A stretch of 64,000 nucleotides of DNA from Pirellulales bacterium. GTDB lineage: Bacteria > Planctomycetota > Planctomycetia > Pirellulales > JANQPP01. Every line of letters begins with the position of its first letter. Positions within the stretch are counted from its first letter, which is position 1. The DNA is taken from NCBI GenBank assembly GCA_028289405.1, contig JANQPP010000144.1:1-64000 (forward strand), given 5' to 3'. Of the stretch, positions 1 to 64,000 are shown piece by piece. The position numbers and the translations under genes are program-made. A model generated the notes under the pieces. That model was given only the letters and a program-made list of their open reading frames with translations, was not told where the DNA came from and ran no database searches.

Positions 1-1
1 T

Positions 2-388
2 TGCGATGTGCACCAAGCCGATGGCGGTACGCGGACCGCCAGCATCACCGGTGCGTTCATCGCGCTGGTGGATGCGCTTCGTGGTATTCCAGGAATTTCC
101 CCAGGAGAGGCCTTTCCACTGCGGGACAGCGTGGCGGCGGTCAGCGTGGGTATGCTCGCCGAAGCGGCAATTCTTGATCTCGATTATCAGGAAGACGTGG
201 CGGTCCGGGTGGACCTCAACCTCGTGATGACTGGGAGCGACCGTTTCATCGAGCTTCAGGGGACGGGCGAAGAGGCGACGTTTAGCCGGGACGAATTACA
301 AGATCTTCTCTGGCTCGGCGAAGAGGGCATCCGCCAATTGACGGCCATTCAACGGGAAGTGCTCGGCGACGCCTGGCCTTTCACTTGA
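2..388 (+). CDS. rph: Ribonuclease PH, C-terminal part (gene starts before the window)
   Basis: RNase PH is a phosphate-dependent 3'-to-5' exoribonuclease that trims tRNA 3' ends in the cytoplasm. The visible 128 residues begin inside the protein with the family block CDVHQADGGTRTASITGA, followed by the strand that carries LDLDYQEDVAVRVDLNLVM and the conserved closing region with a helix ending in a short tail. The reading frame is open at base 2, so the true start lies upstream of the window. The first in-frame GTG at base 8 is internal and should not be taken as a start. The next gene is 158 bases downstream and unrelated. The identification is firm from the DGGTRTASITGA motif and the order of conserved segments. 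Confidence 0.93.
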   Translation, partial: CDVHQADGGTRTASITGAFIALVDALRGIPGISPGEAFPLRDSVAAVSVGMLAEAAILDLDYQEDVAVRVDLNLVMTGSDRFIELQGTGEEATFSRDELQDLLWLGEEGIRQLTAIQREVLGDAWPFT

Positions 389-546
389 GGGTGGGGTGGA
401 ACGTCGGCTGCTGACCCCAGATTTTGCGCTGTGCCCGTTGTATTACCCCACGCCTTGCCCCGCCGCTGTGGCTGAACTAGTCTGAGCGACAGCTATTTCT
501 TCGGAATCCGGCCAATCTGAAATGAATCTTGCCCACGTTTGAGTCC

Positions 547-1602
547 ATGCAGAAACTACCCGCGACACAAACTCGCCGTGGCTTCTTGGCCACTTCCGCC
601 GCCGTGGCCGCATTGCCGCTGGCCGGCAACTCGTCTTCCGTATCCGCTCAGGAGTCGTCATCAATGGTGCGCGCAATCGCCTCCGGCAATGGCCGGCCTG
701 CTACCCAGCGGGCCTACGAACAAATCACCTCCGGCCAAGACACGTTGGAAAGCGTGGTGGCCGGCGTGAATCTCGTCGAGGACGACCCCAACGACATGAC
801 CGTGGGCTACGGCGGACTTCCCAACGAGCTGGGAATCGTGGAACTCGATGCCGCCGTGATGCATGGTCCCTCCTCCGGCGCGGGGTCGGTGGCGTCGCTG
901 CGGGGCATTCGCCATCCCTCGTCCGTGGCCCGGCTGGTGATGCTGCACACCGACCACATCATGCTCGTGGGAAAGGGGGCTTTGAAATTCGCCTTGGCTC
1001 ACGGCTTCAAAAAGGAAAACCTGCTCACCGACAAGGCGCGGGAACGCTGGCTTGAATGGAAACGCAATCTTTCGGATCGGGATGATTGGCTGCCTACGCC
1101 GACTAAAGGGGATCAAGCGGGCCGCCGCTACTACGGCGACGAGCAGCGCCCCACCGGGACGATCCATTGCGCCGGCATCAACGCGGCGGGAGACATCTCC
1201 TGCGTGACGACGACGAGCGGCCTCGCCTACAAGATCCCTGGCCGCGTGGGGGATTCCCCCATCATCGGTGCGGGATTGTATCTGGACAATGAAGTCGGCT
1301 CCTGCGGAGCGACGGGCCGCGGCGAGGAAGCGATCCGCAATGTTTGCAGCTTCGCCGCCGTGGAACTGATGCGGTCGGGCAGGTCTCCCGAAGAAGCCGG
1401 GCTGGAAGTCATGCGGCGCGTGGTCCGCCACGCCCCCCGCCGGCTATTGGACGAGTCGGGCGGTCCAAAATTCGGTCTGAATCTCTACTTGCTCCGCAAG
1501 GACGGGGCGTATGCTGGCGTCCACCTGAGGGGAGAAAGCCGCTTCGCCGTGACAGACGAGCAGGGGACGCGGTTGGAAGACAGCGTGCCGTTAATTCCCT
1601 GA
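547..1602 (+). CDS. Twin-arginine exported N4-(beta-N-acetylglucosaminyl)-L-asparaginase
   Basis: The 351-residue protein matches glycosylasparaginases (Ntn hydrolases), which cleave the GlcNAc-Asn bond left when N-glycoproteins are degraded. A twin-arginine signal (TRRGFLATSAA) near residues 9-35 indicates export in folded form. The precursor self-cleaves before a threonine; here GTIHCAGI places it at about Thr205. The following GRVGDSPIIGAGLY and GATGRGEE segments match the substrate pocket of the beta subunit. I chose ATG 547; a TTG 18 bases upstream is in frame but would put six extra residues before the signal. It may form a small unit with the hydrolase 32 bases downstream. In human and Flavobacterium enzymes the cleavage motif is HDTIG; the aspartate before the threonine is glycine here, so autoprocessing efficiency is an open point. 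An isoaspartyl peptidase activity is the main alternative. Confidence 0.85.
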   Translation: MQKLPATQTRRGFLATSAAVAALPLAGNSSSVSAQESSSMVRAIASGNGRPATQRAYEQITSGQDTLESVVAGVNLVEDDPNDMTVGYGGLPNELGIVELDAAVMHGPSSGAGSVASLRGIRHPSSVARLVMLHTDHIMLVGKGALKFALAHGFKKENLLTDKARERWLEWKRNLSDRDDWLPTPTKGDQAGRRYYGDEQRPTGTIHCAGINAAGDISCVTTTSGLAYKIPGRVGDSPIIGAGLYLDNEVGSCGATGRGEEAIRNVCSFAAVELMRSGRSPEEAGLEVMRRVVRHAPRRLLDESGGPKFGLNLYLLRKDGAYAGVHLRGESRFAVTDEQGTRLEDSVPLIP

Positions 1603-1634
1603 CGAGAGATTTGGTTTTCTCCCTCAAGGCCGCC

Positions 1635-2366
1635 ATGTCGCTGGAACTCACGGAGCAACTGTTTGAATCCGGACTGCACCGGGACCACGCCGGACGCGAG
1701 TATCCCTATCGCTTACTGCGGCCCCAGGATCCTCCCGCCCAAGCGGCTCCGCTGGTCGTTTATCTCCATGGGGCCGGTCAGCGTGGGAATGACAATCGGC
1801 AACATCTCTGCTACTTGCCGGAGTTGTTGGCCACGCCGCACTGGCGGGACGCGTACCCCTGCTTCGCGCTGGCTGTGCAATGCCCGCTGGAGGAGCAGTG
1901 GGTTGACGCCCCCTGGGAAGAACTCCAATCCCGTCCCATGGCGGATGAACCTACCCCCGCACTACAAGCGGTGGCCGATCTGGTCGATCACTGGCGCAAA
2001 ACTCCGGAGGTCGATGAAAAGCGGGTCTACCTGACCGGCCTTTCCATGGGCGGATACGGAACCTGGGAATTGGCTTGCCGCCATCCGGACTGGTTCGCGG
2101 CGATGGCTCCCATCTGCGGCGGCGGGGACGAAACCCAAGCCGCCCGTTTGGCTAGTCTGCCGCTGTGGGCCTTTCACGGCAGCGACGATGACGTCGTGCC
2201 GGTGGAGCGTTCCCGCTCGATGATCGCCGCCGTGCATGCCGCGGGAGGCGATCCCCGCTATACGGAGTTTGCCGGCGAGGGACACCACAGTTGGATTCCC
2301 GCCTACGAAAACGACGCGGAGCTATTCACCTGGATGTTCGCGCAAAGACGGGACCACATTCGATAG
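1635..2366 (+). CDS. Alpha/beta hydrolase, prolyl-oligopeptidase/carboxylesterase type
   Basis: This 243-residue protein has the complete alpha/beta-hydrolase outline. An oxyanion-region segment VVYLHGAGQRG lies near residue 40, the nucleophile elbow is GLSMGGYG with Ser137, an acid is in HGSDDDVVP, and the histidine is in GEGHHSW near the C-terminus. The family includes esterases and peptidases often annotated as phospholipase/carboxylesterase or prolyl oligopeptidase-like; the substrate cannot be read from the sequence. No signal peptide is visible, so it is probably cytoplasmic. ATG 1635 was chosen because upstream in-frame sequence overlaps the end of the glycosylasparaginase and is arginine-rich shadow translation. 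It lies 32 bases after that gene on the same strand. Confidence 0.8.
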   Translation: MSLELTEQLFESGLHRDHAGREYPYRLLRPQDPPAQAAPLVVYLHGAGQRGNDNRQHLCYLPELLATPHWRDAYPCFALAVQCPLEEQWVDAPWEELQSRPMADEPTPALQAVADLVDHWRKTPEVDEKRVYLTGLSMGGYGTWELACRHPDWFAAMAPICGGGDETQAARLASLPLWAFHGSDDDVVPVERSRSMIAAVHAAGGDPRYTEFAGEGHHSWIPAYENDAELFTWMFAQRRDHIR

Positions 2367-2411
2367 AAAGCGACCAAGAGCCCGGAAAGGACGTCGCAAT
2401 TTTGGGGTAAG

Positions 2412-5400
2412 TCACGAAGCGACTTCGGCCAGCTTGGAGAGGGCATTCTCCACGGTCGTCAATTGGCTGTTGAGCTCCGCCAGGGCGTCCCGTTCCTTCT
2501 GCACGACGTCCGCCGGGGCACGCTTCACGAAGTTTTCGTTTTGCAGTTTGGCCTCCTTGCCGCGAATCAGCCCTTGCAGCCGGGCCAGTTCTTTTTCGTT
2601 CCGGCTCCGCTCACTCGCCACGTCGATGAGTCCGGTAAGGTCCACGTGGACATCCATGCCCGGCAGGGCCACGCTGGCCACGAGCCCGGCAGGTTGCAGG
2701 TTCGCGCCCCACTCGATCGGTTCCGCGGCGGCCATGGTGGCGAAGTACGGTTCCATCTCGGACAGGGCATCCGCCGTGGCGGCGTCCGTGGTGATCAGGA
2801 AACGCACCTGCGTCTTGGGGGGAATGTTCTGTCGGCTGCGGATCTCGCGGATGGCTCCCAAGGCCGCTTGGAAGTGGGCGAACCGCTGTTCAATGGCTTC
2901 ATCCCGGGCGGGAAGTTCTCCAGCGGGCCAGGCGGCGATCATCACGCTTTCCGCGGCGGGGGCAGGTGCCGTCAGACCCCGCTGAGGCGCGGCTGCTCCC
3001 AACCGCTGCCAGATTTCCTCGGTGAGGAAGGGGAGCATGGGATGCAACAGCCGCAGTAACGTATCGAGCGCGGTGGCCAACACGCGCTGCGCCACCGGTC
3101 GCTGCTGCGGATCCTGCAGTCGGCTCTTCACCATCTCCAAATAAAAGCTGCAAAACTCGTCCCAGGCAAAGCCGTACAGCATTCGCGCGGCGTCCGCATA
3201 CTTGTACTCTTCCCAATGCTGTGTGATCCCTTCGGCAACCGTCGATAATCGACTGAGCAACCAGCGGTCTTCCACGGCTAGCGAACTCTCCTTTACCGGA
3301 GCACTTTCGTAGCCCTCCAGGTTGAGCAGCGCGAACCGGGACGCGTTCCACAGCTTGTTACAGAAGTTGCGGGCCAGTTCAAATCGCTCGCTCACGACGG
3401 CGCCGCGTGACAGGGATCGGTCTTCCGGTTTGCTCGACCACTGCGTGCCGAAATCCTGGCCACACTTGGAACACGTGATGCGGGGCAGCACGCGGTTCTC
3501 TTTGGTTTGAGGCAGTAGGGCCTGGCAATGTGGGCACTCGAACTCCACCGGCATGCGGATGTCTTGTGTTTCGGTGGTCAGATAGGCCAACCCGAACCGC
3601 AGCGAATCGGCCCCGAACTTTTCGATCACATCCACGGGATCGACGCCGTTTCCCTTCGATTTCGACATCCCTTCTCCGTACCCGTCGAGGATCTTGGGGT
3701 GGATGTAGACTTCGTGGAAGGGAATGTCGCCGACGTTGTACAAGCCGGTCAGCACCATGCGGGCCACCCACAGCGTGATAATGTCCCGGCTCGTGATCAG
3801 CGTGGAAGTGGGATAGAAGAAGTCCAAGTCTTCGGACTTTTCGGGCCAGCCCAGCGTGGAATGCGGCCACAAGGCGGAGCTAAACCACGTATCGAGCACG
3901 TCCGGATCCTGGCGGAGTTCATAGCCGGGAATCGCATCGGCGGGCAGATCCTCCAGGGCACAAATCAGCCACTGTTGGCCCTCTTCGTCCCATTGCCAGG
4001 CCACGTCGTCGTGCTTGGCGAAAGTCTTTTCTATTTCGACTTCGCTCGCACCGGGGCAATACCACACGGGAATCTGATGTCCCCACCAGAGTTGCCGGCT
4101 GACCGGCCAGTCCCGCTTTTCGCCGAGCCAATCGAGATAGCCCTTCGCGTAGCGCGACGGGACGATGCTGACGCGGCCATCGCTGACGGCATCCATCGCG
4201 GATTGCGCCAGATCGTCCATCTTCACGAACCACTGGTCCGCCAAATAGGGTTCGATCGGCGTTTTGGACCGGTCGGAATGGGCGAGATCGATTTCCCGAT
4301 CCTCGACTTGCAGCAGATAGCCTCCTTCGTCGAGCGCCTGCACGACCGCCTTGCGCGCTGCGGGAATCTCCAGCCCGGCGAATTTACCGGCGTTCTCGTT
4401 CAACGTGCCGTCCGGGCGGAGAATGTTCACCATCGGCAGGTCTTGCCGCAGCCCGACTTCATAGTCGTTGGGGTCATGGGCGGGCGTGATTTTCACGCAG
4501 CCGCTTCCCAGCTCAGGTTTGGCCCATTCGTCGGCCACCAAGGGGATGTCCCGCTCCGCGAGCGGCAATCGCACCTTCCGTCCCGCCGCGGCCATGTCCC
4601 GCAGTTGGCGCAAGACGGGCAACACTTCTTTTCGCCGGCGCTCGAGTTCTTGTTGCTGCGCTTCCAGGGCGGGGCGCTCCTTCGCGGAAGCCGAGGCCAA
4701 CTTCTGCTGGAGTTCCTCGGCGACACGATCGAGCGCCGCATCGGGATCGGGATGCACCGCCACGGCGGTGTCTCCCAGCATGGTCTCGGGCCGGGTCGTG
4801 GCGATGCTCACATGATCGGGCTCGCCCGGTTGAGGATTGACGACCGGATAACGGAAATGCCAGAAGTGTCCCTGCACCGCCTCGTGAAAGACTTCATCGT
4901 CGCTCACGGCGGTTTGCAGATAGGTGTCCCAATTCACGAGCCGCTTGCCGCGATAGATCAGCCGATCCCGGAAGAAGCGAAAGAAGGTGTGCCGTACCGC
5001 CCGGGCACAGCCTTCATCGAGCGTGAAGCGGGTGCGCTGCCAATCGCAACTGCATCCCATCTGCTTCAATTGACCGAGAATCCGACGTTCGTATTCTTCC
5101 TTCCAGGCCCAGATCCGTTCGACTAACGCCTCACGGCCCAGGTCGTGTCGGGAAACGCCTTCTTCCTGCAGCAGCCGGCGTTCCACGACCGCTTGCGTGG
5201 CGATGCCAGCATGGTCCGTGCCGGGAACCCAGAGCGCGGCGTACCCCTGCATCCGTCGCCAGCGGATGAGGATGTCCTGTAGGGTATTGTTCAGCGCGTG
5301 CCCCAGGTGCAAAGCGCCGGTGACATTCGGCGGAGGAATCACGATCGTATACGGCTTCCGCGCCGCATCAGGCGGTGCATGGAAGTAACCTTGCGATTCC

Positions 5401-5483
5401 CAATATTGGTGCCATTTGGCCTCGGTGCCTTGGGGTGAATACTGCTTGGGCAACTCCGCGGCGGCGGAAGGTTTTTCGTCCAT
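2412..5483 (-). CDS. valS: Valyl-tRNA synthetase with a zinc-ribbon-like insertion
   Basis: ValRS charges tRNA-Val and edits misactivated threonine. The 1023-residue protein has the HIGH-type signature in PPPNVTGALHLGHAL near residue 50, a long CP1 editing domain, the KMSKS-type motif GMSKSKGNG near residue 605, the anticodon-binding domain and a C-terminal coiled-coil arm (roughly the last 65 residues). ATG 5483 is preceded by AGGAG about 10 bases upstream; an in-frame extension of 18 residues upstream lacks support. Just after KMSKS, near residues 648-672, there is an insertion with CPHC and CSKC pairs that resembles a zinc ribbon. The gene starts only 7 bases after cimA ends, so the two are probably co-transcribed. 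Identification is very secure; the metal-binding role of the insertion is inferred. Confidence 0.97.
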   Translation of the reverse strand: MDEKPSAAAELPKQYSPQGTEAKWHQYWESQGYFHAPPDAARKPYTIVIPPPNVTGALHLGHALNNTLQDILIRWRRMQGYAALWVPGTDHAGIATQAVVERRLLQEEGVSRHDLGREALVERIWAWKEEYERRILGQLKQMGCSCDWQRTRFTLDEGCARAVRHTFFRFFRDRLIYRGKRLVNWDTYLQTAVSDDEVFHEAVQGHFWHFRYPVVNPQPGEPDHVSIATTRPETMLGDTAVAVHPDPDAALDRVAEELQQKLASASAKERPALEAQQQELERRRKEVLPVLRQLRDMAAAGRKVRLPLAERDIPLVADEWAKPELGSGCVKITPAHDPNDYEVGLRQDLPMVNILRPDGTLNENAGKFAGLEIPAARKAVVQALDEGGYLLQVEDREIDLAHSDRSKTPIEPYLADQWFVKMDDLAQSAMDAVSDGRVSIVPSRYAKGYLDWLGEKRDWPVSRQLWWGHQIPVWYCPGASEVEIEKTFAKHDDVAWQWDEEGQQWLICALEDLPADAIPGYELRQDPDVLDTWFSSALWPHSTLGWPEKSEDLDFFYPTSTLITSRDIITLWVARMVLTGLYNVGDIPFHEVYIHPKILDGYGEGMSKSKGNGVDPVDVIEKFGADSLRFGLAYLTTETQDIRMPVEFECPHCQALLPQTKENRVLPRITCSKCGQDFGTQWSSKPEDRSLSRGAVVSERFELARNFCNKLWNASRFALLNLEGYESAPVKESSLAVEDRWLLSRLSTVAEGITQHWEEYKYADAARMLYGFAWDEFCSFYLEMVKSRLQDPQQRPVAQRVLATALDTLLRLLHPMLPFLTEEIWQRLGAAAPQRGLTAPAPAAESVMIAAWPAGELPARDEAIEQRFAHFQAALGAIREIRSRQNIPPKTQVRFLITTDAATADALSEMEPYFATMAAAEPIEWGANLQPAGLVASVALPGMDVHVDLTGLIDVASERSRNEKELARLQGLIRGKEAKLQNENFVKRAPADVVQKERDALAELNSQLTTVENALSKLAEVAS

Positions 5484-5490
5484 GGTCCGC

Positions 5491-7104
5491 TCAACTCCTG
5501 GCCGTCGCGGCGGGAGACAATTCGTTTGACGCCCCATTCCGCGACGATTGTTCCTTGATCAGTTTGTATTCAATGCTGTCCACCAGTGCGATCCAACTCG
5601 CCTCGATCACGTTTTCGCTCACGCCTACGGTGCCCCAGACTTCGTCCTCGTCTTGCGATTCGATCATCACGCGGACGCAGGCGGCCGTACCGGCATCGGA
5701 ATTGATGACGCGTACCTTATAGTCCACGAGCTGCATGCTTTCCAAGCTGGGATAGGTGTCCAATAGCGCCTTGCGGAGGGCCGCGTCGAGAGCGTTAACG
5801 GGACCATCTCCTTCGGCCACTTCGTGCCGGATGCCGTCCCCCACTTTCAGCTTGACGGTGGCCTCGGTGACGACTTCTCCCTCATGGTCCGCCTCCACGT
5901 TGACGTGGTAGTGCAGCCGCTCGAAGTGGCTTTGAAACCGGCCATTGCATTTATGCACCAGCAGATCGAAAGAGGCTTGCGCCGCCTCGAACTGGTAGCC
6001 CTGGTTCTCCAATTCCACGACGCGAGCCAGGATTTTATCCATCAGGCCACGGTCTTCACCGAGATCATGTTTTCGCGTGAGGGCCTGAATGTTGGAGCGG
6101 CCTGAAAGCTCACTGACGAGCACACGCCGTTCGTTGCCGACCCATTCGGGCCGGATGTGTTCGTAGCTTTCCGCCGTGCGATTGACCGCATGCACGTGCA
6201 TGCCTCCCTTGTGGGCAAAGGCGCTCTTCCCCACGAAGGGCTGATGGTTACGCAGCAGCATATTGGCCGATTCATAAACGAATCGCGAAAGGTCGGTGAG
6301 GTGTGGCAAGGAGTCGGGGCGGAGGACCTCATAGCCCTTCTTTTTCAGTGCCAAATTAGCGACCACGGAAACCAGGTCCGCGTTTCCGCACCGTTCCCCG
6401 AAGCCATTGACGGTGCCCTGGACTTGCACCGCGCCAGCGTCCACGGCAGCCAAGGAGTTGGCTACTCCCAGATCGCAGTCGTTGTGGCAATGGATGCCGA
6501 CCGGGATCGGCAGCGCATCGACCACTTGCCGAGTGAGTTCGGCGATTTCCTCCGGCAAGCTGCCACCATTGGTATCGCAGAGTACGACGATCGAGGCGCC
6601 CGCTTCGGCGGCGGCGAGAACAGTTCGCAAGGCGTAGTCCCGGTTCAGCTTCCAACCATCGAAAAAGTGTTCGGCGTCGTAGATCACTTCGCGGCTTTCG
6701 TCGCAAAGATATTGCACGGTATCGCCGATCATGGCCAGATTTTCTTCCAGCGACACGCGGAGCACGTCCGTAACGTGCAGTTCCGAGGTTTTGCCTACGA
6801 TGGTGATGGTGGGAGCCTGGGAATCCAACAGCGCTCGCATGCCCACGTCGTCTCGTGGCTCCACGCCTCGCCTCCGCGTCATGCCAAAGGCGGAGACTCG
6901 ACCGTGTTCCAACGGCTCCTCGGCGATCCGCTGAAAGAACTGGGCATCCTTGTCATTGGAAAGCGGGTATCCCCCCTCGATATAGTCACAGCCGAGGGCG
7001 TCGAGCCGCTGGGCGATGAGTAGCTTGTCTTGGAGCGAAAATGAGACCCCCTCGCCCTGGCTGCCGTCCCGCAGAGTGGTGTCGTAAATCTGAATGCGCC
7101 GCAT
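5491..7104 (-). CDS. cimA: (R)-citramalate synthase
   Basis: CimA condenses pyruvate with acetyl-CoA to give (R)-citramalate, the threonine-independent entry into isoleucine biosynthesis. The 537-residue protein opens with MRRIQIYDTTLRDGSQGEG, the HMGL-type TIM-barrel motif whose aspartate binds the metal. It continues with EGGYPLSN and HCHNDCDLGVANS (metal-binding histidines), and ends with a LeuA-type regulatory domain (about residues 395-520) that in this family mediates isoleucine feedback. EGGYP and the overall length point to CimA rather than LeuA or homocitrate synthase. ATG 7104 has GAGG about 8 bases upstream; another ATG at 7143 is in frame. The gene is followed at 7 bases by valS, and a hairpin plus T-run lies 130 bases upstream in the presumed leader. 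Confidence 0.92.
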   Translation of the reverse strand: MRRIQIYDTTLRDGSQGEGVSFSLQDKLLIAQRLDALGCDYIEGGYPLSNDKDAQFFQRIAEEPLEHGRVSAFGMTRRRGVEPRDDVGMRALLDSQAPTITIVGKTSELHVTDVLRVSLEENLAMIGDTVQYLCDESREVIYDAEHFFDGWKLNRDYALRTVLAAAEAGASIVVLCDTNGGSLPEEIAELTRQVVDALPIPVGIHCHNDCDLGVANSLAAVDAGAVQVQGTVNGFGERCGNADLVSVVANLALKKKGYEVLRPDSLPHLTDLSRFVYESANMLLRNHQPFVGKSAFAHKGGMHVHAVNRTAESYEHIRPEWVGNERRVLVSELSGRSNIQALTRKHDLGEDRGLMDKILARVVELENQGYQFEAAQASFDLLVHKCNGRFQSHFERLHYHVNVEADHEGEVVTEATVKLKVGDGIRHEVAEGDGPVNALDAALRKALLDTYPSLESMQLVDYKVRVINSDAGTAACVRVMIESQDEDEVWGTVGVSENVIEASWIALVDSIEYKLIKEQSSRNGASNELSPAATARS

Positions 7105-7224
7105 GGCGGACCTCGAATGAATTGCCTGCAAAATCGTGGACATCGGGAGGGGCATGCGCGGAGGCGGCGATCCCGATAGAAAATCTTACTCTTTCCGTGC
7201 TGCCGGTTTGCGAAATCGGTGGAA

Positions 7225-7257
7225 TAAAAAAACCCTGGGGTTCGATGAACCACAGGG
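7225..7257 (-). terminator. Intrinsic-terminator-like hairpin in the leader of cimA-valS
   Basis: Read on the minus strand, CCCTG-t-GGTTC and GAACC-c-CAGGG form a 10-bp stem with one internal mismatch and a 3-base loop (arms 7233-7257). It is followed at once by seven Ts. This is a good Rho-independent terminator, but it sits upstream of cimA with no minus-strand gene before it until the acetyl-CoA synthetase about 3.7 kb away. The simplest reading is a transcription attenuator or the end of a small RNA. A nearby CCTGG on the minus strand (bases 7279-7283 on plus) could pair with the CCAGG arm and act as antiterminator. No T-box consensus was found. Confidence 0.6.
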
Positions 7258-7830
7258 AAGAATCTTCACGGCGAACTGCCAGGCACCCCTATGGCATCCG
7301 GCAGGCGATAATGGCCAAGCATGATCCGCTAGAGAATCGCGGCATTTTTCAACCCTTATCTTCTCTTCCATTTACTCGACAAAAGGAGCGACCGCCTCGA
7401 ACTGGAATAGTCACACCCCAGGCATTCGAATCAAAACTCGCAGCATGAAAAATACGCTCAGGTGGCAGTGCTGTCAAATCGGGCAAATAAGGGTATTTCG
7501 ATTTTCGTTGACATCAAAGCCGTGGCCATTAGATCGGGCAAGACGCCGTCTCAAGGTTTCCGTGCCAATACAGCATGACAACTAGAACGCCAAAAAAGTT
7601 CATGAAGACCAACCTATGGGGTTCCTCTCGAAGGTGTACTTTCCGCCAATCATCACACGATCCATCTGGGAGCTCCAAGGAAAAACCCGAGAAACTTCCG
7701 AGAATCCTTTGCACGTATGTCCACTAAGATACAAAGGTGCTAGAACATCAAAATTGCCGTCCAAAAGTTCGCTCCGCGATCGATGTTTTGAAACGTCAAT
7801 TCATCCCTGCAGGGTTTGAAGGCTATCACG
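7258..7830. other. Non-coding region between cimA leader and histidine kinase
   Basis: About 570 bases with no convincing gene; the short open frames have no recognisable sequence and overlap each other. The part near 7260-7400 would be the upstream leader of cimA on the minus strand. A perfect TTGACA at 7508-7513 could be the -35 box of a plus-strand promoter for the kinase, but no good -10 follows at 17 bases, so it is only noted. Confidence 0.5.
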
Positions 7831-9294
7831 ATGAGTGACGAATGGATTAGCACGGTGATGGAGGCCGTGCCCACGGCCATGGTGATGGTCGACCGTGAAG
7901 GGCGGATCGCGCGCGTCAATTCTGAAGCCGAGCGGCTATTTGGTTACTCGCCTGGCGAATTGCGGGGACAAATTCTTGAAAAACTCATACCGTTCCGGTT
8001 TCGACGAGATCATTCCGTCCATCGAAATAGTTTTCTCGCCAAACCTGAGAAACGGCGCAAGGAAGTGGGACGAGACCTTTTCGGCTTGCACAGGGATGGC
8101 ACGGAGTTTCCGGTAGAGGTCAGCCTCAACCCGATCGAGACGGAAGAAGGGATGTTCACGCTTGCGGTCGTGGTCGATATCACAGAACGGATTCGGCAGG
8201 AGCGCATGTTTCGCATGGCGGTCGAGGCCGCGCCGACTGCCCTGATGATGGTCGATGAGCGTGGCGAGATCATCTTGGCCAATTCGGAAACGGAAAGGCT
8301 GTTTGGCTATTCCCGCGAAGAGCTGGTTGGGGAACTTGTGGAGGTATTGATTCCGTTGCGATTTCGCGAGAAACATGTCGGCCATCGTGACGGCTTCTTT
8401 AAGAATTTCCAAACCCGCCTGACCGGGGAAGGCAGGGACTTGTTCGGGCTGCGGAAGGACGGGACCGAAATTCCCGTGGAAGTCGGCTTGAACTATGTCG
8501 AAACCCAGGGAGGCATGTTCGCTCTGGCGGCCGTGGTCGATATCAGCAGACGAAAACAGCTCGAGGAAAATCTGCGCCAGTCGAACAAGTTGCTCGCGGA
8601 GAGCAATGATGAATTGAGACAGTTCGCGTACGTGGCTTCGCATGATCTGCAAACTCCGCTGCGAACCGTTGCCGGATTCGCGCAGTGCCTGAAAGAAGAC
8701 CACGAAGGAAAACTCGACGAAGAGACGGACGATTACATCCGCCGCATCGTCAAAGGCTGCGAACGTATGAAGACGCTGATTAACGATCTTTTGACTTATT
8801 CTCGCGTCGAATCCCGCTCGCGTCCATTCACGGAAGCCAACTTGAATGAGCTGTTCGACGAAGTGGTCGAACTGCTTGGTTCGGCCATCGAAGAAAGCCA
8901 AGGGGCCGTAACCCGTGGTGAATTGCCGACCGTCGAGGGGGACCCGACTCAACTGTTACAAGTGTTGCAAAACCTAGTTGGAAACAGTCTCAAATATCAC
9001 GGCGACACGCCGCCTCGCGTACATGCCAAGGCGGTGAAAAAAGGAGCGGACTGGATCATCAGTATCAAGGACAATGGTATCGGCATCGCGCCGAGGCAGC
9101 ACGAGCGGATTTTTGAAGTCTTTGGCCGATTGCACACGCAGGAAGCCTATCCCGGCACGGGCATCGGGCTGGCCGTCTGTCGGCGGATCATTCTTCGCCA
9201 CGGCGGCCGCATCTGGTTCGATTCGGAAGAAGGCCATGGCTCAACGTTTCACTTCACGATCCCGGAGCATCAAATTCTCTGTCAAAATTCATAA
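7831..9294 (+). CDS. Double-PAS sensor histidine kinase (Cph1-type kinase core)
   Basis: The 487-residue kinase has two tandem PAS domains (about residues 5-115 and 128-245), a HisKA dimerisation domain with the phospho-acceptor His271 in ASHDLQTPLR, and an HATPase domain with VLQNLVGNSLKY (N box), DNGIGIAP (G1) and GTGIGLAVC (G2). The kinase core is the type found in cyanobacterial phytochromes (Cph1), but no GAF/PHY bilin domain is present. No membrane segment is seen, so it is probably a cytoplasmic sensor of an unknown cue. The PAS domains are close copies of one another. ATG 7831 was preferred to an in-frame TTG 15 bases upstream. Its partner regulator follows 66 bases downstream. Confidence 0.9.
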   Translation: MSDEWISTVMEAVPTAMVMVDREGRIARVNSEAERLFGYSPGELRGQILEKLIPFRFRRDHSVHRNSFLAKPEKRRKEVGRDLFGLHRDGTEFPVEVSLNPIETEEGMFTLAVVVDITERIRQERMFRMAVEAAPTALMMVDERGEIILANSETERLFGYSREELVGELVEVLIPLRFREKHVGHRDGFFKNFQTRLTGEGRDLFGLRKDGTEIPVEVGLNYVETQGGMFALAAVVDISRRKQLEENLRQSNKLLAESNDELRQFAYVASHDLQTPLRTVAGFAQCLKEDHEGKLDEETDDYIRRIVKGCERMKTLINDLLTYSRVESRSRPFTEANLNELFDEVVELLGSAIEESQGAVTRGELPTVEGDPTQLLQVLQNLVGNSLKYHGDTPPRVHAKAVKKGADWIISIKDNGIGIAPRQHERIFEVFGRLHTQEAYPGTGIGLAVCRRIILRHGGRIWFDSEEGHGSTFHFTIPEHQILCQNS

Positions 9295-9360
9295 TTCGCG
9301 GTTTCCGCGATCCGAAATTCCGCCGGTTTATCTCCACACGCAAATTCAACGGAGGGAATC

Positions 9361-9813
9361 ATGCTGACGACGGACGGAACGGGACGATTGGCCGACATTC
9401 TCCTCGTCGAGGACAACGAAGACGACGTGATGCTGACCCGGAAGGGATTCCAGCGAGCCAAGCTCAAGATCCACTTGCACCATGTCGAGAATGGCGAGGA
9501 TTGCATGGCTTTTCTTCGAAAGAAGGGAAGTTTCGCCACTGCTCCGACTCCCGACCTGATACTGCTGGATTTGAACATGCCGGTCATGGACGGCCGCGAA
9601 GTGCTGGCCGAGATGGTCCAAGACGATGCCTTAAATCATATTCCAGTGGTGATCCTCACGACCTCCGAAGACGAGCGGGATGTCTTGGAGATGTATAAGC
9701 TGCGTTGCAGCGCGTACACCACGAAGCCCGTCGATTTCAATAACTTTTTGAAGGTGGTCCAAGGCATTGCCGATTTTTGGCTGACGTTGGTCGTGCTACC
9801 GCCGCAACGCTAA
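9361..9813 (+). CDS. Single-domain response regulator, Rcp1-like
   Basis: This 150-residue receiver domain has the acidic pair in LVEDNEDD, the phosphorylation site Asp70 in LILLDLNMP, the conserved threonines in ILTTSEDE, and Lys122 in TTKPVDF. The DLNMPVMDG and ANSY/CSAY-TKPVDF style is that of Rcp1-type regulators, which pair with phytochrome-type kinases and have no DNA-binding output. The start codon has GGAGG seven bases upstream. It almost certainly receives phosphate from the kinase just upstream and signals through protein contact; the downstream target is not in the window. Confidence 0.92.
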   Translation: MLTTDGTGRLADILLVEDNEDDVMLTRKGFQRAKLKIHLHHVENGEDCMAFLRKKGSFATAPTPDLILLDLNMPVMDGREVLAEMVQDDALNHIPVVILTTSEDERDVLEMYKLRCSAYTTKPVDFNNFLKVVQGIADFWLTLVVLPPQR

Positions 9814-10047
9814 GATCCGGCGATGAGAGCCGGCACGAGGACCAACTCGCCCTAGCTTGATATTTGGCCGGCGATCCTTCGATGGATGCGTCTGTCCAAA
9901 TGATTTCACCACCAAATCTGAACAGATCCGACATTCGATTTTATCGTTGAAATCGTTTGACTCGTCTCGGTAGTGGAATTACACTGCGTTCCAACTGCAT
10001 AAAAATCATCCCACCGCACCAGAGAGTCGCACTCCACAGGATCCGAC

Positions 10048-10818
10048 ATGGACGTGAAGCACCCATCAAGGCCACGCTTTTTTCACACACTTCCCAGCGC
10101 ACTAGTTTTTGCCGTATTGGCGGTTGTTTTCTTCCCGTCGTCACTGTTCGCGGTGACGCTCCCCATCGACCTCAGTGTCACCGGCTGGGCGAATGGCGAA
10201 ATGGTTTCGCAAGAAATCAGCGACGTCGAAGGGGACGTGAACGCGGACGGTTTTTTCGGTGCCGATGGCCGGGTCGAAACGGCCCTGCACACCATCGATT
10301 GGACTGTCACGGGGAATCAAGATCCCGTGGTGACGGGCGCTTTCGCCGTTACCAATTTGGCCAATACCCCACAGATCTTCGAGTTGAGCATGACCGTCGC
10401 GGCCGATCCGACGATCATCGGAGGTTCTTTCACTGGCGGTTCCATGGGCGGATCGCTCATCGACATCACGGGCAATGGCGCCACTTTGAGTACGGTGCCG
10501 GGACGCCCGCTCTATACGGCACTGATCGATGGCGTCGAGTTCGCCACGATGGGTGACGCGCCTTTTTCGGTCACGATTAATGACGCTTTCGGGGCTGCGG
10601 TCGTGGATCCCCAAAGGTTCGGGCAGCCGATACCGAGCATGGCCGGACCGGATGTGTTGGATTCCATTGCCATCACGCTGGCTTTCGAACTTTCGCCGGG
10701 GGATGCCGCGTCGATCACCGGAGTGTTCGTGGCCGAGCCTGTCCCCGAACCAGGTACGTGGTTGCTGGCCGCGTTGGCCTTGCTAGGGCTGCCGTGGCTT
10801 CGCCGCATCCTCCGCTAG
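10048..10818 (+). CDS. Secreted PEP-CTERM sorting-domain protein
   Basis: The 256-residue protein starts with a signal peptide (hydrophobic residues about 17-33, ending near SLFA) and ends with VPEPGTWLLAALALLG followed by LRRILR. That is the PEP motif, transmembrane helix and basic tail recognised by exosortases. The central part is rich in Thr, Val, Gly and Asp and looks like an extracellular beta-structured domain with repeated acidic stretches (DVEGDVNADGFFGADG). Its function is unknown. The exosortase is not in the window. It is the last plus-strand gene before the convergent acs. Confidence 0.85.
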   Translation: MDVKHPSRPRFFHTLPSALVFAVLAVVFFPSSLFAVTLPIDLSVTGWANGEMVSQEISDVEGDVNADGFFGADGRVETALHTIDWTVTGNQDPVVTGAFAVTNLANTPQIFELSMTVAADPTIIGGSFTGGSMGGSLIDITGNGATLSTVPGRPLYTALIDGVEFATMGDAPFSVTINDAFGAAVVDPQRFGQPIPSMAGPDVLDSIAITLAFELSPGDAASITGVFVAEPVPEPGTWLLAALALLGLPWLRRILR

Positions 10819-10871
10819 CATGTGCCACGCTGCCCATATGCGGCATTTGAGCTGGCCTATGCTACTGAGCT

Positions 10872-10885
10872 TGCGCTACAGCGCA
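10872..10885. repeat. Short palindrome between convergent genes
   Basis: TGCGCTACAGCGCA is a 6-bp inverted repeat with a 2-base loop in the 118-base gap between the PEP-CTERM gene and acs. No T-run follows on either strand, so it is at best a weak terminator element. Confidence 0.25.
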
Positions 10886-10936
10886 TGCCCATCGGACACC
10901 ACACACACGGCGAAGCGGGTGTGCCTCAGCCGCGTT

Positions 10937-12892
<1,956 letters not shown>

Positions 12893-12960
12893 TCGCGAAA
12901 ACCTTTCCTGATCGATGTGAGGAGGAAATCATTCGCCGGTATAAAAACCAATGGAGTGGG

Positions 12961-14862
12961 TCAATGGCTTTCATCCGACGTGTTCAATTCACGGAGATAA
13001 ATGTTCTTGAACCAGAGCGGGTTGCCGTGATGCTGCAATTCGATTTGCCCCGTGGGATAAATCGGCTTGTCGCGTTCCCAATAGTTCTCCATCACGACAT
13101 CGTCCACGACCAACTGGCCGTTGAGGCGGACCGTCACACGGTCGTCCACCATCTTGAGATGAAACGTATTCCACTCACCTACGGGCCGGTCGGCGGCGGC
13201 GGTAGGCCGTGAAGGATGCTCTTGATTGTTGTAAAGCCCGCCGGATCCGATGGGGTCGTCCCAGATTTGGACTTGTGGAGAACCACGCAGATAGATACCG
13301 CTATCCCCCTTGGGGCCGATTTTCCAGTCCACCATCAGCTCGAAGTCGTCATAGTCCCGGGCCGTGCAGAGGCTATTGCCTTGGCCGTCATAACGTAGCG
13401 CTCCATCCACCACCGACCAATGTTCCCGCATTTGCTGATCCGCTTCGGCTTGTTTTTTTGCCAGTTCCTCGGCGGACATCTTGGCCCGGGCGGGCGGGCT
13501 CGCCACCAGGCCCTTCCAGCCTTCCAGATCACGACCGTTGAATAGGGACACGAATCCCTCAGGAGGCGTATTGTCCGTCGAAGAAGTGGCGTCAGCGCAA
13601 ATCACGGTGACGCTGGGAGGATCGACGAAATCGTGGCTCAGCGCGGCGGCCTGCTCGCCGGTCAATTCTCCCGGCTGGAGCCATAAGCGGTAGCGGATTC
13701 GCAGGGGCCGGTCGGGCGTCAAATCGTATTCGAAATAGGAGCCAAAGCGCCCATAGGCCCGTTCACTGAAGCGGGCTTCCTTGGGATTTTGCGGATGGTC
13801 GAGATACACCGCAGTAAAGCGGTCGTCGCCCAACACGAAGCTCATGGCGTTCCACGGCAGATTTACATGCGATTTGAGGTCCGGCCAATTCCGTGTCTCG
13901 TTCGGCGCGCCTTTGCCATCCGGGCGGAGAAAGTACGTCTGCTCGGACGTCTCGGCGGCCACGACGTTGGCGGCTCGGAAGTGAAAGCCCGCGTGCTGCG
14001 GATCCCCATCGAGGCGGATATCGGGGCCAGTGCTGCGTAGCTCGGAAGAAAACTCGACGAATTGCCCCTCCGGCACGTGATACACGGTGAGCCGCCTCGT
14101 CTCCTCGGCGAAGACCTCCTTGTCCGGACCGTGCCAATCGATGGCCAGCGTATGACTGCCCAAGACAGGGCCTGACTCCTTCGACAAGAACTCCTCGTGC
14201 GTGAGACAGGCATCGCCCCGGCAGTGCCAGGTATCGACTCTTTCGTGGTCATCGTAACTGATGCGGTTGAAACCGAAGAACAGCCCACGATGATGCGTGT
14301 ATTGCCCGCCGGGCCCTTTGGTGACGATGAATTCCCCGCTGGGATCAAACAGGTGGTGAAACACTTTGTAGGTTTGCTCGCGCCGTTCGGGAGTCGATTC
14401 ATCCAGGGGATGGAACATGTACCGCAGTACCGGCCGGTCACCATGGGAGAGCGTGGCATGCGCATTGACGGCGATGTTCCAGCGATACTCCGTCGGCGCT
14501 TCTTCCAGTTCTTCTGGGAAAGTCAGCCGCAACGTGACAGATTCACCTGCCGCCAGCTTGGGAAGAATAAAGTGTAGTTGCCGGGCGACTTCGATCTCCT
14601 CGTCCGCTGCATCGGCCGCGCTCTCGGGAGCCACCAATTGAGCGGGCCAGCGGGCGCCGTCCGCAGTGACCAATGTGGGATGTGCGTGTCGCGCCAATTC
14701 GAACGGGAGGCTCAACCCGACGGAAACGGGCGTTTGCTCGCGGTCGTATGGCCCTGCATCCAACTTGAGAGTGTATTCGGTGCCGGTGGCCGGAAGTACG
14801 AGCAGCCATGTGCTGCAGATCGTAAGCGTAAGACGCGCGTAGGCGCCGTGGAATGCGTGCAT
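12961..14862 (-). CDS. Exported DUF6807 (PmoA-like) and DUF1080 fusion protein
   Basis: The 633-residue protein has a signal peptide (about residues 1-26). Residues 27-420 match the DUF6807/PmoA family, recognised by the KGPGGQYTHHRGLFFGF region and the following beta-rich repeats. After an Asp/Ser/Thr-rich linker, residues 430-630 form a DUF1080 domain (GFVSLFNGRDLEGW, GDSGIYLRGSPQVQIWD, LQHHGNPLWFKNIYLREL), a lectin-like fold now also called the 3-keto-disaccharide hydrolase domain. DUF1080 is often linked to carbohydrate processing in planctomycetes. ATG 14862 was taken because upstream in-frame codons add 40 residues before an otherwise normal signal peptide. Substrate unknown. The two domains are usually separate proteins. 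Confidence 0.85.
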   Translation of the reverse strand: MHAFHGAYARLTLTICSTWLLVLPATGTEYTLKLDAGPYDREQTPVSVGLSLPFELARHAHPTLVTADGARWPAQLVAPESAADAADEEIEVARQLHFILPKLAAGESVTLRLTFPEELEEAPTEYRWNIAVNAHATLSHGDRPVLRYMFHPLDESTPERREQTYKVFHHLFDPSGEFIVTKGPGGQYTHHRGLFFGFNRISYDDHERVDTWHCRGDACLTHEEFLSKESGPVLGSHTLAIDWHGPDKEVFAEETRRLTVYHVPEGQFVEFSSELRSTGPDIRLDGDPQHAGFHFRAANVVAAETSEQTYFLRPDGKGAPNETRNWPDLKSHVNLPWNAMSFVLGDDRFTAVYLDHPQNPKEARFSERAYGRFGSYFEYDLTPDRPLRIRYRLWLQPGELTGEQAAALSHDFVDPPSVTVICADATSSTDNTPPEGFVSLFNGRDLEGWKGLVASPPARAKMSAEELAKKQAEADQQMREHWSVVDGALRYDGQGNSLCTARDYDDFELMVDWKIGPKGDSGIYLRGSPQVQIWDDPIGSGGLYNNQEHPSRPTAAADRPVGEWNTFHLKMVDDRVTVRLNGQLVVDDVVMENYWERDKPIYPTGQIELQHHGNPLWFKNIYLRELNTSDESH

Positions 14863-15135
14863 GATTCTTGTCAATTCCTGGTGAGATTTGTACGAGAGCG
14901 CGGTGGGCAATGTCTGCGGCGCGAGTTCGCGCCGCTCAAGTGTTCCGCGTAACAGCATAGTGTTTTCGCGGTTGCGGCTCAAACAAATTGGCTACGCAGC
15001 CGTTCTGATACGCCGCCATTTTCTTTTGGACGAAGAGACAAGGAGTTTGTCCCCGCCGCGTGGGAAGATTATCATCCGGGCGTCATCGAAATTCCGCATT
15101 CTGTTCGCTGACAAGTTCCCGCCGAGGCAAGACTT

Positions 15136-16467
15136 ATGCACTTTAACGCACCGCCTTCTCTCCCCCGCTCAATTGCTGTCTTGCTGCTTTTCGCATACCA
15201 GGTCAGCGCTTTTAGCTGGGCGCACCAAACGGCACATGGCGACGAACCGCGTTGGTTCAAGGGGAACCTGCACACGCACTCCCTGTGGAGCGATGGCAAC
15301 AATTATCCTGAGATGATCGTCGATTGGTACCGCGAGAACGGCTACCATTTCCTGGCCCTCTCCGACCACAACGTGCTCAGCGAGGGCATCCGCTGGATCG
15401 ATGCGCGGGAAGCCGGCAAGCGGGGTGCGGTAGATGCCCTGGAACGTTATCAGGAACGGTTTGGCGAGGACTGGGTGGAGACTCGTGAAGAGAATGGGAA
15501 CCTACTGGTGCGGCTCAAGCCGCTCAACGAATTCCGTTCGCTATTCGAAAAAAGTGGCGAGTTCATTCTTCTGCAGGGAGAAGAAATCACCGACGGCTTT
15601 CAAAACAAACCGATCCACATCAACGCCAGCAACCTGAGAGACCTGATTCGCCCGCAAGGCGGCGAGAGTGTCCGGGACACCATTGCCCGCAATCTGGATG
15701 CAGTCACTCGGCAGCGGCAACGCATTGGGCGGCCTATCTTGGCCCACCTCAATCACCCGAACTTCGGCTATGGCGTGTCGGCGGAAGACCTGGCAGCGGT
15801 GGTCCAAGAGCGTTTCTTCGAGGTTTACAATGGCCATCCCGGTGTGGCCCATTTGGGGGATGACGACCATCCGAGCATTGAGCGGCTCTGGGATATTGCC
15901 AACACGTTGCGGTTGCAACTGCTGCAAGCCCCTCCACTATACGGCTTGGGCACCGATGATTCACACAATTACTTTGGTCGCCACGGCTCGTCTCCCGGAC
16001 GAGGCTGGGTGATGGTCCGGGCCAAATGGCTTACACCGGAAGCATTGATCCATGCCATCGAAGCGGGCGATTTTTACGCCTCCTCCGGAGTCACACTGGC
16101 GGACGTGCGTTTTGACGCGGAATCGCGGACGCTCTCCGTGGAGGTTGAGCCTGAAAAGGGCGCGGTGTACTCCATCGCCTTTATCGGTACCCGTCGCCAA
16201 CTCGCACTTCCCGAAGACGTGTTGCAGACCACGGCGGAAGGAGAATCCTCGCCCAGCTACCGAGATGGCATTGGCGAAACATTCCATACGACGACGGGCA
16301 CGCGAGCGGAGTACGCGTTGACGGGTGATGAGTTGTACGTCCGGGCAGTGGTGACTTCCGACCAGCCGCACCCGAATCCCTCCTTTGATGGCCAAACCGA
16401 GCAGGCGTGGACACAGCCTCAAGGTTGGCGTGAGTATCTCGCAAGCGACTCGCCGCGTGACGAATAA
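15136..16467 (+). CDS. Exported PHP-type (CehA/McbA-like) metallohydrolase
   Basis: The 443-residue protein begins with a signal peptide (about residues 1-35) and then a PHP domain. GNLHTHSLWSDG carries the first metal-binding histidines, FLALSDHNVLSEG the second set, ILAHLNHPNFGY the third, and GTDDSHNYFG the last. These are the motifs of the CehA/McbA family, phosphoesterase-fold metalloenzymes that include carbaryl hydrolase, although most members have unknown substrates. The C-terminal 120 residues form a beta-rich domain. ATG 15136 has GAGGCAAG a few bases upstream. It diverges from the DUF6807-DUF1080 gene with a 273-base shared upstream region. Confidence 0.85.
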   Translation: MHFNAPPSLPRSIAVLLLFAYQVSAFSWAHQTAHGDEPRWFKGNLHTHSLWSDGNNYPEMIVDWYRENGYHFLALSDHNVLSEGIRWIDAREAGKRGAVDALERYQERFGEDWVETREENGNLLVRLKPLNEFRSLFEKSGEFILLQGEEITDGFQNKPIHINASNLRDLIRPQGGESVRDTIARNLDAVTRQRQRIGRPILAHLNHPNFGYGVSAEDLAAVVQERFFEVYNGHPGVAHLGDDDHPSIERLWDIANTLRLQLLQAPPLYGLGTDDSHNYFGRHGSSPGRGWVMVRAKWLTPEALIHAIEAGDFYASSGVTLADVRFDAESRTLSVEVEPEKGAVYSIAFIGTRRQLALPEDVLQTTAEGESSPSYRDGIGETFHTTTGTRAEYALTGDELYVRAVVTSDQPHPNPSFDGQTEQAWTQPQGWREYLASDSPRDE

Positions 16468-16567
16468 ATGGCCGCCGCGCGTAATGGCACCCCCTGATTG
16501 TCTGTGTTAGCATGCGAAGAGGTTTGCAGAGCGAAGATCGGCCTCTTTCCTCCGAAAATTCGTTTGT

Positions 16568-18223
16568 ATGGAATCCTTTCGGACTGGGCACTCGAACATG
16601 GTTCGGCACGGCGCGTACAAAGAACAAATAACGCCTGCTCGCCGTGGCGCGGCGAACCCGCTCTTCGTGTTGGCGGGAGTTTCCTTGCTGTTGGTCTTGC
16701 TCCTGATTCTCGCCTTGCCTCGTGACGCCCGAAGATCTTCCGAAACGGAGCAAGATCGAGAACAAGAATTGGTCGTGTTTTGCGCGGCGGGAGTCCGTCC
16801 CGTCGTGGAAAAGATTGCCGAGCAATTCACCGCCGAATTCGGCACGCCCGTGCAACTGCAATATGGTGGATCGAACACGCTGCTGAATCAAATCGAAGTG
16901 GGCAAGACTGGCGACCTGTTTCTTGCCGCGGACGAAATCTATATCGACCTGGCTCAGGAGCGCGGCATGGTCCAGGAAGCCCTCCCTCTGGCCGTGATGC
17001 GGCCCGTGATTGTCGTTCCGCCGGGGAATCCCAAAGAGATTGAAGGTGTAGCGGATTTGGCCCGTTCCGAATTTCGCGTCTCCATGGGCAATCCCGATCA
17101 GGCCGCCATCGGTCGCAGCACGAAAGCGGCGCTCACGGAATCAGGACATTGGGAAGCCGTGGCGGCTAACGTGCAGGAAAACGGCGTTTACAAACCGACC
17201 GTGCCCGATGTGGCGAACGACGTGAAAATCGGCAGCGCGGACGCCGCCGTGATTTGGGACGCGGTCGCCCGCAACATGGGCGGCTTGGAGGTGATCGAGG
17301 CACCCGAATTGGAGTCGGGTGCCGCGCATATCTCGATCGGTGTCTTGGCCACGGCCCGGCAACCGACGGCGGCCTTGCGGTTCTCCCGCTATTTGTCCGC
17401 TCCCGAGCACGGCGGGCAGGTTTTCAACGAATTGGGTTACGAAGCCGCGGACGGCGACCAGTGGGCCGAAACGCCGGAACTCACCTTCTTCGCCGGCAGC
17501 GTGAACCGCCAGGCTCTGGAGCCCGTCATTCAGGCCTTCGAAAAGCGCGAAGGTGCCCGCATCAACACCGTTTACAACGGCTGCGGCATCCTCACGGCGC
17601 AAATGCGTTCCATGCTGGGCGACCAGCAATCGCAAGGCTTCCCGGACATGTATATGGCCTGCGATGTGTACTATTTGGAGACCGTCGCCGACTTGTTCCA
17701 GGACGCCGTGAACGTCTCGCACACGGACATCGTGATCGTGGTGGCCAAAGACAATCCCAAGCAGATTGAGTCCCTGCAAGACCTGACCATACCCGGGGTC
17801 CGCGTGGTGCTGGGCCAACCGCAACAGTGCACGATCGGCGTGCTCAGCAAGCGGTTGCTTGTGGCAGAAGGCATCTACGATGACATGGAATTGAACGAGA
17901 ACATCGTCACCGAAACCGCGACGTCGGCCTTGTTGATTCCCAATGTGTTAACCGGGACTGCCGATGCCGTGCTCGCCTATCGCACGGATACATTGGCCGA
18001 ACGAAACCAACTGCACGTCATTCCCATCGACTCCCCGCTGGCCCGCGCCGTCCAGCCTTACAGCATCGCCCGTTCCAGTAAGTACAAACGATTAGGAAAG
18101 CGGCTGTTCGCGGCGATCTCCCAGGCACGTGATACGTTCGAGGAAGCTGGTTTCGCCTGGGACTTACCATCCGACCCTCCAGCTTTCTCGGAAAACAAAT
18201 TGGCCCCTGCTGAAATTCCTTGA
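16568..18223 (+). CDS. modA: Membrane-anchored tandem molybdate-type substrate-binding protein (two ModA domains)
   Basis: The 551-residue protein carries a single N-terminal hydrophobic segment (about residues 31-50, LFVLAGVSLLLVLLLIL) and then two ModA/PBP-II domains in tandem, at about residues 68-290 and 304-530. Both start with a hydrophobic strand (LVVFCAAGVRPV; LTFFAGSVNRQA) and run through a matching order of motifs, including a G-CGIL / GG-SNTLL turn and a DAAVIWDA / DAVLAYRT strand. Such domains bind molybdate, tungstate or similar oxyanions for an ABC importer. A normal ModA has about 230-260 residues, so this is a duplication-fusion. It is followed by modB (34 bases) and modC, in the order of a complete importer. 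The start codon lacks a clear ribosome site; ATG 16598 is an alternative. Confidence 0.85.
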   Translation: MESFRTGHSNMVRHGAYKEQITPARRGAANPLFVLAGVSLLLVLLLILALPRDARRSSETEQDREQELVVFCAAGVRPVVEKIAEQFTAEFGTPVQLQYGGSNTLLNQIEVGKTGDLFLAADEIYIDLAQERGMVQEALPLAVMRPVIVVPPGNPKEIEGVADLARSEFRVSMGNPDQAAIGRSTKAALTESGHWEAVAANVQENGVYKPTVPDVANDVKIGSADAAVIWDAVARNMGGLEVIEAPELESGAAHISIGVLATARQPTAALRFSRYLSAPEHGGQVFNELGYEAADGDQWAETPELTFFAGSVNRQALEPVIQAFEKREGARINTVYNGCGILTAQMRSMLGDQQSQGFPDMYMACDVYYLETVADLFQDAVNVSHTDIVIVVAKDNPKQIESLQDLTIPGVRVVLGQPQQCTIGVLSKRLLVAEGIYDDMELNENIVTETATSALLIPNVLTGTADAVLAYRTDTLAERNQLHVIPIDSPLARAVQPYSIARSSKYKRLGKRLFAAISQARDTFEEAGFAWDLPSDPPAFSENKLAPAEIP

Positions 18224-18257
18224 GGGTCTTCCCGCCCCGCGTCCGCCCAATTCACGT

Positions 18258-19151
18258 ATGAGCACGTCGTCCCCTACTCATCCTCTGTTCGAACCCTCGG
18301 CGGAATCTCACCGCGCCCGTTCGGACGTCCCCTTTTTCTTGATCATGGGGGGGATCGGGATCGTGTACGTGGCGCTGCTGATCGCGATTTTGGCGGCGGA
18401 CGGTTTCTATCTAGTCCGAGAGGGCGGGGAAGGACACGAGATCGTCGATTCGGCGGCGTGGTACGCCCCGCTGTGCAATAACGCCTTGGGCGCGGCCCTG
18501 GCCGATCCGCATATCCGATATTCAATCCGCCTCACGTTGGTTTCTTGCACCCTCACGGCGATTTTGTCGTTGTGGGTCGCGGTGCCGGTGGGCTATTTGC
18601 TCTCCCGGCACGAATTCTTCGGCAAGAATTTGCTCGATGCGATTTTGGATATTCCCATCGTCCTGCCGCCTTTGGTGGTGGGCTTGAGCCTGTTGATTCT
18701 GTTTCAATACGTGCCTGCCTGGCTCCGTGAGGCCGTGGTGTATCAAGTGCCGGCCGTCATCTTGGCACAATGGATGGTCTCTTGCGCCTTCGCCGTGCGG
18801 ACCATGCGGGCAACCTTCGACCAGATCGACAAGCGCCGCGAACAGGTGGCGCTGACGCTGGGTTGCAGCCGCGCCCAAGCATTTGGACGTGTCGTACTGC
18901 CGGAAACGAAACGCGGCATGCTCACCGCCGGAACGTTGGCCTGGGCCCGCGCGCTCGGGGAGTTCGGCCCGCTCCTAGTGTTCGCGGGCGCGACGCGGGG
19001 CAAAACGGAAGTACTTTCCACCACCGTGTTTTTGGAACTCAGCATTGGCGATTTGGAGGCGGCCGTGACGGTCTCGTTGATCATGGTCGCCGCCGCCGTG
19101 GCCGTACTCGTCGTGGCCCGCCTGTGGGGATCGCGAAATTTCACTTTGTAG
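18258..19151 (+). CDS. modB: Molybdate-type ABC transporter permease
   Basis: The 297-residue inner-membrane protein has about six hydrophobic segments. It carries the BPD_transp_1 coupling loop at EQVALTLGCSRAQAFGRVVLPETKRG, close to the EAA consensus. The stretches ILDIPIVLPPLVVGLSLL and LGEFGPLLVFAGATRGKTEVLSTTVFLE are typical of ModB/CysT-type permeases. ATG 18258 was chosen because upstream in-frame sequence is shadow of the modA tail. There is an extended first helix followed by a soluble insert (about residues 55-90, including REGGEGHEIVDSAAWY). It is translated 34 bases after modA and 3 bases before modC. Confidence 0.9.
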   Translation: MSTSSPTHPLFEPSAESHRARSDVPFFLIMGGIGIVYVALLIAILAADGFYLVREGGEGHEIVDSAAWYAPLCNNALGAALADPHIRYSIRLTLVSCTLTAILSLWVAVPVGYLLSRHEFFGKNLLDAILDIPIVLPPLVVGLSLLILFQYVPAWLREAVVYQVPAVILAQWMVSCAFAVRTMRATFDQIDKRREQVALTLGCSRAQAFGRVVLPETKRGMLTAGTLAWARALGEFGPLLVFAGATRGKTEVLSTTVFLELSIGDLEAAVTVSLIMVAAAVAVLVVARLWGSRNFTL

Positions 19152-19154
19152 GCG

Positions 19155-19898
19155 TTGTCCGTGATTGCCGTCGAAAACCTCAGCATTGAACTTGGTTCTT
19201 TCCGCCTGCGGGAGATTTCTTTCTCCATCGAGCCGGGCCAATATGGACTGCTCATGGGGAAGACCGGCAGCGGCAAGACCACCTTGCTGGAAGCCGTCGC
19301 GGGCCTCAAACCGGTTCGCCAAGGGCGGATCTTGCTGCACGGGCAGGATGTCACGCATTGGAAACCGGCTGATCGCAACATTGGCTACGTTCCCCAGGAC
19401 GGCGCGCTGTTCACCACGATGCAGGTGCGCGACCAACTTGGCTTCGCCCTTACCATCCGCCACGTGCCGCGTCCGAAAATCGACCGTCGTGTCGATTACC
19501 TGGCCCGCATGCTTGATATCGGGCACCTGTTGGACCGCACTCCTCACGGGCTCAGCGGCGGGGAGAAGCAGCGGGTCGCCTTGGGCCGCGCGCTCGCTTT
19601 CGGTCCTCAAGTCCTCTGTCTGGATGAACCCCTGAGCGCTTTGGACGATCAGACGCGCGATCAAATCATCGACTTGCTCCGCCGCATCTCGCGGGAAACG
19701 GGTGTCACCTGCCTGCATGTCACGCACAATTTGGAAGAGGCCCGCGCCCTGGCGGACGTGCAGCTTCTCTTGCAAGACGGGCAAGTCACCGTAAGCTCAT
19801 GTTTGGAAAGCAACCATGCTCCGGCGAAGGGCGCGAATTCCGTTCCCTCTTCCCCTCAGCCGCGTGGACCATCGGGCGCGGTAGTTCGTCAATCCTAG
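19155..19898 (+). CDS. modC: Molybdate-type ABC transporter ATP-binding protein, short form
   Basis: The 247-residue ATPase has Walker A GKTGSGKTTLL near residue 36, a Q-loop in GYVPQDGALF, signature LSGGEKQRVALGRAL, Walker B VLCLDEPLSALDD and the switch histidine in HVTHN. It pairs with the ModA/ModB genes directly upstream. ModC of Escherichia coli has about 350 residues with a C-terminal TOBE/Mop domain; this protein has none, only about 30 residues of low-complexity tail. No ATG fits the start: TTG 19155 or GTG 19161 are the candidates, three or nine bases after the modB stop. Confidence 0.88.
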   Translation: MSVIAVENLSIELGSFRLREISFSIEPGQYGLLMGKTGSGKTTLLEAVAGLKPVRQGRILLHGQDVTHWKPADRNIGYVPQDGALFTTMQVRDQLGFALTIRHVPRPKIDRRVDYLARMLDIGHLLDRTPHGLSGGEKQRVALGRALAFGPQVLCLDEPLSALDDQTRDQIIDLLRRISRETGVTCLHVTHNLEEARALADVQLLLQDGQVTVSSCLESNHAPAKGANSVPSSPQPRGPSGAVVRQS

Positions 19899-19909
19899 GA
19901 GGTCTTCGC

Positions 19910-21091
19910 ATGGCACGCCTAACCCGCCTGGCCCTTGGCATCGCGATGCTCGGGTGCGGGATTTCCACTTCTCCCGCCCACGCCTGTTCCGTGCCGGTCT
20001 TTCGCTACGCTCTGGAACGTTGGACGGCGGATCCCTACGAAGCGGAAGTTCACTACAGAGACCAGCTTTCCGAGGCGGACCAGCGCCTGATAAAAATGCT
20101 GGAACAGGGTGGCGATGAGCCGGGCACGCCGAATCTTGTGGTCCGATCACGGGAGATCACCCAAGACGACGAACAGGAATCAGACACTGATTTTCCCCGT
20201 TTGATCTTGCGGTATCCCCGCAAAACTGGCCTGCCGGGCGAAGTTATTCGCGGTGCGTTGACCGAGGAGAATGTCCGGCGGATTGTCTCCTCGCCAGTCC
20301 GCCGAGAATTGGTGGAGCGGCTGCGCGAAGGAGCCACGGCGGTCTGGGTGCTGCTCGAATCGGGAGATGCCGAACGGGATAACCAGGCGTACGACGTATT
20401 GCGTTCCTCGCTCACCGAGTTGGAAACCCTGCTCAAGCTTCCCGACATCGATCAAGCGGACGTGGAGCAGGGGCTGATCTCCATCGCCCCCGATCAGTTG
20501 GAGTTGTCCTTTGACCTGCTGCGACTCAAGCGGGATGATCCTCGCGAGCACGTGTTGCGGGAAATGCTCCTAGGCACGGAGAGCGATCTGCGGGAATTCG
20601 ATGGGCCGCTGGCGTTTCCCGTCTTTGGCCGTGGCCGCGTGTTGTATGCCCTGGTGGACATAGGCATTCAGCGGGAAACCATCGAGGAAGCCTGCCGCAC
20701 GTTGATTGGCCCCTGCACCTGCCAGGTCAAGGATGAAAACCCGGGGACCGACTTGCTAATTACCGCCGCCTGGGACGTGCTTTCCTTGCCTGACCTCTAT
20801 CAAGAGATTGAATTGCCCGCGCTCCCCGGATTGGGTGGCTTGGCGGAAGATGAGCCCCACATTTCCACGTCGTCGCATGTGGAAACACCCGACGTGAGCG
20901 AAACGCTCGTCGAAACGAACGCAAGTGTATCCACTCTCGCCGACAATTCAGCTTCGGAAGCAACCACGGAGGAAGAAACTGCTTTGCAACCAGGCCAAGG
21001 TTTCGCCAGCCCCGTGGTGGTCAACACCTTGATCGTGGGCGTCTTGCTGGGGCTGGGAGTCGTGGTGGCGGCGCGGTGGTTGCCCCAATAG
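19910..21091 (+). CDS. Uncharacterised exported Cys-containing protein with C-terminal membrane anchor
   Basis: I do not recognise a named family. The 393-residue protein starts with a signal peptide ending near AHA|C26. The mature N-terminus is CSVPVFRYALERW, then a mixed alpha/beta domain that contains a CTC motif at Cys269-Cys271. An acidic, Ser/Thr-rich stretch (about residues 315-360) leads to one membrane helix (about 369-390). ATG 19910 has AGGAGG at 7-8 bases, an excellent ribosome site. It starts 11 bases after modC, and is followed by the FtsX-type permease and LolD-type ATPase on the same strand. The opening CSVPVFRYALE pattern looks familiar from planctomycete and verrucomicrobial hypotheticals beside ABC exporters, but that is recollection, not a search. 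A redox or lipoprotein-handling role is only conjecture. Confidence 0.75.
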   Translation: MARLTRLALGIAMLGCGISTSPAHACSVPVFRYALERWTADPYEAEVHYRDQLSEADQRLIKMLEQGGDEPGTPNLVVRSREITQDDEQESDTDFPRLILRYPRKTGLPGEVIRGALTEENVRRIVSSPVRRELVERLREGATAVWVLLESGDAERDNQAYDVLRSSLTELETLLKLPDIDQADVEQGLISIAPDQLELSFDLLRLKRDDPREHVLREMLLGTESDLREFDGPLAFPVFGRGRVLYALVDIGIQRETIEEACRTLIGPCTCQVKDENPGTDLLITAAWDVLSLPDLYQEIELPALPGLGGLAEDEPHISTSSHVETPDVSETLVETNASVSTLADNSASEATTEEETALQPGQGFASPVVVNTLIVGVLLGLGVVVAARWLPQ

Positions 21092-21144
21092 TTCTATAGT
21101 TCGATTTCTCGACGGAAATTAACTACAAGTCAGGAGCAATTTCC

Positions 21145-22401
21145 ATGAGCTTGTGGCAGTTGGTGCTGCGGGAGATTTGGCATCGCCGTTTGAATTTCGT
21201 GGCCGCGTTTCTTTCGGTGGCCCTGGCCGTCGGCTGTCTGGTGGCGGCCATGACGCGTCTGCGTGCGTCCGAACGGGAAACCGCTAGCATTTTGGCGAAA
21301 AGGCAGAGGGAAGTTGAATCGGCGGGCGCGGAACTCAAGGACGCCATGCGGAAGATTACCAAAGGACTGGGTTTCAATATCCTGATCCTCCCCGAGGACC
21401 AGGATTTGGATCAGTTGTACTTGGAGAACTCGCTCAGCAAGACCATGCCCGAACCCTTCGTGCAGCGGTTGGCCGAATCCGATATCGTGACCGTGAACCA
21501 TCTGCTGCCCGTCGTGTTGCAGCGAGTCCGCTGGACGGAGCATGATCTTCCCGTGGTCGTGATGGGCACCCGGGGCGAGGTACCGATCATGCATCGAGAT
21601 CCGAAAAAACCATTGTTGGACCTGGTGCCGCCCGAAGAGATCATCCTCGGCTTTGAAGTGCACCAACGGCTGGGCTTGAAGCCCGGCGACAAAGCAACCT
21701 TCCAGGGGCGCGAATTCACCGTCGGCAAATGTTACCCCCAGCGAGGGAGCATCGATGACAGTACGGTCTGGCTGAACCTTGGCGTCGCGCAGGAAATGTT
21801 CGGCCTGCAAAACCTGCTGCACGGGATTTGGGCTTTGGAATGCCACTGCGCCGGCGACCGCATCACCCAGATTCGTCAGGAAATCGAAGGCATCCTGCCG
21901 GGCACGCAGGTCGTGGAGCGTTTCGATCGTGCCCTGGCACGTGCCGAAGCCCGGTCCCGAGCAGAAGTAACCGCCAAGGAGTCATTGGAGCAAGAAACCG
22001 CCAGCCGCGCTCAACTCCACGCACAACAAGAGCGGTTCGCCGCCATGCTAGTTCCCGTCACCACCGTCCTCAGCGGGGCGTGGGTCGCCTTGCTGTCCAT
22101 GGCGAACGTGCGGCGACGGAGGACGGAAATTGGGCTTTTGCGGGCCTTGGGACTGCGGACTGGCCAGGTATTCCGCGTGTTTTGGACCAAATCGCTCCTG
22201 GTAGGTCTGGCGGGCGCCTTGGTCGGCGTGATCGCGGGCCAAGCGATTGCCCAGGGAACCGCGGGCGCTACCGCGCAGCTTGAATGGGATATCGTGTTGT
22301 TGTCCGTCTGTTTCGCGCCGCTGCTGGCGGTCGCCGCCGGTTGGATTCCCGCCACGCTCGCTGCTCGGCAAGATCCGGCCTTGATCCTGCACGAAGAGTA
22401 A
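21145..22401 (+). CDS. FtsX/LolE/MacB-type ABC transporter permease
   Basis: The 418-residue protein has an N-terminal membrane helix (about residues 15-38), a large periplasmic domain of MacB-PCD type (about 40-275), and three more helices near 295, 350 and 390. The cytoplasmic coupling segment RRRRTEIGLLRALGLRTGQVF is characteristic of FtsX-like permeases. Such proteins do not import solutes; with a LolD-type ATPase they move lipoproteins or transmit force to periplasmic partners. It starts 53 bases after the exported Cys-protein with an AGGAG site 8-9 bases ahead, and the ATPase follows by 25 bases. The three are likely one functional unit. Confidence 0.88.
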   Translation: MSLWQLVLREIWHRRLNFVAAFLSVALAVGCLVAAMTRLRASERETASILAKRQREVESAGAELKDAMRKITKGLGFNILILPEDQDLDQLYLENSLSKTMPEPFVQRLAESDIVTVNHLLPVVLQRVRWTEHDLPVVVMGTRGEVPIMHRDPKKPLLDLVPPEEIILGFEVHQRLGLKPGDKATFQGREFTVGKCYPQRGSIDDSTVWLNLGVAQEMFGLQNLLHGIWALECHCAGDRITQIRQEIEGILPGTQVVERFDRALARAEARSRAEVTAKESLEQETASRAQLHAQQERFAAMLVPVTTVLSGAWVALLSMANVRRRRTEIGLLRALGLRTGQVFRVFWTKSLLVGLAGALVGVIAGQAIAQGTAGATAQLEWDIVLLSVCFAPLLAVAAGWIPATLAARQDPALILHEE

Positions 22402-22426
22402 ATTCCCCCTGCCTCGTGGGCTTGCC

Positions 22427-23128
22427 ATGCTGCTCCGCGTCGATTCAGTTTCCAAGACATATCACGAGAAGGGCGCTGCCGTGCCGGCCCTGCGGGACGC
22501 TTCGCTGGAGATCGAGGCGGGCCAGTTCGTGGCCATCCAAGGCCCCAGCGGCAGCGGCAAGTCGACGTTGCTGCTTGTCGCCAGCGGCTTGTTGGCTCCT
22601 GACGCCGGCAGCGTGCTGCTCGCGGACAAGGACCTCTACCGCCTCTCTCCCAACGAGCGGGCACGGCTGCGGGCCGAACAGGTCGGTTTCGTTTTTCAGC
22701 AGTTCCACCTCATTCCCTATCTTTCAGTGTTGGAGAACGTGCTGGCCGCCTCGCTCGCGGTTTCGGTCGAAGATGCGGGAAATCGCGCTAGAGAATTGCT
22801 GGAGAAGCTGGGCTTACAAGACCGGCTCTCGCATGTGCCCGCCAAGCTCAGCGCTGGGGAGCGGCAGCGCGTGGCCTTGGCCCGCGCCATGCTGCACAAC
22901 CCGCGTGTGATCTTCGCCGATGAACCCACGGGAAACCTGGACGCGGAAAACGCTGGCCAAGTCATCGGATATTTGCGAGACTTCGCGCTAAAAGGCGGTG
23001 CCGTGCTGCTCGTCACGCACGACAAAAGCGCTGCCAGTCAGGCCGATTCCATTCGGCACATGGATCAGGGACAGCTTCAACCGACCAATCCTGAAGAAGT
23101 CCCGGTGAATACCGTGGCGAATGGCTGA
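22427..23128 (+). CDS. LolD/MacB-type ABC transporter ATP-binding protein
   Basis: The 233-residue ATPase has Walker [13 protein letters not shown]-loop [12 protein letters not shown], signature [16 protein letters not shown], Walker [13 protein letters not shown] and the H-loop in [16 protein letters not shown] and DEPTGNLD place it in the MacB/LolD/FtsE group that partners FtsX-like permeases. It lies directly after the permease. The substrate is unknown; the Cys-protein upstream is the obvious candidate partner. Confidence 0.9.
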
Positions 23129-23292
23129 CCGGTCAGGGCTACGAAAAAAGTTGAGCCGGCGCGGTATTTGAGATCTACTTTGGGGAATGCCGTCAGCGTC
23201 AACTTGCCAGGCACGATCCATCCATGCACTGGCAGTGAATCTAGGCGGACTCATTTGCCCTTCTCCCACGCCTCAAGTTGAAGGAAAACGAG

Positions 23293-25737
23293 ATGCTCGC
23301 GCTTGCCATCGTCGCGAAATGTGGAAAAAAGCCATTGGCCGCCTGTTTGGCCATGGTCTGCATGGCGGGATCGATTTTCGGCGCCGAACTGGACCACCCC
23401 TTGTTTCGCGCCATTCGGGAACGCGACGAGGGGCGCGTCGCACGATTGCTTCGGCAAGGAACACCGGCCAATCTTCGCGCGGCCGATGGAACGACCCCTT
23501 TGATGGCCGCCGCCTTGCATGGCAGTGCGGAGAGCGTGCGAAAGTTACTCGAGCGCGGAGCGGATCCCAACGCGGCCAATAATCGCGGAGTCACCGCGCT
23601 CTTATGGTCGGTGACTGACCAGGAAAAAACGCGGCTCCTCGTCGAACATGGCGCGAATGTGGATGCTCGCTCCGCCTTGGGCAACACGCCGCTGTTGGTG
23701 GCGGCGTCCGTATCGGGTGGAGTCTCCGTCGTGGACCACCTGCTGGCCCATGGCGCGGAACTGACCGCCCGCAACGGGCAGGATGAGTCCGCGCTCTTGA
23801 ATGCGGTGGAAGCGGCTGATTTGGAAACCATCGATTTGTTGCTGGCCCATGCGGAACGAACGGAACAACTCGAAAAACTCATCGGCAACGACAGTACGTT
23901 ACTCCTGGAAACCGCAGCCGCGCGGGGAACCTTGGAGATTGTGACGCTCTTCTGCGACCGCCTCACCGCCGCCAATGATGGAGAGTTTCCCGATACCGGC
24001 CTTGCGGTAAATCAGGCTTTTTTGGCCCAAAAGCCGGATATCGCTCGAGAGTTAATCGAACGGGGCGGAAGTGTGGCGCAGCGCACGCCGCCCGGAAACG
24101 AACCGGCGATCTTGCTGGCCGCTTACACGGAGACGGGAGATACGTCGGCACTTAAAGCACTCCTCCAGCGGGATGTGGAGACGGGTGCCCGGAACAAGTA
24201 CGAAGAAACCGCGCTGACTTGGGCGCGTCGGCGGGGGCATCCCGAATTGATTGAAACGCTCGTCGCAGCCGGAATTCCCGAGCACCCTGACGAGACTCCG
24301 GAGATACCCCGGCGGAGCGTCAATTTGCACGCGGGCAACCAGCAGCGGCTGCTGGTCGAAAGCGTGGGCAAAGGCATCGCGCTGTTGCAAGATAGCTCGG
24401 ACGTTTTTCTGGAGGAGCGAAAAACATGCGTCTCCTGCCACCACCAGAACTTGCCTGCCGTCGCCATCGGTTGGGCTCGCGATCGCGGACTTCCCATCGA
24501 CGAGGCATCGCTGGGCCGCTTGATTCGCCGGCAGACGGGGCAGCGTGGCGGGACGACATTTCTCAATCGCTGCTACCAGCTTGACGAGCCTGCTCCAGTT
24601 CCGCCCCGGTTTTTCGGCTACGCCCTGTGGGGCCTCTCCGCGCTGGGGCATGCCGCCACGGAAACGATCCAGGCGACAGTCTGGTATTTGGCTGCCACGC
24701 AAAAGCCGAATGGCAGTTGGACCTCGGGTGTCCTGCGCCCGCCGATGGGGGACGGTGACTTTACGGCTACGGTCCTCGCCATGCAAGCATTGCAGCTTTA
24801 TCCCATCGCGGGCCGCACCGGCGAATTCCGCCAGCGGATCGAGCGTGCGGCGCGATGGCTGGACGAAACGCCGGCCCGCTACCATCAGGAGCGGGTGTAT
24901 CAATTGCTGGGCCTCGGTTGGGCGGGTCGTTCCGAAGCCGAACTCACAGAACTCGTGGATCGGTTATTGGAGGATCAACGTGGCGACGGCGGTTGGTCCC
25001 AATTGCCGCATCTGGAAAGCGATGCCTGGGCCACTGGGCAAACTCTAGTTGCGCTGCATGTTGCCGGCGGGATGCCCACCAGCGCCCCAGCTTACCAGCG
25101 TGGCCTGAAATTTTTGTTGAACACGCAGTTCGATGACGGGTCCTGGTTCGTCAAGAGCCGGAGCTGGCCCTTCCAGCCGCCATTTGAAAGTGGTTTTCCC
25201 CATGGCCGGGACCAATGGGTTTCGGCTCCCGCCACCGCTTGGGCGATCATCGCCATGACACTGGCGATCGAGCCCCAAGACACGATTTTGCCCAAAACAA
25301 CGGGCGAGATTCCAGCGAATGAGCCGAAATCCAAAGATGCCGGCGTGGCGGAGCAAGCGGCCCCGCCACCCGTGGCCGAACCGGTCGAAGCGGGCCCGGT
25401 GGATTTCGTGCGTCACATTCAGCCGCTCTTGGAACGCTCCTGCGTCGGCTGCCATGCCGGTGATGAGCCTCAAGGGAACCTTGACATGACGACGCGCATG
25501 CCGCTGCTCCGGGGTGGCGAAACCGGTGTCCCAGCGGTTGTGCCCGGCTTGAGCGGCGAAAGCCTGATGTACATCGCTGTGTCCGGAGCAAGTGACGAAT
25601 TACACATGCCGCCGCTAGACGCACGGGAAAAGTTTCCCGCCTTGACCGCAGAGGAAGTCGCCAAAATCAAGCAGTGGATCGATACGGGTGCGTCTTGGCC
25701 CAAACATTTGATCCTCAAGACCGCTGGCTACGAATAA
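23293..25737 (+). CDS. Exported ankyrin-repeat protein with haem motifs and a cyclase-like alpha/alpha barrel
   Basis: The 814-residue protein starts with a signal peptide (about residues 1-26). Ankyrin repeats follow from about 30 to 325 (for example DGTTPLMAAALHGSAESVRK, LLERGADPN). A CVSCH haem motif sits near residue 380, and a region of about 400-660 has QxxDGGW/NGSW-like repeats (KPNGSWTSG, RGDGGWSQL, FDDGSWF) typical of squalene-cyclase/prenyltransferase alpha/alpha barrels. After a Pro/Ala linker comes a cytochrome module of planctomycete type with CVGCH near residue 717 and ELHMPP as possible distal methionine region. The combination suggests an extracytoplasmic redox or binding protein; the catalytic Asp motif of real cyclases (DxDD) is not evident. 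ATG 23293 has AAGGA ahead. Confidence 0.8.
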   Translation: MLALAIVAKCGKKPLAACLAMVCMAGSIFGAELDHPLFRAIRERDEGRVARLLRQGTPANLRAADGTTPLMAAALHGSAESVRKLLERGADPNAANNRGVTALLWSVTDQEKTRLLVEHGANVDARSALGNTPLLVAASVSGGVSVVDHLLAHGAELTARNGQDESALLNAVEAADLETIDLLLAHAERTEQLEKLIGNDSTLLLETAAARGTLEIVTLFCDRLTAANDGEFPDTGLAVNQAFLAQKPDIARELIERGGSVAQRTPPGNEPAILLAAYTETGDTSALKALLQRDVETGARNKYEETALTWARRRGHPELIETLVAAGIPEHPDETPEIPRRSVNLHAGNQQRLLVESVGKGIALLQDSSDVFLEERKTCVSCHHQNLPAVAIGWARDRGLPIDEASLGRLIRRQTGQRGGTTFLNRCYQLDEPAPVPPRFFGYALWGLSALGHAATETIQATVWYLAATQKPNGSWTSGVLRPPMGDGDFTATVLAMQALQLYPIAGRTGEFRQRIERAARWLDETPARYHQERVYQLLGLGWAGRSEAELTELVDRLLEDQRGDGGWSQLPHLESDAWATGQTLVALHVAGGMPTSAPAYQRGLKFLLNTQFDDGSWFVKSRSWPFQPPFESGFPHGRDQWVSAPATAWAIIAMTLAIEPQDTILPKTTGEIPANEPKSKDAGVAEQAAPPPVAEPVEAGPVDFVRHIQPLLERSCVGCHAGDEPQGNLDMTTRMPLLRGGETGVPAVVPGLSGESLMYIAVSGASDELHMPPLDAREKFPALTAEEVAKIKQWIDTGASWPKHLILKTAGYE

Positions 25738-25932
25738 CGCATGGAGTCACTGTGACACTTCGTGTTGGACGGCAAAAAGGGGAGTGAGCCGGCGATTCCT
25801 CTCCGAGTCCGCGTTGTCTCGTTTTTCAGTGGCCAGTACAATCAAAATTCAACGATTAAAGTGGAAAGCGGCGTGCGTACGGCCTGCCGTGGGAGATTCT
25901 TACGAGTCATTGATTTAGAAGAGGGACGGAGT

Positions 25933-27744
25933 ATGCACCGTTTGATTTGTCTGGGATTCGCGTGGGGCATGCTGGCATTGGGCATTGGCACGGCCAGCGC
26001 GGCGCCGGAACCGGCCTCGTCCGTGGGACGGCAGTTGCCGGAACTCCTGCTGTCGGATCTGGATGGCCAGCCCGCGTCTCTCTCGGACTTCAACGAATAT
26101 CGCTGCCTGGTCGTGGTGATCCTGGGCACCGAATGCCCGATTGGCAACCAATACCTGCCCGTGCTCAATGAGATGCAGGAGAAGTATGCCGAGCAGAGCG
26201 TGCAGTTTGTCGGCGTGAACGTCAATCGGGGGGACACGCTGGAAGAGATGGCCCAGCACCGTGACGAATTCAAGATCGCCTTCCCGGTGTTCAAGGACCC
26301 TCAAGGCTTGCTGGCCGACTTCCTCGGTGTCCGGCGGATGTCCGAGGCGTTCGTGCTGGATGGCCAGCGGGTGGTTCGTTACCAGGGCCGGATCGATGAC
26401 CGTTTTGGTTACACCTACAAGCGGGACGATGCGCGAGCTGTCGGAGTATGGCAAGCGCTGGAGCAGGTATTGGCCGGCGAAGAAGTGGCCACGCCGCGCA
26501 CGAAGGTGGCGGGCTGCCTGATCACCCCGCCCAAACGCGAGCGGCCCGAAGGTGAAATCACGTACGCGGAGCACATCGCGCCGATCATGCGGCAAAAATG
26601 CGAATCGTGCCACCGTCCCGGCATGGTGGCCCCCTTCTCCCTTTTGACCTATGACGATGCCGTGAACTGGGCCGCCATGATCGAAGAGGTCGTGCAAGAG
26701 CGCCGCATGCCGCCCTGGCATGCCGATCCTCGTCACGGTGATTTTCGCAATGACCGACGGCTATCGCAGAAAGAGATTGACACGCTCACTGCCTGGATCC
26801 AGGCCGATACCCCGCTGGGCGATGAATCCAAATTGCCGCCGCCCAAGGATTGGGCCCAGGGCTGGGCCATCGGCAAGCCGGATATCGTGTTCGAAATGCC
26901 CGAAGAAGTGACGATTCCCGCCCAGGGCGTGGTCCCCTACCAGTATTTCGAAACAGAGATGGACTTCGAGGAAGACGTGTGGATTCAAGCCGCCGAAGCC
27001 CGGCCAGGCAACCGCGCCGTGGTGCATCACATCATCGGTTTCTATCGCGAACCCGAAGCGGAAGGCAAGGATCGTGGTGAACGGCTGACTGATAATTGGA
27101 TCGTGGGGACGGCGCCGGGTGATATGCCCTTGATTTTGCCCGAGGGGGTCGCGCTGCGAATTCCCGCCGGTTCCAAACTGATTTGGCAGATGCACTACAC
27201 GCCAACGGGTAAAGAAGAAAAGGACCGCTCCCAAATCGGCCTCGTGCTCTATAAGGGGGAGGAGCCGCCCCAGCATCTGGTGCACAAAGTGGCCATTGCC
27301 AACGGCAAATTCCGCATCCCGCCTGGTGCCCGATATCATCAGGTCACGTCCAAGCGGAAGATTCCCAAGGATGTCCAAATCTTGAGCTTGATGCCCCACA
27401 TGCATCTAAGGGGCCGGGCGTTTGATTATTACGTGCGGTTCCCTGACGGCAGCCGAGAGACGCTGCTTTCCATTCCCCGTTACGACTTCAACTGGCAGAG
27501 CAGTTACTACTTCAAGGACCCGCTCACCATTCCTGCCGGTTCGACGCTGGAATGCGTGGCCCACTTCGATAACTCGGAGGATAACCCCGCCAATCCCGAT
27601 CCCACTCAAGAGGTCCGCTGGGGAGATCAAACCTTCGAAGAGATGATGATCGGGTATTGCAACTACATCGTGTTGGACGAAGAAGGGCCGAAAGCTGATC
27701 AGCGGACCGCCGCCGCGGCGGGGAGCGGTCGCGCCTCACCATGA
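25933..27744 (+). CDS. Exported redoxin, haem and copper-monooxygenase-like multidomain protein
   Basis: The 603-residue protein has a signal peptide (about 1-24) and a thioredoxin-like redoxin domain (about 30-180) that has a single cysteine in GTECPIGNQ rather than CxxC. A c-type haem motif CESCH near residue 222 is followed by RMPPWHADP as likely axial-ligand region. The C-terminal 250 residues resemble peptidylglycine monooxygenase-type copper folds, with VVHHIIGFY, WQMHYTP and LMPHMHLRGR as candidate copper-binding histidines and methionine. ATG 25933 has GAGGGACGG upstream. It follows the ankyrin-haem protein by 195 bases in the same direction. A copper-haem oxidoreductase is plausible, but the substrate is not known. 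Confidence 0.85.
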   Translation: MHRLICLGFAWGMLALGIGTASAAPEPASSVGRQLPELLLSDLDGQPASLSDFNEYRCLVVVILGTECPIGNQYLPVLNEMQEKYAEQSVQFVGVNVNRGDTLEEMAQHRDEFKIAFPVFKDPQGLLADFLGVRRMSEAFVLDGQRVVRYQGRIDDRFGYTYKRDDARAVGVWQALEQVLAGEEVATPRTKVAGCLITPPKRERPEGEITYAEHIAPIMRQKCESCHRPGMVAPFSLLTYDDAVNWAAMIEEVVQERRMPPWHADPRHGDFRNDRRLSQKEIDTLTAWIQADTPLGDESKLPPPKDWAQGWAIGKPDIVFEMPEEVTIPAQGVVPYQYFETEMDFEEDVWIQAAEARPGNRAVVHHIIGFYREPEAEGKDRGERLTDNWIVGTAPGDMPLILPEGVALRIPAGSKLIWQMHYTPTGKEEKDRSQIGLVLYKGEEPPQHLVHKVAIANGKFRIPPGARYHQVTSKRKIPKDVQILSLMPHMHLRGRAFDYYVRFPDGSRETLLSIPRYDFNWQSSYYFKDPLTIPAGSTLECVAHFDNSEDNPANPDPTQEVRWGDQTFEEMMIGYCNYIVLDEEGPKADQRTAAAAGSGRASP

Positions 27745-27761
27745 TTTTTTGACGCGGCGCG

Positions 27762-27790
27762 TGCGGAACATCACGCGAAATGGTTATAAT
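27762..27790 (+). promoter_or_regulatory. Promoter with perfect -10 box before tRNA-Gly
   Basis: TATAAT at 27785-27790 is a perfect -10 box and would start transcription near 27797, about 27 bases before the tRNA. The -35 position at 17 bases (27762-27767, TGCGGA) is poor; a good TTGACG lies 30 bases upstream, too far for normal spacing. Confidence 0.55.
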
Positions 27791-27823
27791 CGCACGTGGG
27801 CTGGGCAACCGGCCCACGCACCA

Positions 27824-27896
27824 GCGGGCGTAACTCAGTTGGTAGAGTGCTAGCTTCCCAAGCTGGATGTCGAGGGTTCGAGTCCCTTCGCCCGCT
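27824..27896 (+). tRNA. tRNA-Gly, anticodon CCC
   Basis: The 73-base sequence folds as a standard cloverleaf. Acceptor GCGGGCG pairs with CGCCCGC, the D-stem is ACTC/GAGT, and the anticodon stem CTAGC/GCTGG has the loop TTCCCAA. The T-arm is GAGGG-TTCGAGT-CCCTT with one wobble. The anticodon CCC reads GGG codons. The discriminator base is T and CCA is not encoded, so it would be added after transcription. A perfect TATAAT lies 34 bases upstream. Confidence 0.95.
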
Positions 27897-27904
27897 CTTT
27901 GCTG

Positions 27905-27921
27905 ACCTGGTGTTGCCAGGT
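27905..27921. terminator. Hairpin after tRNA-Gly
   Basis: ACCTGG-TGTTG-CCAGGT is a 6-bp stem with a 5-base loop starting 9 bases after the tRNA. It lies in the gap between the tRNA and the convergent serine hydrolase gene. No strong T-run follows, so it is a weak terminator candidate or a processing signal. Confidence 0.35.
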
Positions 27922-27946
27922 AGATATTCTTCGTAGCATCACCCCC

Positions 27947-29737
27947 TCATCGGCGCCCCTGTTCTGGAGCCTGCTTGTCGAACCGCAGGCCGTGGATCCG
28001 CCAGAAATCGATGCCCACGGCCCAGACCTTCCCCGCGTCATCGCGCATGAATTTGAAGATGCGGTTGTCATGGGGATGTTTTTCGGCGGCGATGAACTCG
28101 TCGCGGATGGTTGGCTCCAACCGTTCCCAGCGCCGGCCATGCAGCCGCACTTCGAGCCCTCCTTCCCTCGCTCGAAAACGATAGGCCGAATTGATCTCGT
28201 CGCTGAAATAGTCGCCCGCGTATTCAGCCAGTTCTTCGGAAGAAGGTTGGGCCAACTCGACGTGCTCAAACCGCAGAACTTCCCGCACTTGCCACTCAAA
28301 GGTTCGCAGCGTGAATGAGGAGGGTGTCTCCGCTGTCTCGGGCGTGAAGGCAAATTCGGCGGAATCATAGAACGGGCTCTCTCCCGCGGGCCGAAATCGG
28401 CTAGGGCTGACGGGCTCTAACGGGTACGCGTCTCGCATGCGGTCCACGACATGCAGCCGGCCATCGCGAAACACGATCCGCCAAGTTTGTGTGATCCCCT
28501 GCTCCATACGATAGTCTCCTACTTTGGAAACCAATTCGCTTTCAGGAAGGGATATGACGGGCAAATCTCGGATATCCTCCGTAGCTGGCAGTGGAGCCAG
28601 CTTCTCCGCGAGGTACAGGTCCACGATCTCGTGGCATTTACGCCAGGGTGAAATCTCATCATTGTTGGCCAGGCAAATCGCCGTGAACTTCTCGGAGGGG
28701 AAATGTGCCATCGCCACGGATGAGCCCCAAAATCCGCCCGTGAACATCAGCCGCCGGAGCCCTCGGTACATCCCGGCGGGCGCGTTGTCGGGATGTTCAT
28801 GGACCTTTCGCCGGTAGGCATCCAGGTCAAGCACGAAGCGGTTTTCCAGCAGTGTTCCCTCGCTGAAGAAGGTGTCCACATACTGGCCCCGCGAAAACGC
28901 ATGGCCGTTGAACTGATTCGCCCAACGCTGAAGATCCTCGACGCAGGAATACATGCCGCCTCCGCCGGAAAGGTAGCCATGGTTGTTCCACGGATGCCAG
29001 TTTCCCTGCTTGTCTTGATAGTGGCCCACGGCCAGATTCGGCACCACGAGCGAAGGGTCATCCATGTAGAAAGTGCGGGACATGCCGAGCGGGTTGAACA
29101 AGTTTTCCCGCGCGAATTCGGCGAGCGTTTGGCCGGTGACCCGTTCGACCACCATGGCCAGGAGAAAATACTCGCCGCTGCCATATTGGAATCGGCTGCC
29201 TGGCTCGAAAGGCAAACGTCGCTGCCCAGCGAGCAGGGTGAAGAGGTCCTCTTTGGAATACGGTGCATGGATAGGCACGTTCCCCCAGCCGGCCAAGGGA
29301 AGAATGTGGAACTGTGCCCAAATTCCGCTGTGGCAACGGATCATGTGCCGCAGCCGAATCGGCGTTTCGTGGGCATGAAGTTCCGGGAGATATTGGCGCA
29401 CCTCATCCTCCGGGGAGATCTTGCCTTGGTCCATGAGCAAGGCCAGGCAGGCGCATGTGACTGACTTGGAAAGCGAGGCCATCGGGAACACAGTTTTCGG
29501 TGTGTTGAGAACTTCATGGTTTAGATTGGCCGAGCCGTATCCCCGGGCGTGGACCAGCTTTCCATCACGGACAATTCCCACGGAGCACCCCGGTACATCG
29601 GCTTGGTCCCACGCGGTGAACAGGCCTTCGACTTGAGATGCCAAATCGTCATTCGCCGAAGCCAATTGCGAAACAAAGAGCGCCGGCAACAAAGCCAACA
29701 ATGGGATGATACTGAAAAACAGGGACTGGCAGCGCAT
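27947..29737 (-). CDS. Exported serine hydrolase of the beta-lactamase/penicillin-binding fold
   Basis: The 596-residue protein has a signal peptide (about 1-28) and a class C beta-lactamase-like domain (about 32-370). The SxxK motif is SLSK with Ser88 and Lys91. FQYGSGEY occupies the position of YxN, with glycine and serine there in place of Tyr-Ser-Asn spacing, and a FTGGFWGSS segment may correspond to the HxG/KTG box. The C-terminal 200 residues are a beta-rich domain seen in related esterase/D-aminopeptidase proteins. ATG 29737 is preceded by AGGAGGT, a strong site, so the 99-residue upstream extension is discounted. Members include D-Ala-D-Ala peptidases, esterases and lactamases; no substrate can be assigned. 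Confidence 0.83.
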   Translation of the reverse strand: MRCQSLFFSIIPLLALLPALFVSQLASANDDLASQVEGLFTAWDQADVPGCSVGIVRDGKLVHARGYGSANLNHEVLNTPKTVFPMASLSKSVTCACLALLMDQGKISPEDEVRQYLPELHAHETPIRLRHMIRCHSGIWAQFHILPLAGWGNVPIHAPYSKEDLFTLLAGQRRLPFEPGSRFQYGSGEYFLLAMVVERVTGQTLAEFARENLFNPLGMSRTFYMDDPSLVVPNLAVGHYQDKQGNWHPWNNHGYLSGGGGMYSCVEDLQRWANQFNGHAFSRGQYVDTFFSEGTLLENRFVLDLDAYRRKVHEHPDNAPAGMYRGLRRLMFTGGFWGSSVAMAHFPSEKFTAICLANNDEISPWRKCHEIVDLYLAEKLAPLPATEDIRDLPVISLPESELVSKVGDYRMEQGITQTWRIVFRDGRLHVVDRMRDAYPLEPVSPSRFRPAGESPFYDSAEFAFTPETAETPSSFTLRTFEWQVREVLRFEHVELAQPSSEELAEYAGDYFSDEINSAYRFRAREGGLEVRLHGRRWERLEPTIRDEFIAAEKHPHDNRIFKFMRDDAGKVWAVGIDFWRIHGLRFDKQAPEQGRR

Positions 29738-30125
29738 GAGACAGACCTCCTGGAGCGGGGATGGCGGAGGATGACGTTGGGGAGCGGGCGCACGGGAATT
29801 TGGGCAGGAACTCCACGGACACCACTTGCTAACTGAAGTTCCGCGAAAAAACTTGGCGCATAACAAATTTTTTCTTTTACAACCAGATCTGCCAGGAATT
29901 ACCTGCCAACGAGAAAATAACCGTGGCGACTGCCTGCCGATATGTGTCGGTCGCGACGAAGTGTGGTTGCCGAAGCGGGGAGAGCCCCATAAACTGCATT
30001 TAAGACCACGAAATATGTGAAAAAGACGCGGCACATTGGCTCACGTGAATGCCGCGACGTGGTTATGGTTGAGATTCAAGTAGTTCGCTTTTGATTATAC
30101 CTTTTCCCGCGAATCGATTGCCGGC
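29738..30125. other. Divergent intergenic region, AT-rich
   Basis: About 390 bases between the divergent serine hydrolase and sufU genes. Its middle is AT-rich around 29846-29885, where a minus-strand promoter for the hydrolase would be expected. A TTGAGA at 30069-30074 and TTATAC at 30095-30100 could be a weak promoter for sufU but the spacing of 20 bases is long. I see no gene. Confidence 0.45.
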
Positions 30126-30551
30126 ATGTCCAACGAAGAAGAAATCTACCAGGAACATATCCTGGACCATTACGAAGACCCCTTTCACAAAGGGCACTGC
30201 CCCTGCACCACGCATGCCCATGAAGCGGACAATCCCTTGTGTGGGGATGTAGTCCGGGTGGAACTGAACATTGGCGACGATGGTGTGATCCAAGATGCGT
30301 ACTTCGACGGAGACGGCTGCTGCATTAGCCAAGCTTCCGCGTCCATGCTGATGGAAGAGGTTCAAGGCAAACGCCTCGACGACGTGAAATCGTTCAATGC
30401 CCAGGACATGCTCAAGCTGTTCGGCGCGCGGCTCACGCCGAATCGACAGAAATGCTGCTTGCTGTCGTGGCAAGTTTTGCAATCGGCGATCTATTCGCCG
30501 GTCAACGGCAGCTCGGAGTCACGCGAAGGCAGCCAGGAGGAATCCTCATGA
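30126..30551 (+). CDS. sufU: SufU-like iron-sulfur cluster assembly protein
   Basis: The 141-residue protein is of the NifU N-terminal/SufU family, which accepts sulfur from the cysteine desulfurase. Conserved cysteines lie in NPLCGD (ligand), GDGCCISQASASM, and CCLLSW near the C-terminus. The start at ATG 30126 needs no ribosome site search beyond its proximity to a weak AT-rich upstream. The stop overlaps the start of sufS in the sequence ATGA, so the two are translationally coupled. That pairing is the expected partner arrangement. SufB, SufC and SufD are not in the window. Confidence 0.9.
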   Translation: MSNEEEIYQEHILDHYEDPFHKGHCPCTTHAHEADNPLCGDVVRVELNIGDDGVIQDAYFDGDGCCISQASASMLMEEVQGKRLDDVKSFNAQDMLKLFGARLTPNRQKCCLLSWQVLQSAIYSPVNGSSESREGSQEESS

Positions 30552-31801
30552 CCACCGTTCCTGATGTGGCCACGTTCGATCCGGAAATCTACCGGGCCGA
30601 CTTTCCGATACTCTCCACCGTATTGCACGGGCGCGTCCCGCTGGCGTACCTGGACAACGCCGCGACCACGCAGCGGCCGCGGCAGGTCATCGACGCCCTA
30701 GTGAACACGTACGAAAAGCACTATGCCAACGTGCATCGGGGAATCCACTGGCTCAGCGACCAGTCCACGGACTTGTACGAGGAGGCCCGTGAAAATGTCC
30801 GGGACTTTCTCGGCGCCGAAACTCGGGAAGAAATCATCTTCACGCGGGGCACCACGGAGTCGATCAATCTGATCGCCCGCAGTTGGGGTGATTGGCAAGT
30901 CCGAGAAGGGGATGAAATCCTGCTCACGGAGATGGAGCACCACTCGAACATCGTTCCGTGGCAGCAGCTCTCCCAACGCACGGGTTGCCGGATACGTTTT
31001 CTCCCTATCACCGACGAAGGAGAGATTGAGCTAAGTGCCCTGGATACGCTGCTCACCGAGCGGACCAAGATGGTTTCACTCACGGCGGTCTCCAATGTGC
31101 TGGGCACGGTCAATCCCGTGGAGGAAATTACCCGCCGGGCCCACGCCGCCGGTGCTCTGGTCACCGTGGATGCGGCGCAGGCGGTACCCCATCAAACCGT
31201 GCCGCTGCGGGAATGGGATGCCGACTTCGTGGTCTTCAGCGGCCATAAAATGCTAGGCCCCTCGGGGATCGGTGTGTTGTATGGCCGTGCGGAACTTCTC
31301 GACGCGATGCCTCCTTTCATGGGGGGAGGGAGCATGATCCAACGTGTAACGCTGGAGGGTTACGAGCCCGCGGATCTGCCGGCGAAATTCGAAGCGGGTA
31401 CTCCTTCCATCGTGCCCGCTATCGGGCTGGGCACCGCGATCAATTATCTGCGAAACATCGGCCTGGAAGCGATCCAAGCCCACGAACAGCGTCTCACGCA
31501 ACGTGCCCACGAAGTGCTTGCGGAAGTTGGCGGAGTACAACTTTTGGGACCCGCGCAAGAGAAAAAAGCCGGAATCGTGAGCTTCGTGATGGATGGCATC
31601 CATGCCCACGATGTCGCGCAAATTTTGGACCGGCATGGCATCGCGGTCCGGGCGGGGCACCACTGTGCCATGCCGCTGCACAAAAGGCTACGCGTATCGG
31701 CGAGCACGCGGGCCAGCTTCTATCTCTACAACACGCTCGAGGAAGTAGAGCGAATAGGAGAGGCTCTGCACGACCTCAAACACATCTTCCGCCGCGAGTA
31801 G
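30548..31801 (+). CDS. sufS: Cysteine desulfurase, SufS type
   Basis: The 417-residue PLP enzyme removes sulfur from cysteine for Fe-S cluster assembly. The PLP lysine is in FSGHKMLGPSG. The active-site cysteine is in RAGHHCAMPLHKRL near the C-terminus, which is the group II (SufS/CsdA) pattern. YLDNAATTQRP and TRGTTESINLI are also conserved family blocks. ATG 30548 overlaps the sufU stop by four bases (ATGA) and has AGGAGGA ahead inside sufU. The longer in-frame extension upstream overlaps sufU and is discounted. Confidence 0.95.
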   Translation: MTTVPDVATFDPEIYRADFPILSTVLHGRVPLAYLDNAATTQRPRQVIDALVNTYEKHYANVHRGIHWLSDQSTDLYEEARENVRDFLGAETREEIIFTRGTTESINLIARSWGDWQVREGDEILLTEMEHHSNIVPWQQLSQRTGCRIRFLPITDEGEIELSALDTLLTERTKMVSLTAVSNVLGTVNPVEEITRRAHAAGALVTVDAAQAVPHQTVPLREWDADFVVFSGHKMLGPSGIGVLYGRAELLDAMPPFMGGGSMIQRVTLEGYEPADLPAKFEAGTPSIVPAIGLGTAINYLRNIGLEAIQAHEQRLTQRAHEVLAEVGGVQLLGPAQEKKAGIVSFVMDGIHAHDVAQILDRHGIAVRAGHHCAMPLHKRLRVSASTRASFYLYNTLEEVERIGEALHDLKHIFRRE

Positions 31802-31835
31802 GCGAGACCATCGCGACAGCCTACCATGCGTCGAA

Positions 31836-32645
31836 TTAATAAAGCGCGATCGTGGTACCATGGGGCAGCCGTCCGGCTGGTTGGGGGGTATGCCATTCGC
31901 GCCCCCAGCGTTCCTTACGTTCGGGTGAGAGCCGTTTCAGGTACCATTCACGACGCAAGGATGTCCAGAGGGGCGCCGATGTTTTTGTCGGCGGTTTCGT
32001 GCCCCCAAATATCCGCTGCCAAGCGTTGGCCATGGCTGCTCGTTTGATGTGAAGCGGATCCACGCCATACCAGCTCCTCTCAGGCTCCACAATGCGTGTC
32101 GCGTGCCGTTGAGCCACTTCGCGCAGCCTCTCTTCCAGCTCGTGTCCTAGTCTCGCCATATCGGGCAGGGTTAGCGGGCAGCGGGGAAAAAACAGACGTC
32201 GAAAGACGTAAAACCGCCAAGGGGCCAGCCCTTCGAGATTGCAGACCGGCGGGAGCGCCACGGCGAGTTGGTCCATCGAGCCGCGAAGCCGGTCCAGGCA
32301 TTCGTCCACCCAACTCATCAACTCGGTGACCGTCACGCCGTAGAAAAGATCGTTTCCCACGTCGGTCACGATCGCCTGGCAGGCGGTTCGGGGCTGTGAT
32401 CCGAGCGCGGACCATATCCCCGATTGCAAAATGCCGGGGAGGGAACGCCCCAGAAACGTAGTCCTCAATCCGAACGAACGGCCATGTCCCGCCGCGATGA
32501 CGAGTTCCATGGGACCGCCCGCGTGGTTCTCGGCGGCTTGAACGATTGCCGGGAGGCTGCGTGAGATGTTGCTGGCCCCCAGCACCACGAAACGTGGGCG
32601 AGGAGAAATAGCGTTTGTCGGCTCTGGTTCCTCCACGTTCACCAT
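31836..32645 (-). CDS. SGNH/GDSL-like hydrolase, family not named
   Basis: I do not know a named family for this 269-residue protein, but it carries the SGNH layout. GASN with Ser25 (block I) is followed by a Gly block (GHGRSFG), GND with Asn98 (block III), and DPLH with Asp196 and His199 (block V). SGNH enzymes are esterases or lipases with a Ser-His-Asp triad. No signal peptide is visible. The start ATG overlaps the stop of the M50 protease by 7 bases, so they are probably co-translated. Being in a cluster for envelope lipids suggests an acyl-transfer or deacylation role, which is inference. Confidence 0.65.
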   Translation of the reverse strand: MVNVEEPEPTNAISPRPRFVVLGASNISRSLPAIVQAAENHAGGPMELVIAAGHGRSFGLRTTFLGRSLPGILQSGIWSALGSQPRTACQAIVTDVGNDLFYGVTVTELMSWVDECLDRLRGSMDQLAVALPPVCNLEGLAPWRFYVFRRLFFPRCPLTLPDMARLGHELEERLREVAQRHATRIVEPERSWYGVDPLHIKRAAMANAWQRIFGGTKPPTKTSAPLWTSLRREWYLKRLSPERKERWGREWHTPQPAGRLPHGTTIALY

Positions 32646-33403
32646 GGACGCCGGTTGGAATAGGAATCGTAAAACCCGTCGTAACCGGAGAGGGCTTGGA
32701 TCGCCTGGTAGCTCTGATAAGCCAGCAGGCCGAACATGATCGTGAGAAAGAGGTTGTTCCTTCCGCCGGTCAGGCTCAAGAGGGCCACGCCTCCGGCAGT
32801 GATCAGCGAGACCCAATAGGCGGTCCGCAGTCCGCCGGCGGGCTGTACTTGCTGTAACACGATCCGCGTGATTTGCCCGCCATCCAGTGGGAGCACGGGG
32901 AGCAAGTTCAGCAGGCCCCACATGATATTGACAAAAAACAGGGCATTCACGAGGACATTCAGACCATCCGTGGAAATTCCATTCACGAGCGGCACGATGG
33001 CTCCCGGCCCGGAACCGATCCAGATCAGCGTGTGGCCGGTTGCCAGCAACCCCACGGCGAGCAGGATGGCGAATAGGAATCCGGCCAAGGGTCCGGCGGC
33101 GGCGATGAGCACACGCTTGCGCCATTCGTCCGTTCCGGGTTCGTAGATGGCCAACCCCCCCATCATCCAAAGCACGATTTTGGCCCGATTGCCAAAAGCC
33201 ATGGCGGTGAGCGCGTGCCCCAATTCATGGACCAATACGGAAACAAAAATCGCGACCACGACGATCAACACCGCTCGCGGATCACGGTCCAGGCCGGCAA
33301 TGAAGATGGCCATGAGCCAAAAGAAAGGATGCACCCGGACGGGAATCCCCGCGAGCGAAAAGCGAAGATCGGCGGGGGTGGGGGAGGGTTCCAATAACAT
33401 CAT
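32639..33403 (-). CDS. Site-2-type M50 intramembrane metalloprotease
   Basis: The 254-residue protein has four or more membrane helices and the S2P motifs: HELGH (His59, Glu60, His63) and LPLDGGQ with Asp174 as third zinc ligand. S2P proteases cleave membrane-anchored regulators. It lacks a PDZ domain, unlike RseP, and resembles the compact SpoIVFB-like group. It ends inside the start of the SGNH gene. A 120-base gap separates it from cdsA upstream on the same strand, so it may be part of the same transcript. The substrate is unknown. Confidence 0.92.
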   Translation of the reverse strand: MMLLEPSPTPADLRFSLAGIPVRVHPFFWLMAIFIAGLDRDPRAVLIVVVAIFVSVLVHELGHALTAMAFGNRAKIVLWMMGGLAIYEPGTDEWRKRVLIAAAGPLAGFLFAILLAVGLLATGHTLIWIGSGPGAIVPLVNGISTDGLNVLVNALFFVNIMWGLLNLLPVLPLDGGQITRIVLQQVQPAGGLRTAYWVSLITAGGVALLSLTGGRNNLFLTIMFGLLAYQSYQAIQALSGYDGFYDSYSNRRPW

Positions 33404-33523
33404 GGCAGCGATTTCCGTTCCAAAGCACTCGGATCATGGGCTTAGGGTAAAACATCCCCAGGCGGCCACCAAGCCCAATCGCGGGTACGGTTCCCCGCGT
33501 GCCGCCATGGTAGGCAACACGGG

Positions 33524-34582
33524 TTATGGAAGTTCCGCGAAGAAAAAACGTGTTACATGAAAAAAGACAGGCGCGGCAAAGCAGAGCGAATCAATACGGT
33601 CCAGAAGGCCGCCGTGTCCCTCCACCAAAATACCATAATCGGTCACGCCTCGGTCTCTTTTGATCGCGGACATGGTCATGCTGCCAGCGAACGACATGAC
33701 GGTGACCACGATGGCCATCGTGGCCCCTTGCCACACACTGAAGGTGGTCACGCTGGCTAGGAGCGCTCCCAACAGCGCTGTTCCGGCCATGCCGCCCAGC
33801 AGCCCTTCCCATGTCCGGTTCTGACTGATCGATTCGGCGATCACGTTCCGCCCGATCCATTTCCCCAACAAATATTGCAATGCATCGCCGAACTGCACGA
33901 TGACCACAAGAAAAATCAGCAGCCGCGTATTGGATCCCGCCTGCCGAATAAGCTGGGGGAGGGAATCGTCGTCCTCATTGGCGTCTTGGCCCGCATCCGA
34001 GAAATTCTCGGCATTGTTTCGAGGCAGGTTGTTTCCCATGTCTTCCACAATCAGGGGCTTGAGCTGCAAGCTCAGCAGCGCGGGTGCGTAGCTGAGGCAA
34101 TAGACGCAAATGATCAAGCCGGACTGGATCATCGCCACGCGTTTCAGGAAACCTCGGTAATCTCCCGACATGGCCACCCGCGCCGGCACGAACAAAAACC
34201 CGTAGACGGGAATCAACACGCTGTACAGACCGTACCGTTCCATGCCGACAAGTACGTATTGTAGCGGCGTGAACAGTACGAATACCCAGAAGAGCGCGCG
34301 GTGGTCCCCCAGCCGCGTGGGCGTCAACGTGATGAATTCGCGCAACGCCTGGAAGGAGAGCAGGCCAAAGATCACCACGGTGGCAATTCGGCCCATCAAC
34401 AGCGCCGTGGCGAGAATGGAAAACATGAGCCACCAGGCCCGCACGCGCAAGTTGAAGTTATGCACGACCGCAGGGTCCAGGCCGATGTCCTGACGACCAT
34501 GGAGAATTTGGCCCACCATGGTCGCCAGCGTGAGGGCCGCGACCACGGCCCCGACGAAAATCGCGGTTTGCACGTCCATCAT
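33524..34582 (-). CDS. cdsA: Phosphatidate cytidylyltransferase
   Basis: CdsA makes CDP-diacylglycerol from phosphatidic acid and CTP, the branch point for phospholipids. The 352-residue membrane protein has several hydrophobic segments and the family signature near the C-terminus (SAIKRDRGVTDYG then GHGGLLDRIDS). An acidic, likely cytoplasmic insert of about 30 residues sits near residues 190-220 (ENFSDAGQDANEDDD). The first ATG overlaps the plsC stop by one base. The gene is translated directly after the acyltransferase, which supplies phosphatidic acid. Confidence 0.93.
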   Translation of the reverse strand: MMDVQTAIFVGAVVAALTLATMVGQILHGRQDIGLDPAVVHNFNLRVRAWWLMFSILATALLMGRIATVVIFGLLSFQALREFITLTPTRLGDHRALFWVFVLFTPLQYVLVGMERYGLYSVLIPVYGFLFVPARVAMSGDYRGFLKRVAMIQSGLIICVYCLSYAPALLSLQLKPLIVEDMGNNLPRNNAENFSDAGQDANEDDDSLPQLIRQAGSNTRLLIFLVVIVQFGDALQYLLGKWIGRNVIAESISQNRTWEGLLGGMAGTALLGALLASVTTFSVWQGATMAIVVTVMSFAGSMTMSAIKRDRGVTDYGILVEGHGGLLDRIDSLCFAAPVFFHVTRFFFAELP

Positions 34583-35427
34583 CAAAGATCCTTCAGCCGG
34601 CAAACCGCCTCGCGTGCCCGACCCAAAAACTCCGTTTTCGATTCTCCCGCTTCCAGCCAAATGGGGGGGCCAAAGGTCACGCAGGTCAATAAGGGCACGG
34701 GCAGAAATTCCCCTCGCGGCAGGACGCGATTCAAATTGTCGATGTGTACCGGGACCAATTCCAAGTCAGGTCGTTTCTTGCACAGATAATAAAGCCCACT
34801 TTTGAATTCGCCCACCGTGGGGCCCGTATTGCGTCCGCCTTCGGGAAAAACAATCAGCGAATAGCGGTCCCGAATCTCGCGGAGCATCACATCGACGGGG
34901 CTCTGATGCACTTTGATTTCCGTGCGATCGATGAGAATCGCGTTGAAGGTCCGCGCGAAAAATCTCCTCAGCCGCGACTTTTCCCAATAATCCTTGGCGG
35001 CCACCGGACGGGTCTCGCCACGCACCTCAAACGGCAGGGACGACCACAGGACAATCGCGTCCAGGTGGCTCGTGTGGTTGGCGAAATAGACCCGCTGGCA
35101 CGTATCTGGCTGGCAGTCGATCCAACGCACGCTCGCGCCGCTGAGCACGCGGGCCACGGCCGAGAGAAAAATACCGGTCATGGAGGCTGTCGGCGGCAAG
35201 AAGCTCTGTGGGCCAGAAATAGTGTCCGTGGTCCACTCGTTTCGAGAAATGGGTTTTTTCAGGGGCCCATTACCTTCTGGACGAGGATGGTTCGCGGCGG
35301 CATGCGCCCAGGGATGTGATGATGGATCGTGAGACGTACTCGGAGCCGTCCCGTATCCATTATATGTCCGGACGTCGGGCTTGTCCCCGCCACGATGGCC
35401 GATCCTCTCGATCGGCCGCGTGCTCAT
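34582..35427 (-). CDS. plsC: 1-acyl-sn-glycerol-3-phosphate acyltransferase
   Basis: PlsC adds the second acyl chain to form phosphatidic acid. The catalytic NHTSHLD (HX4D) and FPEGGRN (substrate-binding) motifs are present, at about residues 118 and 196 of the long form. The start is uncertain: ATG 35427 overlaps the stop of the glycosyltransferase by four bases (ATGA), which favours coupling, but it gives about 80 residues before the domain with no clear homology. ATG 35181 would give a 199-residue protein of normal length. The stop overlaps the cdsA start by one base. Confidence 0.88.
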   Translation of the reverse strand: MSTRPIERIGHRGGDKPDVRTYNGYGTAPSTSHDPSSHPWAHAAANHPRPEGNGPLKKPISRNEWTTDTISGPQSFLPPTASMTGIFLSAVARVLSGASVRWIDCQPDTCQRVYFANHTSHLDAIVLWSSLPFEVRGETRPVAAKDYWEKSRLRRFFARTFNAILIDRTEIKVHQSPVDVMLREIRDRYSLIVFPEGGRNTGPTVGEFKSGLYYLCKKRPDLELVPVHIDNLNRVLPRGEFLPVPLLTCVTFGPPIWLEAGESKTEFLGRAREAVCRLKDL

Positions 35428-36710
35428 TGTTCGTCGCCGACAGCGACAGGCTCAGCGTTCCAGGCAGGCTCCGCGGACCAGGGGGCCTCGCTGCTTTGAG
35501 GGATCACCAGGTTGGGCTGGCCCTGCTTTTGGGCATGAAGATCTTTGAACAATCGTTCGTAACCGGCGACCATCCGTTCCACATCAACATGTTTTTCTGC
35601 CCAGTGCCGAGCATTGTTCCCCAGCTTCCGGCCCAATAAAGGGTCTCTCAAGATTTGCAGTGCATACTGGCACATTTTTTCCGCCTGACCGGGAATCACG
35701 AGGAATCCCGACTCGCCATCACGGATTGTTTCCGGCAGGTAGCCGGCCCGCGTGGCCACAATCGGCTTGCCGGACGCCATGGCTTCCCACACCGAGACGG
35801 GATTGGCCTCATGGTTGGACGTGCAGAGTACGACGTCGAGTTCCGCGAGCAAATCGGGCACGTCGGGCCGATTTCCCAGGAAGTGCACCGCATCGCGAAT
35901 TCCCCAGCGCGCGGCCGTGTCTTCCAGACGGGCTCTTTCCGGCCCGTCCCCCACGATGAAGAAGTGGGATCGAGGCACGTGGATCCGCACCATGGTTGCC
36001 ACGCGGAGAAACATTTCATGATTCTTCTCGGGCTGGAGCGCCCCCACGATTCCCAAAAGATGGGCATCCGAGGGAATGTCATGCTCCCGATGGAGGTGTC
36101 CCTGGGCTACCGCCGGTCGGGGATAAAACTTCTTCAGATCCACTCCGCCCGGAACGTGATGCACTTTCGATGCGGGCAGTCGGTACGTTTGGACGAGGCG
36201 CTGTGCATGCGTCTCCGCCGCCGCGACGTACGCATCGGCGAGAGGCGTGAAGAGGCGAACCCAACGTTGCTTTCCCGCCGTGGTGGGCAGCACGGCCACC
36301 GTGAGCGGAACGCCCGCCGTGCGTGCCGACAGGCGCGAGAGCAGGATTTCGTCGCCACCTCCCAATGTGGCCACGATTTGCGGTTCACGCTCGCGAAACA
36401 AACGGGCCAAACGCTGCCAGCCTTGGAATTGATATTTGTGCTTGAGCAGGCCGGCGAACGTGGGGATCTCTTCCGAGATGGCGGTTCCCCAGGCACCGGG
36501 TGACCTTAAGCAGCAGAGCTCGGGTGAAAACCGTTCGCGATCGAGTCTTCGCACCAGGTGCGAAAGGAGCGACGCGGCTCCTCCCACTTCAAGGCTCGTG
36601 GTCACGAACATCACCTTGAGCACTTCCTTGGAGTGGTCGTTCCGTCCCGGAGATCTTGCGGTTCTCATGCGCGAAATGTTGTTCCCTAGGCGGTTCGAAG
36701 TGGCTCGCAT
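35424..36710 (-). CDS. Family 4 glycosyltransferase
   Basis: The protein has the GT-B fold. An N-terminal VMFVTTSLEVGGAASLL motif carries the usual GGA/S loop, and the C-terminal GT4 donor-binding part contains GIVGALQPEKNHEMFLR, VGDGPERARLE, CTSNHEANPVSVWEAMASGKPIVAT. GT4 enzymes transfer sugars to lipids or glycans. The start is uncertain: ATG 36710 gives 428 residues, ATG 36668 414, but the domain itself starts at the VMFVTT region, where ATG 36611 has AAGGAAG upstream. The C-terminal 30 residues are low complexity. Overlap with plsC by four bases suggests a lipid-linked acceptor. Confidence 0.85.
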   Translation of the reverse strand: MRATSNRLGNNISRMRTARSPGRNDHSKEVLKVMFVTTSLEVGGAASLLSHLVRRLDRERFSPELCCLRSPGAWGTAISEEIPTFAGLLKHKYQFQGWQRLARLFREREPQIVATLGGGDEILLSRLSARTAGVPLTVAVLPTTAGKQRWVRLFTPLADAYVAAAETHAQRLVQTYRLPASKVHHVPGGVDLKKFYPRPAVAQGHLHREHDIPSDAHLLGIVGALQPEKNHEMFLRVATMVRIHVPRSHFFIVGDGPERARLEDTAARWGIRDAVHFLGNRPDVPDLLAELDVVLCTSNHEANPVSVWEAMASGKPIVATRAGYLPETIRDGESGFLVIPGQAEKMCQYALQILRDPLLGRKLGNNARHWAEKHVDVERMVAGYERLFKDLHAQKQGQPNLVIPQSSEAPWSAEPAWNAEPVAVGDEQ

Positions 36711-37330
36711 TCATCGAGTTGGCTGGCACGGCCAGCGAAACGATGGGTCATCTCACATGGCCGGTCGCTCGTGGAGACGGGTGGCTTCTCACTACGCGAC
36801 GTGCCTGAAAGATATAGGAGCCGGTCACAGGTCACTTCAATTGACGTATTTTTGTTTTGGTTTTTTTGCCGTAACACTTTCCGCCTTCACCAGGCGAAAA
36901 TCTCAATCCAAGGCGCATGCCCTTGGGATGAATCTGAACGGAACATTTTATTCAAATGGTCAATTGCCTGTGCTGATCGATGACTGGGAATCTCCATCGA
37001 CGGCTTGGCCATGTCCTGCCGAAGTTTACCTGCCGATGGCCAGTGAATCGGGATCTGTTGGCGAGGGGCCTCCTAGTGAAATTTTGGTTACATTCAGCCA
37101 AAAGCAAATTGTGTCGAATGATCACGGCCAGATCATCGCGAAACGTATTCGCGGCATTTCCGCGCGGACCACGGTCGGCTGGCCGTAACTCGTGAATCGG
37201 CCCAGGAAAACGGGTATCACCGGCGGAAAGTCCGCTCGGTGAAGCCGTCAGTTGTTGTTTCCTGGAAACTTGTGGCGAAAGCGAGTCGTCGAAGGCCAAA
37301 CATCGACGAAAACCAAACGAATCATTCATT
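36711..37330. other. Non-coding region, AT-rich in parts
   Basis: About 620 bases between the glycosyltransferase and the LRR protein genes, which both read on the minus strand. An open frame exists in plus but has no start, no ribosome site and no recognisable sequence. A hairpin at 37218-37241 (see separate entry) lies in it, and a 17-base sequence at 36855-36871 is repeated at 50544-50560. Confidence 0.55.
37218..37241. terminator. Hairpin downstream of the LRR gene
   Basis: On the plus strand CACCG-GCGGA-AAG-TCCGC-T-CGGTG forms a 10-bp stem with one bulged base. It lies about 90 bases past the stop of the minus-strand LRR gene, and the minus-strand continuation includes GTTTTCC. It may terminate that transcript, but the T-run is weak. 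Confidence 0.35.
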
Positions 37331-38704
37331 TCAATAAATGATCTGACAGTTGGGCAGAGCGGCTCGCAGCCTTTGAGCGCCTTCGATGGAAATCCTCGTC
37401 TTCGCGACATCGAGCCGATTTAGATTGGTCAATTGCGCGAGAATCTCCACGCTGGAATCCGTGATGCGTGAACCGCGCAGGCCCAATACCTTGATCTGCG
37501 ACATTTCCGACAGGTACACCACGCCCGCGTCCGTAATGCGGCTCATTTGTGTTTCTAATGTGGACAGTTTGGTCAGTTGTGTCATCGCTTCCAGAACGCC
37601 GTCGCCAAACAACACTCGGCTGAAAAAAACGTGTTCCAAATCGGGCATCTGTTCCAAAACGCGGATAACCGTCTCGTCCGAAGCATCACTGTAACTAATG
37701 GTCCATACGTTGATGGGGTTGCCGCTTCGCGTTTCGTCCACGCGCACTTCGGCGCTGACGCCACCCAATTTCTTGGCATGAGCCACTAACTGCTCGCGAG
37801 TGGGAACCGTGCCAGGCGGCCAAAGTTCGATATCCCGAGCCTCTTCCCCGAAGCCGTACGACAACGCTACTCGGCACCCCGGAACTTTGTTCTTGAATTC
37901 GGCGACGCCTGCTGGCGTCACCTCCGTGCCGGTTAAGTCGAGCGATGTGAGCTTTGACATTTTCGCGAGATGCCGCAGTCCAGCATCGCCGACTGACGTG
38001 TAGGCGAGCCGCAATTCATCGAGTTGCTTCAAATCGACCAGTGCCTTCAGGCCCTCGTCCGTGATCTGCGCTCGCTCTAACGACAAATGTTTCAACCCAG
38101 AGAGTTTGCCAACCTGGCGAAGCCCCTGGTCGGTTACGGGCGAATTGCTCAACACGAGCCATTCGAATCGCGGCAGTTGCCTGAGATGTTGACACCCGGT
38201 TCCGGTGATTAACGTGCTGTTTAAGTACAGAGTTTTTAGCTTTGAGAGACCCTGCAGATGCGCGAGCCCTTTGTCAGTGAGCGGATTCCGGCCGATTTCC
38301 ACGGTGTGCAGGTGTGGAAGCGATTCCAGGTGAATCAAATCCTGATCCGTGATTTTGGAGGGCCAAATTGGAAATCCTGACTTAAAGGCGAGGTCAATGA
38401 TTTCCGCCCGCCGAAAATAATCCTCTCCGATCATCCGGCGAAGCCAGGCAGGTCCGGTTGGCGTGGTGGTTCTATCCAAGGTTCCCGAAGAGAGTTGGTA
38501 GTCAAAAAACAGCAAACCGTCCAACTCCTCGATGGCTTTTGCCGCGCTGGCTTGTCTCCTCGCCTGCCGTTCCAGAGTTCTAAACCACAGGCCGAAAATC
38601 ATCGCGCATGCGGTCATCATCAACAGCAGCGTCGAGAGGCTATACCGCAGCCAACGACGTTTGGAATTCCCTCGCGAAGCCCGTTCTGGTCGCGTGTGAT
38701 CCAT
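37331..38704 (-). CDS. Leucine-rich repeat protein with N-terminal membrane anchor
   Basis: The 457-residue protein has one hydrophobic segment near residues 20-40 (RYSLSTLLLMMTACAMIFG), then eight or more LRRs. Examples are LKTLYLNSTLITGTG, LKHLSLERAQITDEG, LDELRLAYTSVGDAG, LTSLDLTGTEVTPAG and, after a spacer of about 90 residues, IKVLGLRGSRITDSS and LNRLDVAKTRISIEG. These look like the planctomycete-type LRRs with TDxGL pattern. ATG 38704 is preferred: GGAG is 6 bases upstream, and the ATG six bases earlier would leave no space. The role is probably protein-protein binding; no partner can be named. Confidence 0.85.
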   Translation of the reverse strand: MDHTRPERASRGNSKRRWLRYSLSTLLLMMTACAMIFGLWFRTLERQARRQASAAKAIEELDGLLFFDYQLSSGTLDRTTTPTGPAWLRRMIGEDYFRRAEIIDLAFKSGFPIWPSKITDQDLIHLESLPHLHTVEIGRNPLTDKGLAHLQGLSKLKTLYLNSTLITGTGCQHLRQLPRFEWLVLSNSPVTDQGLRQVGKLSGLKHLSLERAQITDEGLKALVDLKQLDELRLAYTSVGDAGLRHLAKMSKLTSLDLTGTEVTPAGVAEFKNKVPGCRVALSYGFGEEARDIELWPPGTVPTREQLVAHAKKLGGVSAEVRVDETRSGNPINVWTISYSDASDETVIRVLEQMPDLEHVFFSRVLFGDGVLEAMTQLTKLSTLETQMSRITDAGVVYLSEMSQIKVLGLRGSRITDSSVEILAQLTNLNRLDVAKTRISIEGAQRLRAALPNCQIIY

Positions 38705-38941
38705 GGCCATCTCCGGGGTTACCCTAGCACGCCTTCAAATAGGCCGCAGCCTGACTTGAGCATAACGTCTTTGCGAACCCTGTCACCTCCCTCGGCCTGC
38801 CAATCCATGTCCGAACCGCTTTCACGACCGTGTCTTAACTCTCTTTTTTGTGGAACCATGCCTTTCCGATGTTTACTTCCTTGGGCAGAATAGGCACTTT
38901 CTTCGACCCCGTTCATTTTTCATGCCACTGGGAGGCCGTGC

Positions 38942-39193
38942 ATGGATTTCTTGGGCTGGATTATCTTCGGTTTGATTGCCGGTGCGTTGGCAAAGTTCAT
39001 CATGCCAGGCGACGATCCCGGGGGCTGCATTGTGACGATCGTCATCGGTATCGCCGGAGCCGTGTTGGGAGGGCTAGTCGCCACACAACTCGGTTTCGGC
39101 AAGGTCGAGGGATTCGACTTTCGCAGCATGGTCATCGCCATCGGAGGATCGCTGATCCTCCTGTGGGGTTACCGCATGTTCAAAACCCCGTAG
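38942..39193 (+). CDS. GlsB/YeaQ/YmgE-family small membrane protein
   Basis: The 83-residue protein has the glycine-rich three-helix layout of the transglycosylase-associated/YeaQ family (FGLIAGALAKFIMPGDDPGG, GIAGAVLGGLVA, AIGGSLILLWGYRMF). The family is associated with stress response, but the mechanism is not known. ATG 38942 has GGGAGGC about 8 bases upstream. It is single and convergent with the epimerase gene 14 bases downstream. Confidence 0.93.
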   Translation: MDFLGWIIFGLIAGALAKFIMPGDDPGGCIVTIVIGIAGAVLGGLVATQLGFGKVEGFDFRSMVIAIGGSLILLWGYRMFKTP

Positions 39194-39206
39194 ACACCCC
39201 AAGCGT

Positions 39207-40229
39207 CTACTTCAGCCAGCGCTGGTCGAAATACCACTGTGCCGTTTGGCGTAGCCGTGCCTGGAGCGGTTTTTGGGGCCGGAAACCGAGATGCTCCTGG
39301 GCACGTTCCGTGGAACAGGTCCATGAACCGGCGGCAGCCTCGCGGACTTTGTCCGTGCCGAAGATGTCTGGACGACCTCGCATCCGGGCCATGGCGTCGC
39401 TTGCCCAGCCCGCTCCTCGGACCATGGGCAGCGGCACTTTCACGGTCCGAATTCGAGAGCGCCCCAGCGCTTCGGCCAGCCACGCTCCGAATTCCGCGAA
39501 AGTGAGCATTTCTTCCGCTGCCAGGAAATAGCAGCCCTGGCCGGAGTGGCCGGAACTCTCGACGATCGGCGGTAGCCGCTCACCCTGTTCCGCCGCCAGG
39601 ATCAGGCCGTGCGCGAGGTCGCTGGCATGCACGAACGAGTAATAAGTCGTCGCCCGCCCGGGCACCAAATGCACACCATGCCGGCGGATGGGCTGAAACA
39701 GCTTCAAACCATTCGCGTCGTACTCTCCCAGCACGATGGGCGGCCGCGCGAGCGTGATAGGAACGGAAGCGGCGAATTCACGTGCCGCCTCCTCTCCCGC
39801 CAGCTTGCTACGACCATAATGGGAGACAGGACATGGAGGGTCTTCCTCACGACGAGGGCGATCCGGTGGAGCGGGACCAGCCGCAGCCAAGGAGGAAACC
39901 AACACGAATACCGGCGGTGATGGTTCGGCCGCGCAGGCGGTCAGGACCTGCCGCACGCCATCCGCATTGACAGCCCGAAAGTCACGCTCCCCAAACGCCT
40001 GTGTGCGGCCCGCTAAATGGTACACCGCTCCCACGCCGCGAACCGCTTCCGGCCAGGCATCGCCGCGTGTCACGTCCCCGGGAACCAACTCCGCCCCCCA
40101 CTCTCGCAGTAGGGCGCCACGTGCAGGATCCCGCACCGCGCATCGGACCTCATCACCACGTGCCCTCAGCGCTTGCACGAGGTGTTTCCCGATAAATCCC
40201 GTCGCCCCGGTGATAAGGACTTTGGCCAT
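39207..40229 (-). CDS. NAD-dependent epimerase/dehydratase family protein
   Basis: The 340-residue protein starts with the Rossmann motif ITGATGFIGKHL and has the YxxxK catalytic pair in SHYGRSKLAGEE. It is an extended short-chain dehydrogenase, similar to dihydroflavonol reductase or sugar epimerases; the substrate cannot be told from the sequence. ATG 40229 was chosen because the in-frame 23 residues upstream do not fit the family. It diverges from the sialidase gene (208-base gap). Confidence 0.88.
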   Translation of the reverse strand: MAKVLITGATGFIGKHLVQALRARGDEVRCAVRDPARGALLREWGAELVPGDVTRGDAWPEAVRGVGAVYHLAGRTQAFGERDFRAVNADGVRQVLTACAAEPSPPVFVLVSSLAAAGPAPPDRPRREEDPPCPVSHYGRSKLAGEEAAREFAASVPITLARPPIVLGEYDANGLKLFQPIRRHGVHLVPGRATTYYSFVHASDLAHGLILAAEQGERLPPIVESSGHSGQGCYFLAAEEMLTFAEFGAWLAEALGRSRIRTVKVPLPMVRGAGWASDAMARMRGRPDIFGTDKVREAAAGSWTCSTERAQEHLGFRPQKPLQARLRQTAQWYFDQRWLK

Positions 40230-40437
40230 GCGAAATCGAGTTGTTGCAAATCTTTCAGTAGTGGCCTTGGTTTCGTCTGGAAGACGAATCGTCCACAAAT
40301 CTTCGCGTGGGTCGAAACGCCGCGAAGAGGGAACTACAATTGAAAGATGGAATTACTTTCGTCAGGAAGCACGATGAAGCTTTCCGAATAGGATTTTAAC
40401 CCTTCTGATGATAGCTGCAATTTACCGGGGGCAGGTT

Positions 40438-41658
40438 ATGCGGATTTTGGTGCATGGTGGATTCCTGTCCACGCTGATGATCGTGGCTCTGGGAAACGGC
40501 ACATGGCAGCGGGCCGAAGCCGCCGAACCGTTTTTGGAGAAACGAGATCTTTTTGAGGCGGGCACCGGCGGGTACGGCTTGTATCGTATTCCCACCATCA
40601 TTAGCACGCGGCAAGGGACCGTGCTGGCGTTTTGCGAAGCTCGAAAAACGGGTGGTGGTGATTGGGGAGCCATCGACATCTTCATGCGGCGAAGCACCGA
40701 TGGCGGTGAATCGTGGAGCAAGCCCGTGAAGATTGTCACTCCTCCCGACAACGCATCTCAAAACCCGGTCTCGCTGTCTCGAAATTTTGCCCAACCGGGA
40801 GACATCACGGTCAACAATCCTGTCGCCATCGCGGATCAGAGGACCGGCGTGGTGCATTTTCTGTATTGCGTGGAGTACGCCCGTTGCTTCTACATGCGCA
40901 GCGCGGACGACGGGCAGACTTGGAGTGCTCCTCGAGAAATCACTTCCACGTTCGAAAAATTTCGCAATGACATGTTTTGGAAAGTGATCGCCACGGGGCC
41001 CGGGCACGGCATCCAGCTCAAAAACGGCCGATTGATCGTCCCCGTATGGATCTCCACGGGAACCGGGGTCAACGCTCACCGACCCTCCCTGAACTCCGTG
41101 ATTTACAGCGACGACAACGGCAACACTTGGAATCGTGGACATATCGTCGCTGGCCAATACAGCCCCCGAAACCCCAGCGAAACGGGCGCCGTGCAGTTGG
41201 CGGACGGACGGGTGATGCTGAACTTCCGTCACGAATCTTGGACACGCGGTCGCGCCAAGGTGTTGAGCTTCAACGGTGCCACGGAATGGACACCCGTGGA
41301 ATATGAACCCGCGCTTCCCGAACCGATTTGCATGGCCAGCATTCTCAGGCTGAGTGAACGGGGCGAGTCGGGACGGAACCGATTGCTGTTCTCCAATCCG
41401 AACAATCCTATCGGCCGCCAGCGCCGCAACCTTTCGATCCGCCTCAGCTACGACGAAGGATTTAGCTGGCCGGTCTCGAAGTCCTTGGAATCTGGGACCA
41501 GTGGGTATTCCGATCTGGCGGTCACTTCGAGCGGCACGATTCTTTGCTTCTATGAACGGGGTTCGGTGAACGAACGCCATACCGCGCCGGCCTCATTGTG
41601 CGTGGCGCGATTCAATCTAGAATGGCTCACCGAAGGGATCGACTCCCTGGACGATTGA
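40438..41658 (+). CDS. Exported sialidase-like glycosidase (BNR/Asp-box)
   Basis: The 406-residue protein starts with a signal peptide (about 1-29) and has a six-bladed sialidase fold. YRIP at GLYRIPTII matches the FRIP/YRIP arginine motif, and Asp-box repeats are RRSTDGGESW, RSADDGQTW, YSDDNGNTW, LSYDEGFSW. GH33-type enzymes remove terminal sialic acid, but in planctomycetes members also act on other sugars, so the activity is not certain. ATG 40438 is preferred to an in-frame ATG 30 bases upstream since it has a GGGGGCAGG stretch in front and a cleaner signal peptide. Confidence 0.85.
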   Translation: MRILVHGGFLSTLMIVALGNGTWQRAEAAEPFLEKRDLFEAGTGGYGLYRIPTIISTRQGTVLAFCEARKTGGGDWGAIDIFMRRSTDGGESWSKPVKIVTPPDNASQNPVSLSRNFAQPGDITVNNPVAIADQRTGVVHFLYCVEYARCFYMRSADDGQTWSAPREITSTFEKFRNDMFWKVIATGPGHGIQLKNGRLIVPVWISTGTGVNAHRPSLNSVIYSDDNGNTWNRGHIVAGQYSPRNPSETGAVQLADGRVMLNFRHESWTRGRAKVLSFNGATEWTPVEYEPALPEPICMASILRLSERGESGRNRLLFSNPNNPIGRQRRNLSIRLSYDEGFSWPVSKSLESGTSGYSDLAVTSSGTILCFYERGSVNERHTAPASLCVARFNLEWLTEGIDSLDD

Positions 41659-41699
41659 GCGCGCCCGCTTTCCGTGGATCGGCTTGCTTCAAACGCGGA

Positions 41700-41861
41700 A
41701 TGGACATCGGTTTCCATCACGAGCCGGCAATCTCCGTCCTACTCCTCCAGATTTTTTGAGGGGGGGACGAAACGCATTTAGAAGCCTGCGGCGAGCACGA
41801 AGAGATCCTCGAAGAACAAGAGCAATTGGACCAACAGATCACGGAACCTGCCGCCGAATAA
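41700..41861 (+). pseudogene. Possible broken small ORF
   Basis: An ATG at 41700 starts 19 codons interrupted by TGA at 41757 next to a run of six Ts and seven Gs. The same frame continues for 33 codons of Glu/Gln-rich coding-like sequence (EHEEILEEQEQLDQQ) to TAA at 41859. A frameshift in the homopolymers is possible. I cannot tell if it was ever a gene. Confidence 0.2.
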
Positions 41862-41879
41862 GCATCGCGCGGCCCTGGA

Positions 41880-43178
41880 TCAATCTCCATGCGTTTCTGG
41901 AGGCGGTTGGAATCGGACCGATTTGGCGACTCGAATCGCCCAATCACGGTCGCTCGGATCATGCAGCGAAATACTACCAATGCAGCCAACTTCGGCAGCG
42001 GCGTAAGCGATCTCATAGACGTGCGGAGCGCCTCGATTCGATTCCAGCTCTCTCAGGAATACGCGGCCCACGAATCCATCTCCGGAGATTTTCAACGTTT
42101 CCGCCGCATCCGCCTGGAGGACTTCACAAATTTCTTGCAGGATTGCGTTAGGCTCTTGTCCCGAGCGAGGAAACTCACCCAGCGTGACGCTTCGATGTTC
42201 AAACGAAAACACGTGTCGTATGGGACTTTCGAGGCGTGATTCTCGGTAGTAATATCCCGGCAGAACTAGCGACCAGCCTAACGGCAAATGCCAACGGACG
42301 GGACGCCTCAGGTAACCCATCGGGTTGGAATCGGGAGCCGCGAGTTCACCCGATGGGCTCGCCAGAAGCTGCCGTAGCTCCCGAATCTCCTGATCTGGTA
42401 GCGCAATCTCGGGGTCCAATTCACGTGCCCGGGAAAAGAGATCCAGCACCAATTCATACAGGCGACGCACGTCCGGATCTTGCGGCACATGCCAAGGGAC
42501 TCGGGTCCAGCAGAGTATGCGCGCGCACCGTTCCCAAAATCTCGCATCCCGCTCCCGTTGCCACCAGGGAAAGCATTCCGGTCCCCACACGTCGGCATCC
42601 TCGGCAGAGGTTTGGCTTGCCGCCTCCAGCCAGCGGCGGGGCCGAAACCCATCCACCGTGGTAACATGATCGAGTCGATACACCTCAAAATCGACCGGCA
42701 TCGGCAACGACAGTGGTTGTTCCACGAGCTGTTGATAGCGGGCACTGGCGCGGACCTCCCGTAGAAATTCCCTCCACATGTGCTGTCGCAATGCGGAGAA
42801 GTCGCGGTGCTGGGCGAAACCAGTCTCGTCTCCGGAGCCACGGGTATCTCCCCAGTTCCATTGGGCGTCGCATGATTCACGGAGTGTTTCCAGCAAGTCC
42901 ACTAAAAATGCGTGGTAGCCAGGGCCGGCGTGGGAAGTGGCTGCGGAACAGGTGAGGTGATCCGCTGCCTCGGCAAATTCCACAGGGAATTCAGCGGGAT
43001 GAAATTGCACGGCCAGGCGCGCGTCGGCAACCTCGAACACGGCAAGACGTTGCAACAACGGGTCTGGAAGTGCTTCCCGCATTGCCGCCGTGAGCGCCGT
43101 TTGCCAATCGCCGGATGTTGCGTCCCAGGCAGGCAATCGCGCGGGCCAGGGGCAATCCGTATACAATCCAAGACTCAT
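41880..43178 (-). CDS. Uncharacterised protein
   Basis: I do not recognise this 432-residue protein. It has no signal peptide and no clear membrane helix. It is rich in Trp, Arg and Glu and starts with MSLGLYTDCPWPARLPAWD. The middle has several tryptophans (RRWLEAASQTS, ECFPWWQRERDARFWERC), and the C-terminus contains RVFLRELESNRGAPHVYEIAYAAA. ATG 43178 has no good ribosome site, but the upstream in-frame 54 codons look like non-coding sequence. It faces the sialidase across a 221-base gap and diverges from the DUF1579 gene. The long open frame and biased amino-acid make-up support it as real. Confidence 0.65.
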   Translation of the reverse strand: MSLGLYTDCPWPARLPAWDATSGDWQTALTAAMREALPDPLLQRLAVFEVADARLAVQFHPAEFPVEFAEAADHLTCSAATSHAGPGYHAFLVDLLETLRESCDAQWNWGDTRGSGDETGFAQHRDFSALRQHMWREFLREVRASARYQQLVEQPLSLPMPVDFEVYRLDHVTTVDGFRPRRWLEAASQTSAEDADVWGPECFPWWQRERDARFWERCARILCWTRVPWHVPQDPDVRRLYELVLDLFSRARELDPEIALPDQEIRELRQLLASPSGELAAPDSNPMGYLRRPVRWHLPLGWSLVLPGYYYRESRLESPIRHVFSFEHRSVTLGEFPRSGQEPNAILQEICEVLQADAAETLKISGDGFVGRVFLRELESNRGAPHVYEIAYAAAEVGCIGSISLHDPSDRDWAIRVAKSVRFQPPPETHGD

Positions 43179-43373
43179 ATTCAAATGCCGTATGGGCAGA
43201 GACAAGGCGGATTCGGTTGGAAGTTCACTATTGTGCCTAGCCAAGTTGGGCGCAGCCAGCCACTGGCGGTTGCAGACCAGAGCAACACGCGACACGATAG
43301 GCGGACCATGACCGAAGGATAACGTGTGAACAAATGTCACGAGATCACGGACAAGTACGCGAGGAGCCGAGTG

Positions 43374-43976
43374 ATGCGAATCAAAAGTTGGTGCGGATGT
43401 GCGATTTTGCTGGCCTGTCTCGTCAGCCAGAAGGGTTTCGGCGAGGAGCCGCAGGATTCCTCATCCCCCGCCCTGGACTCGGAAGCCTTGGCCAAAATGC
43501 ACGAGGAATTTGCCCGGCCCGTTGCGGAACACGAGATATTGGAAAAATTCGTGGGCCAGTGGAACACGGAAACCCGTATGATCGGCGCGGGCGACGAGGA
43601 TCCGACGGTGAGCAAAGGGAGCGCGATGTTCCGCATGCTCATGGGGGGCCGCTATCTCCAGCAATATTTTCGCGGCGATTTCAATGGCCAGCCCTATGAA
43701 GGCATGGGGCTCATGGCATACGACAAGGTAAAGCAAAAGTATATCGGGACGTGGATCGACAGCATGAACACCGGCGTCATGCTGGACGAGGCCACATACG
43801 ATCCCCAGGCCAAGATGTTCACGCACCTGGGCTCCGCCGACACGCCCACGGGACCGATCGAAGCCAAGACAACCACGCGCTTCGTGGACAAGAATCGAAT
43901 TGAAATGATCATGTACACGCTGAAAGAGGATGGCCAAGCAGTCAAAGTCATGGAAGTCACCTACAAACGGAAATAA
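43374..43976 (+). CDS. Exported DUF1579-family protein
   Basis: The 200-residue protein begins with a signal peptide (about 1-22) and then matches the DUF1579 family of beta-barrel-like, lipocalin-shaped proteins. Features are FVGQWNTETRM, SAMFRMLMGGRYLQQYF, GMGLMAYDKVKQKYIGTWIDSM and a conserved C-terminal strand IEMIMYTLKEDGQAVKVMEVTYKR. The function is unknown. ATG 43374 has GAGGAG about 8 bases upstream, and the extension from 43326 is discounted. Confidence 0.85.
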   Translation: MRIKSWCGCAILLACLVSQKGFGEEPQDSSSPALDSEALAKMHEEFARPVAEHEILEKFVGQWNTETRMIGAGDEDPTVSKGSAMFRMLMGGRYLQQYFRGDFNGQPYEGMGLMAYDKVKQKYIGTWIDSMNTGVMLDEATYDPQAKMFTHLGSADTPTGPIEAKTTTRFVDKNRIEMIMYTLKEDGQAVKVMEVTYKRK

Positions 43977-44133
43977 GAACCTGGGGACAAAACATTTCAG
44001 CATCTGCGAATTTGGGCGTCCGCCGGCCGTGAAACGCGGACGAACGAAACAAACGGAAGGTTTTGTCCGTTGGCTTTAAGTTGGCAGTGGCGTTCCTCGT
44101 GCCATGCCGCCCCACCTCCCACCGAGACGCTCC

Positions 44134-45270
44134 ATGAGTCACTGCAATGTGCGAAACTCCTTCCTTGCATTTCTGGCCATCGCATTTTCATTTTCAGTTA
44201 GTCTTCAAATCCATGCTGGAGAGACTGAACGGCTACTGCTGGTCACCATCGACGGCCTGCGGTGGCAAGAGGTATTCGGCGGCGCGGATCTGCGGCTGAT
44301 CGACAAGGAAGCGGGAGGTGTGGAGCGGCCCGAAGAGGTCCGCGCGAAATATGGAAGTGGCGACGCCGCCGCGCGGCGGGAAACGCTGCTCCCCTTTTTC
44401 TGGGACGTGATCGTCCAGCAAGGGCAAGTGTTCGGCGATCCCGCCCGAAACTGCCATGCGATGGTGACCAACGGCCTCTTTTTTTCTTATCCGGGCTATC
44501 ACGAGATCTTGTGCGGCTTCCCGGAACCGGAGATCACCTCCAACGACAAGGTTCCCAATCCCAACGTGAATGTGCTGGAATGGCTGAACTCCAAGCCGAA
44601 GTATCAAGGCCAAGTCGCGGCATTTGGCTCCTGGGACGTGTTCCCCTTCATTCTCAATCAACAGCGAAGCGGCCTGTGTGTGAATGCCGGCTGGCAAGCG
44701 CTAGAGATCGCTGAATCCCCGGAGAGACTTGAGCAAGTCAACGCCTTGGCGGAAGAGCTACCGCGTTATTGGCAATCAGTGCGGTACGACGTGTTCACGA
44801 TGCGCGGTGCGATGGCCTATCTCCACCAGCGGCGGCCCAAGCTGTTGTACGTCGCCCTGGGAGAAACGGACGACTGGGCGCACGCGGGGCGCTATGACCT
44901 GTACCTCGATGCCGCGCGGCGCAGCGACCGATACCTGCAAACGCTGTGGGAAACCATGCAATCACTGCCGGAATACGCGGGCAAGACTTCGCTGGTGGTG
45001 ACGACCGATCATGGTCGGGGGGACGGTCGCGAGGGCTGGAAGAGCCACGGCGTGGACTATCCCGGCTCGGATCGGATTTGGATCGCCGTGTTGGGTCCGG
45101 ACACGCCCGCCGCCGGTTCGATCCGCAATTATTCCGTCACGCAGGGCCAAGTTGCCGCGACCGTCTCCGCGCTGCTCGGCGAGGATTACGCCCTTTCTAA
45201 CCGGCGCGTCACCCCAGCACTTCCCGGCGCCGTGACACGGGAATTCCGGCCAGCCCCCGATGCCCGCTGA
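44134..45270 (+). CDS. Exported alkaline-phosphatase-fold phosphodiesterase-like protein
   Basis: The 378-residue protein has a signal peptide (about 1-28) and motifs of the type I phosphodiesterase/alkaline phosphatase superfamily. LLVTIDGLRWQEVFGG holds the first metal-binding aspartate, NCHAMVTNG the region of the nucleophile (Thr), GETDDWAH the metal-binding Asp and His, and VTTDHGRGD the closing Asp-His pair. It probably hydrolyses a phosphate ester or sulfate ester outside the membrane. ATG 44134 was chosen over an ATG 30 bases upstream because it precedes the signal peptide directly. Confidence 0.8.
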   Translation: MSHCNVRNSFLAFLAIAFSFSVSLQIHAGETERLLLVTIDGLRWQEVFGGADLRLIDKEAGGVERPEEVRAKYGSGDAAARRETLLPFFWDVIVQQGQVFGDPARNCHAMVTNGLFFSYPGYHEILCGFPEPEITSNDKVPNPNVNVLEWLNSKPKYQGQVAAFGSWDVFPFILNQQRSGLCVNAGWQALEIAESPERLEQVNALAEELPRYWQSVRYDVFTMRGAMAYLHQRRPKLLYVALGETDDWAHAGRYDLYLDAARRSDRYLQTLWETMQSLPEYAGKTSLVVTTDHGRGDGREGWKSHGVDYPGSDRIWIAVLGPDTPAAGSIRNYSVTQGQVAATVSALLGEDYALSNRRVTPALPGAVTREFRPAPDAR

Positions 45271-45290
45271 ACATACCAGAAATCGATTAT

Positions 45291-47549
45291 CTAAGAATTA
45301 CCATTGCTGGCGGGCCGCAAGGGACTACTAGCGAGAATGAACTTCTTCTCGCCAGCGGCGGAGGCGAAGGCGACCGTGGCCCGGCGGCGCTCTCCATTGC
45401 CACTGAGCGCGACAATTTTTCCCAGCCCGTATTCTGGGTGCCGAACCAGCATGCCCTGATGAAACTGATCCGCCGCGTAGCTGGCTTGTGGCGGGGCATC
45501 CGTTTGCACGCCCCCGAGTTCCGCAGCGGTCGTCAGTGAAACGTTCACGTCACGTGGACGAAGTGCTGGCTTGGGGGCTGGCGGTGGCGGCGGGAAAAAG
45601 TCGAGTTCATCTTCTTCCTCGTGTGTTTCCACCCGCATCTGTTCACGAGGTAGCTCCATCAGAAATTCGCTGGCGATCGTCATTCGCCGCTGTCCGCGAA
45701 ATTCCCGCCGCAGCGCCCAACTAAGCTGCAATTCCTCACGCGCGCGGGTAATACCCACGAACAACAGGCGGCGTTCCTCTTCCAGTTGGTCGAGCGATTC
45801 CCGGCTTCTTTCATGCGGCAAGAGCCCCTGTTCGAGTGCCGTGATGAACACCACGGGGAATTCCAAACCCTTGGAGGCGTGCAGTGTCATCAGCGTCACG
45901 CGGTCGGTCTCTTCTTCCCAATCGTCGGTGTCGTTGACCAGGCTCGTCTCCTCCAAAAACGCTTCCAGCCCGCCGGGACCCGCGTGCCGCTCGTCGAATT
46001 CCCGGGCCACGGTGAGCAGTTCCTCGATATTCGCTAATCGTTCGACGTCCTCCTCGCTTTCCGATTCGGCCAGCGCGGCTTGATAGCCGGACGTGCTCAA
46101 CACTTGTCCCACCACCTCTTCCAGTGGGCTCTCCGAGAGAGGAAACAGGTGTTCCCAAAACCGAGCGAACTTCTGGATCGCCTTGCGGGACCGCGCGTTC
46201 AACGACTCGGCAAAAGCGGGATCCCGTAGCGCCGCCAAGAGTGGCATGCCGTGCAACAGCGCGAAATCTTGCAACTTTTGGATCGTCTGCTTGCCGATGC
46301 CGCGCGGTGGGACATTGATGATCCGCAACAGGGCCAAGTCGTCGCGCGGATTGTTCAACAAATGCAAGTAAGCCAGCACATCCTTGATCTCTTTGCGCTG
46401 AAAGAATTCGACACCACGCACGATTTGGTACGGTACGCCTTGTTCGTGCAGCGCGAATTCCAGTGACCGTGAAAGCGCATTCACGCGATAGAAGACGGCA
46501 AAATCCCGCGCCCGGCGATGGCCGTCTTGCAAGTCCTGGGCGATGCGCGCGGCGATCGCCTCCGCTTCGCGTTTATGGGAACCGTGAGCCACGAGGTTTA
46601 CAGGCAGCCCTTCCGACAGATCGGTCCTCAGGACTTTCGCTTTCCGCTTCACGTTGTGCGCGATCAGCGCGTCCGCCACGCGGAGAATGTTGGGCGTGCT
46701 GCGGTAGTTCTGTTCCAGGCGGATGACTTTCACTTGGGGGTAATCCCGCTCGAATTCCAGGATGTTTTTCAGGTTGGCTCCACGCCAGCCGTAGATCGAT
46801 TGGTCCGGATCGCCAGTCACCGCCAAATGCGGATAGTCGATGGAGAGCGCCCGCACGATGGCGTACTGCACGAGGTTCGTGTCTTGGTACTCATCCACGA
46901 GAATAAAACGGTAATGTGCATCGAGTGCGGTGCGCAACTCCGGCTGGTCCCGCAACATCGTGGCTACGTGGAGTAGCAGGTCATCGAAATCGACGGCGTT
47001 GGAAGCCAGCAGCAAGGCTTGATAGGCGGGAAAGACGCGGGCCACCATGCTGTCTAGCGGGCGGCCCGAGCGAGGCTCGAAGCTCTCGGCGGTGGCCAAG
47101 TTGTTTTTGGCCCAACTGATGGCCGAGGCGATGCGTTCCGGCGTGAAATGCGACGCATCGATGTCCAACGATTCCATCACCCGCTTAATAGCCTTGCGGC
47201 TGTCCGACGTATCGTAGATGGAGTAATTCTCTTCCAGCCCGGCATATGACGCGTGCCGCCGCAAGAGCTGCGCGCAAAAACGGTGGAAAGTTCCCAGCCA
47301 AACACGGTTTCCTGGCACGAGTGCCTGCACCCGTGCCCGCATTTCATTGGCCGCCTTGTTGGTGAAGGTGAGCGCCAAGATTTGCTCGCCCGGCACGCCT
47401 CGCTCCAGCAGACGGGCGATGCGATGCGTGATCACGCGGGTCTTGCCGCTGCCAGGTCCGGCGACGGTGAGCAAAGGCCCCTCGAAATGTTCGACCGCCG
47501 CGCGCTGCGCCGGGTTCAACTCGTCATCGCTGGCCGCCAGCGAATTCAA
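45291..47549 (-). CDS. UvrD/PcrA-type superfamily 1 DNA helicase
   Basis: The 752-residue helicase has Walker A GPGSGKTRVITHR near residue 30, motif II DEYQDTN, DQSIYGWRGAN (motif III), QNYRSTPNILRVA (motif IV), TLHASKGLEFPVVF (motif V) and VGITRAREEL (motif VI). These SF1A helicases act in DNA repair and plasmid replication. The start is not an ATG: TTG 47549 overlaps the rhodanese stop in TTGA, and GTG 47585 is the next candidate. An ATG-started form would need 40 more upstream residues that read as shadow of the rhodanese gene. The C-terminal region has a Pro-rich segment (FFPPPPPAPKPALRPRD) and a UvrD-type tail. Confidence 0.93.
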   Translation of the reverse strand: MNSLAASDDELNPAQRAAVEHFEGPLLTVAGPGSGKTRVITHRIARLLERGVPGEQILALTFTNKAANEMRARVQALVPGNRVWLGTFHRFCAQLLRRHASYAGLEENYSIYDTSDSRKAIKRVMESLDIDASHFTPERIASAISWAKNNLATAESFEPRSGRPLDSMVARVFPAYQALLLASNAVDFDDLLLHVATMLRDQPELRTALDAHYRFILVDEYQDTNLVQYAIVRALSIDYPHLAVTGDPDQSIYGWRGANLKNILEFERDYPQVKVIRLEQNYRSTPNILRVADALIAHNVKRKAKVLRTDLSEGLPVNLVAHGSHKREAEAIAARIAQDLQDGHRRARDFAVFYRVNALSRSLEFALHEQGVPYQIVRGVEFFQRKEIKDVLAYLHLLNNPRDDLALLRIINVPPRGIGKQTIQKLQDFALLHGMPLLAALRDPAFAESLNARSRKAIQKFARFWEHLFPLSESPLEEVVGQVLSTSGYQAALAESESEEDVERLANIEELLTVAREFDERHAGPGGLEAFLEETSLVNDTDDWEEETDRVTLMTLHASKGLEFPVVFITALEQGLLPHERSRESLDQLEEERRLLFVGITRAREELQLSWALRREFRGQRRMTIASEFLMELPREQMRVETHEEEDELDFFPPPPPAPKPALRPRDVNVSLTTAAELGGVQTDAPPQASYAADQFHQGMLVRHPEYGLGKIVALSGNGERRRATVAFASAAGEKKFILASSPLRPASNGNS

Positions 47550-47890
47550 TATCGGGGGATTTTCGGATCGATGGTTTGAGCCCACGCGTCGATTCCTCCT
47601 GCCATGCTCCAAACGTGGGGAAATCCTTGTTGCCGCAGCCATGCGGCGACCTGCAAACTTCGCATGCCGTGATGGCAATGCACCACGATCTGGCGATCGC
47701 GAAACGGTTCCAATTCTTGAACGCTACCGGGGAATGTGCTCATGGGGAGCAGCCGGGCCGTATCGAGGCGGGAAATTTCGTATTCCTCTTGCTCGCGGCA
47801 ATCCAGCAACAAGAAATCGTCGCCCGCGTCGAGTTTCGCTTTGACTTTCCCGCAGCCGATTTCCAGCGAGGAAAGGGAAGGGTCATTCAT
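47546..47890 (-). CDS. Single-domain rhodanese
   Basis: The 114-residue rhodanese has LLLDCREQEEYEISRL and the active loop HCHHGMRS, with the catalytic cysteine starting the CHHGMR loop, and a closing VWSMAGGIDAW. These proteins transfer sulfane sulfur from thiosulfate-like donors. The start has GGAAAG upstream. Its stop overlaps the TTG start of the helicase. The genes are co-transcribed, but a functional tie is not known. Confidence 0.93.
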   Translation of the reverse strand: MNDPSLSSLEIGCGKVKAKLDAGDDFLLLDCREQEEYEISRLDTARLLPMSTFPGSVQELEPFRDRQIVVHCHHGMRSLQVAAWLRQQGFPHVWSMAGGIDAWAQTIDPKIPRY

Positions 47891-48136
47891 GTCTGTCTTT
47901 CCGCATCAAGTTTCGTGGTCACTCGCCATTCTATCCAGCGGAGGCGGGAGGGAATACCGCATGCCTCCGTATGGCAGCTTGCATAATCACCATTGATGAT
48001 GACACTGCATGTTTGAGACACGGTTCTTACCGTGCTACGATATCGCCGCTTGCAGTGAATTCTCAACAGTTATCCGCCGCCCCGATTCGCTTACCAAAGA
48101 CTCAAGTATTGTATCGACGCCAAAAGAGAGGTTTCC

Positions 48137-49291
48137 GTGAACCGCGTATTGTCCGTCGCCTGTTTGGGCCTGAATTTTCTCGTAGTTTTTTGTTTCACCG
48201 CTCAAGCCGCCGAGTTCACGCCACTCTTCAACGGCCAGGATCTTTCCGGTTGGGTGCGGGAAGGGGAGGCGGGCTTTTCCTGGCAAGACGGCATGCTCTT
48301 CTGCAATGGCTCGGGTAACGAGCCGACGTGGCTCCGTTCGGAAAAACAATACGAGAACTTCATCCTTCGGCTGGAGTACAAGCTGGGGGTCTACGGTGAA
48401 GGAGGCGTCTTCTTGCACGCGCCTCTACATGGCAGAAACTCCGAGGTCGGCTTCGAGATTCAAGTCTCCGACGATACGCGGAACATCCGGCCCGTGGAGC
48501 TTTCCTCCGGCGCGGTCTTCGGCGTGCTGCCTCCCCGCGTGCAAAGCAGCCGGCCTTTCGACTCGTGGAATTCAATGGAGATCTACTTCAATTGGCCTCG
48601 CTTGCGCGTGACGCTCAATGATGTAATCGTGCAGGATCTGCACGTAACGGACCATCCCGAACTGCGGGAACGCTTGCGCTCCGGGTACCTGGGGTTTCAA
48701 GATCGCGGGAAGCCGACGGCGTATCGCAACATCGAGATCAGGGAACTTCCCTCCACGATGCCCCCTTGGCAGTCTCTGTTCAACGGGCACGATTTCACGG
48801 GCTGGTTCAAGCTTCAGGAGGACGACGCCTCCTGGACGATCGATGACGGGGACATCCTGGCCGCCGACGGCAATGGTTATTTGGTGACCGAGGAGCAGTA
48901 TCGCGATTTCGAATTCGAGACGTATCTCCGCTCTAGCCACCTGGCCAATGGCGGCATCTTCTTTCGCTGGAAGTCCCTCGTCCCCAAGGATCGCGGATTC
49001 GAGATCCAGATCGAGGACATTCGCGACAGCAACAATCCCACCGGCAGCATCTACGACGTCCGCCGTTCACGGGAGATGCCGATCGAACCCGGCCAGTGGT
49101 ATCTGATGCAGGTGCGGGTTGTGGGGAATTATGGCCAAGTACGGGTCAACGGGCGGACCGTGGCGGAAACCTACGAGCTCCCGGTGAACCGTGCCGGCCA
49201 TGTCGCGTTGCAGATGCACCGGCACGGTTCTTGGATTCGTTTTCGGGAGCCGCGTATTCGCCGCATCGAAACGCTGAATGCGGCGGATTAG
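48137..49291 (+). CDS. Exported protein with two DUF1080 domains
   Basis: The 384-residue protein has a signal peptide (about 1-24) and two DUF1080 domains in tandem (about 27-205 and 213-380). Each opens with PLFNGQDLSGW / SLFNGHDFTGW and holds a GGVFLHAP / GGIFFRWKS block and FEIQVSD / FEIQIED. The domain is a lectin/jelly-roll fold, now named after 3-keto-disaccharide hydrolysis in gut bacteria. The start is GTG 48137, with AGAGAGG about 6 bases ahead. It lies convergent to the thioredoxin/CAP gene with an 18-base gap. Confidence 0.88.
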   Translation: MNRVLSVACLGLNFLVVFCFTAQAAEFTPLFNGQDLSGWVREGEAGFSWQDGMLFCNGSGNEPTWLRSEKQYENFILRLEYKLGVYGEGGVFLHAPLHGRNSEVGFEIQVSDDTRNIRPVELSSGAVFGVLPPRVQSSRPFDSWNSMEIYFNWPRLRVTLNDVIVQDLHVTDHPELRERLRSGYLGFQDRGKPTAYRNIEIRELPSTMPPWQSLFNGHDFTGWFKLQEDDASWTIDDGDILAADGNGYLVTEEQYRDFEFETYLRSSHLANGGIFFRWKSLVPKDRGFEIQIEDIRDSNNPTGSIYDVRRSREMPIEPGQWYLMQVRVVGNYGQVRVNGRTVAETYELPVNRAGHVALQMHRHGSWIRFREPRIRRIETLNAAD

Positions 49292-49309
49292 CGCTTAGGG
49301 TTTAGAGGC

Positions 49310-50197
49310 CTAGCGGAACCTGGCGAAGATCCCCGTCGCGTACCAGATGCCGTTGCGTCCGCGCTTCATGTCGTAGCCGAAAAGGCGGTGCCGGCCACGG
49401 ACGGCGCTCCAATGTCCCGAGGATTGCCGCCAGCTATGCACGCACTCCTCGGCAGCTTCGACGAGGTTTTCGCCAGGCCAACTTTCCGCGACGACTTCCT
49501 GGGCAATCAGGCCGCCGGGGAGCCGGCCATTGATGCTATGGAAGCGGTTCTCCCAATTGTGATGCCCCTGAAGCTGGATACTCGCCTGGTGGACGGAATG
49601 GCTCTGGGCTTCTTCCGCCAGAACTGAGGAGACATCCCCTTCCGTGCTAGCGGGCCGTTCGGGATGGACTCGCACGGCGAAAATCAGCGTGCGCTGCGTG
49701 AGCGTTCCCTTGGGCAGATTCAAGACCACCCGCATGCGGTCCCGGCCATAGTAGCGTCCGTGGCTGAAGGGGAACGTGCTCACCACCTGCCCATGCAGCC
49801 GCGAATCGGTGTGTTTCAAATCCACGACCGCAATGCCCGGCTGTCCCAACATTTCACGAAACGAGGAATGCCTCAGCAGGACGACTTCGTCCCCCTCTAC
49901 CTTAGCGGACGCCGAAAGAGGTAGCTTCGCCAACACGTAATCCTTCAGGTCCTGCTGAATCTCACGGTCCTTCAGCACATCTCGTTCAAAACGTTGTTGG
50001 GCGTCGTGAGATTCCTCGTGGTGAAAATAGATCAACAGCATCCTGTTGTCTCGTTCAGCCTCGCGATAAGCCTCGGCGTAGTCGTCATGCCAACGGATGG
50101 CAGGGACCTGGTCGCGGGGAGCCATTGGCAAATCGCCGGCTTCCGGAACGAATGGAACCAAACCCAACAGACACGTGGACATCAAAGACCAAACCAT
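49310..50197 (-). CDS. Exported thioredoxin-fold and CAP-like fusion protein
   Basis: The 295-residue protein has a short signal peptide (about 1-20). Residues 30-160 resemble a thioredoxin-like domain without a CxxC (MLLIYFHHEESHDAQQRFERDVLKD), similar to planctomycete DUF255-style proteins. Residues 170-290 look like a CAP/SCP domain, with SWPGENLVEAAEECVHSWRQSSGHW (the W..S..H pattern of CAP proteins), HRLFGYDMKRG, WYATGIFARF. I am not certain of the second part. The start has AAGGAGAG right before it. The role is unknown; a cell-surface enzyme or binding protein is likely. Confidence 0.7.
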   Translation of the reverse strand: MVWSLMSTCLLGLVPFVPEAGDLPMAPRDQVPAIRWHDDYAEAYREAERDNRMLLIYFHHEESHDAQQRFERDVLKDREIQQDLKDYVLAKLPLSASAKVEGDEVVLLRHSSFREMLGQPGIAVVDLKHTDSRLHGQVVSTFPFSHGRYYGRDRMRVVLNLPKGTLTQRTLIFAVRVHPERPASTEGDVSSVLAEEAQSHSVHQASIQLQGHHNWENRFHSINGRLPGGLIAQEVVAESWPGENLVEAAEECVHSWRQSSGHWSAVRGRHRLFGYDMKRGRNGIWYATGIFARFR

Positions 50198-50823
50198 CCC
50201 TCTCTCCTTCGTACTGACAAGATGAGGTGCTCCACCGGGGCTTTCCCAAACCGGAACGAAGCGCGCGCATCCACGGAAAACGGCGCGACCGCCTAGGAAT
50301 GGGAGTGGCTCACGATGGAAGTCAAGAAAACAACGCGTGCCCTGAACGGGCTATTTCTGGAGATGAACATCTCCGTCGCGAAGTACCGCCCGGCGTCCAT
50401 ACTGTTCCGGTAGGACGCGGCCCAGAATTGTCCTCTCTGGCCTGAAAACGGGCGATTGCCCCTTCGCCACTTTGATCCATGTGACGAGTGGCCTCAAGGT
50501 ATGCGCCTTTCGAAAGCTTTTTTCAAGGGGCTGGGGCTGTCGATTTTGGTTTTTTTGCCGATTAGATGATTTCTCGGCAGAAATGGGAAATGCGGACTAC
50601 TTGAGGAAAAATAACCAAAACGAACAGCATGCGCATTCCACGCGCTGTCTGGGCGATCTGGGAGAACCTTGCCAACGGGGGAGTAGTTTCCGAGGGCCTT
50701 TCTTGGTATCTAAGAAGAATATCGATCACCTTGCAGGACGCATGGGTGGCGGTTCCGCCGCGTCGGCACGACATCGCGGCGGCGTTTCTTCCTAGGGCAA
50801 TTCCCCCCTTTCCCGGGCTCATC
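50198..50823. other. Non-coding region
   Basis: About 625 bases with no convincing gene: the open frame from 50629 reads into the next gene but lacks a ribosome site and shows no family features. It contains a 16-base palindrome at 50359-50374 and a 17-base sequence at 50544-50560 identical to one at 36855. Confidence 0.5.
50359..50374. repeat. Palindrome, possible operator
   Basis: GGAGATGAACATCTCC is a perfect 7-bp inverted repeat with a 2-base centre in the long gap between two divergent genes. It could be an operator or a short hairpin; nothing else supports a choice. Confidence 0.25.
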
Positions 50824-53112
50824 ATGAAAAACTTTGGTTGTTCTTTTTCGAGACCAGCACCGTCTTCGAGCATCGTGTGGGTGGCTGTCTTGTTTTGCGG
50901 CTTCGCCGGCTTATCGTTCACACAGCAAGCCACAGCCGAAACGCCTTCGATTCCCAGGTTGCGGCTCGCGCTTGCCGTGGAGCAATGTACCCAAGCCATG
51001 GGGCGTACTGACGAAGGCCAAGCATGGTGCGAGGAATTGCACTTGCCGGCGTTGAGCCAAGCCTTTCGTGCCGGGAAAATGCTGGATCGCGAATCGATCG
51101 TATGGATTATGCGGCGCGTGGAGGAGTCTTCCACTCCAGATTCACCTCGGGAGGTCGTGGCTTTGCGGCGCGCCTTGCGGAGTTGGCTGCAAAGTACAGG
51201 AGAGGATCTCGAGGACGTTGAGGAAGCCCGCCAAGAGGAGCAATTGCCAGAAGCGGAATCGACCTCCTCCGGGGAACAGCCGGACAACGACGTGCCGGAT
51301 CCCCCCTCGCCACCCGAATCCGAATCGAATGATTCCACCAATGTTGAAGTGACCGACGAGCTAGCGCGACGGGCCCTGGCGGCACGCGACCAGATCAAGC
51401 CGGTCTCCCCGGAAGAACTACGCCGTGCCCGGAGCTTGTTGGGGCAATCCACTCGCCGCCTCGGTTCGTATCTCGACCGTCAGGGCCAGAACGGGCAGGC
51501 TTGGAAAGACTATTTCCTCTGGTCCGATTTGCAGGCCCAACTGGGTGAGAATCAGCCCGACCTGCGGACACTGTTTCGGGTCTGGCAGCGGTTCGTCGGT
51601 AGAGAAGCTGGTTTGGAAAATCCCAAGGTTTTTGAAACGGCCAAACGGCTGCGGCAATTCATCAACCTGGCCGACGCATCCGCGATTAGCGACTACCAAA
51701 GCCAGGTATCTCGCGAATTGGAAAACTTGGCCCAAGGACTGCAACGTTTGGCGGAACAGCCTTCCGCTGCCGCCAGCGAAATGGTCGGCGAACGGCTCGG
51801 TTGGTTGAGTGGAACGGGGAGTTTTGATCAGCTTGTTCGCGCGGTTCGCAAGCGCTACGCGCGCCCCAATTTCTTCGCGCAAATCTCCGAAGATCTACTG
51901 AAAGCCGGTGTCCAAGAAGACGTGCAGCGCCGCGAACCGGTTCATGACGTCATCCTGGGTACGCGGATCAGCGGTACCGGCACGACGCGAGGCGATCTTT
52001 CCCTCGACCTTGTCCCGCATGACGCGGCCGCGCATGTCGATCTGGTATTGAAGGGGAGCACGCGAACCTCCACTGTTGGGCGGAATGGTCCGGCCGTGAT
52101 TTACAGTTCCGGAACGACCAACTTTGATGCCCGTAAGCGGCTGGTGGTGGACGACGAGGGTGTTTCCTCGCGACCCGCCAGAACGGCCGCGACCACGCGG
52201 AGCCACACCCAAGGCGTGGGCTCGACGCGACGGGGGGTGATCGGCAGAATCGTCGAGCGCCAAGCGAGCAAGCGGGTGGCTCAAAATCGTGGGCGAGCGG
52301 ACCGCATCGCGGCCGACCATGCGGAAACACGCATTAGCCGCCGCATGGACCGGGAATCCCAGGATCGCCTACAGGACGCCAATGAATCGTTTCATGAAAG
52401 GTTCCGTGACCCGCTGGTACGTCGGCACGAATTTCCGGAATTCCTGCGGTTCCGCACGACCGACCGGCACGTCCACATTCAGTCCACTCAGGCGAATAGC
52501 CGCCAATTGGGCGCCTGGAGCCCGCCGCCGCGAATGTCGGGGAATCCGAGCGCCGCGGTTCGCATCCATCAATCCTGGGCCAACAATCTGGCGAACGCCC
52601 TGCTCGCCGGCGAAACTCTGACCGAGGAAGAAGTCCGCGAGGAGGTACGCGAGATGAAGGGCGAATTTCCGGATGTTCTGCAAAGCGATCCGGATGAGGT
52701 GCCGTGGCAGATTCTGTTTGCCAGCGACGACCCGTTGCATTTCACTTTCGCGGACGATCAAGTCAAGGTCACGCTGCGGGGCCGGGAATTCGGTACCGGT
52801 GAAAACGTCGTGCGATCCATGGATATTTCCGCCAGCTACCGCCTGGAGATTTCCGACGGCAAGCTGACGGCCACGCGCATCGGCGATCTGGAAGTCGTGC
52901 CCGCACGATTTGCCCGAGGAGGCAGCCAGCGGATTCGCACGGCTGAACTTGCCCAAATCACGAAACTTCAAAATCGCTTTCAAAAGGTGTTCAAGCCGGA
53001 ATTCGTGGTCGATACGATGACGTTACCGGGGCGATGGGAAGCGGCCGGCCCGCTCCGATTCTCTCAAACACTCGTAGAGGATGGCTGGCTGCTGATGGCA
53101 TGGCAGCGATAG
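50824..53112 (+). CDS. Large exported protein of unknown function
   Basis: I do not recognise a family for this 762-residue protein. It has a signal peptide (about 1-37), an alpha-helical N-terminal part, an acidic Pro/Ser/Glu-rich linker (about 140-178, EEQLPEAESTSSGEQPDND), and a helical domain (about 180-340). A charged, Arg-rich middle (about 435-530) and a C-terminal region with beta content (about 570-762, LHFTFADDQVKVTLRGREF) follow. ATG 50824 is the first that gives a normal signal peptide, although its ribosome site is weak. It may form a unit with the small gene 45 bases downstream. The architecture is consistent with a planctomycete-specific surface or periplasmic protein, but that is inference. 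Confidence 0.7.
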   Translation: MKNFGCSFSRPAPSSSIVWVAVLFCGFAGLSFTQQATAETPSIPRLRLALAVEQCTQAMGRTDEGQAWCEELHLPALSQAFRAGKMLDRESIVWIMRRVEESSTPDSPREVVALRRALRSWLQSTGEDLEDVEEARQEEQLPEAESTSSGEQPDNDVPDPPSPPESESNDSTNVEVTDELARRALAARDQIKPVSPEELRRARSLLGQSTRRLGSYLDRQGQNGQAWKDYFLWSDLQAQLGENQPDLRTLFRVWQRFVGREAGLENPKVFETAKRLRQFINLADASAISDYQSQVSRELENLAQGLQRLAEQPSAAASEMVGERLGWLSGTGSFDQLVRAVRKRYARPNFFAQISEDLLKAGVQEDVQRREPVHDVILGTRISGTGTTRGDLSLDLVPHDAAAHVDLVLKGSTRTSTVGRNGPAVIYSSGTTNFDARKRLVVDDEGVSSRPARTAATTRSHTQGVGSTRRGVIGRIVERQASKRVAQNRGRADRIAADHAETRISRRMDRESQDRLQDANESFHERFRDPLVRRHEFPEFLRFRTTDRHVHIQSTQANSRQLGAWSPPPRMSGNPSAAVRIHQSWANNLANALLAGETLTEEEVREEVREMKGEFPDVLQSDPDEVPWQILFASDDPLHFTFADDQVKVTLRGREFGTGENVVRSMDISASYRLEISDGKLTATRIGDLEVVPARFARGGSQRIRTAELAQITKLQNRFQKVFKPEFVVDTMTLPGRWEAAGPLRFSQTLVEDGWLLMAWQR

Positions 53113-53157
53113 CGACACGTCCCCTTCATTTCCCTTCCGACTTCGATCCAGGAGTAC

Positions 53158-53637
53158 ATGATGTCCTCATCGGTCGATATTTCATTTGATTGCCTGCCAT
53201 TACGTACCGTCGGACGGTTGGACGTGCCGCTCGATGCTTCTCCCAAGTTTCGGGAAAAGTGCGAGCGGATCAAACTCGCCATCGAACGCCACGGTTCCCA
53301 CAACACCTACTATCTCCACCAGGCGGCCTGCGTGTTTCGTCTCACCAACCGCGATGAGGTCGGCATGTTGGAGTTCCGCTTTGAAGGGACAGTCTTCACC
53401 GACGCCTCCGACCAGCGGACCGAACGGGCCACGCTCGACGTCGAATTAGTTCGCGAAACCTGCGATTGGCTGACGGAACCGGTCGTGGAGTGGTTTCATG
53501 AAGCCGTGTCCCGTGCGGCCATCGTGGAATTCGACCGCTACATCGCGGCGGGGGACTTATCCCGAGCGGAAGAACGCTTGCGGCAACTGCAAACGCAAGC
53601 GGATGAGCAGGGGGGGTATTTGGGCATGTATCTGTGA
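53158..53637 (+). CDS. Small conserved-looking protein of unknown function
   Basis: The 159-residue protein has no signal peptide or membrane segment. It looks like a globular alpha/beta protein with a C-terminal helical stretch (SRAEERLRQLQTQADEQGG) that may form a coiled coil. CCAGGAG stands about 5 bases before the first ATG; a second ATG follows directly. It comes 45 bases after the large exported protein and may be co-expressed with it. I do not recognise a family. Confidence 0.7.
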   Translation: MMSSSVDISFDCLPLRTVGRLDVPLDASPKFREKCERIKLAIERHGSHNTYYLHQAACVFRLTNRDEVGMLEFRFEGTVFTDASDQRTERATLDVELVRETCDWLTEPVVEWFHEAVSRAAIVEFDRYIAAGDLSRAEERLRQLQTQADEQGGYLGMYL

Positions 53638-53691
53638 GCCCGACGCCGCAGGCCCATCAACTTCTTCTGAAACATTCGAAGTCCAGTCCGG

Positions 53692-55116
53692 TCATCTTTT
53701 ACGATGCCGGACCGAGCGCTCCGTGGCATTTCCCTGGTCTCCTTGCTGGGCCATGAATCGCCGCAGTTCCGCCGCCAATTTGGCTTTCACTTCCGCGCGC
53801 GCTGGATCGTCGGCCAGGTTTTGCAATTCCCAGGGGTCCCGCTGCAAGTCGTAAAGCTCTTCCGCCGGCCTGTGTTGGTATGCTCGCACGCGCGCGGCTA
53901 CGAGCGGGTCCCCGGCGGCCTCTTCTCGCCAAGCGTCGAAGATGTGCGAGCCCCGGCCTGTGACAACGTTTTCGAATGGCTGTTCATGGTTGAGATTGCG
54001 GATGTACTTCCACCGCCGCGAGCGCACGGAGCGGATCGGATAACATTCCGAGCCGTCGATGATGCCCCGCGTGGTGTGAATCCCGTAGACGAATTCGCGA
54101 TGGGTGTCGGTTTGACCAAGAAGGACGGACAGCAGGCTGCGGCCATCGAAGCCCGACTGGCCTTGCACGTCCGGACGGCCAGGATCGAATTTCGCCGGAT
54201 CGCCGCCTGCCGCTTCGATCAAGGTAGGCACCACATCCACGTATTGCGCCATCGCATTGGTCCGCGAGCCAGGCTGAATCTTGCCCGGCCAACGCGCGAT
54301 GAAGGCGGTCTTGAGTCCCGTATCGTAACAGGTCCATTTACCACCAAAGGGGAATTGTGACCCCTGCTCGCTGGTGAAGATCGTGAGCGTGCTGTCCGTG
54401 CGCGAAGTACGGCCCAAAACTTCCAGCACGGCTCCCAACTGCCCGTCGAGATACGTGATTTCCGCGTAGTATTTGGCCAAATTTTCCCTTGTCGCCGGGC
54501 AATCCACCAAATAGGGCGGGACCACGAGCGTGTCCGGGAAATACGCATCCGCGTCTCCCCGGTTCCAAGGCACATGGGGCTCTTGGGAACAGATCACCAA
54601 GCAAAACGGCTGTTCAGTGTCCCATAGGACGAATCTCTCAATGGCATCGGGGTCGAATTCCGTGCGTCCAGAATTTCCGCGCGGAGGTCCGACTGGTTCG
54701 AAGGGAAATGCTTCCCGAGGACCGAAGTGCGTTTTCCCCATGAGCCCCACTCGATAACCCAAGCGCTGCAGGTGATGAGGTAGGCTGCGCACCCCAGCAT
54801 GCACGCGGCTATGGTTGGGGAATGCCCCATTCCTTACCGGAAATAGTCCAGTGTAAAGCTGCTGACGGGAGGGGGAGCACATCGCTGTCCCGGTGAACAT
54901 CGCGTCAAAACACACGCCCTCCCGCGCGAGCCGTGCTAAATTCGGCGTGGAGACTTGGGGGTTCCCGTATGGCTCACAATCCCGCCAGACCATGTCGTCC
55001 GCCAGCACGAGGACGATATTCGGCGGCGCGGCGATGCCAACAGGTGCGTTTAGCGTCCACAATATCCCGATGGCCAACATCCATGGCCAACCAGGGCGAG
55101 AAACAAGTCGTCTCAT
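53692..55116 (-). CDS. Exported type I sulfatase
   Basis: The 474-residue protein has a signal peptide (about 1-29) and the type I sulfatase core: LVLADDMVW (metal-binding aspartates), CSPSRQQLYTG with Cys80, which is converted to formylglycine, and FTSEQGSQFPFGGKWTCYDTG near the metal site. CSPSR fits the CxPSR motif used by formylglycine-generating enzyme or anSME; neither is in the window. The substrate is probably a sulfated polysaccharide or glycan. ATG 55116 was preferred because GGAG lies about 8 bases upstream; ATG 55125 is too close to it. Confidence 0.92.
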   Translation of the reverse strand: MRRLVSRPGWPWMLAIGILWTLNAPVGIAAPPNIVLVLADDMVWRDCEPYGNPQVSTPNLARLAREGVCFDAMFTGTAMCSPSRQQLYTGLFPVRNGAFPNHSRVHAGVRSLPHHLQRLGYRVGLMGKTHFGPREAFPFEPVGPPRGNSGRTEFDPDAIERFVLWDTEQPFCLVICSQEPHVPWNRGDADAYFPDTLVVPPYLVDCPATRENLAKYYAEITYLDGQLGAVLEVLGRTSRTDSTLTIFTSEQGSQFPFGGKWTCYDTGLKTAFIARWPGKIQPGSRTNAMAQYVDVVPTLIEAAGGDPAKFDPGRPDVQGQSGFDGRSLLSVLLGQTDTHREFVYGIHTTRGIIDGSECYPIRSVRSRRWKYIRNLNHEQPFENVVTGRGSHIFDAWREEAAGDPLVAARVRAYQHRPAEELYDLQRDPWELQNLADDPARAEVKAKLAAELRRFMAQQGDQGNATERSVRHRKR

Positions 55117-55298
55117 GAGCAGCATCTCCAGCGACTTTTCGAAATCTCCCGACGCATACCGTCACGTAGGGCATTTTGCAAAGCCGTGAAGAGAATTTCA
55201 AATCGTCATCTGGCAGGTCAGAGACATCCATGTCGAAGCATGCCCGGCATGGGTTGCATGGCCTCATTGAAGGCACACATCTTTCCACCGAATCGGGA

Positions 55299-55649
55299 TT
55301 ATCGCAGGTCGGCCACCACGGCGGTGCCGTAGGCCAACAGCTCGGCGGCACCGGGAGTCACGCTGCTGGTGGTGAATCGGACATTCACCACGGCGTTGGC
55401 GCCCATTTGTTCCGCTTGGTCGAGCATACGGGAAAGTGCCTCCCGCCGGGCGTCGATCAACAGCTCCGTGTACCCGCGGACTTCTCCACCGACCAAGGTC
55501 TTCAGTCCTGCCGCGATATCTCGACCGAAATTCTTCGTGCGGACGGTGTTTCCTTGCACGAGCCCCTTCACTTCCCGGACCACGTAGCCTGGCAAGTTTT
55601 CCGTACTGACCACAATCACCGCAGACTCCCGTGGCATAGCTGCAAGCAT
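55299..55649 (-). CDS. YbjQ-family protein
   Basis: The 116-residue protein matches the YbjQ/DUF74 family of pentameric small proteins with unknown function, proposed to bind heavy metals. Features are VVSTENLPGYVVREVKGLVQGNTVRTKN, GLKTLVGGEVRGYTELLIDARREAL and GANAVVNVRFTTSSV. ATG 55649 and ATG 55637 are both possible starts; neither has a strong ribosome site. Confidence 0.93.
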   Translation of the reverse strand: MLAAMPRESAVIVVSTENLPGYVVREVKGLVQGNTVRTKNFGRDIAAGLKTLVGGEVRGYTELLIDARREALSRMLDQAEQMGANAVVNVRFTTSSVTPGAAELLAYGTAVVADLR

Positions 55650-56022
55650 GGAATCGTAAAAAGCTTCTCCGGCGGACCAACGCCGGATCGCCTAAAGAGA
55701 TTGCCAGCTATTCGCCGTACGGCGGGGAAAATTGGAGGGATCTGAAAAAACTGGCAAGACAATCTCGCCGTCGTTTCCAGTCACTTGTCCGATTTCTTCT
55801 CATATTCGTCAAAGTCGACGCAGGCAGCAGCCGATACCACCACTGCCGATGACTCCTCGCCAACGGCAGCGCTTCGTGCGCGGCGGCGAACGGGGAGGGC
55901 AGAGGCCAGGGGGGGGACCTGGAGAAGTTGTCTGGCAAGCGCTCGTTTCCGCGCGCTGTCAGACGGTCGCATCCTGGATTGATCGCACCTTTGGCCGCGT
56001 CCTTCGCGAGGAGTCCGTATTG
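55650..56022. other. Upstream region of the TolC-family gene
   Basis: About 370 bases with an open plus-strand frame leading into the TolC-family gene, but the residues (Arg/Pro-rich) do not look like protein and a proper ribosome site with signal peptide starts at 56023. No clear promoter elements were seen. Confidence 0.45.
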
Positions 56023-58263
56023 ATGAGCCGGCAAGCCCGCTCTGTTTGGGTCGGTATTCTCTGCTTGGCGCTGCTCGCGCCCGGCTGCCATCCGGCCCAA
56101 CCTTTCTATCTCCACAACGACCACGACCTGTCGCACTACGTGGGCGTGGCCACGGACATCGAATACCCGGACGTGGACGCGGACACCCTCGTGGAGGTGG
56201 ATGCCGCATTGCCGCCGCTAACCGTGGAAAACACCGATTGGGAAAACACGTGGGACCTTCCGCTTGAGGAGGCCATCCGCACGGCACTCGCCAACAGTAA
56301 AGTCATCCGCAGCCTGGGAGGCCGGATCGGCAACGTGGACGGTGCGCCCGAGCAACTGCTCAGCGCCCCCACGCAGACGCCCTCCGTCTATGATCCCGCG
56401 CTCGAAGAGACAAATCCGGGCTTTTCTTCGTTCGCCCGGGCCGCTGGCGGGACGGGACGTGGTGCCGAAGCGGCGCTAGCCGAATTCGATGCCCAATTCG
56501 CCGCAAGCATGGTATGGAACCGCAACGACCGGCAAGTCAATACTCAGACCACGTTTGCCAACCTGTTCCAGCAAGTGCTTGAACAGGACCAAGGCACGTT
56601 CCAGGCCCAACTCAGCAAGACCAACGCCACCGGCGGCACGACCTTGCTACGGCATAATGTGCTTTACGATTTGAACAACAACCCCACTCGCGTGGAACCG
56701 AGCGACTACGACGTGAACTTCGAACTGGAAGTACGCCAGCCGTTCCTGCAAGGGGCGGGCACGGAGTTCAACCGTATCGCTGGTCCGAGCGCCATCGTGG
56801 GCAACAGCCGGGGCGTGGTCCTCTCCCGCATAAATACCGATATCACGCTGGCCGGCTTCGAGGCCAACGTGCGGGACTTCTTGGCGGAGGTGGAAGACGC
56901 TTACTGGGAACTGTACTTCGCCTACCACAACCTGGATGCCGTGAAGGCGGGGCAGGAAAGTGCGATGGCCACCTGGTCCAACGTGCAAGCCAAGAAAGTC
57001 CAAGGCATCGTCGGTGGTGATGCCGCCCAGGAAGCCCAAGCCCGTGAGCAGGTCTATCTGTTCCGCGCGCAGGTCGTGGAGGCGTTCAACTCCCTGTTGC
57101 GGTCGGAGTCCCGTCTGCGATACCTGATGGGCATCGCCTCCACGGATGGACGGCTGATCCGTCCCGCCGACACACCTACTGACGCCAAGGTCTATTTCGA
57201 CTGGCACGAGATCAAGAATGAAGCTCTGATCCGTTCGCCGGAACTGCGGCAACAGAAGTGGCGGATCAAACAGCAGGAGCTAGAGTTAGTCGCGGCCAAG
57301 AACTTCCTCCTGCCCCGTTTGGACGGCTTGGCCTTGTGGCGAGTGCGAGGTTTGGGGGACCAACTGCTCAGCTCCAACCGCAGCGGCAATGCGGGGCTGA
57401 CAAATAGCAGCGCTTACGAAACGCTTACCGAAGGGGAATTCACGGAATGGCAATTGGGCCTCACGATGTCCATGCCGCTCGGCTTCCGGCAGGAGCTGTC
57501 CAATATGCGGCATCAGCAGTTGGGGCTTGCCCGGCAGCGGAGCGTGCTGCAAGACATGGAATTGGAGATGATCTCCGCGCTGAGCGACAACATTCGTGAC
57601 ATTGACAGACACTATGAAGGCATGCAGGCCAACCTGAACCGCCGCAAGGCCGCACGAGAACAAGTCGATGCGGTGCAAGCCTTGTACGACGTGGGGACCG
57701 CCACGATCGATCTGCTGCTCGATGCCCAGCGGCGTCTCGCCGACGCGGAAGCCGCCTATTTCCGTTCGTTGGTCTCGTACAACCGCGCGATCACGACAGT
57801 TCACCGCACGAAGGGTTCGCTGTTGGAATACAACTCCGTGTACCTGTCCGAGGGGCCTTGGCCGGGCAAAGCCTATTTCGATGCACGACGTGAAGCAAGC
57901 AAGACAGATTCTAGTTACTATATGGATTATGGAGTCACACGGCCTGGCGTGATCAGCCGAGGGCCGGTGCAACAGGGAGCCCCGGTCGAAGGAGACGGCG
58001 AGGTCCTGTACGAGACGTACGATTCGGGCCAGCCGCTGCCGGAAGAAGTGCCGACTCCCACTCCTGCTCCCACGTCCGCGCTGCGCAACCAACCGTCGCG
58101 GTCCCAAATGGCTTCCCGCCACTTGGGTGAAGGAAAATTCCCTTGGGGGAATCTGGGCATGGAGGCACAAGCCGATACCGGCGCCATCAAAGGGCGCCAA
58201 GTGAGCCATCACCGCCCGCTGTCGAATCGCCATGCAACCAGCCCGCCTGCAACGCCTCGTTAA
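56023..58263 (+). CDS. TolC-family outer-membrane efflux lipoprotein
   Basis: The 746-residue protein has a lipoprotein signal with lipobox LAPGC (Cys22). It then shows the paired helical regions of TolC-like proteins: the first copy around residues 290-380 (EANVRDFLAEVEDAYWELYFAY) and the second around 490-620 (QLGLARQRSVLQDMELEMISALSDNIRDIDRHYEGMQ split across the helix, then VQALYDVGTATIDLLLDAQRRLADAE). TolC-type channels pair with inner-membrane pumps and adaptors, none of which are nearby. The C-terminal 120 residues are Pro/Gln-rich and disordered. ATG 56023 has GAGGAG 11 bases upstream. The gene's end overlaps the start of the WYL regulator by 32 bases. Confidence 0.87.
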   Translation: MSRQARSVWVGILCLALLAPGCHPAQPFYLHNDHDLSHYVGVATDIEYPDVDADTLVEVDAALPPLTVENTDWENTWDLPLEEAIRTALANSKVIRSLGGRIGNVDGAPEQLLSAPTQTPSVYDPALEETNPGFSSFARAAGGTGRGAEAALAEFDAQFAASMVWNRNDRQVNTQTTFANLFQQVLEQDQGTFQAQLSKTNATGGTTLLRHNVLYDLNNNPTRVEPSDYDVNFELEVRQPFLQGAGTEFNRIAGPSAIVGNSRGVVLSRINTDITLAGFEANVRDFLAEVEDAYWELYFAYHNLDAVKAGQESAMATWSNVQAKKVQGIVGGDAAQEAQAREQVYLFRAQVVEAFNSLLRSESRLRYLMGIASTDGRLIRPADTPTDAKVYFDWHEIKNEALIRSPELRQQKWRIKQQELELVAAKNFLLPRLDGLALWRVRGLGDQLLSSNRSGNAGLTNSSAYETLTEGEFTEWQLGLTMSMPLGFRQELSNMRHQQLGLARQRSVLQDMELEMISALSDNIRDIDRHYEGMQANLNRRKAAREQVDAVQALYDVGTATIDLLLDAQRRLADAEAAYFRSLVSYNRAITTVHRTKGSLLEYNSVYLSEGPWPGKAYFDARREASKTDSSYYMDYGVTRPGVISRGPVQQGAPVEGDGEVLYETYDSGQPLPEEVPTPTPAPTSALRNQPSRSQMASRHLGEGKFPWGNLGMEAQADTGAIKGRQVSHHRPLSNRHATSPPATPR

Positions 58264-59305
58264 GCTGATCGGGCTGCTGCAATCCAGCCGGGGGCACGAC
58301 TCGCTGGATCTGGCCCGGGCGACGGGCGTTTCACGACGGACCATCTTCCGTGACCTGGATGTGCTTAAACAGGCCGGAGTTCCCCTTGTCTATAATGAGA
58401 CGTTGCTGCGTTACCACATCCCCAACACGTATTATTTGCCTCCCACGAATTTCACCTACGAGGAGGCACTCTCGGTCGCGGTGCTGTGTCATGAACTCGG
58501 CGATAAGGAACAACTCCCTTTCTTTCAGCACGCGCGCACCGCCGTGCTCAAACTGGAGGGAGCGCTGACGGAAGAACTCCGTGAACAGTTGCAGCGGACG
58601 ATTCCCGCCATCAGTATCCGCCTGCCTCCTTCCAATCAGCTCGATGGGCAGCAGCGGCATTACGAGCAAATCCTGGATTCCATCGTGCAGCGGCAGGCCG
58701 TGCGTGTGGTGTACGGCTCGCTTACCGAATGGGAGGACATTCGCACCAAACTCAGCCCTTACTGCCTATGGCACAGCCGCCGGAGTTGGTATGTCATCGG
58801 GCGTTCCTCCTGGCACCGCGCCGTGAGGACCTTCAACTTGGGACGGATCAAATCACTGGAATCCACCAAGGACACGTTCCCCGTTCCCAAAGGCTTTTCG
58901 GTCGAGCGTTACCATCGCAACGCCTGGCACATGATGCCGGGCAAGGAGTATCAAGTCTGGATCCGTTTTCAGAAAATGATGGCGCAAAACGTAGCCGAAG
59001 TGCGCTGGCATCCCACGCAAGAAACCCGGCACAATCCCGATGGGACACTCGATTTCTTCGCCAAGGTTTCGGGGCTGCACGAGATCTGCTGGTGGATTCT
59101 CGGCTACGGCGACCGGGCCGAAGTGATTGAACCGCCCGAACTCCGGGCGCTCATCGCCCAACACGCGAAGAATCTCTACCAAATGTATCAACGCCGGGCT
59201 TCCAAAAAGGGCGGGCCACCGGCCCCACATTTTCCGGTGAAGAAAAAATCTCCCTCCAGGAAATCATCGCGGAACAGCAATGTCCGTCGTAAACGCAAGC
59301 CGTGA
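58232..59305 (+). CDS. WYL-domain transcriptional regulator
   Basis: The 357-residue protein starts with a winged helix-turn-helix (about residues 5-62; SLDLARATGVSRRTIFRDLDVL) and continues into a WYL domain (about 145-300) with PYCLWHSRRSWYVIGRSSWHRAVRTFNLGRIKSL. WYL domains are thought to bind ligands, often nucleic acid or signal molecules, and control transcription. The C-terminal 40 residues are a Lys/Arg/Ser-rich tail (PVKKKSPSRKSSRNSNVRRK). Start ATG 58232 lies inside the TolC-family gene, so the pair is likely coupled. The regulated genes are not evident. Confidence 0.9.
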   Translation: MQPARLQRLVKLIGLLQSSRGHDSLDLARATGVSRRTIFRDLDVLKQAGVPLVYNETLLRYHIPNTYYLPPTNFTYEEALSVAVLCHELGDKEQLPFFQHARTAVLKLEGALTEELREQLQRTIPAISIRLPPSNQLDGQQRHYEQILDSIVQRQAVRVVYGSLTEWEDIRTKLSPYCLWHSRRSWYVIGRSSWHRAVRTFNLGRIKSLESTKDTFPVPKGFSVERYHRNAWHMMPGKEYQVWIRFQKMMAQNVAEVRWHPTQETRHNPDGTLDFFAKVSGLHEICWWILGYGDRAEVIEPPELRALIAQHAKNLYQMYQRRASKKGGPPAPHFPVKKKSPSRKSSRNSNVRRKRKP

Positions 59306-59353
59306 GGGGTTGGTTCTGCGCCGAGCCGTACCGACGAAATACTCCCCTCTCTA

Positions 59354-60661
59354 TTACTCTTTTGTGCCTCGCAGGTGCCGATCGGCGAAGTCGAGATATC
59401 GCTTCCAGTCGTAACTTGTCACGTCGTGCTCGCCCGTGCGGATATGGTAGCCTATCTTCCGGCCCACCGGCTGATTGACCTTCGGCATCTCCTCCACGCC
59501 CAGGCCATCGGTCCCCAACAATAAGTAAACCGGCTCGGCATGTTTCACGGAGAGGAACTCTCCACGCGGATCGGCCCACAAATCTTTCGCCGCGCTGGCC
59601 ACGTACACGGGCCGAGGGGCGATGAGAGCGATCAATTCGTGCTGGTCCACGGGGAGCGCGTCTTCGTTATCGTTATATTGATTGAAGTTGTCGCAAAACC
59701 AGTGGGGAAAGGAGTCATTGATCCGGCCCACCGTCTCGCCGAAACGCCGTCGACTGAGAGCCGCTCCGCCGCAGCCGGAGTTGTTGGAAATCACCAGGGC
59801 AAAACGCGGGTCACTGGCTCCCGCCCAGAGTGCCGTTTTCCCCAGACGGGAATGCCCGATCACGGCTACCCGCTGTTGGTCGATGCTTTCATCCGTTTCG
59901 AAATAGTCCAGGGCTCGGCTCAGCCCCCAGGCCCAAGCCCCGATCGAACCCCATTCGTCTGGCGCGGGATGCGTTTCGCCTTGCTGGTAGAACAAGGGAT
60001 GCACGCCATTTTGAAAGCCATCGTCGAAATCGGGGTCGATATCGCCGTAGTAAATCGTCGCCAGTCCGTAGCCCCGCTGCAGAATCATCTCCACCTGCCA
60101 CCGGCTGGCGGCATTTCCTCGTGATTCCTCGGAGGCCTGCTCCGGCTGGCTGCCGCGTGCGGTCCGGCCCCGCCCCCATACCTGAGCCAGCGAGATTCCT
60201 GGGTCGGCATGAACCGTGTGATTCCCGCGAAAATTGAGGCCCAAAAACATCGGCACGGATTTGTCGGCATCACGGGGCAAGTAGATGAGCATCTTCATTT
60301 GCGGAGCGTCTTCCTCCGGGCCGAAGCGGACGATGACTTCCTTTCGCACCGCCAGTCCGCCCAACGCCTCCGTGTCCCGAGATTGTTCCTCGAAGTTGAG
60401 ATGCTCGGGCGGGGAGGGCATCTTGCCATACACGTGTTTCTCAAACAGCCGCACCAATTCGGGGCGACGCTGTGTCTTCCAAGTCTCCGCGTCCTCCACC
60501 GCTTCGCCACTCTCCATCACCAGCGGATCGGGCAGTTCATAGTCGGGGACATTTTCTTCATCGTAATTGGGCTGAAAGGATTGCGACGAAGCGCTTTCGG
60601 ATAGGCACATCAGCAGCATTCCTCCCCACACGAAAACCGATAAACGCAAGCGAAGCATCAT
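59354..60661 (-). CDS. CE15-type glucuronoyl esterase
   Basis: The 435-residue protein has a signal peptide (about 1-27). The nucleophile region [14 protein letters not shown] corresponds to the GCSRxGKxA consensus of carbohydrate esterase family 15 with histidine in place of cysteine. Downstream, [38 protein letters not shown] and [16 protein letters not shown] (catalytic histidine) complete the pattern. CE15 enzymes break the ester link between lignin alcohols and glucuronoxylan. Bacterial members may have other substrates. Start ATG 60661 is followed by a second ATG; the extension to 60760 lacks support. Confidence 0.86.
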
Positions 60662-60842
60662 GGGCGTGATCCCTGTTGTTGGTTGGACAGGCGGCGTGAT
60701 TGGTGGTTCAAGCTGCCATCTTCTGGATTCCGTGTGTAATTTGCAAACGAAAACCGACATGCTGGTTCCCGCACGCCGCGGCGGCTACGCTGGGGATTCA
60801 CGACATTCCCCCATCGATACCGAGCAAGTAAGGATTCAGAAC

Positions 60843-61625
60843 GTGGGAGAACTATCGGGCCGGTCGGCCATCGTCACCGGCGGCGGATCGGGGATTGGCC
60901 GCGCCACGGCGTTGCTGCTAGCGCGGCTCGGTGCCTCGGTGTACGTGGGCGATCTGCGAATTCCCGACGAAACGCGGGAACTGTTTTCCGAGCAGGATAT
61001 CAGCTTTCGAAAAATCGACGTGCGGCGTGAATCCGAGGTGGCCGTGCTGGTGGAAGTGGCCACGGAAACGACAGGCCGCATCGACATCCTGGTGAACAAC
61101 GCTGGCGTCGGCCTGGTACGGCCTATCACCGAGGTCAGTGAGGAGGAATGGGACCGCTGCCTGGACACGAACCTAAAATCCGCGTTTCTCTGCTGTAAAC
61201 ACGCGATTCCCCGCATGCGGCCCGAGGGCGGGGCCATCGTGAATGTCTCCAGCAACGCCGGACTCTTGCCCCGCGCCCATGATCCCGTTTACTCCATCAG
61301 CAAGGGAGCCCTCGTCGCGCTGACCAAGAGCCTGGCCCTCTGTCACTCGGTGGACCGCATCCGCGTCAACGCTGTCTGCCCGGGCCCCGTGCAAGACACC
61401 GGCATGATGAACGCGGACCTGGACGCGGCGGACGATCGTGAGGCGACCCGGCGGCAATTCATCTCGGCCAGCCCGTTGGCCCAGGCTTGCGGACGGATGA
61501 TCACGCCCGAGGAGGTAGCCCAATCCATTGCCTATCTGGTCAGCGACGCGGCGCAACTGGTCACTGGCACCTGCGTGGCCATCGACGGTGGCAAATCCCT
61601 GGGCGTCCCGCCCAAGTTGGAGTGA
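60843..61625 (+). CDS. Short-chain dehydrogenase/reductase
   Basis: The 260-residue protein has the classical SDR pattern: VTGGGSGIGRA (dinucleotide binding), VNNAGVGL, catalytic Ser in NVSSNAG, YSISK (Tyr-Lys), then CPGPVQDTGM, and IDGGKSLG at the C-terminus. The substrate is unknown. The start is GTG 60843 with AAGGA about 9 bases upstream; longer in-frame forms exist (ATG 60759) but add residues that do not fit the family. A 122-residue gene follows by 13 bases. Confidence 0.9.
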   Translation: MGELSGRSAIVTGGGSGIGRATALLLARLGASVYVGDLRIPDETRELFSEQDISFRKIDVRRESEVAVLVEVATETTGRIDILVNNAGVGLVRPITEVSEEEWDRCLDTNLKSAFLCCKHAIPRMRPEGGAIVNVSSNAGLLPRAHDPVYSISKGALVALTKSLALCHSVDRIRVNAVCPGPVQDTGMMNADLDAADDREATRRQFISASPLAQACGRMITPEEVAQSIAYLVSDAAQLVTGTCVAIDGGKSLGVPPKLE

Positions 61626-61638
61626 GGGAAGAATTCCC

Positions 61639-62007
61639 GTGTCCGAGGACGTCCCATTTCCCACGGTGACTGTCACCGATTCCGGTTTCACACTCTCGGG
61701 CGGCTATCGAGAAGCGACTGCCGTGCGGTGGAGCGATGTCGTGGAGATCGTGGCCTACAAGTTCGATGCGTGGACGTATGATGTCATCTGCCTCGGTTTT
61801 CGATTGGATGGCAGCGATTCATACATCGAAGTCGCAAAGCACTGCCTCGGCTACAAGAGTTTTCTCAAAGCCGTGGAAACAAAGTTCCCGCTCAAGAAAG
61901 GCTGGTGGAGCCAAGTGGTGTCACCTCCGTTCGCGACGAACTGGATGACCATTTGGGGTTCCTCCCCTCCAACGCAAGACGATGAGCACACCACTTCCCG
62001 TGGCTGA
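61639..62007 (+). CDS. Small protein of unknown function linked to the SDR gene
   Basis: The 122-residue protein starts with GTG at 61639, with AGGGAAG about 7 bases ahead and only 13 bases after the SDR stop. It has a beta-rich core (VRWSDVVEIVAYKFDAWTY, DVICLGFRLDGSDSYIEV) and a Trp-rich C-terminal part (KKGWWSQVV, NWMTIWGSS). No signal peptide or motif is recognised. It could be a PH-like or immunity-type small domain, which is a guess. Confidence 0.65.
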   Translation: MSEDVPFPTVTVTDSGFTLSGGYREATAVRWSDVVEIVAYKFDAWTYDVICLGFRLDGSDSYIEVAKHCLGYKSFLKAVETKFPLKKGWWSQVVSPPFATNWMTIWGSSPPTQDDEHTTSRG

Positions 62008-62223
62008 ATCAAATGGCTTATCGGCTCCGGTTTTCACTGGGTGAGGCTTGCAACGCCTGGGCAGGCATAGGAAGATACAGGAGACAATGGGGTTACGTAG
62101 CCAGTGTGAGTCAAAACAGCGCAAGTTTGGCTGCGCCCCACCTCAATGCACTTGAGTTCCTCCCGCCTTGGGTGCCTGCCCGGGCCGAATCCATACCGTG
62201 AACAAATGTAGGAGTACGATCCC

Positions 62224-63513
62224 GTGACCGAACGACCCTCCACCACCCGCCGACAATTCCTCAAGACCTCGGCGGCAGCCGCCGCGGCACCCACGATTGT
62301 CCCGGCCACCGCCTTCGGCAAACGCAACCATCCCGCGCCAAGTGACCGTGTCGTGGTCGGCTCCATCGGCGTGGGAGACTTGGGGCGAAGGCACCATCTT
62401 CGAAACCGGCTACTGCCGAACAAGCGGATCGAAGTCGCTGCCGTGTGTGATGTGGACCGTAACCACCGCAACATGGCCGCCCAAATCGCTTACGAACGGA
62501 CAGGCCGGCAGGTCGGCATTTATCGGGACTTTCGGGATCTCTGCGATCGCAAGGATATTGACGCCGTGCTGATCGCCACGCCCGACCACTGGCACGCCCT
62601 CACCGCTATCTGCGCCATGGAAGCGGGCAAGGATGTGTACTGCGAGAAGCCGCTGACGCTGACTATCGACGAAGGCAAAAAGATGGTCGAGACCGCGCGG
62701 CGCTACGGAACGGTGTTCCAGACGGGTAGCCAGCAGCGGTCGAACCGCCGCTTCCGCCATGCCTGCGAATTGGTGCGAAACAAGATGATCGGCGATCTAG
62801 TCCGCGTCGATACGCACATCGGCACCATCGGATCGGGTGATTGGCAGCCGGTCACCACGCCTCCGCCGGAACTGGACTGGAACTTCTGGCTCGGCCCAGC
62901 ACCTTACGCCGACTACGCACCAAACCGGGTGCACTATCAATTCCGCTGGTTCAGCGATTACTCTGGTGGCAAGATGACCGACTGGGGCGCCCACCACAAC
63001 GATATCGCCCAATGGGGCATCGGCGCCGACGGTTCCGGTCCCGTGAAAGTCGAAGGAACCGGAACGTTCCACGAAAACGGCCCGCATGACGTGCCGGGCG
63101 ATTTCGACGTCAAGTACACCTACGCCAACGGCGTGGAACTGCACTGCCACGGGGCAGGCGAGAATGGCGCCAAGTTCACCGGCACCGATGGCTGGGTGTT
63201 CGTGAATCGCGGCAAGATCGAGTGCTCCAATCCAGAACTCATCTCGGACGAGTTCGAATTTGCCTCGGATGCCGTGCGACTGTACGAAAGCCATGACCAT
63301 CATGAAAACTGGCTCGACTGCATCGCCAGCCGCGAACGCTGCATCTGCGATGTGGAAATCGGACATCGCTCATGCACGATCTGCCACCTGGGCAATATCG
63401 CCATCAAGCTGGGCCGCGAATTGCACTGGGACCCGAAGGCCGAAATGTTCGAGGGAGACGAACAGGCCAACGGCATGGTCCGCAAGCCGATGCGGGCACC
63501 ATGGCACGTTTAG
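62224..63513 (+). CDS. Twin-arginine exported Gfo/Idh/MocA-family oxidoreductase
   Basis: The 429-residue protein starts with a twin-arginine signal (TTRRQFLKTSAAAAAAP). The NAD(P)-binding domain has VVVGSIGVGDLGRRHH, AVCDVD, IDAVLIATPDHWHA and CEKPLT (EKP motif), followed by the C-terminal alpha/beta domain (about 165-425; GGKMTDWGAHHNDIAQWG). Such exported oxidoreductases are abundant in planctomycetes and act on sugars or polyols. The start is GTG 62224 with TAGGAG about 9 bases upstream. The next gene starts 72 bases downstream. Confidence 0.92.
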   Translation: MTERPSTTRRQFLKTSAAAAAAPTIVPATAFGKRNHPAPSDRVVVGSIGVGDLGRRHHLRNRLLPNKRIEVAAVCDVDRNHRNMAAQIAYERTGRQVGIYRDFRDLCDRKDIDAVLIATPDHWHALTAICAMEAGKDVYCEKPLTLTIDEGKKMVETARRYGTVFQTGSQQRSNRRFRHACELVRNKMIGDLVRVDTHIGTIGSGDWQPVTTPPPELDWNFWLGPAPYADYAPNRVHYQFRWFSDYSGGKMTDWGAHHNDIAQWGIGADGSGPVKVEGTGTFHENGPHDVPGDFDVKYTYANGVELHCHGAGENGAKFTGTDGWVFVNRGKIECSNPELISDEFEFASDAVRLYESHDHHENWLDCIASRERCICDVEIGHRSCTICHLGNIAIKLGRELHWDPKAEMFEGDEQANGMVRKPMRAPWHV

Positions 63514-63585
63514 GAAATATTCATTATTCACGGCCAGCATTCCGGCCTTGAGCTTTCATACAAATCAAACAAAGATTGGTGAACC

Positions 63586-64000
63586 ATGCCAGATATTAAA
63601 GCAATCCTCGAAAAACTCGATTCGGGCGACCAAACCGAAGTCTATAAGGCGAACTTGGCTCTCTTTCAGTATGTCCATGAATTAGGCGGCAGCGGCAAGG
63701 AGGAGGCCCGTGCCGAGCTGGCTGAAAAGCTCGCCACGGCGCTCACCGCGACGAAAGAGCAGGATGAAAATCAACGCCGCAGGAACGCGCCGCCCAGCCA
63801 CGTACATACGGTGGATACCCGCAACCGCCTGTGCCGGGCGCTCAGCCTGCTCGGCGGCGAGGCGGCCACGGATGCCTTGGCACACTGCCTGAAACACTTC
63901 GATTGCCGTGAAATGGCTCGCTGGGCGCTCGACCGTCTCTCTGGCAGTGCATCCACCGAATTGCTGATCAAAGCGGCCACGGAAGGGATTGGCGAGGAGT
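63586..64000 (+). CDS. HEAT-like repeat protein, N-terminal part (runs off the window)
   Basis: The visible 138 residues start at ATG 63586 and form helical repeats with leucine/alanine patterns (for example LCRALSLLGGEATDALAHCLKHF, MARWALDRLSGSASTELLIKA), which look like HEAT/PBS-lyase repeats. No signal peptide is seen. The spacing from the oxidoreductase is 72 bases in the same direction. The rest lies beyond the window. Confidence 0.7.
   Translation, partial: MPDIKAILEKLDSGDQTEVYKANLALFQYVHELGGSGKEEARAELAEKLATALTATKEQDENQRRRNAPPSHVHTVDTRNRLCRALSLLGGEAATDALAHCLKHFDCREMARWALDRLSGSASTELLIKAATEGIGEE

Follow-up and report, generated by a model that had tools for sequence, protein, structure and literature searches.

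The gene described here encodes a protein in which ankyrin repeats, an alpha/alpha barrel resembling class II terpene cyclases and a PSCyt1 cytochrome module are joined, and the first of its two haem motifs is, as judged from conservation and from the predicted model, part of the barrel domain and not of a separate cytochrome module. It lies in a 64,000-nucleotide stretch of a Pirellulales contig, which is called the window below. The family and the architecture are well supported; the ligand of the barrel, its reaction and the loading of its haem are what we infer from them. The features of the gene are collected in Table 1.

Table 1. Position of the gene and of its sequence features in the window.
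Feature	Position	Strand	Basis
Whole gene, 814 aa	23293..25737	+	ORF, ATG start
AAGGA, ribosome-binding-site-like, 7 bases 5' of the ATG at 23293	23281..23285	+	sequence
Signal-peptide-like N-terminus, residues 1 to ~30	23293..23382	+	hydrophobicity
Ankyrin repeats, residues 34-325	23392..24267	+	Pfam; AlphaFold model against ankyrin/DARPin chains
Predicted alpha/alpha barrel, residues 350-656, twelve core helices and one short	24340..25260	+	AlphaFold, VIA-align
CVSCH, haem motif 1, residues 379-383, first outer-to-inner helix loop	24427..24441	+	conservation; DSSP
Arg-Pro-Pro, residues 482-484	24736..24744	+	R482 and P484 81/81, P483 75/81 rows
QW-type DGGW and SDAWATG, residues 565-582, start of fifth inner helix, without DxDD	24985..25038	+	W568 81/81, D577 80/81 rows
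QW-type DGSW to GFPH, residues 615-637	25135..25203	+	R623 81/81 rows; H637 possible haem ligand
PSCyt1 domain, residues 717-776, with haem motif 2 CVGCH at 25441-25455	25441..25620	+	Pfam
Met-Pro-Pro, residues 772-774, presumed axial Met of haem 2	25606..25614	+	MPP conservation

Domain content and spread of the family

The N-terminus of the window protein is signal-peptide-like, its best 11-residue Kyte-Doolittle mean being 2.5, and hydrophobicity detected such a start in 68 of the 74 relatives whose left end is closed, versus 12 of 74 internal control stretches, in agreement with the exported planctomycete protein of the original prediction. Searches with Pfam HMMs returned Ank_2 (E 1.8e-29; 102.5 bits, cut-off 27.3), PSCyt1 (PF07635; E 2.4e-11; 44.5 bits, cut-off 22) and a borderline squalene-hopene cyclase signal, SQHop_cyclase_N passing at 26.5 bits (cut-off 26.2) and SQHop_cyclase_C falling just below its cut-off of 26.1 with 25.6 bits. 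The signal peptide and the ankyrin repeats that had been read earlier are thus borne out by hydrophobicity, Pfam and AlphaFold, and the residue numbers given for the haem motifs (379 for CVSCH, 717 for CVGCH) were correct. The modelled ankyrin part is a solenoid with repeats over the cut-off and superimposes on ankyrin and DARPin chains, on 7tbn with Z 24.1 and an rmsd of 2.1 over 184 residues. Since the PADLOC matches of the whole protein are confined to this part, with none for the barrel, a role in defence was rejected. Matches to a Legionella ankyrin effector and to MzaA (NCBIfam) also fall in the repeats, far under the cut-offs, and were put down to repeat similarity. A promoter and terminator scan gave nothing helpful above shuffled sequences.

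Relatives were collected in several ways. A protein search of the phylum with the barrel alone (392 genomes, E <= 1e-8) gave a match in 30 genomes including the window's own, and the alignment used for scanning had 20 rows, the window and 19 phylum relatives. The scan of genome contigs in the collection relied on two patterns, the DGGW and FxxGxPH regions, CxxCH being in neither; it yielded at least 420 relatives among at least 589 pattern matches, and the best 80 were used further. At E <= 1e-25 the profile matched 39 of 392 genomes in the window's phylum, 12 of 297 in that of the acidobacterium L110 and 3 of 288 in that of the verrucomicrobium L060, counts that include paralogues from a more distant group, which likewise bear CxSCH or CxTCH. 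Bacteroidota, Gemmatimonadota, Armatimonadota and Omnitrophota have few members among the best 80, all from metagenome bins. The union of a cyclase fold with a cytochrome, which had been presented as out of the ordinary, is therefore real in this protein and not peculiar to it: it recurs in Planctomycetota, Acidobacteriota and Verrucomicrobiota and sporadically elsewhere. The same genome holds a second, distant member on contig C122 (loci L120 and L148), of 360 aa with the single haem motif CHSCH. Our searches of Pfam and NCBIfam turned up no family model for the haem-bearing barrel.

A terpene-cyclase-like barrel carrying a haem motif

AlphaFold2 modelled the barrel from 81 rows with a mean pLDDT of 91.5 and a pTM of 0.90, and the whole protein from 75 rows with a pLDDT of 89.7 and a pTM of 0.84; the alpha/alpha barrel foreseen for the middle region is what the model predicts, its DSSP string giving six outer-inner helix pairs. 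With VIA-align, the barrel superimposed on human OSC 1w6k (Z 24.2, rmsd 3.5, 283 residues), 8paj (Z 24.2, rmsd 3.3, 272 residues), SHC 2sqc (Z 24.0, rmsd 3.7, 274 residues) and drimenyl diphosphate synthase (Z 23.7, rmsd 3.3, 264 residues), and the top Foldseek matches were 8pak (E 7.2e-7) and 8paj (E 9.9e-7). These structural matches to class II terpene cyclases support the squalene-cyclase type that had been proposed for the barrel. The squalene cyclase model TIGR01787 was matched by all 81 rows, the window row scoring 41.3 bits for a cut-off of 322.7, and TIGR01507 gave 35 bits for a cut-off of 431.1, so that no curated cyclase score is reached. Family members match the cyclase models far below the curated scores and can be mistaken for squalene cyclases.

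Several sequence traits go with the fold. QxxxGxW-type stretches follow the third, fifth and sixth outer helices, and the DGGW-type repeats noticed earlier correspond to the DGGW and DGSW stretches of Table 1. Invariant residues of the barrel include C379, H383, R482, P484, W568, W618 and R623, and W476 is kept in 77 of the 81 rows. The most conserved loops are the fifth and sixth outer-to-inner ones (3.16 and 3.08 bits, the inner-to-outer loops having 1.9-2.4); the second and fourth are not especially conserved, and the outer-to-inner side is not uniformly better kept. A profile alignment, covering the C-terminal part only, pairs the GFP of the GFPH loop with the C-terminal GFP of the SHC-like protein found in the same genome, which speaks for a descent of the barrel from triterpene cyclases. 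In SHC, the GFP loop lines the cavity. Altogether, the window barrel shares with class II terpene cyclases (SHC, OSC, the single-barrel MstE, 8paj/8pak) its fold (Z 20-24), the QW-type motifs and the C-terminal GFP loop. Unlike them, the window protein lacks DxDD, has a single barrel, is exported and bears ankyrin and PSCyt1 modules, and the CxxCH of its first outer-to-inner loop sets its barrel apart.

As regards the acid motif, a search for D.DD found none anywhere in the 814 residues. The fifth inner helix, where the motif of a cyclase might be expected, opens with SDAYATG in relatives and with SDAWATG in the window. The earlier suggestion to check whether DxDD is absent in all homologues was followed: the barrel lacks it in the window and in 80 of the 81 rows; L087 has a D.DD elsewhere in its barrel, near residue 68 of its stretch and not at the fifth inner helix. 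The motif also occurs somewhere, at an unspecified position, in two of the 18 full ORFs from further genome regions. Five other open frames of the genome match the barrel profile weakly and are devoid of CxxCH; one of them is the SHC-like protein, which displays DLDD. A proton-initiated class II cyclase that still works and merely carries a haem would account for the fold and the QW motifs. We nevertheless regard it as highly improbable, given a barrel free of DxDD in nearly every row, an exported protein and the presence in the genome of another SHC-like protein with its DLDD.

The haem motif itself is a constant of the barrel. Of 80 loci (the best 80 of at least 420 relatives), 79 have CxxCH where the barrel starts, and C..CH occupies the aligned column in all 29 relatives from the separate phylum search. 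The rows of these 29 were trimmed to begin 45 residues ahead of the motif closest to where the match starts, a step that helps the alignment and does not create the motif. The haem motif on which the original prediction depended is thus conserved. The sole miss, L048 (5202-6857), reads CVSRH with its second CxxCH intact; as it forms a short branch beside near relatives that keep CVSCH in a quick tree, a recent change or a sequencing error is the probable cause. The motif is also present in single-haem relatives of about 350 residues, which are little more than the barrel. The earlier picture of two haem motifs has to be amended accordingly: the first appears to be part of the barrel, and the second alone belongs to a cytochrome module of its own.

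According to DSSP, the CVSCH loop is on the barrel end from which the inner helices start, and the ring geometry of six closed hairpins would place it against the sixth outer-to-inner loop. Position 637, in the GFPH motif, is occupied by His in 66 of the 81 rows, by Tyr in 13 and by Phe in 2, a His count biased upward because one scan pattern contained PH; the 25 closer phylum relatives have His there, and the four distant ones lack the residue. No invariant Met or second His among the 81 rows fits as a second axial ligand of haem 1. Haem can be five-coordinate. The genome possesses a gene for a cytochrome c assembly protein (PF01578). A match of the barrel profile to a cytochrome c555 trimer chain (positions 32-62), in which no single stretch passes alone, was discounted.

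Modules and gene neighbours

The arrangement of modules was compared in 75 full-length rows, the window and 74 relatives, after exclusion of L059, L074, L088, L093, L095 and L102, five of which are open at the left end. Pfam detected SQHop_cyclase_C in 73 of them, Ank_4 in 57 and PSCyt1 in 38. Residues 717-776 of the window protein match PSCyt1, the planctomycete cytochrome c domain (PF07635), above the cut-off and with CxxCH followed by MPP at residue 772; all 38 rows with a second CxxCH have MPP 50-56 residues further on, and we take its Met to be the axial ligand of haem 2 by analogy with c-type cytochromes. In three loci (L030, L031 and L145), a second motif reads CYRCH and lies about 325 residues after the first.

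The position of the cytochrome varies. The second CxxCH is C-terminal of the barrel in 21 rows and N-terminal in 17, and it is found in 36 of the 52 rows whose N-part exceeds 250 residues versus 2 of the 23 with a shorter one. Since, of the 75 rows, 18 have an N-part of more than 170 residues without a second CxxCH and 19 have a short N-part, again without one, PSCyt1 is dispensable. In the quick tree, the C-end arrangement changes four times, at least three by well-supported branches, and the N-end arrangement three times, at least one by such branches; the cytochrome has been joined or lost more than once in the barrel family. This repeated joining suggests electron transfer with the barrel and suits a functional link between the barrel haem and PSCyt1, and it could also stem from the domain shuffling that is common in these phyla. 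The ankyrin repeats move as well: they are C-terminal of the barrel in the clade of L066, L091, L099 and L100, and for this reason the tree label 'bare' denotes a short N-part only.

The window PSCyt1 shares its chain with ankyrin repeats and a cyclase-like barrel, whereas PSCyt2 and PSD domains are reported as its usual company in Verrucomicrobia (PMC5615132). The accessible part of that paper describes carbohydrate-binding modules alongside verrucomicrobial PSCyt proteins, whose function is unknown, and names there neither ankyrin repeats nor cyclase-like barrels. One would then wonder whether the barrel could be a saccharide-active (alpha/alpha)6 enzyme, a GH88/GH105-like hydrolase, a lyase or an epimerase, fitted with electron-transfer modules, which would suit the carbohydrate role proposed for PSCyt proteins. 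GH105, GH88 and epimerase chains do superimpose on the barrel (VIA-align Z ~20-21), and Glyco_hydro_88 is matched by 2 of the 75 full-length members (best E 3e-7), a hint that the two kinds of barrel profile overlap. Their scores are nevertheless lower than those of class II terpene cyclases (~24), the window sequence has no such Pfam match and bears a haem motif, the sequence matches are to cyclases and the GFP loop is common to SHC, which makes a sugar enzyme distinctly improbable in our judgement.

Gene neighbours were surveyed at the 80 collection loci, except eight in which a longer overlapping ORF displaced the target, and in 20 further genome regions, the target being kept in 18. A same-strand ORF lies within 120 bases upstream in 27 of 61 cases and downstream in 13 of 70; the ORFs were called mechanically, so some neighbours may be spurious. 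Neither set contained a widely recurring neighbour, ankyrin genes making up 6 and kinases 3 of the 40 close same-strand neighbours. A few single cases hint at redox partners: a PQQ alcohol-dehydrogenase-type protein with a cytochrome domain (6860-9046 in L056) ends 4 bases upstream of an ankyrin-barrel-PSCyt1 gene, in L151 a distant paralogue is followed, 4 bases downstream, by a PSCyt1-PSCyt2-PSD1 gene, and a DUF1501 gene lies 4 bases upstream in L090; others without a redox link are kinases, an aminotransferase and a response regulator.

Ser/Thr kinase genes stand directly beside the family gene in L062, L064 and L066. They bring to mind a haem-based sensor or adaptor, in which haem 1 would sense redox state, oxygen or a radical and the ankyrin repeats would relay the signal to a partner; the frequency of these repeats (57 of 75 members) and a haem 1 devoid of a universal second axial ligand are in keeping with it. 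We consider such a sensor quite unlikely, on the other hand, for a protein that is exported, has ankyrin-free relatives and meets kinases at only 3 of 40 close positions.

In the window itself, the next frame (25762-27744, + strand, likely start 25933) is a further redox fusion of an unusual kind: its exported product combines an AhpC/redoxin domain with a CESCH motif and matches Cu2_monoox_C weakly (E 0.0026). It was rejected as a partner: its likely Met at 25933 is about 195 bases away, and in L039 and L040 the ORF found there is on the opposite strand. Farther upstream, a 430-aa ORF (19799-21091, + strand) has no Pfam match at E 1 and adjoins an FtsX-type permease and an ABC ATPase, both named by eye.

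A possible redox role for the barrel

We tentatively favour, at somewhat less than an even chance, a redox protein, periplasmic or exported, that has a minimal class II terpene-cyclase barrel as its scaffold and in which a haem would exchange electrons with a hydrophobic ligand and pass them to PSCyt1. The acid cyclisation chemistry of the barrel would have been lost, and a covalently bound haem 1 would sit at the mouth of the cavity, beside the most conserved loops. The cavity could hold an isoprenoid-, hopanoid- or quinone-like ligand exchanging electrons with this haem, and the Met-ligated PSCyt1 could deliver them to a soluble carrier or to the respiratory chain. The ankyrin repeats may dock the protein to a partner, and the bare and ankyrin-only relatives might use a separate cytochrome in place of the fused one. 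A parallel can be drawn with Pseudomonas, where the periplasmic ankyrin protein AnkB supports the catalase KatB: in both cases exported ankyrin repeats go along with a haem protein, AnkB and KatB being separate proteins and the window protein a single chain.

This redox proposal draws on the conservation of CxxCH in the barrel, down to the smallest members and under scan patterns that did not contain it, on the presumed vicinity of the CxxCH and sixth loops, on the class II terpene cyclases as closest folds, on the repeated joining of PSCyt1, on the cytochrome c assembly gene and on the PQQ dehydrogenase and PSCyt1-PSCyt2-PSD1 neighbours of L056 and L151. Against it stand the lack of a widely recurring neighbour and of an invariant second ligand for haem 1, the uneven conservation of the outer-to-inner loops and the dispensability of PSCyt1. 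Electron transfer alone could also be imagined: the barrel would then hold haem 1 without any substrate, and haem 1 and PSCyt1 would form a two-haem wire docked by the ankyrin repeats. That ankyrin and PSCyt1 join the barrel in several orders, as is seen with carriers, and that no catalytic neighbours are conserved would be expected of such a wire. We find it unlikely, as R482, W568, D577, W618, R623 and GFPH, in or beside the outer-to-inner loops, exceed what a mere holder needs, and many relatives are single-haem barrels without a fused partner.

A bolder form of the preferred redox reading, which seems to us on the unlikely side yet worth stating, is that of a new class of haem enzymes, where cyclisation would have been replaced by a c-type haem at the cavity mouth, with redox chemistry on lipids and a fused cytochrome as outlet; the chemistry may be oxidation, cleavage or reduction of an isoprenoid, a hopanoid or another periplasmic lipid. 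A literature search by title and start of abstract found no description of such a haem-bearing cyclase-like barrel protein. Should haem 1 prove to be loaded and to face the cavity, the classic scaffold of terpene cyclases would have been turned into a haem protein, and this would offer a first clue to what some of the many unexplained planctomycete cytochromes do. The family is widespread and named by no curated model that we searched, and the protein described here may be a redox enzyme or an electron carrier for a greasy molecule.
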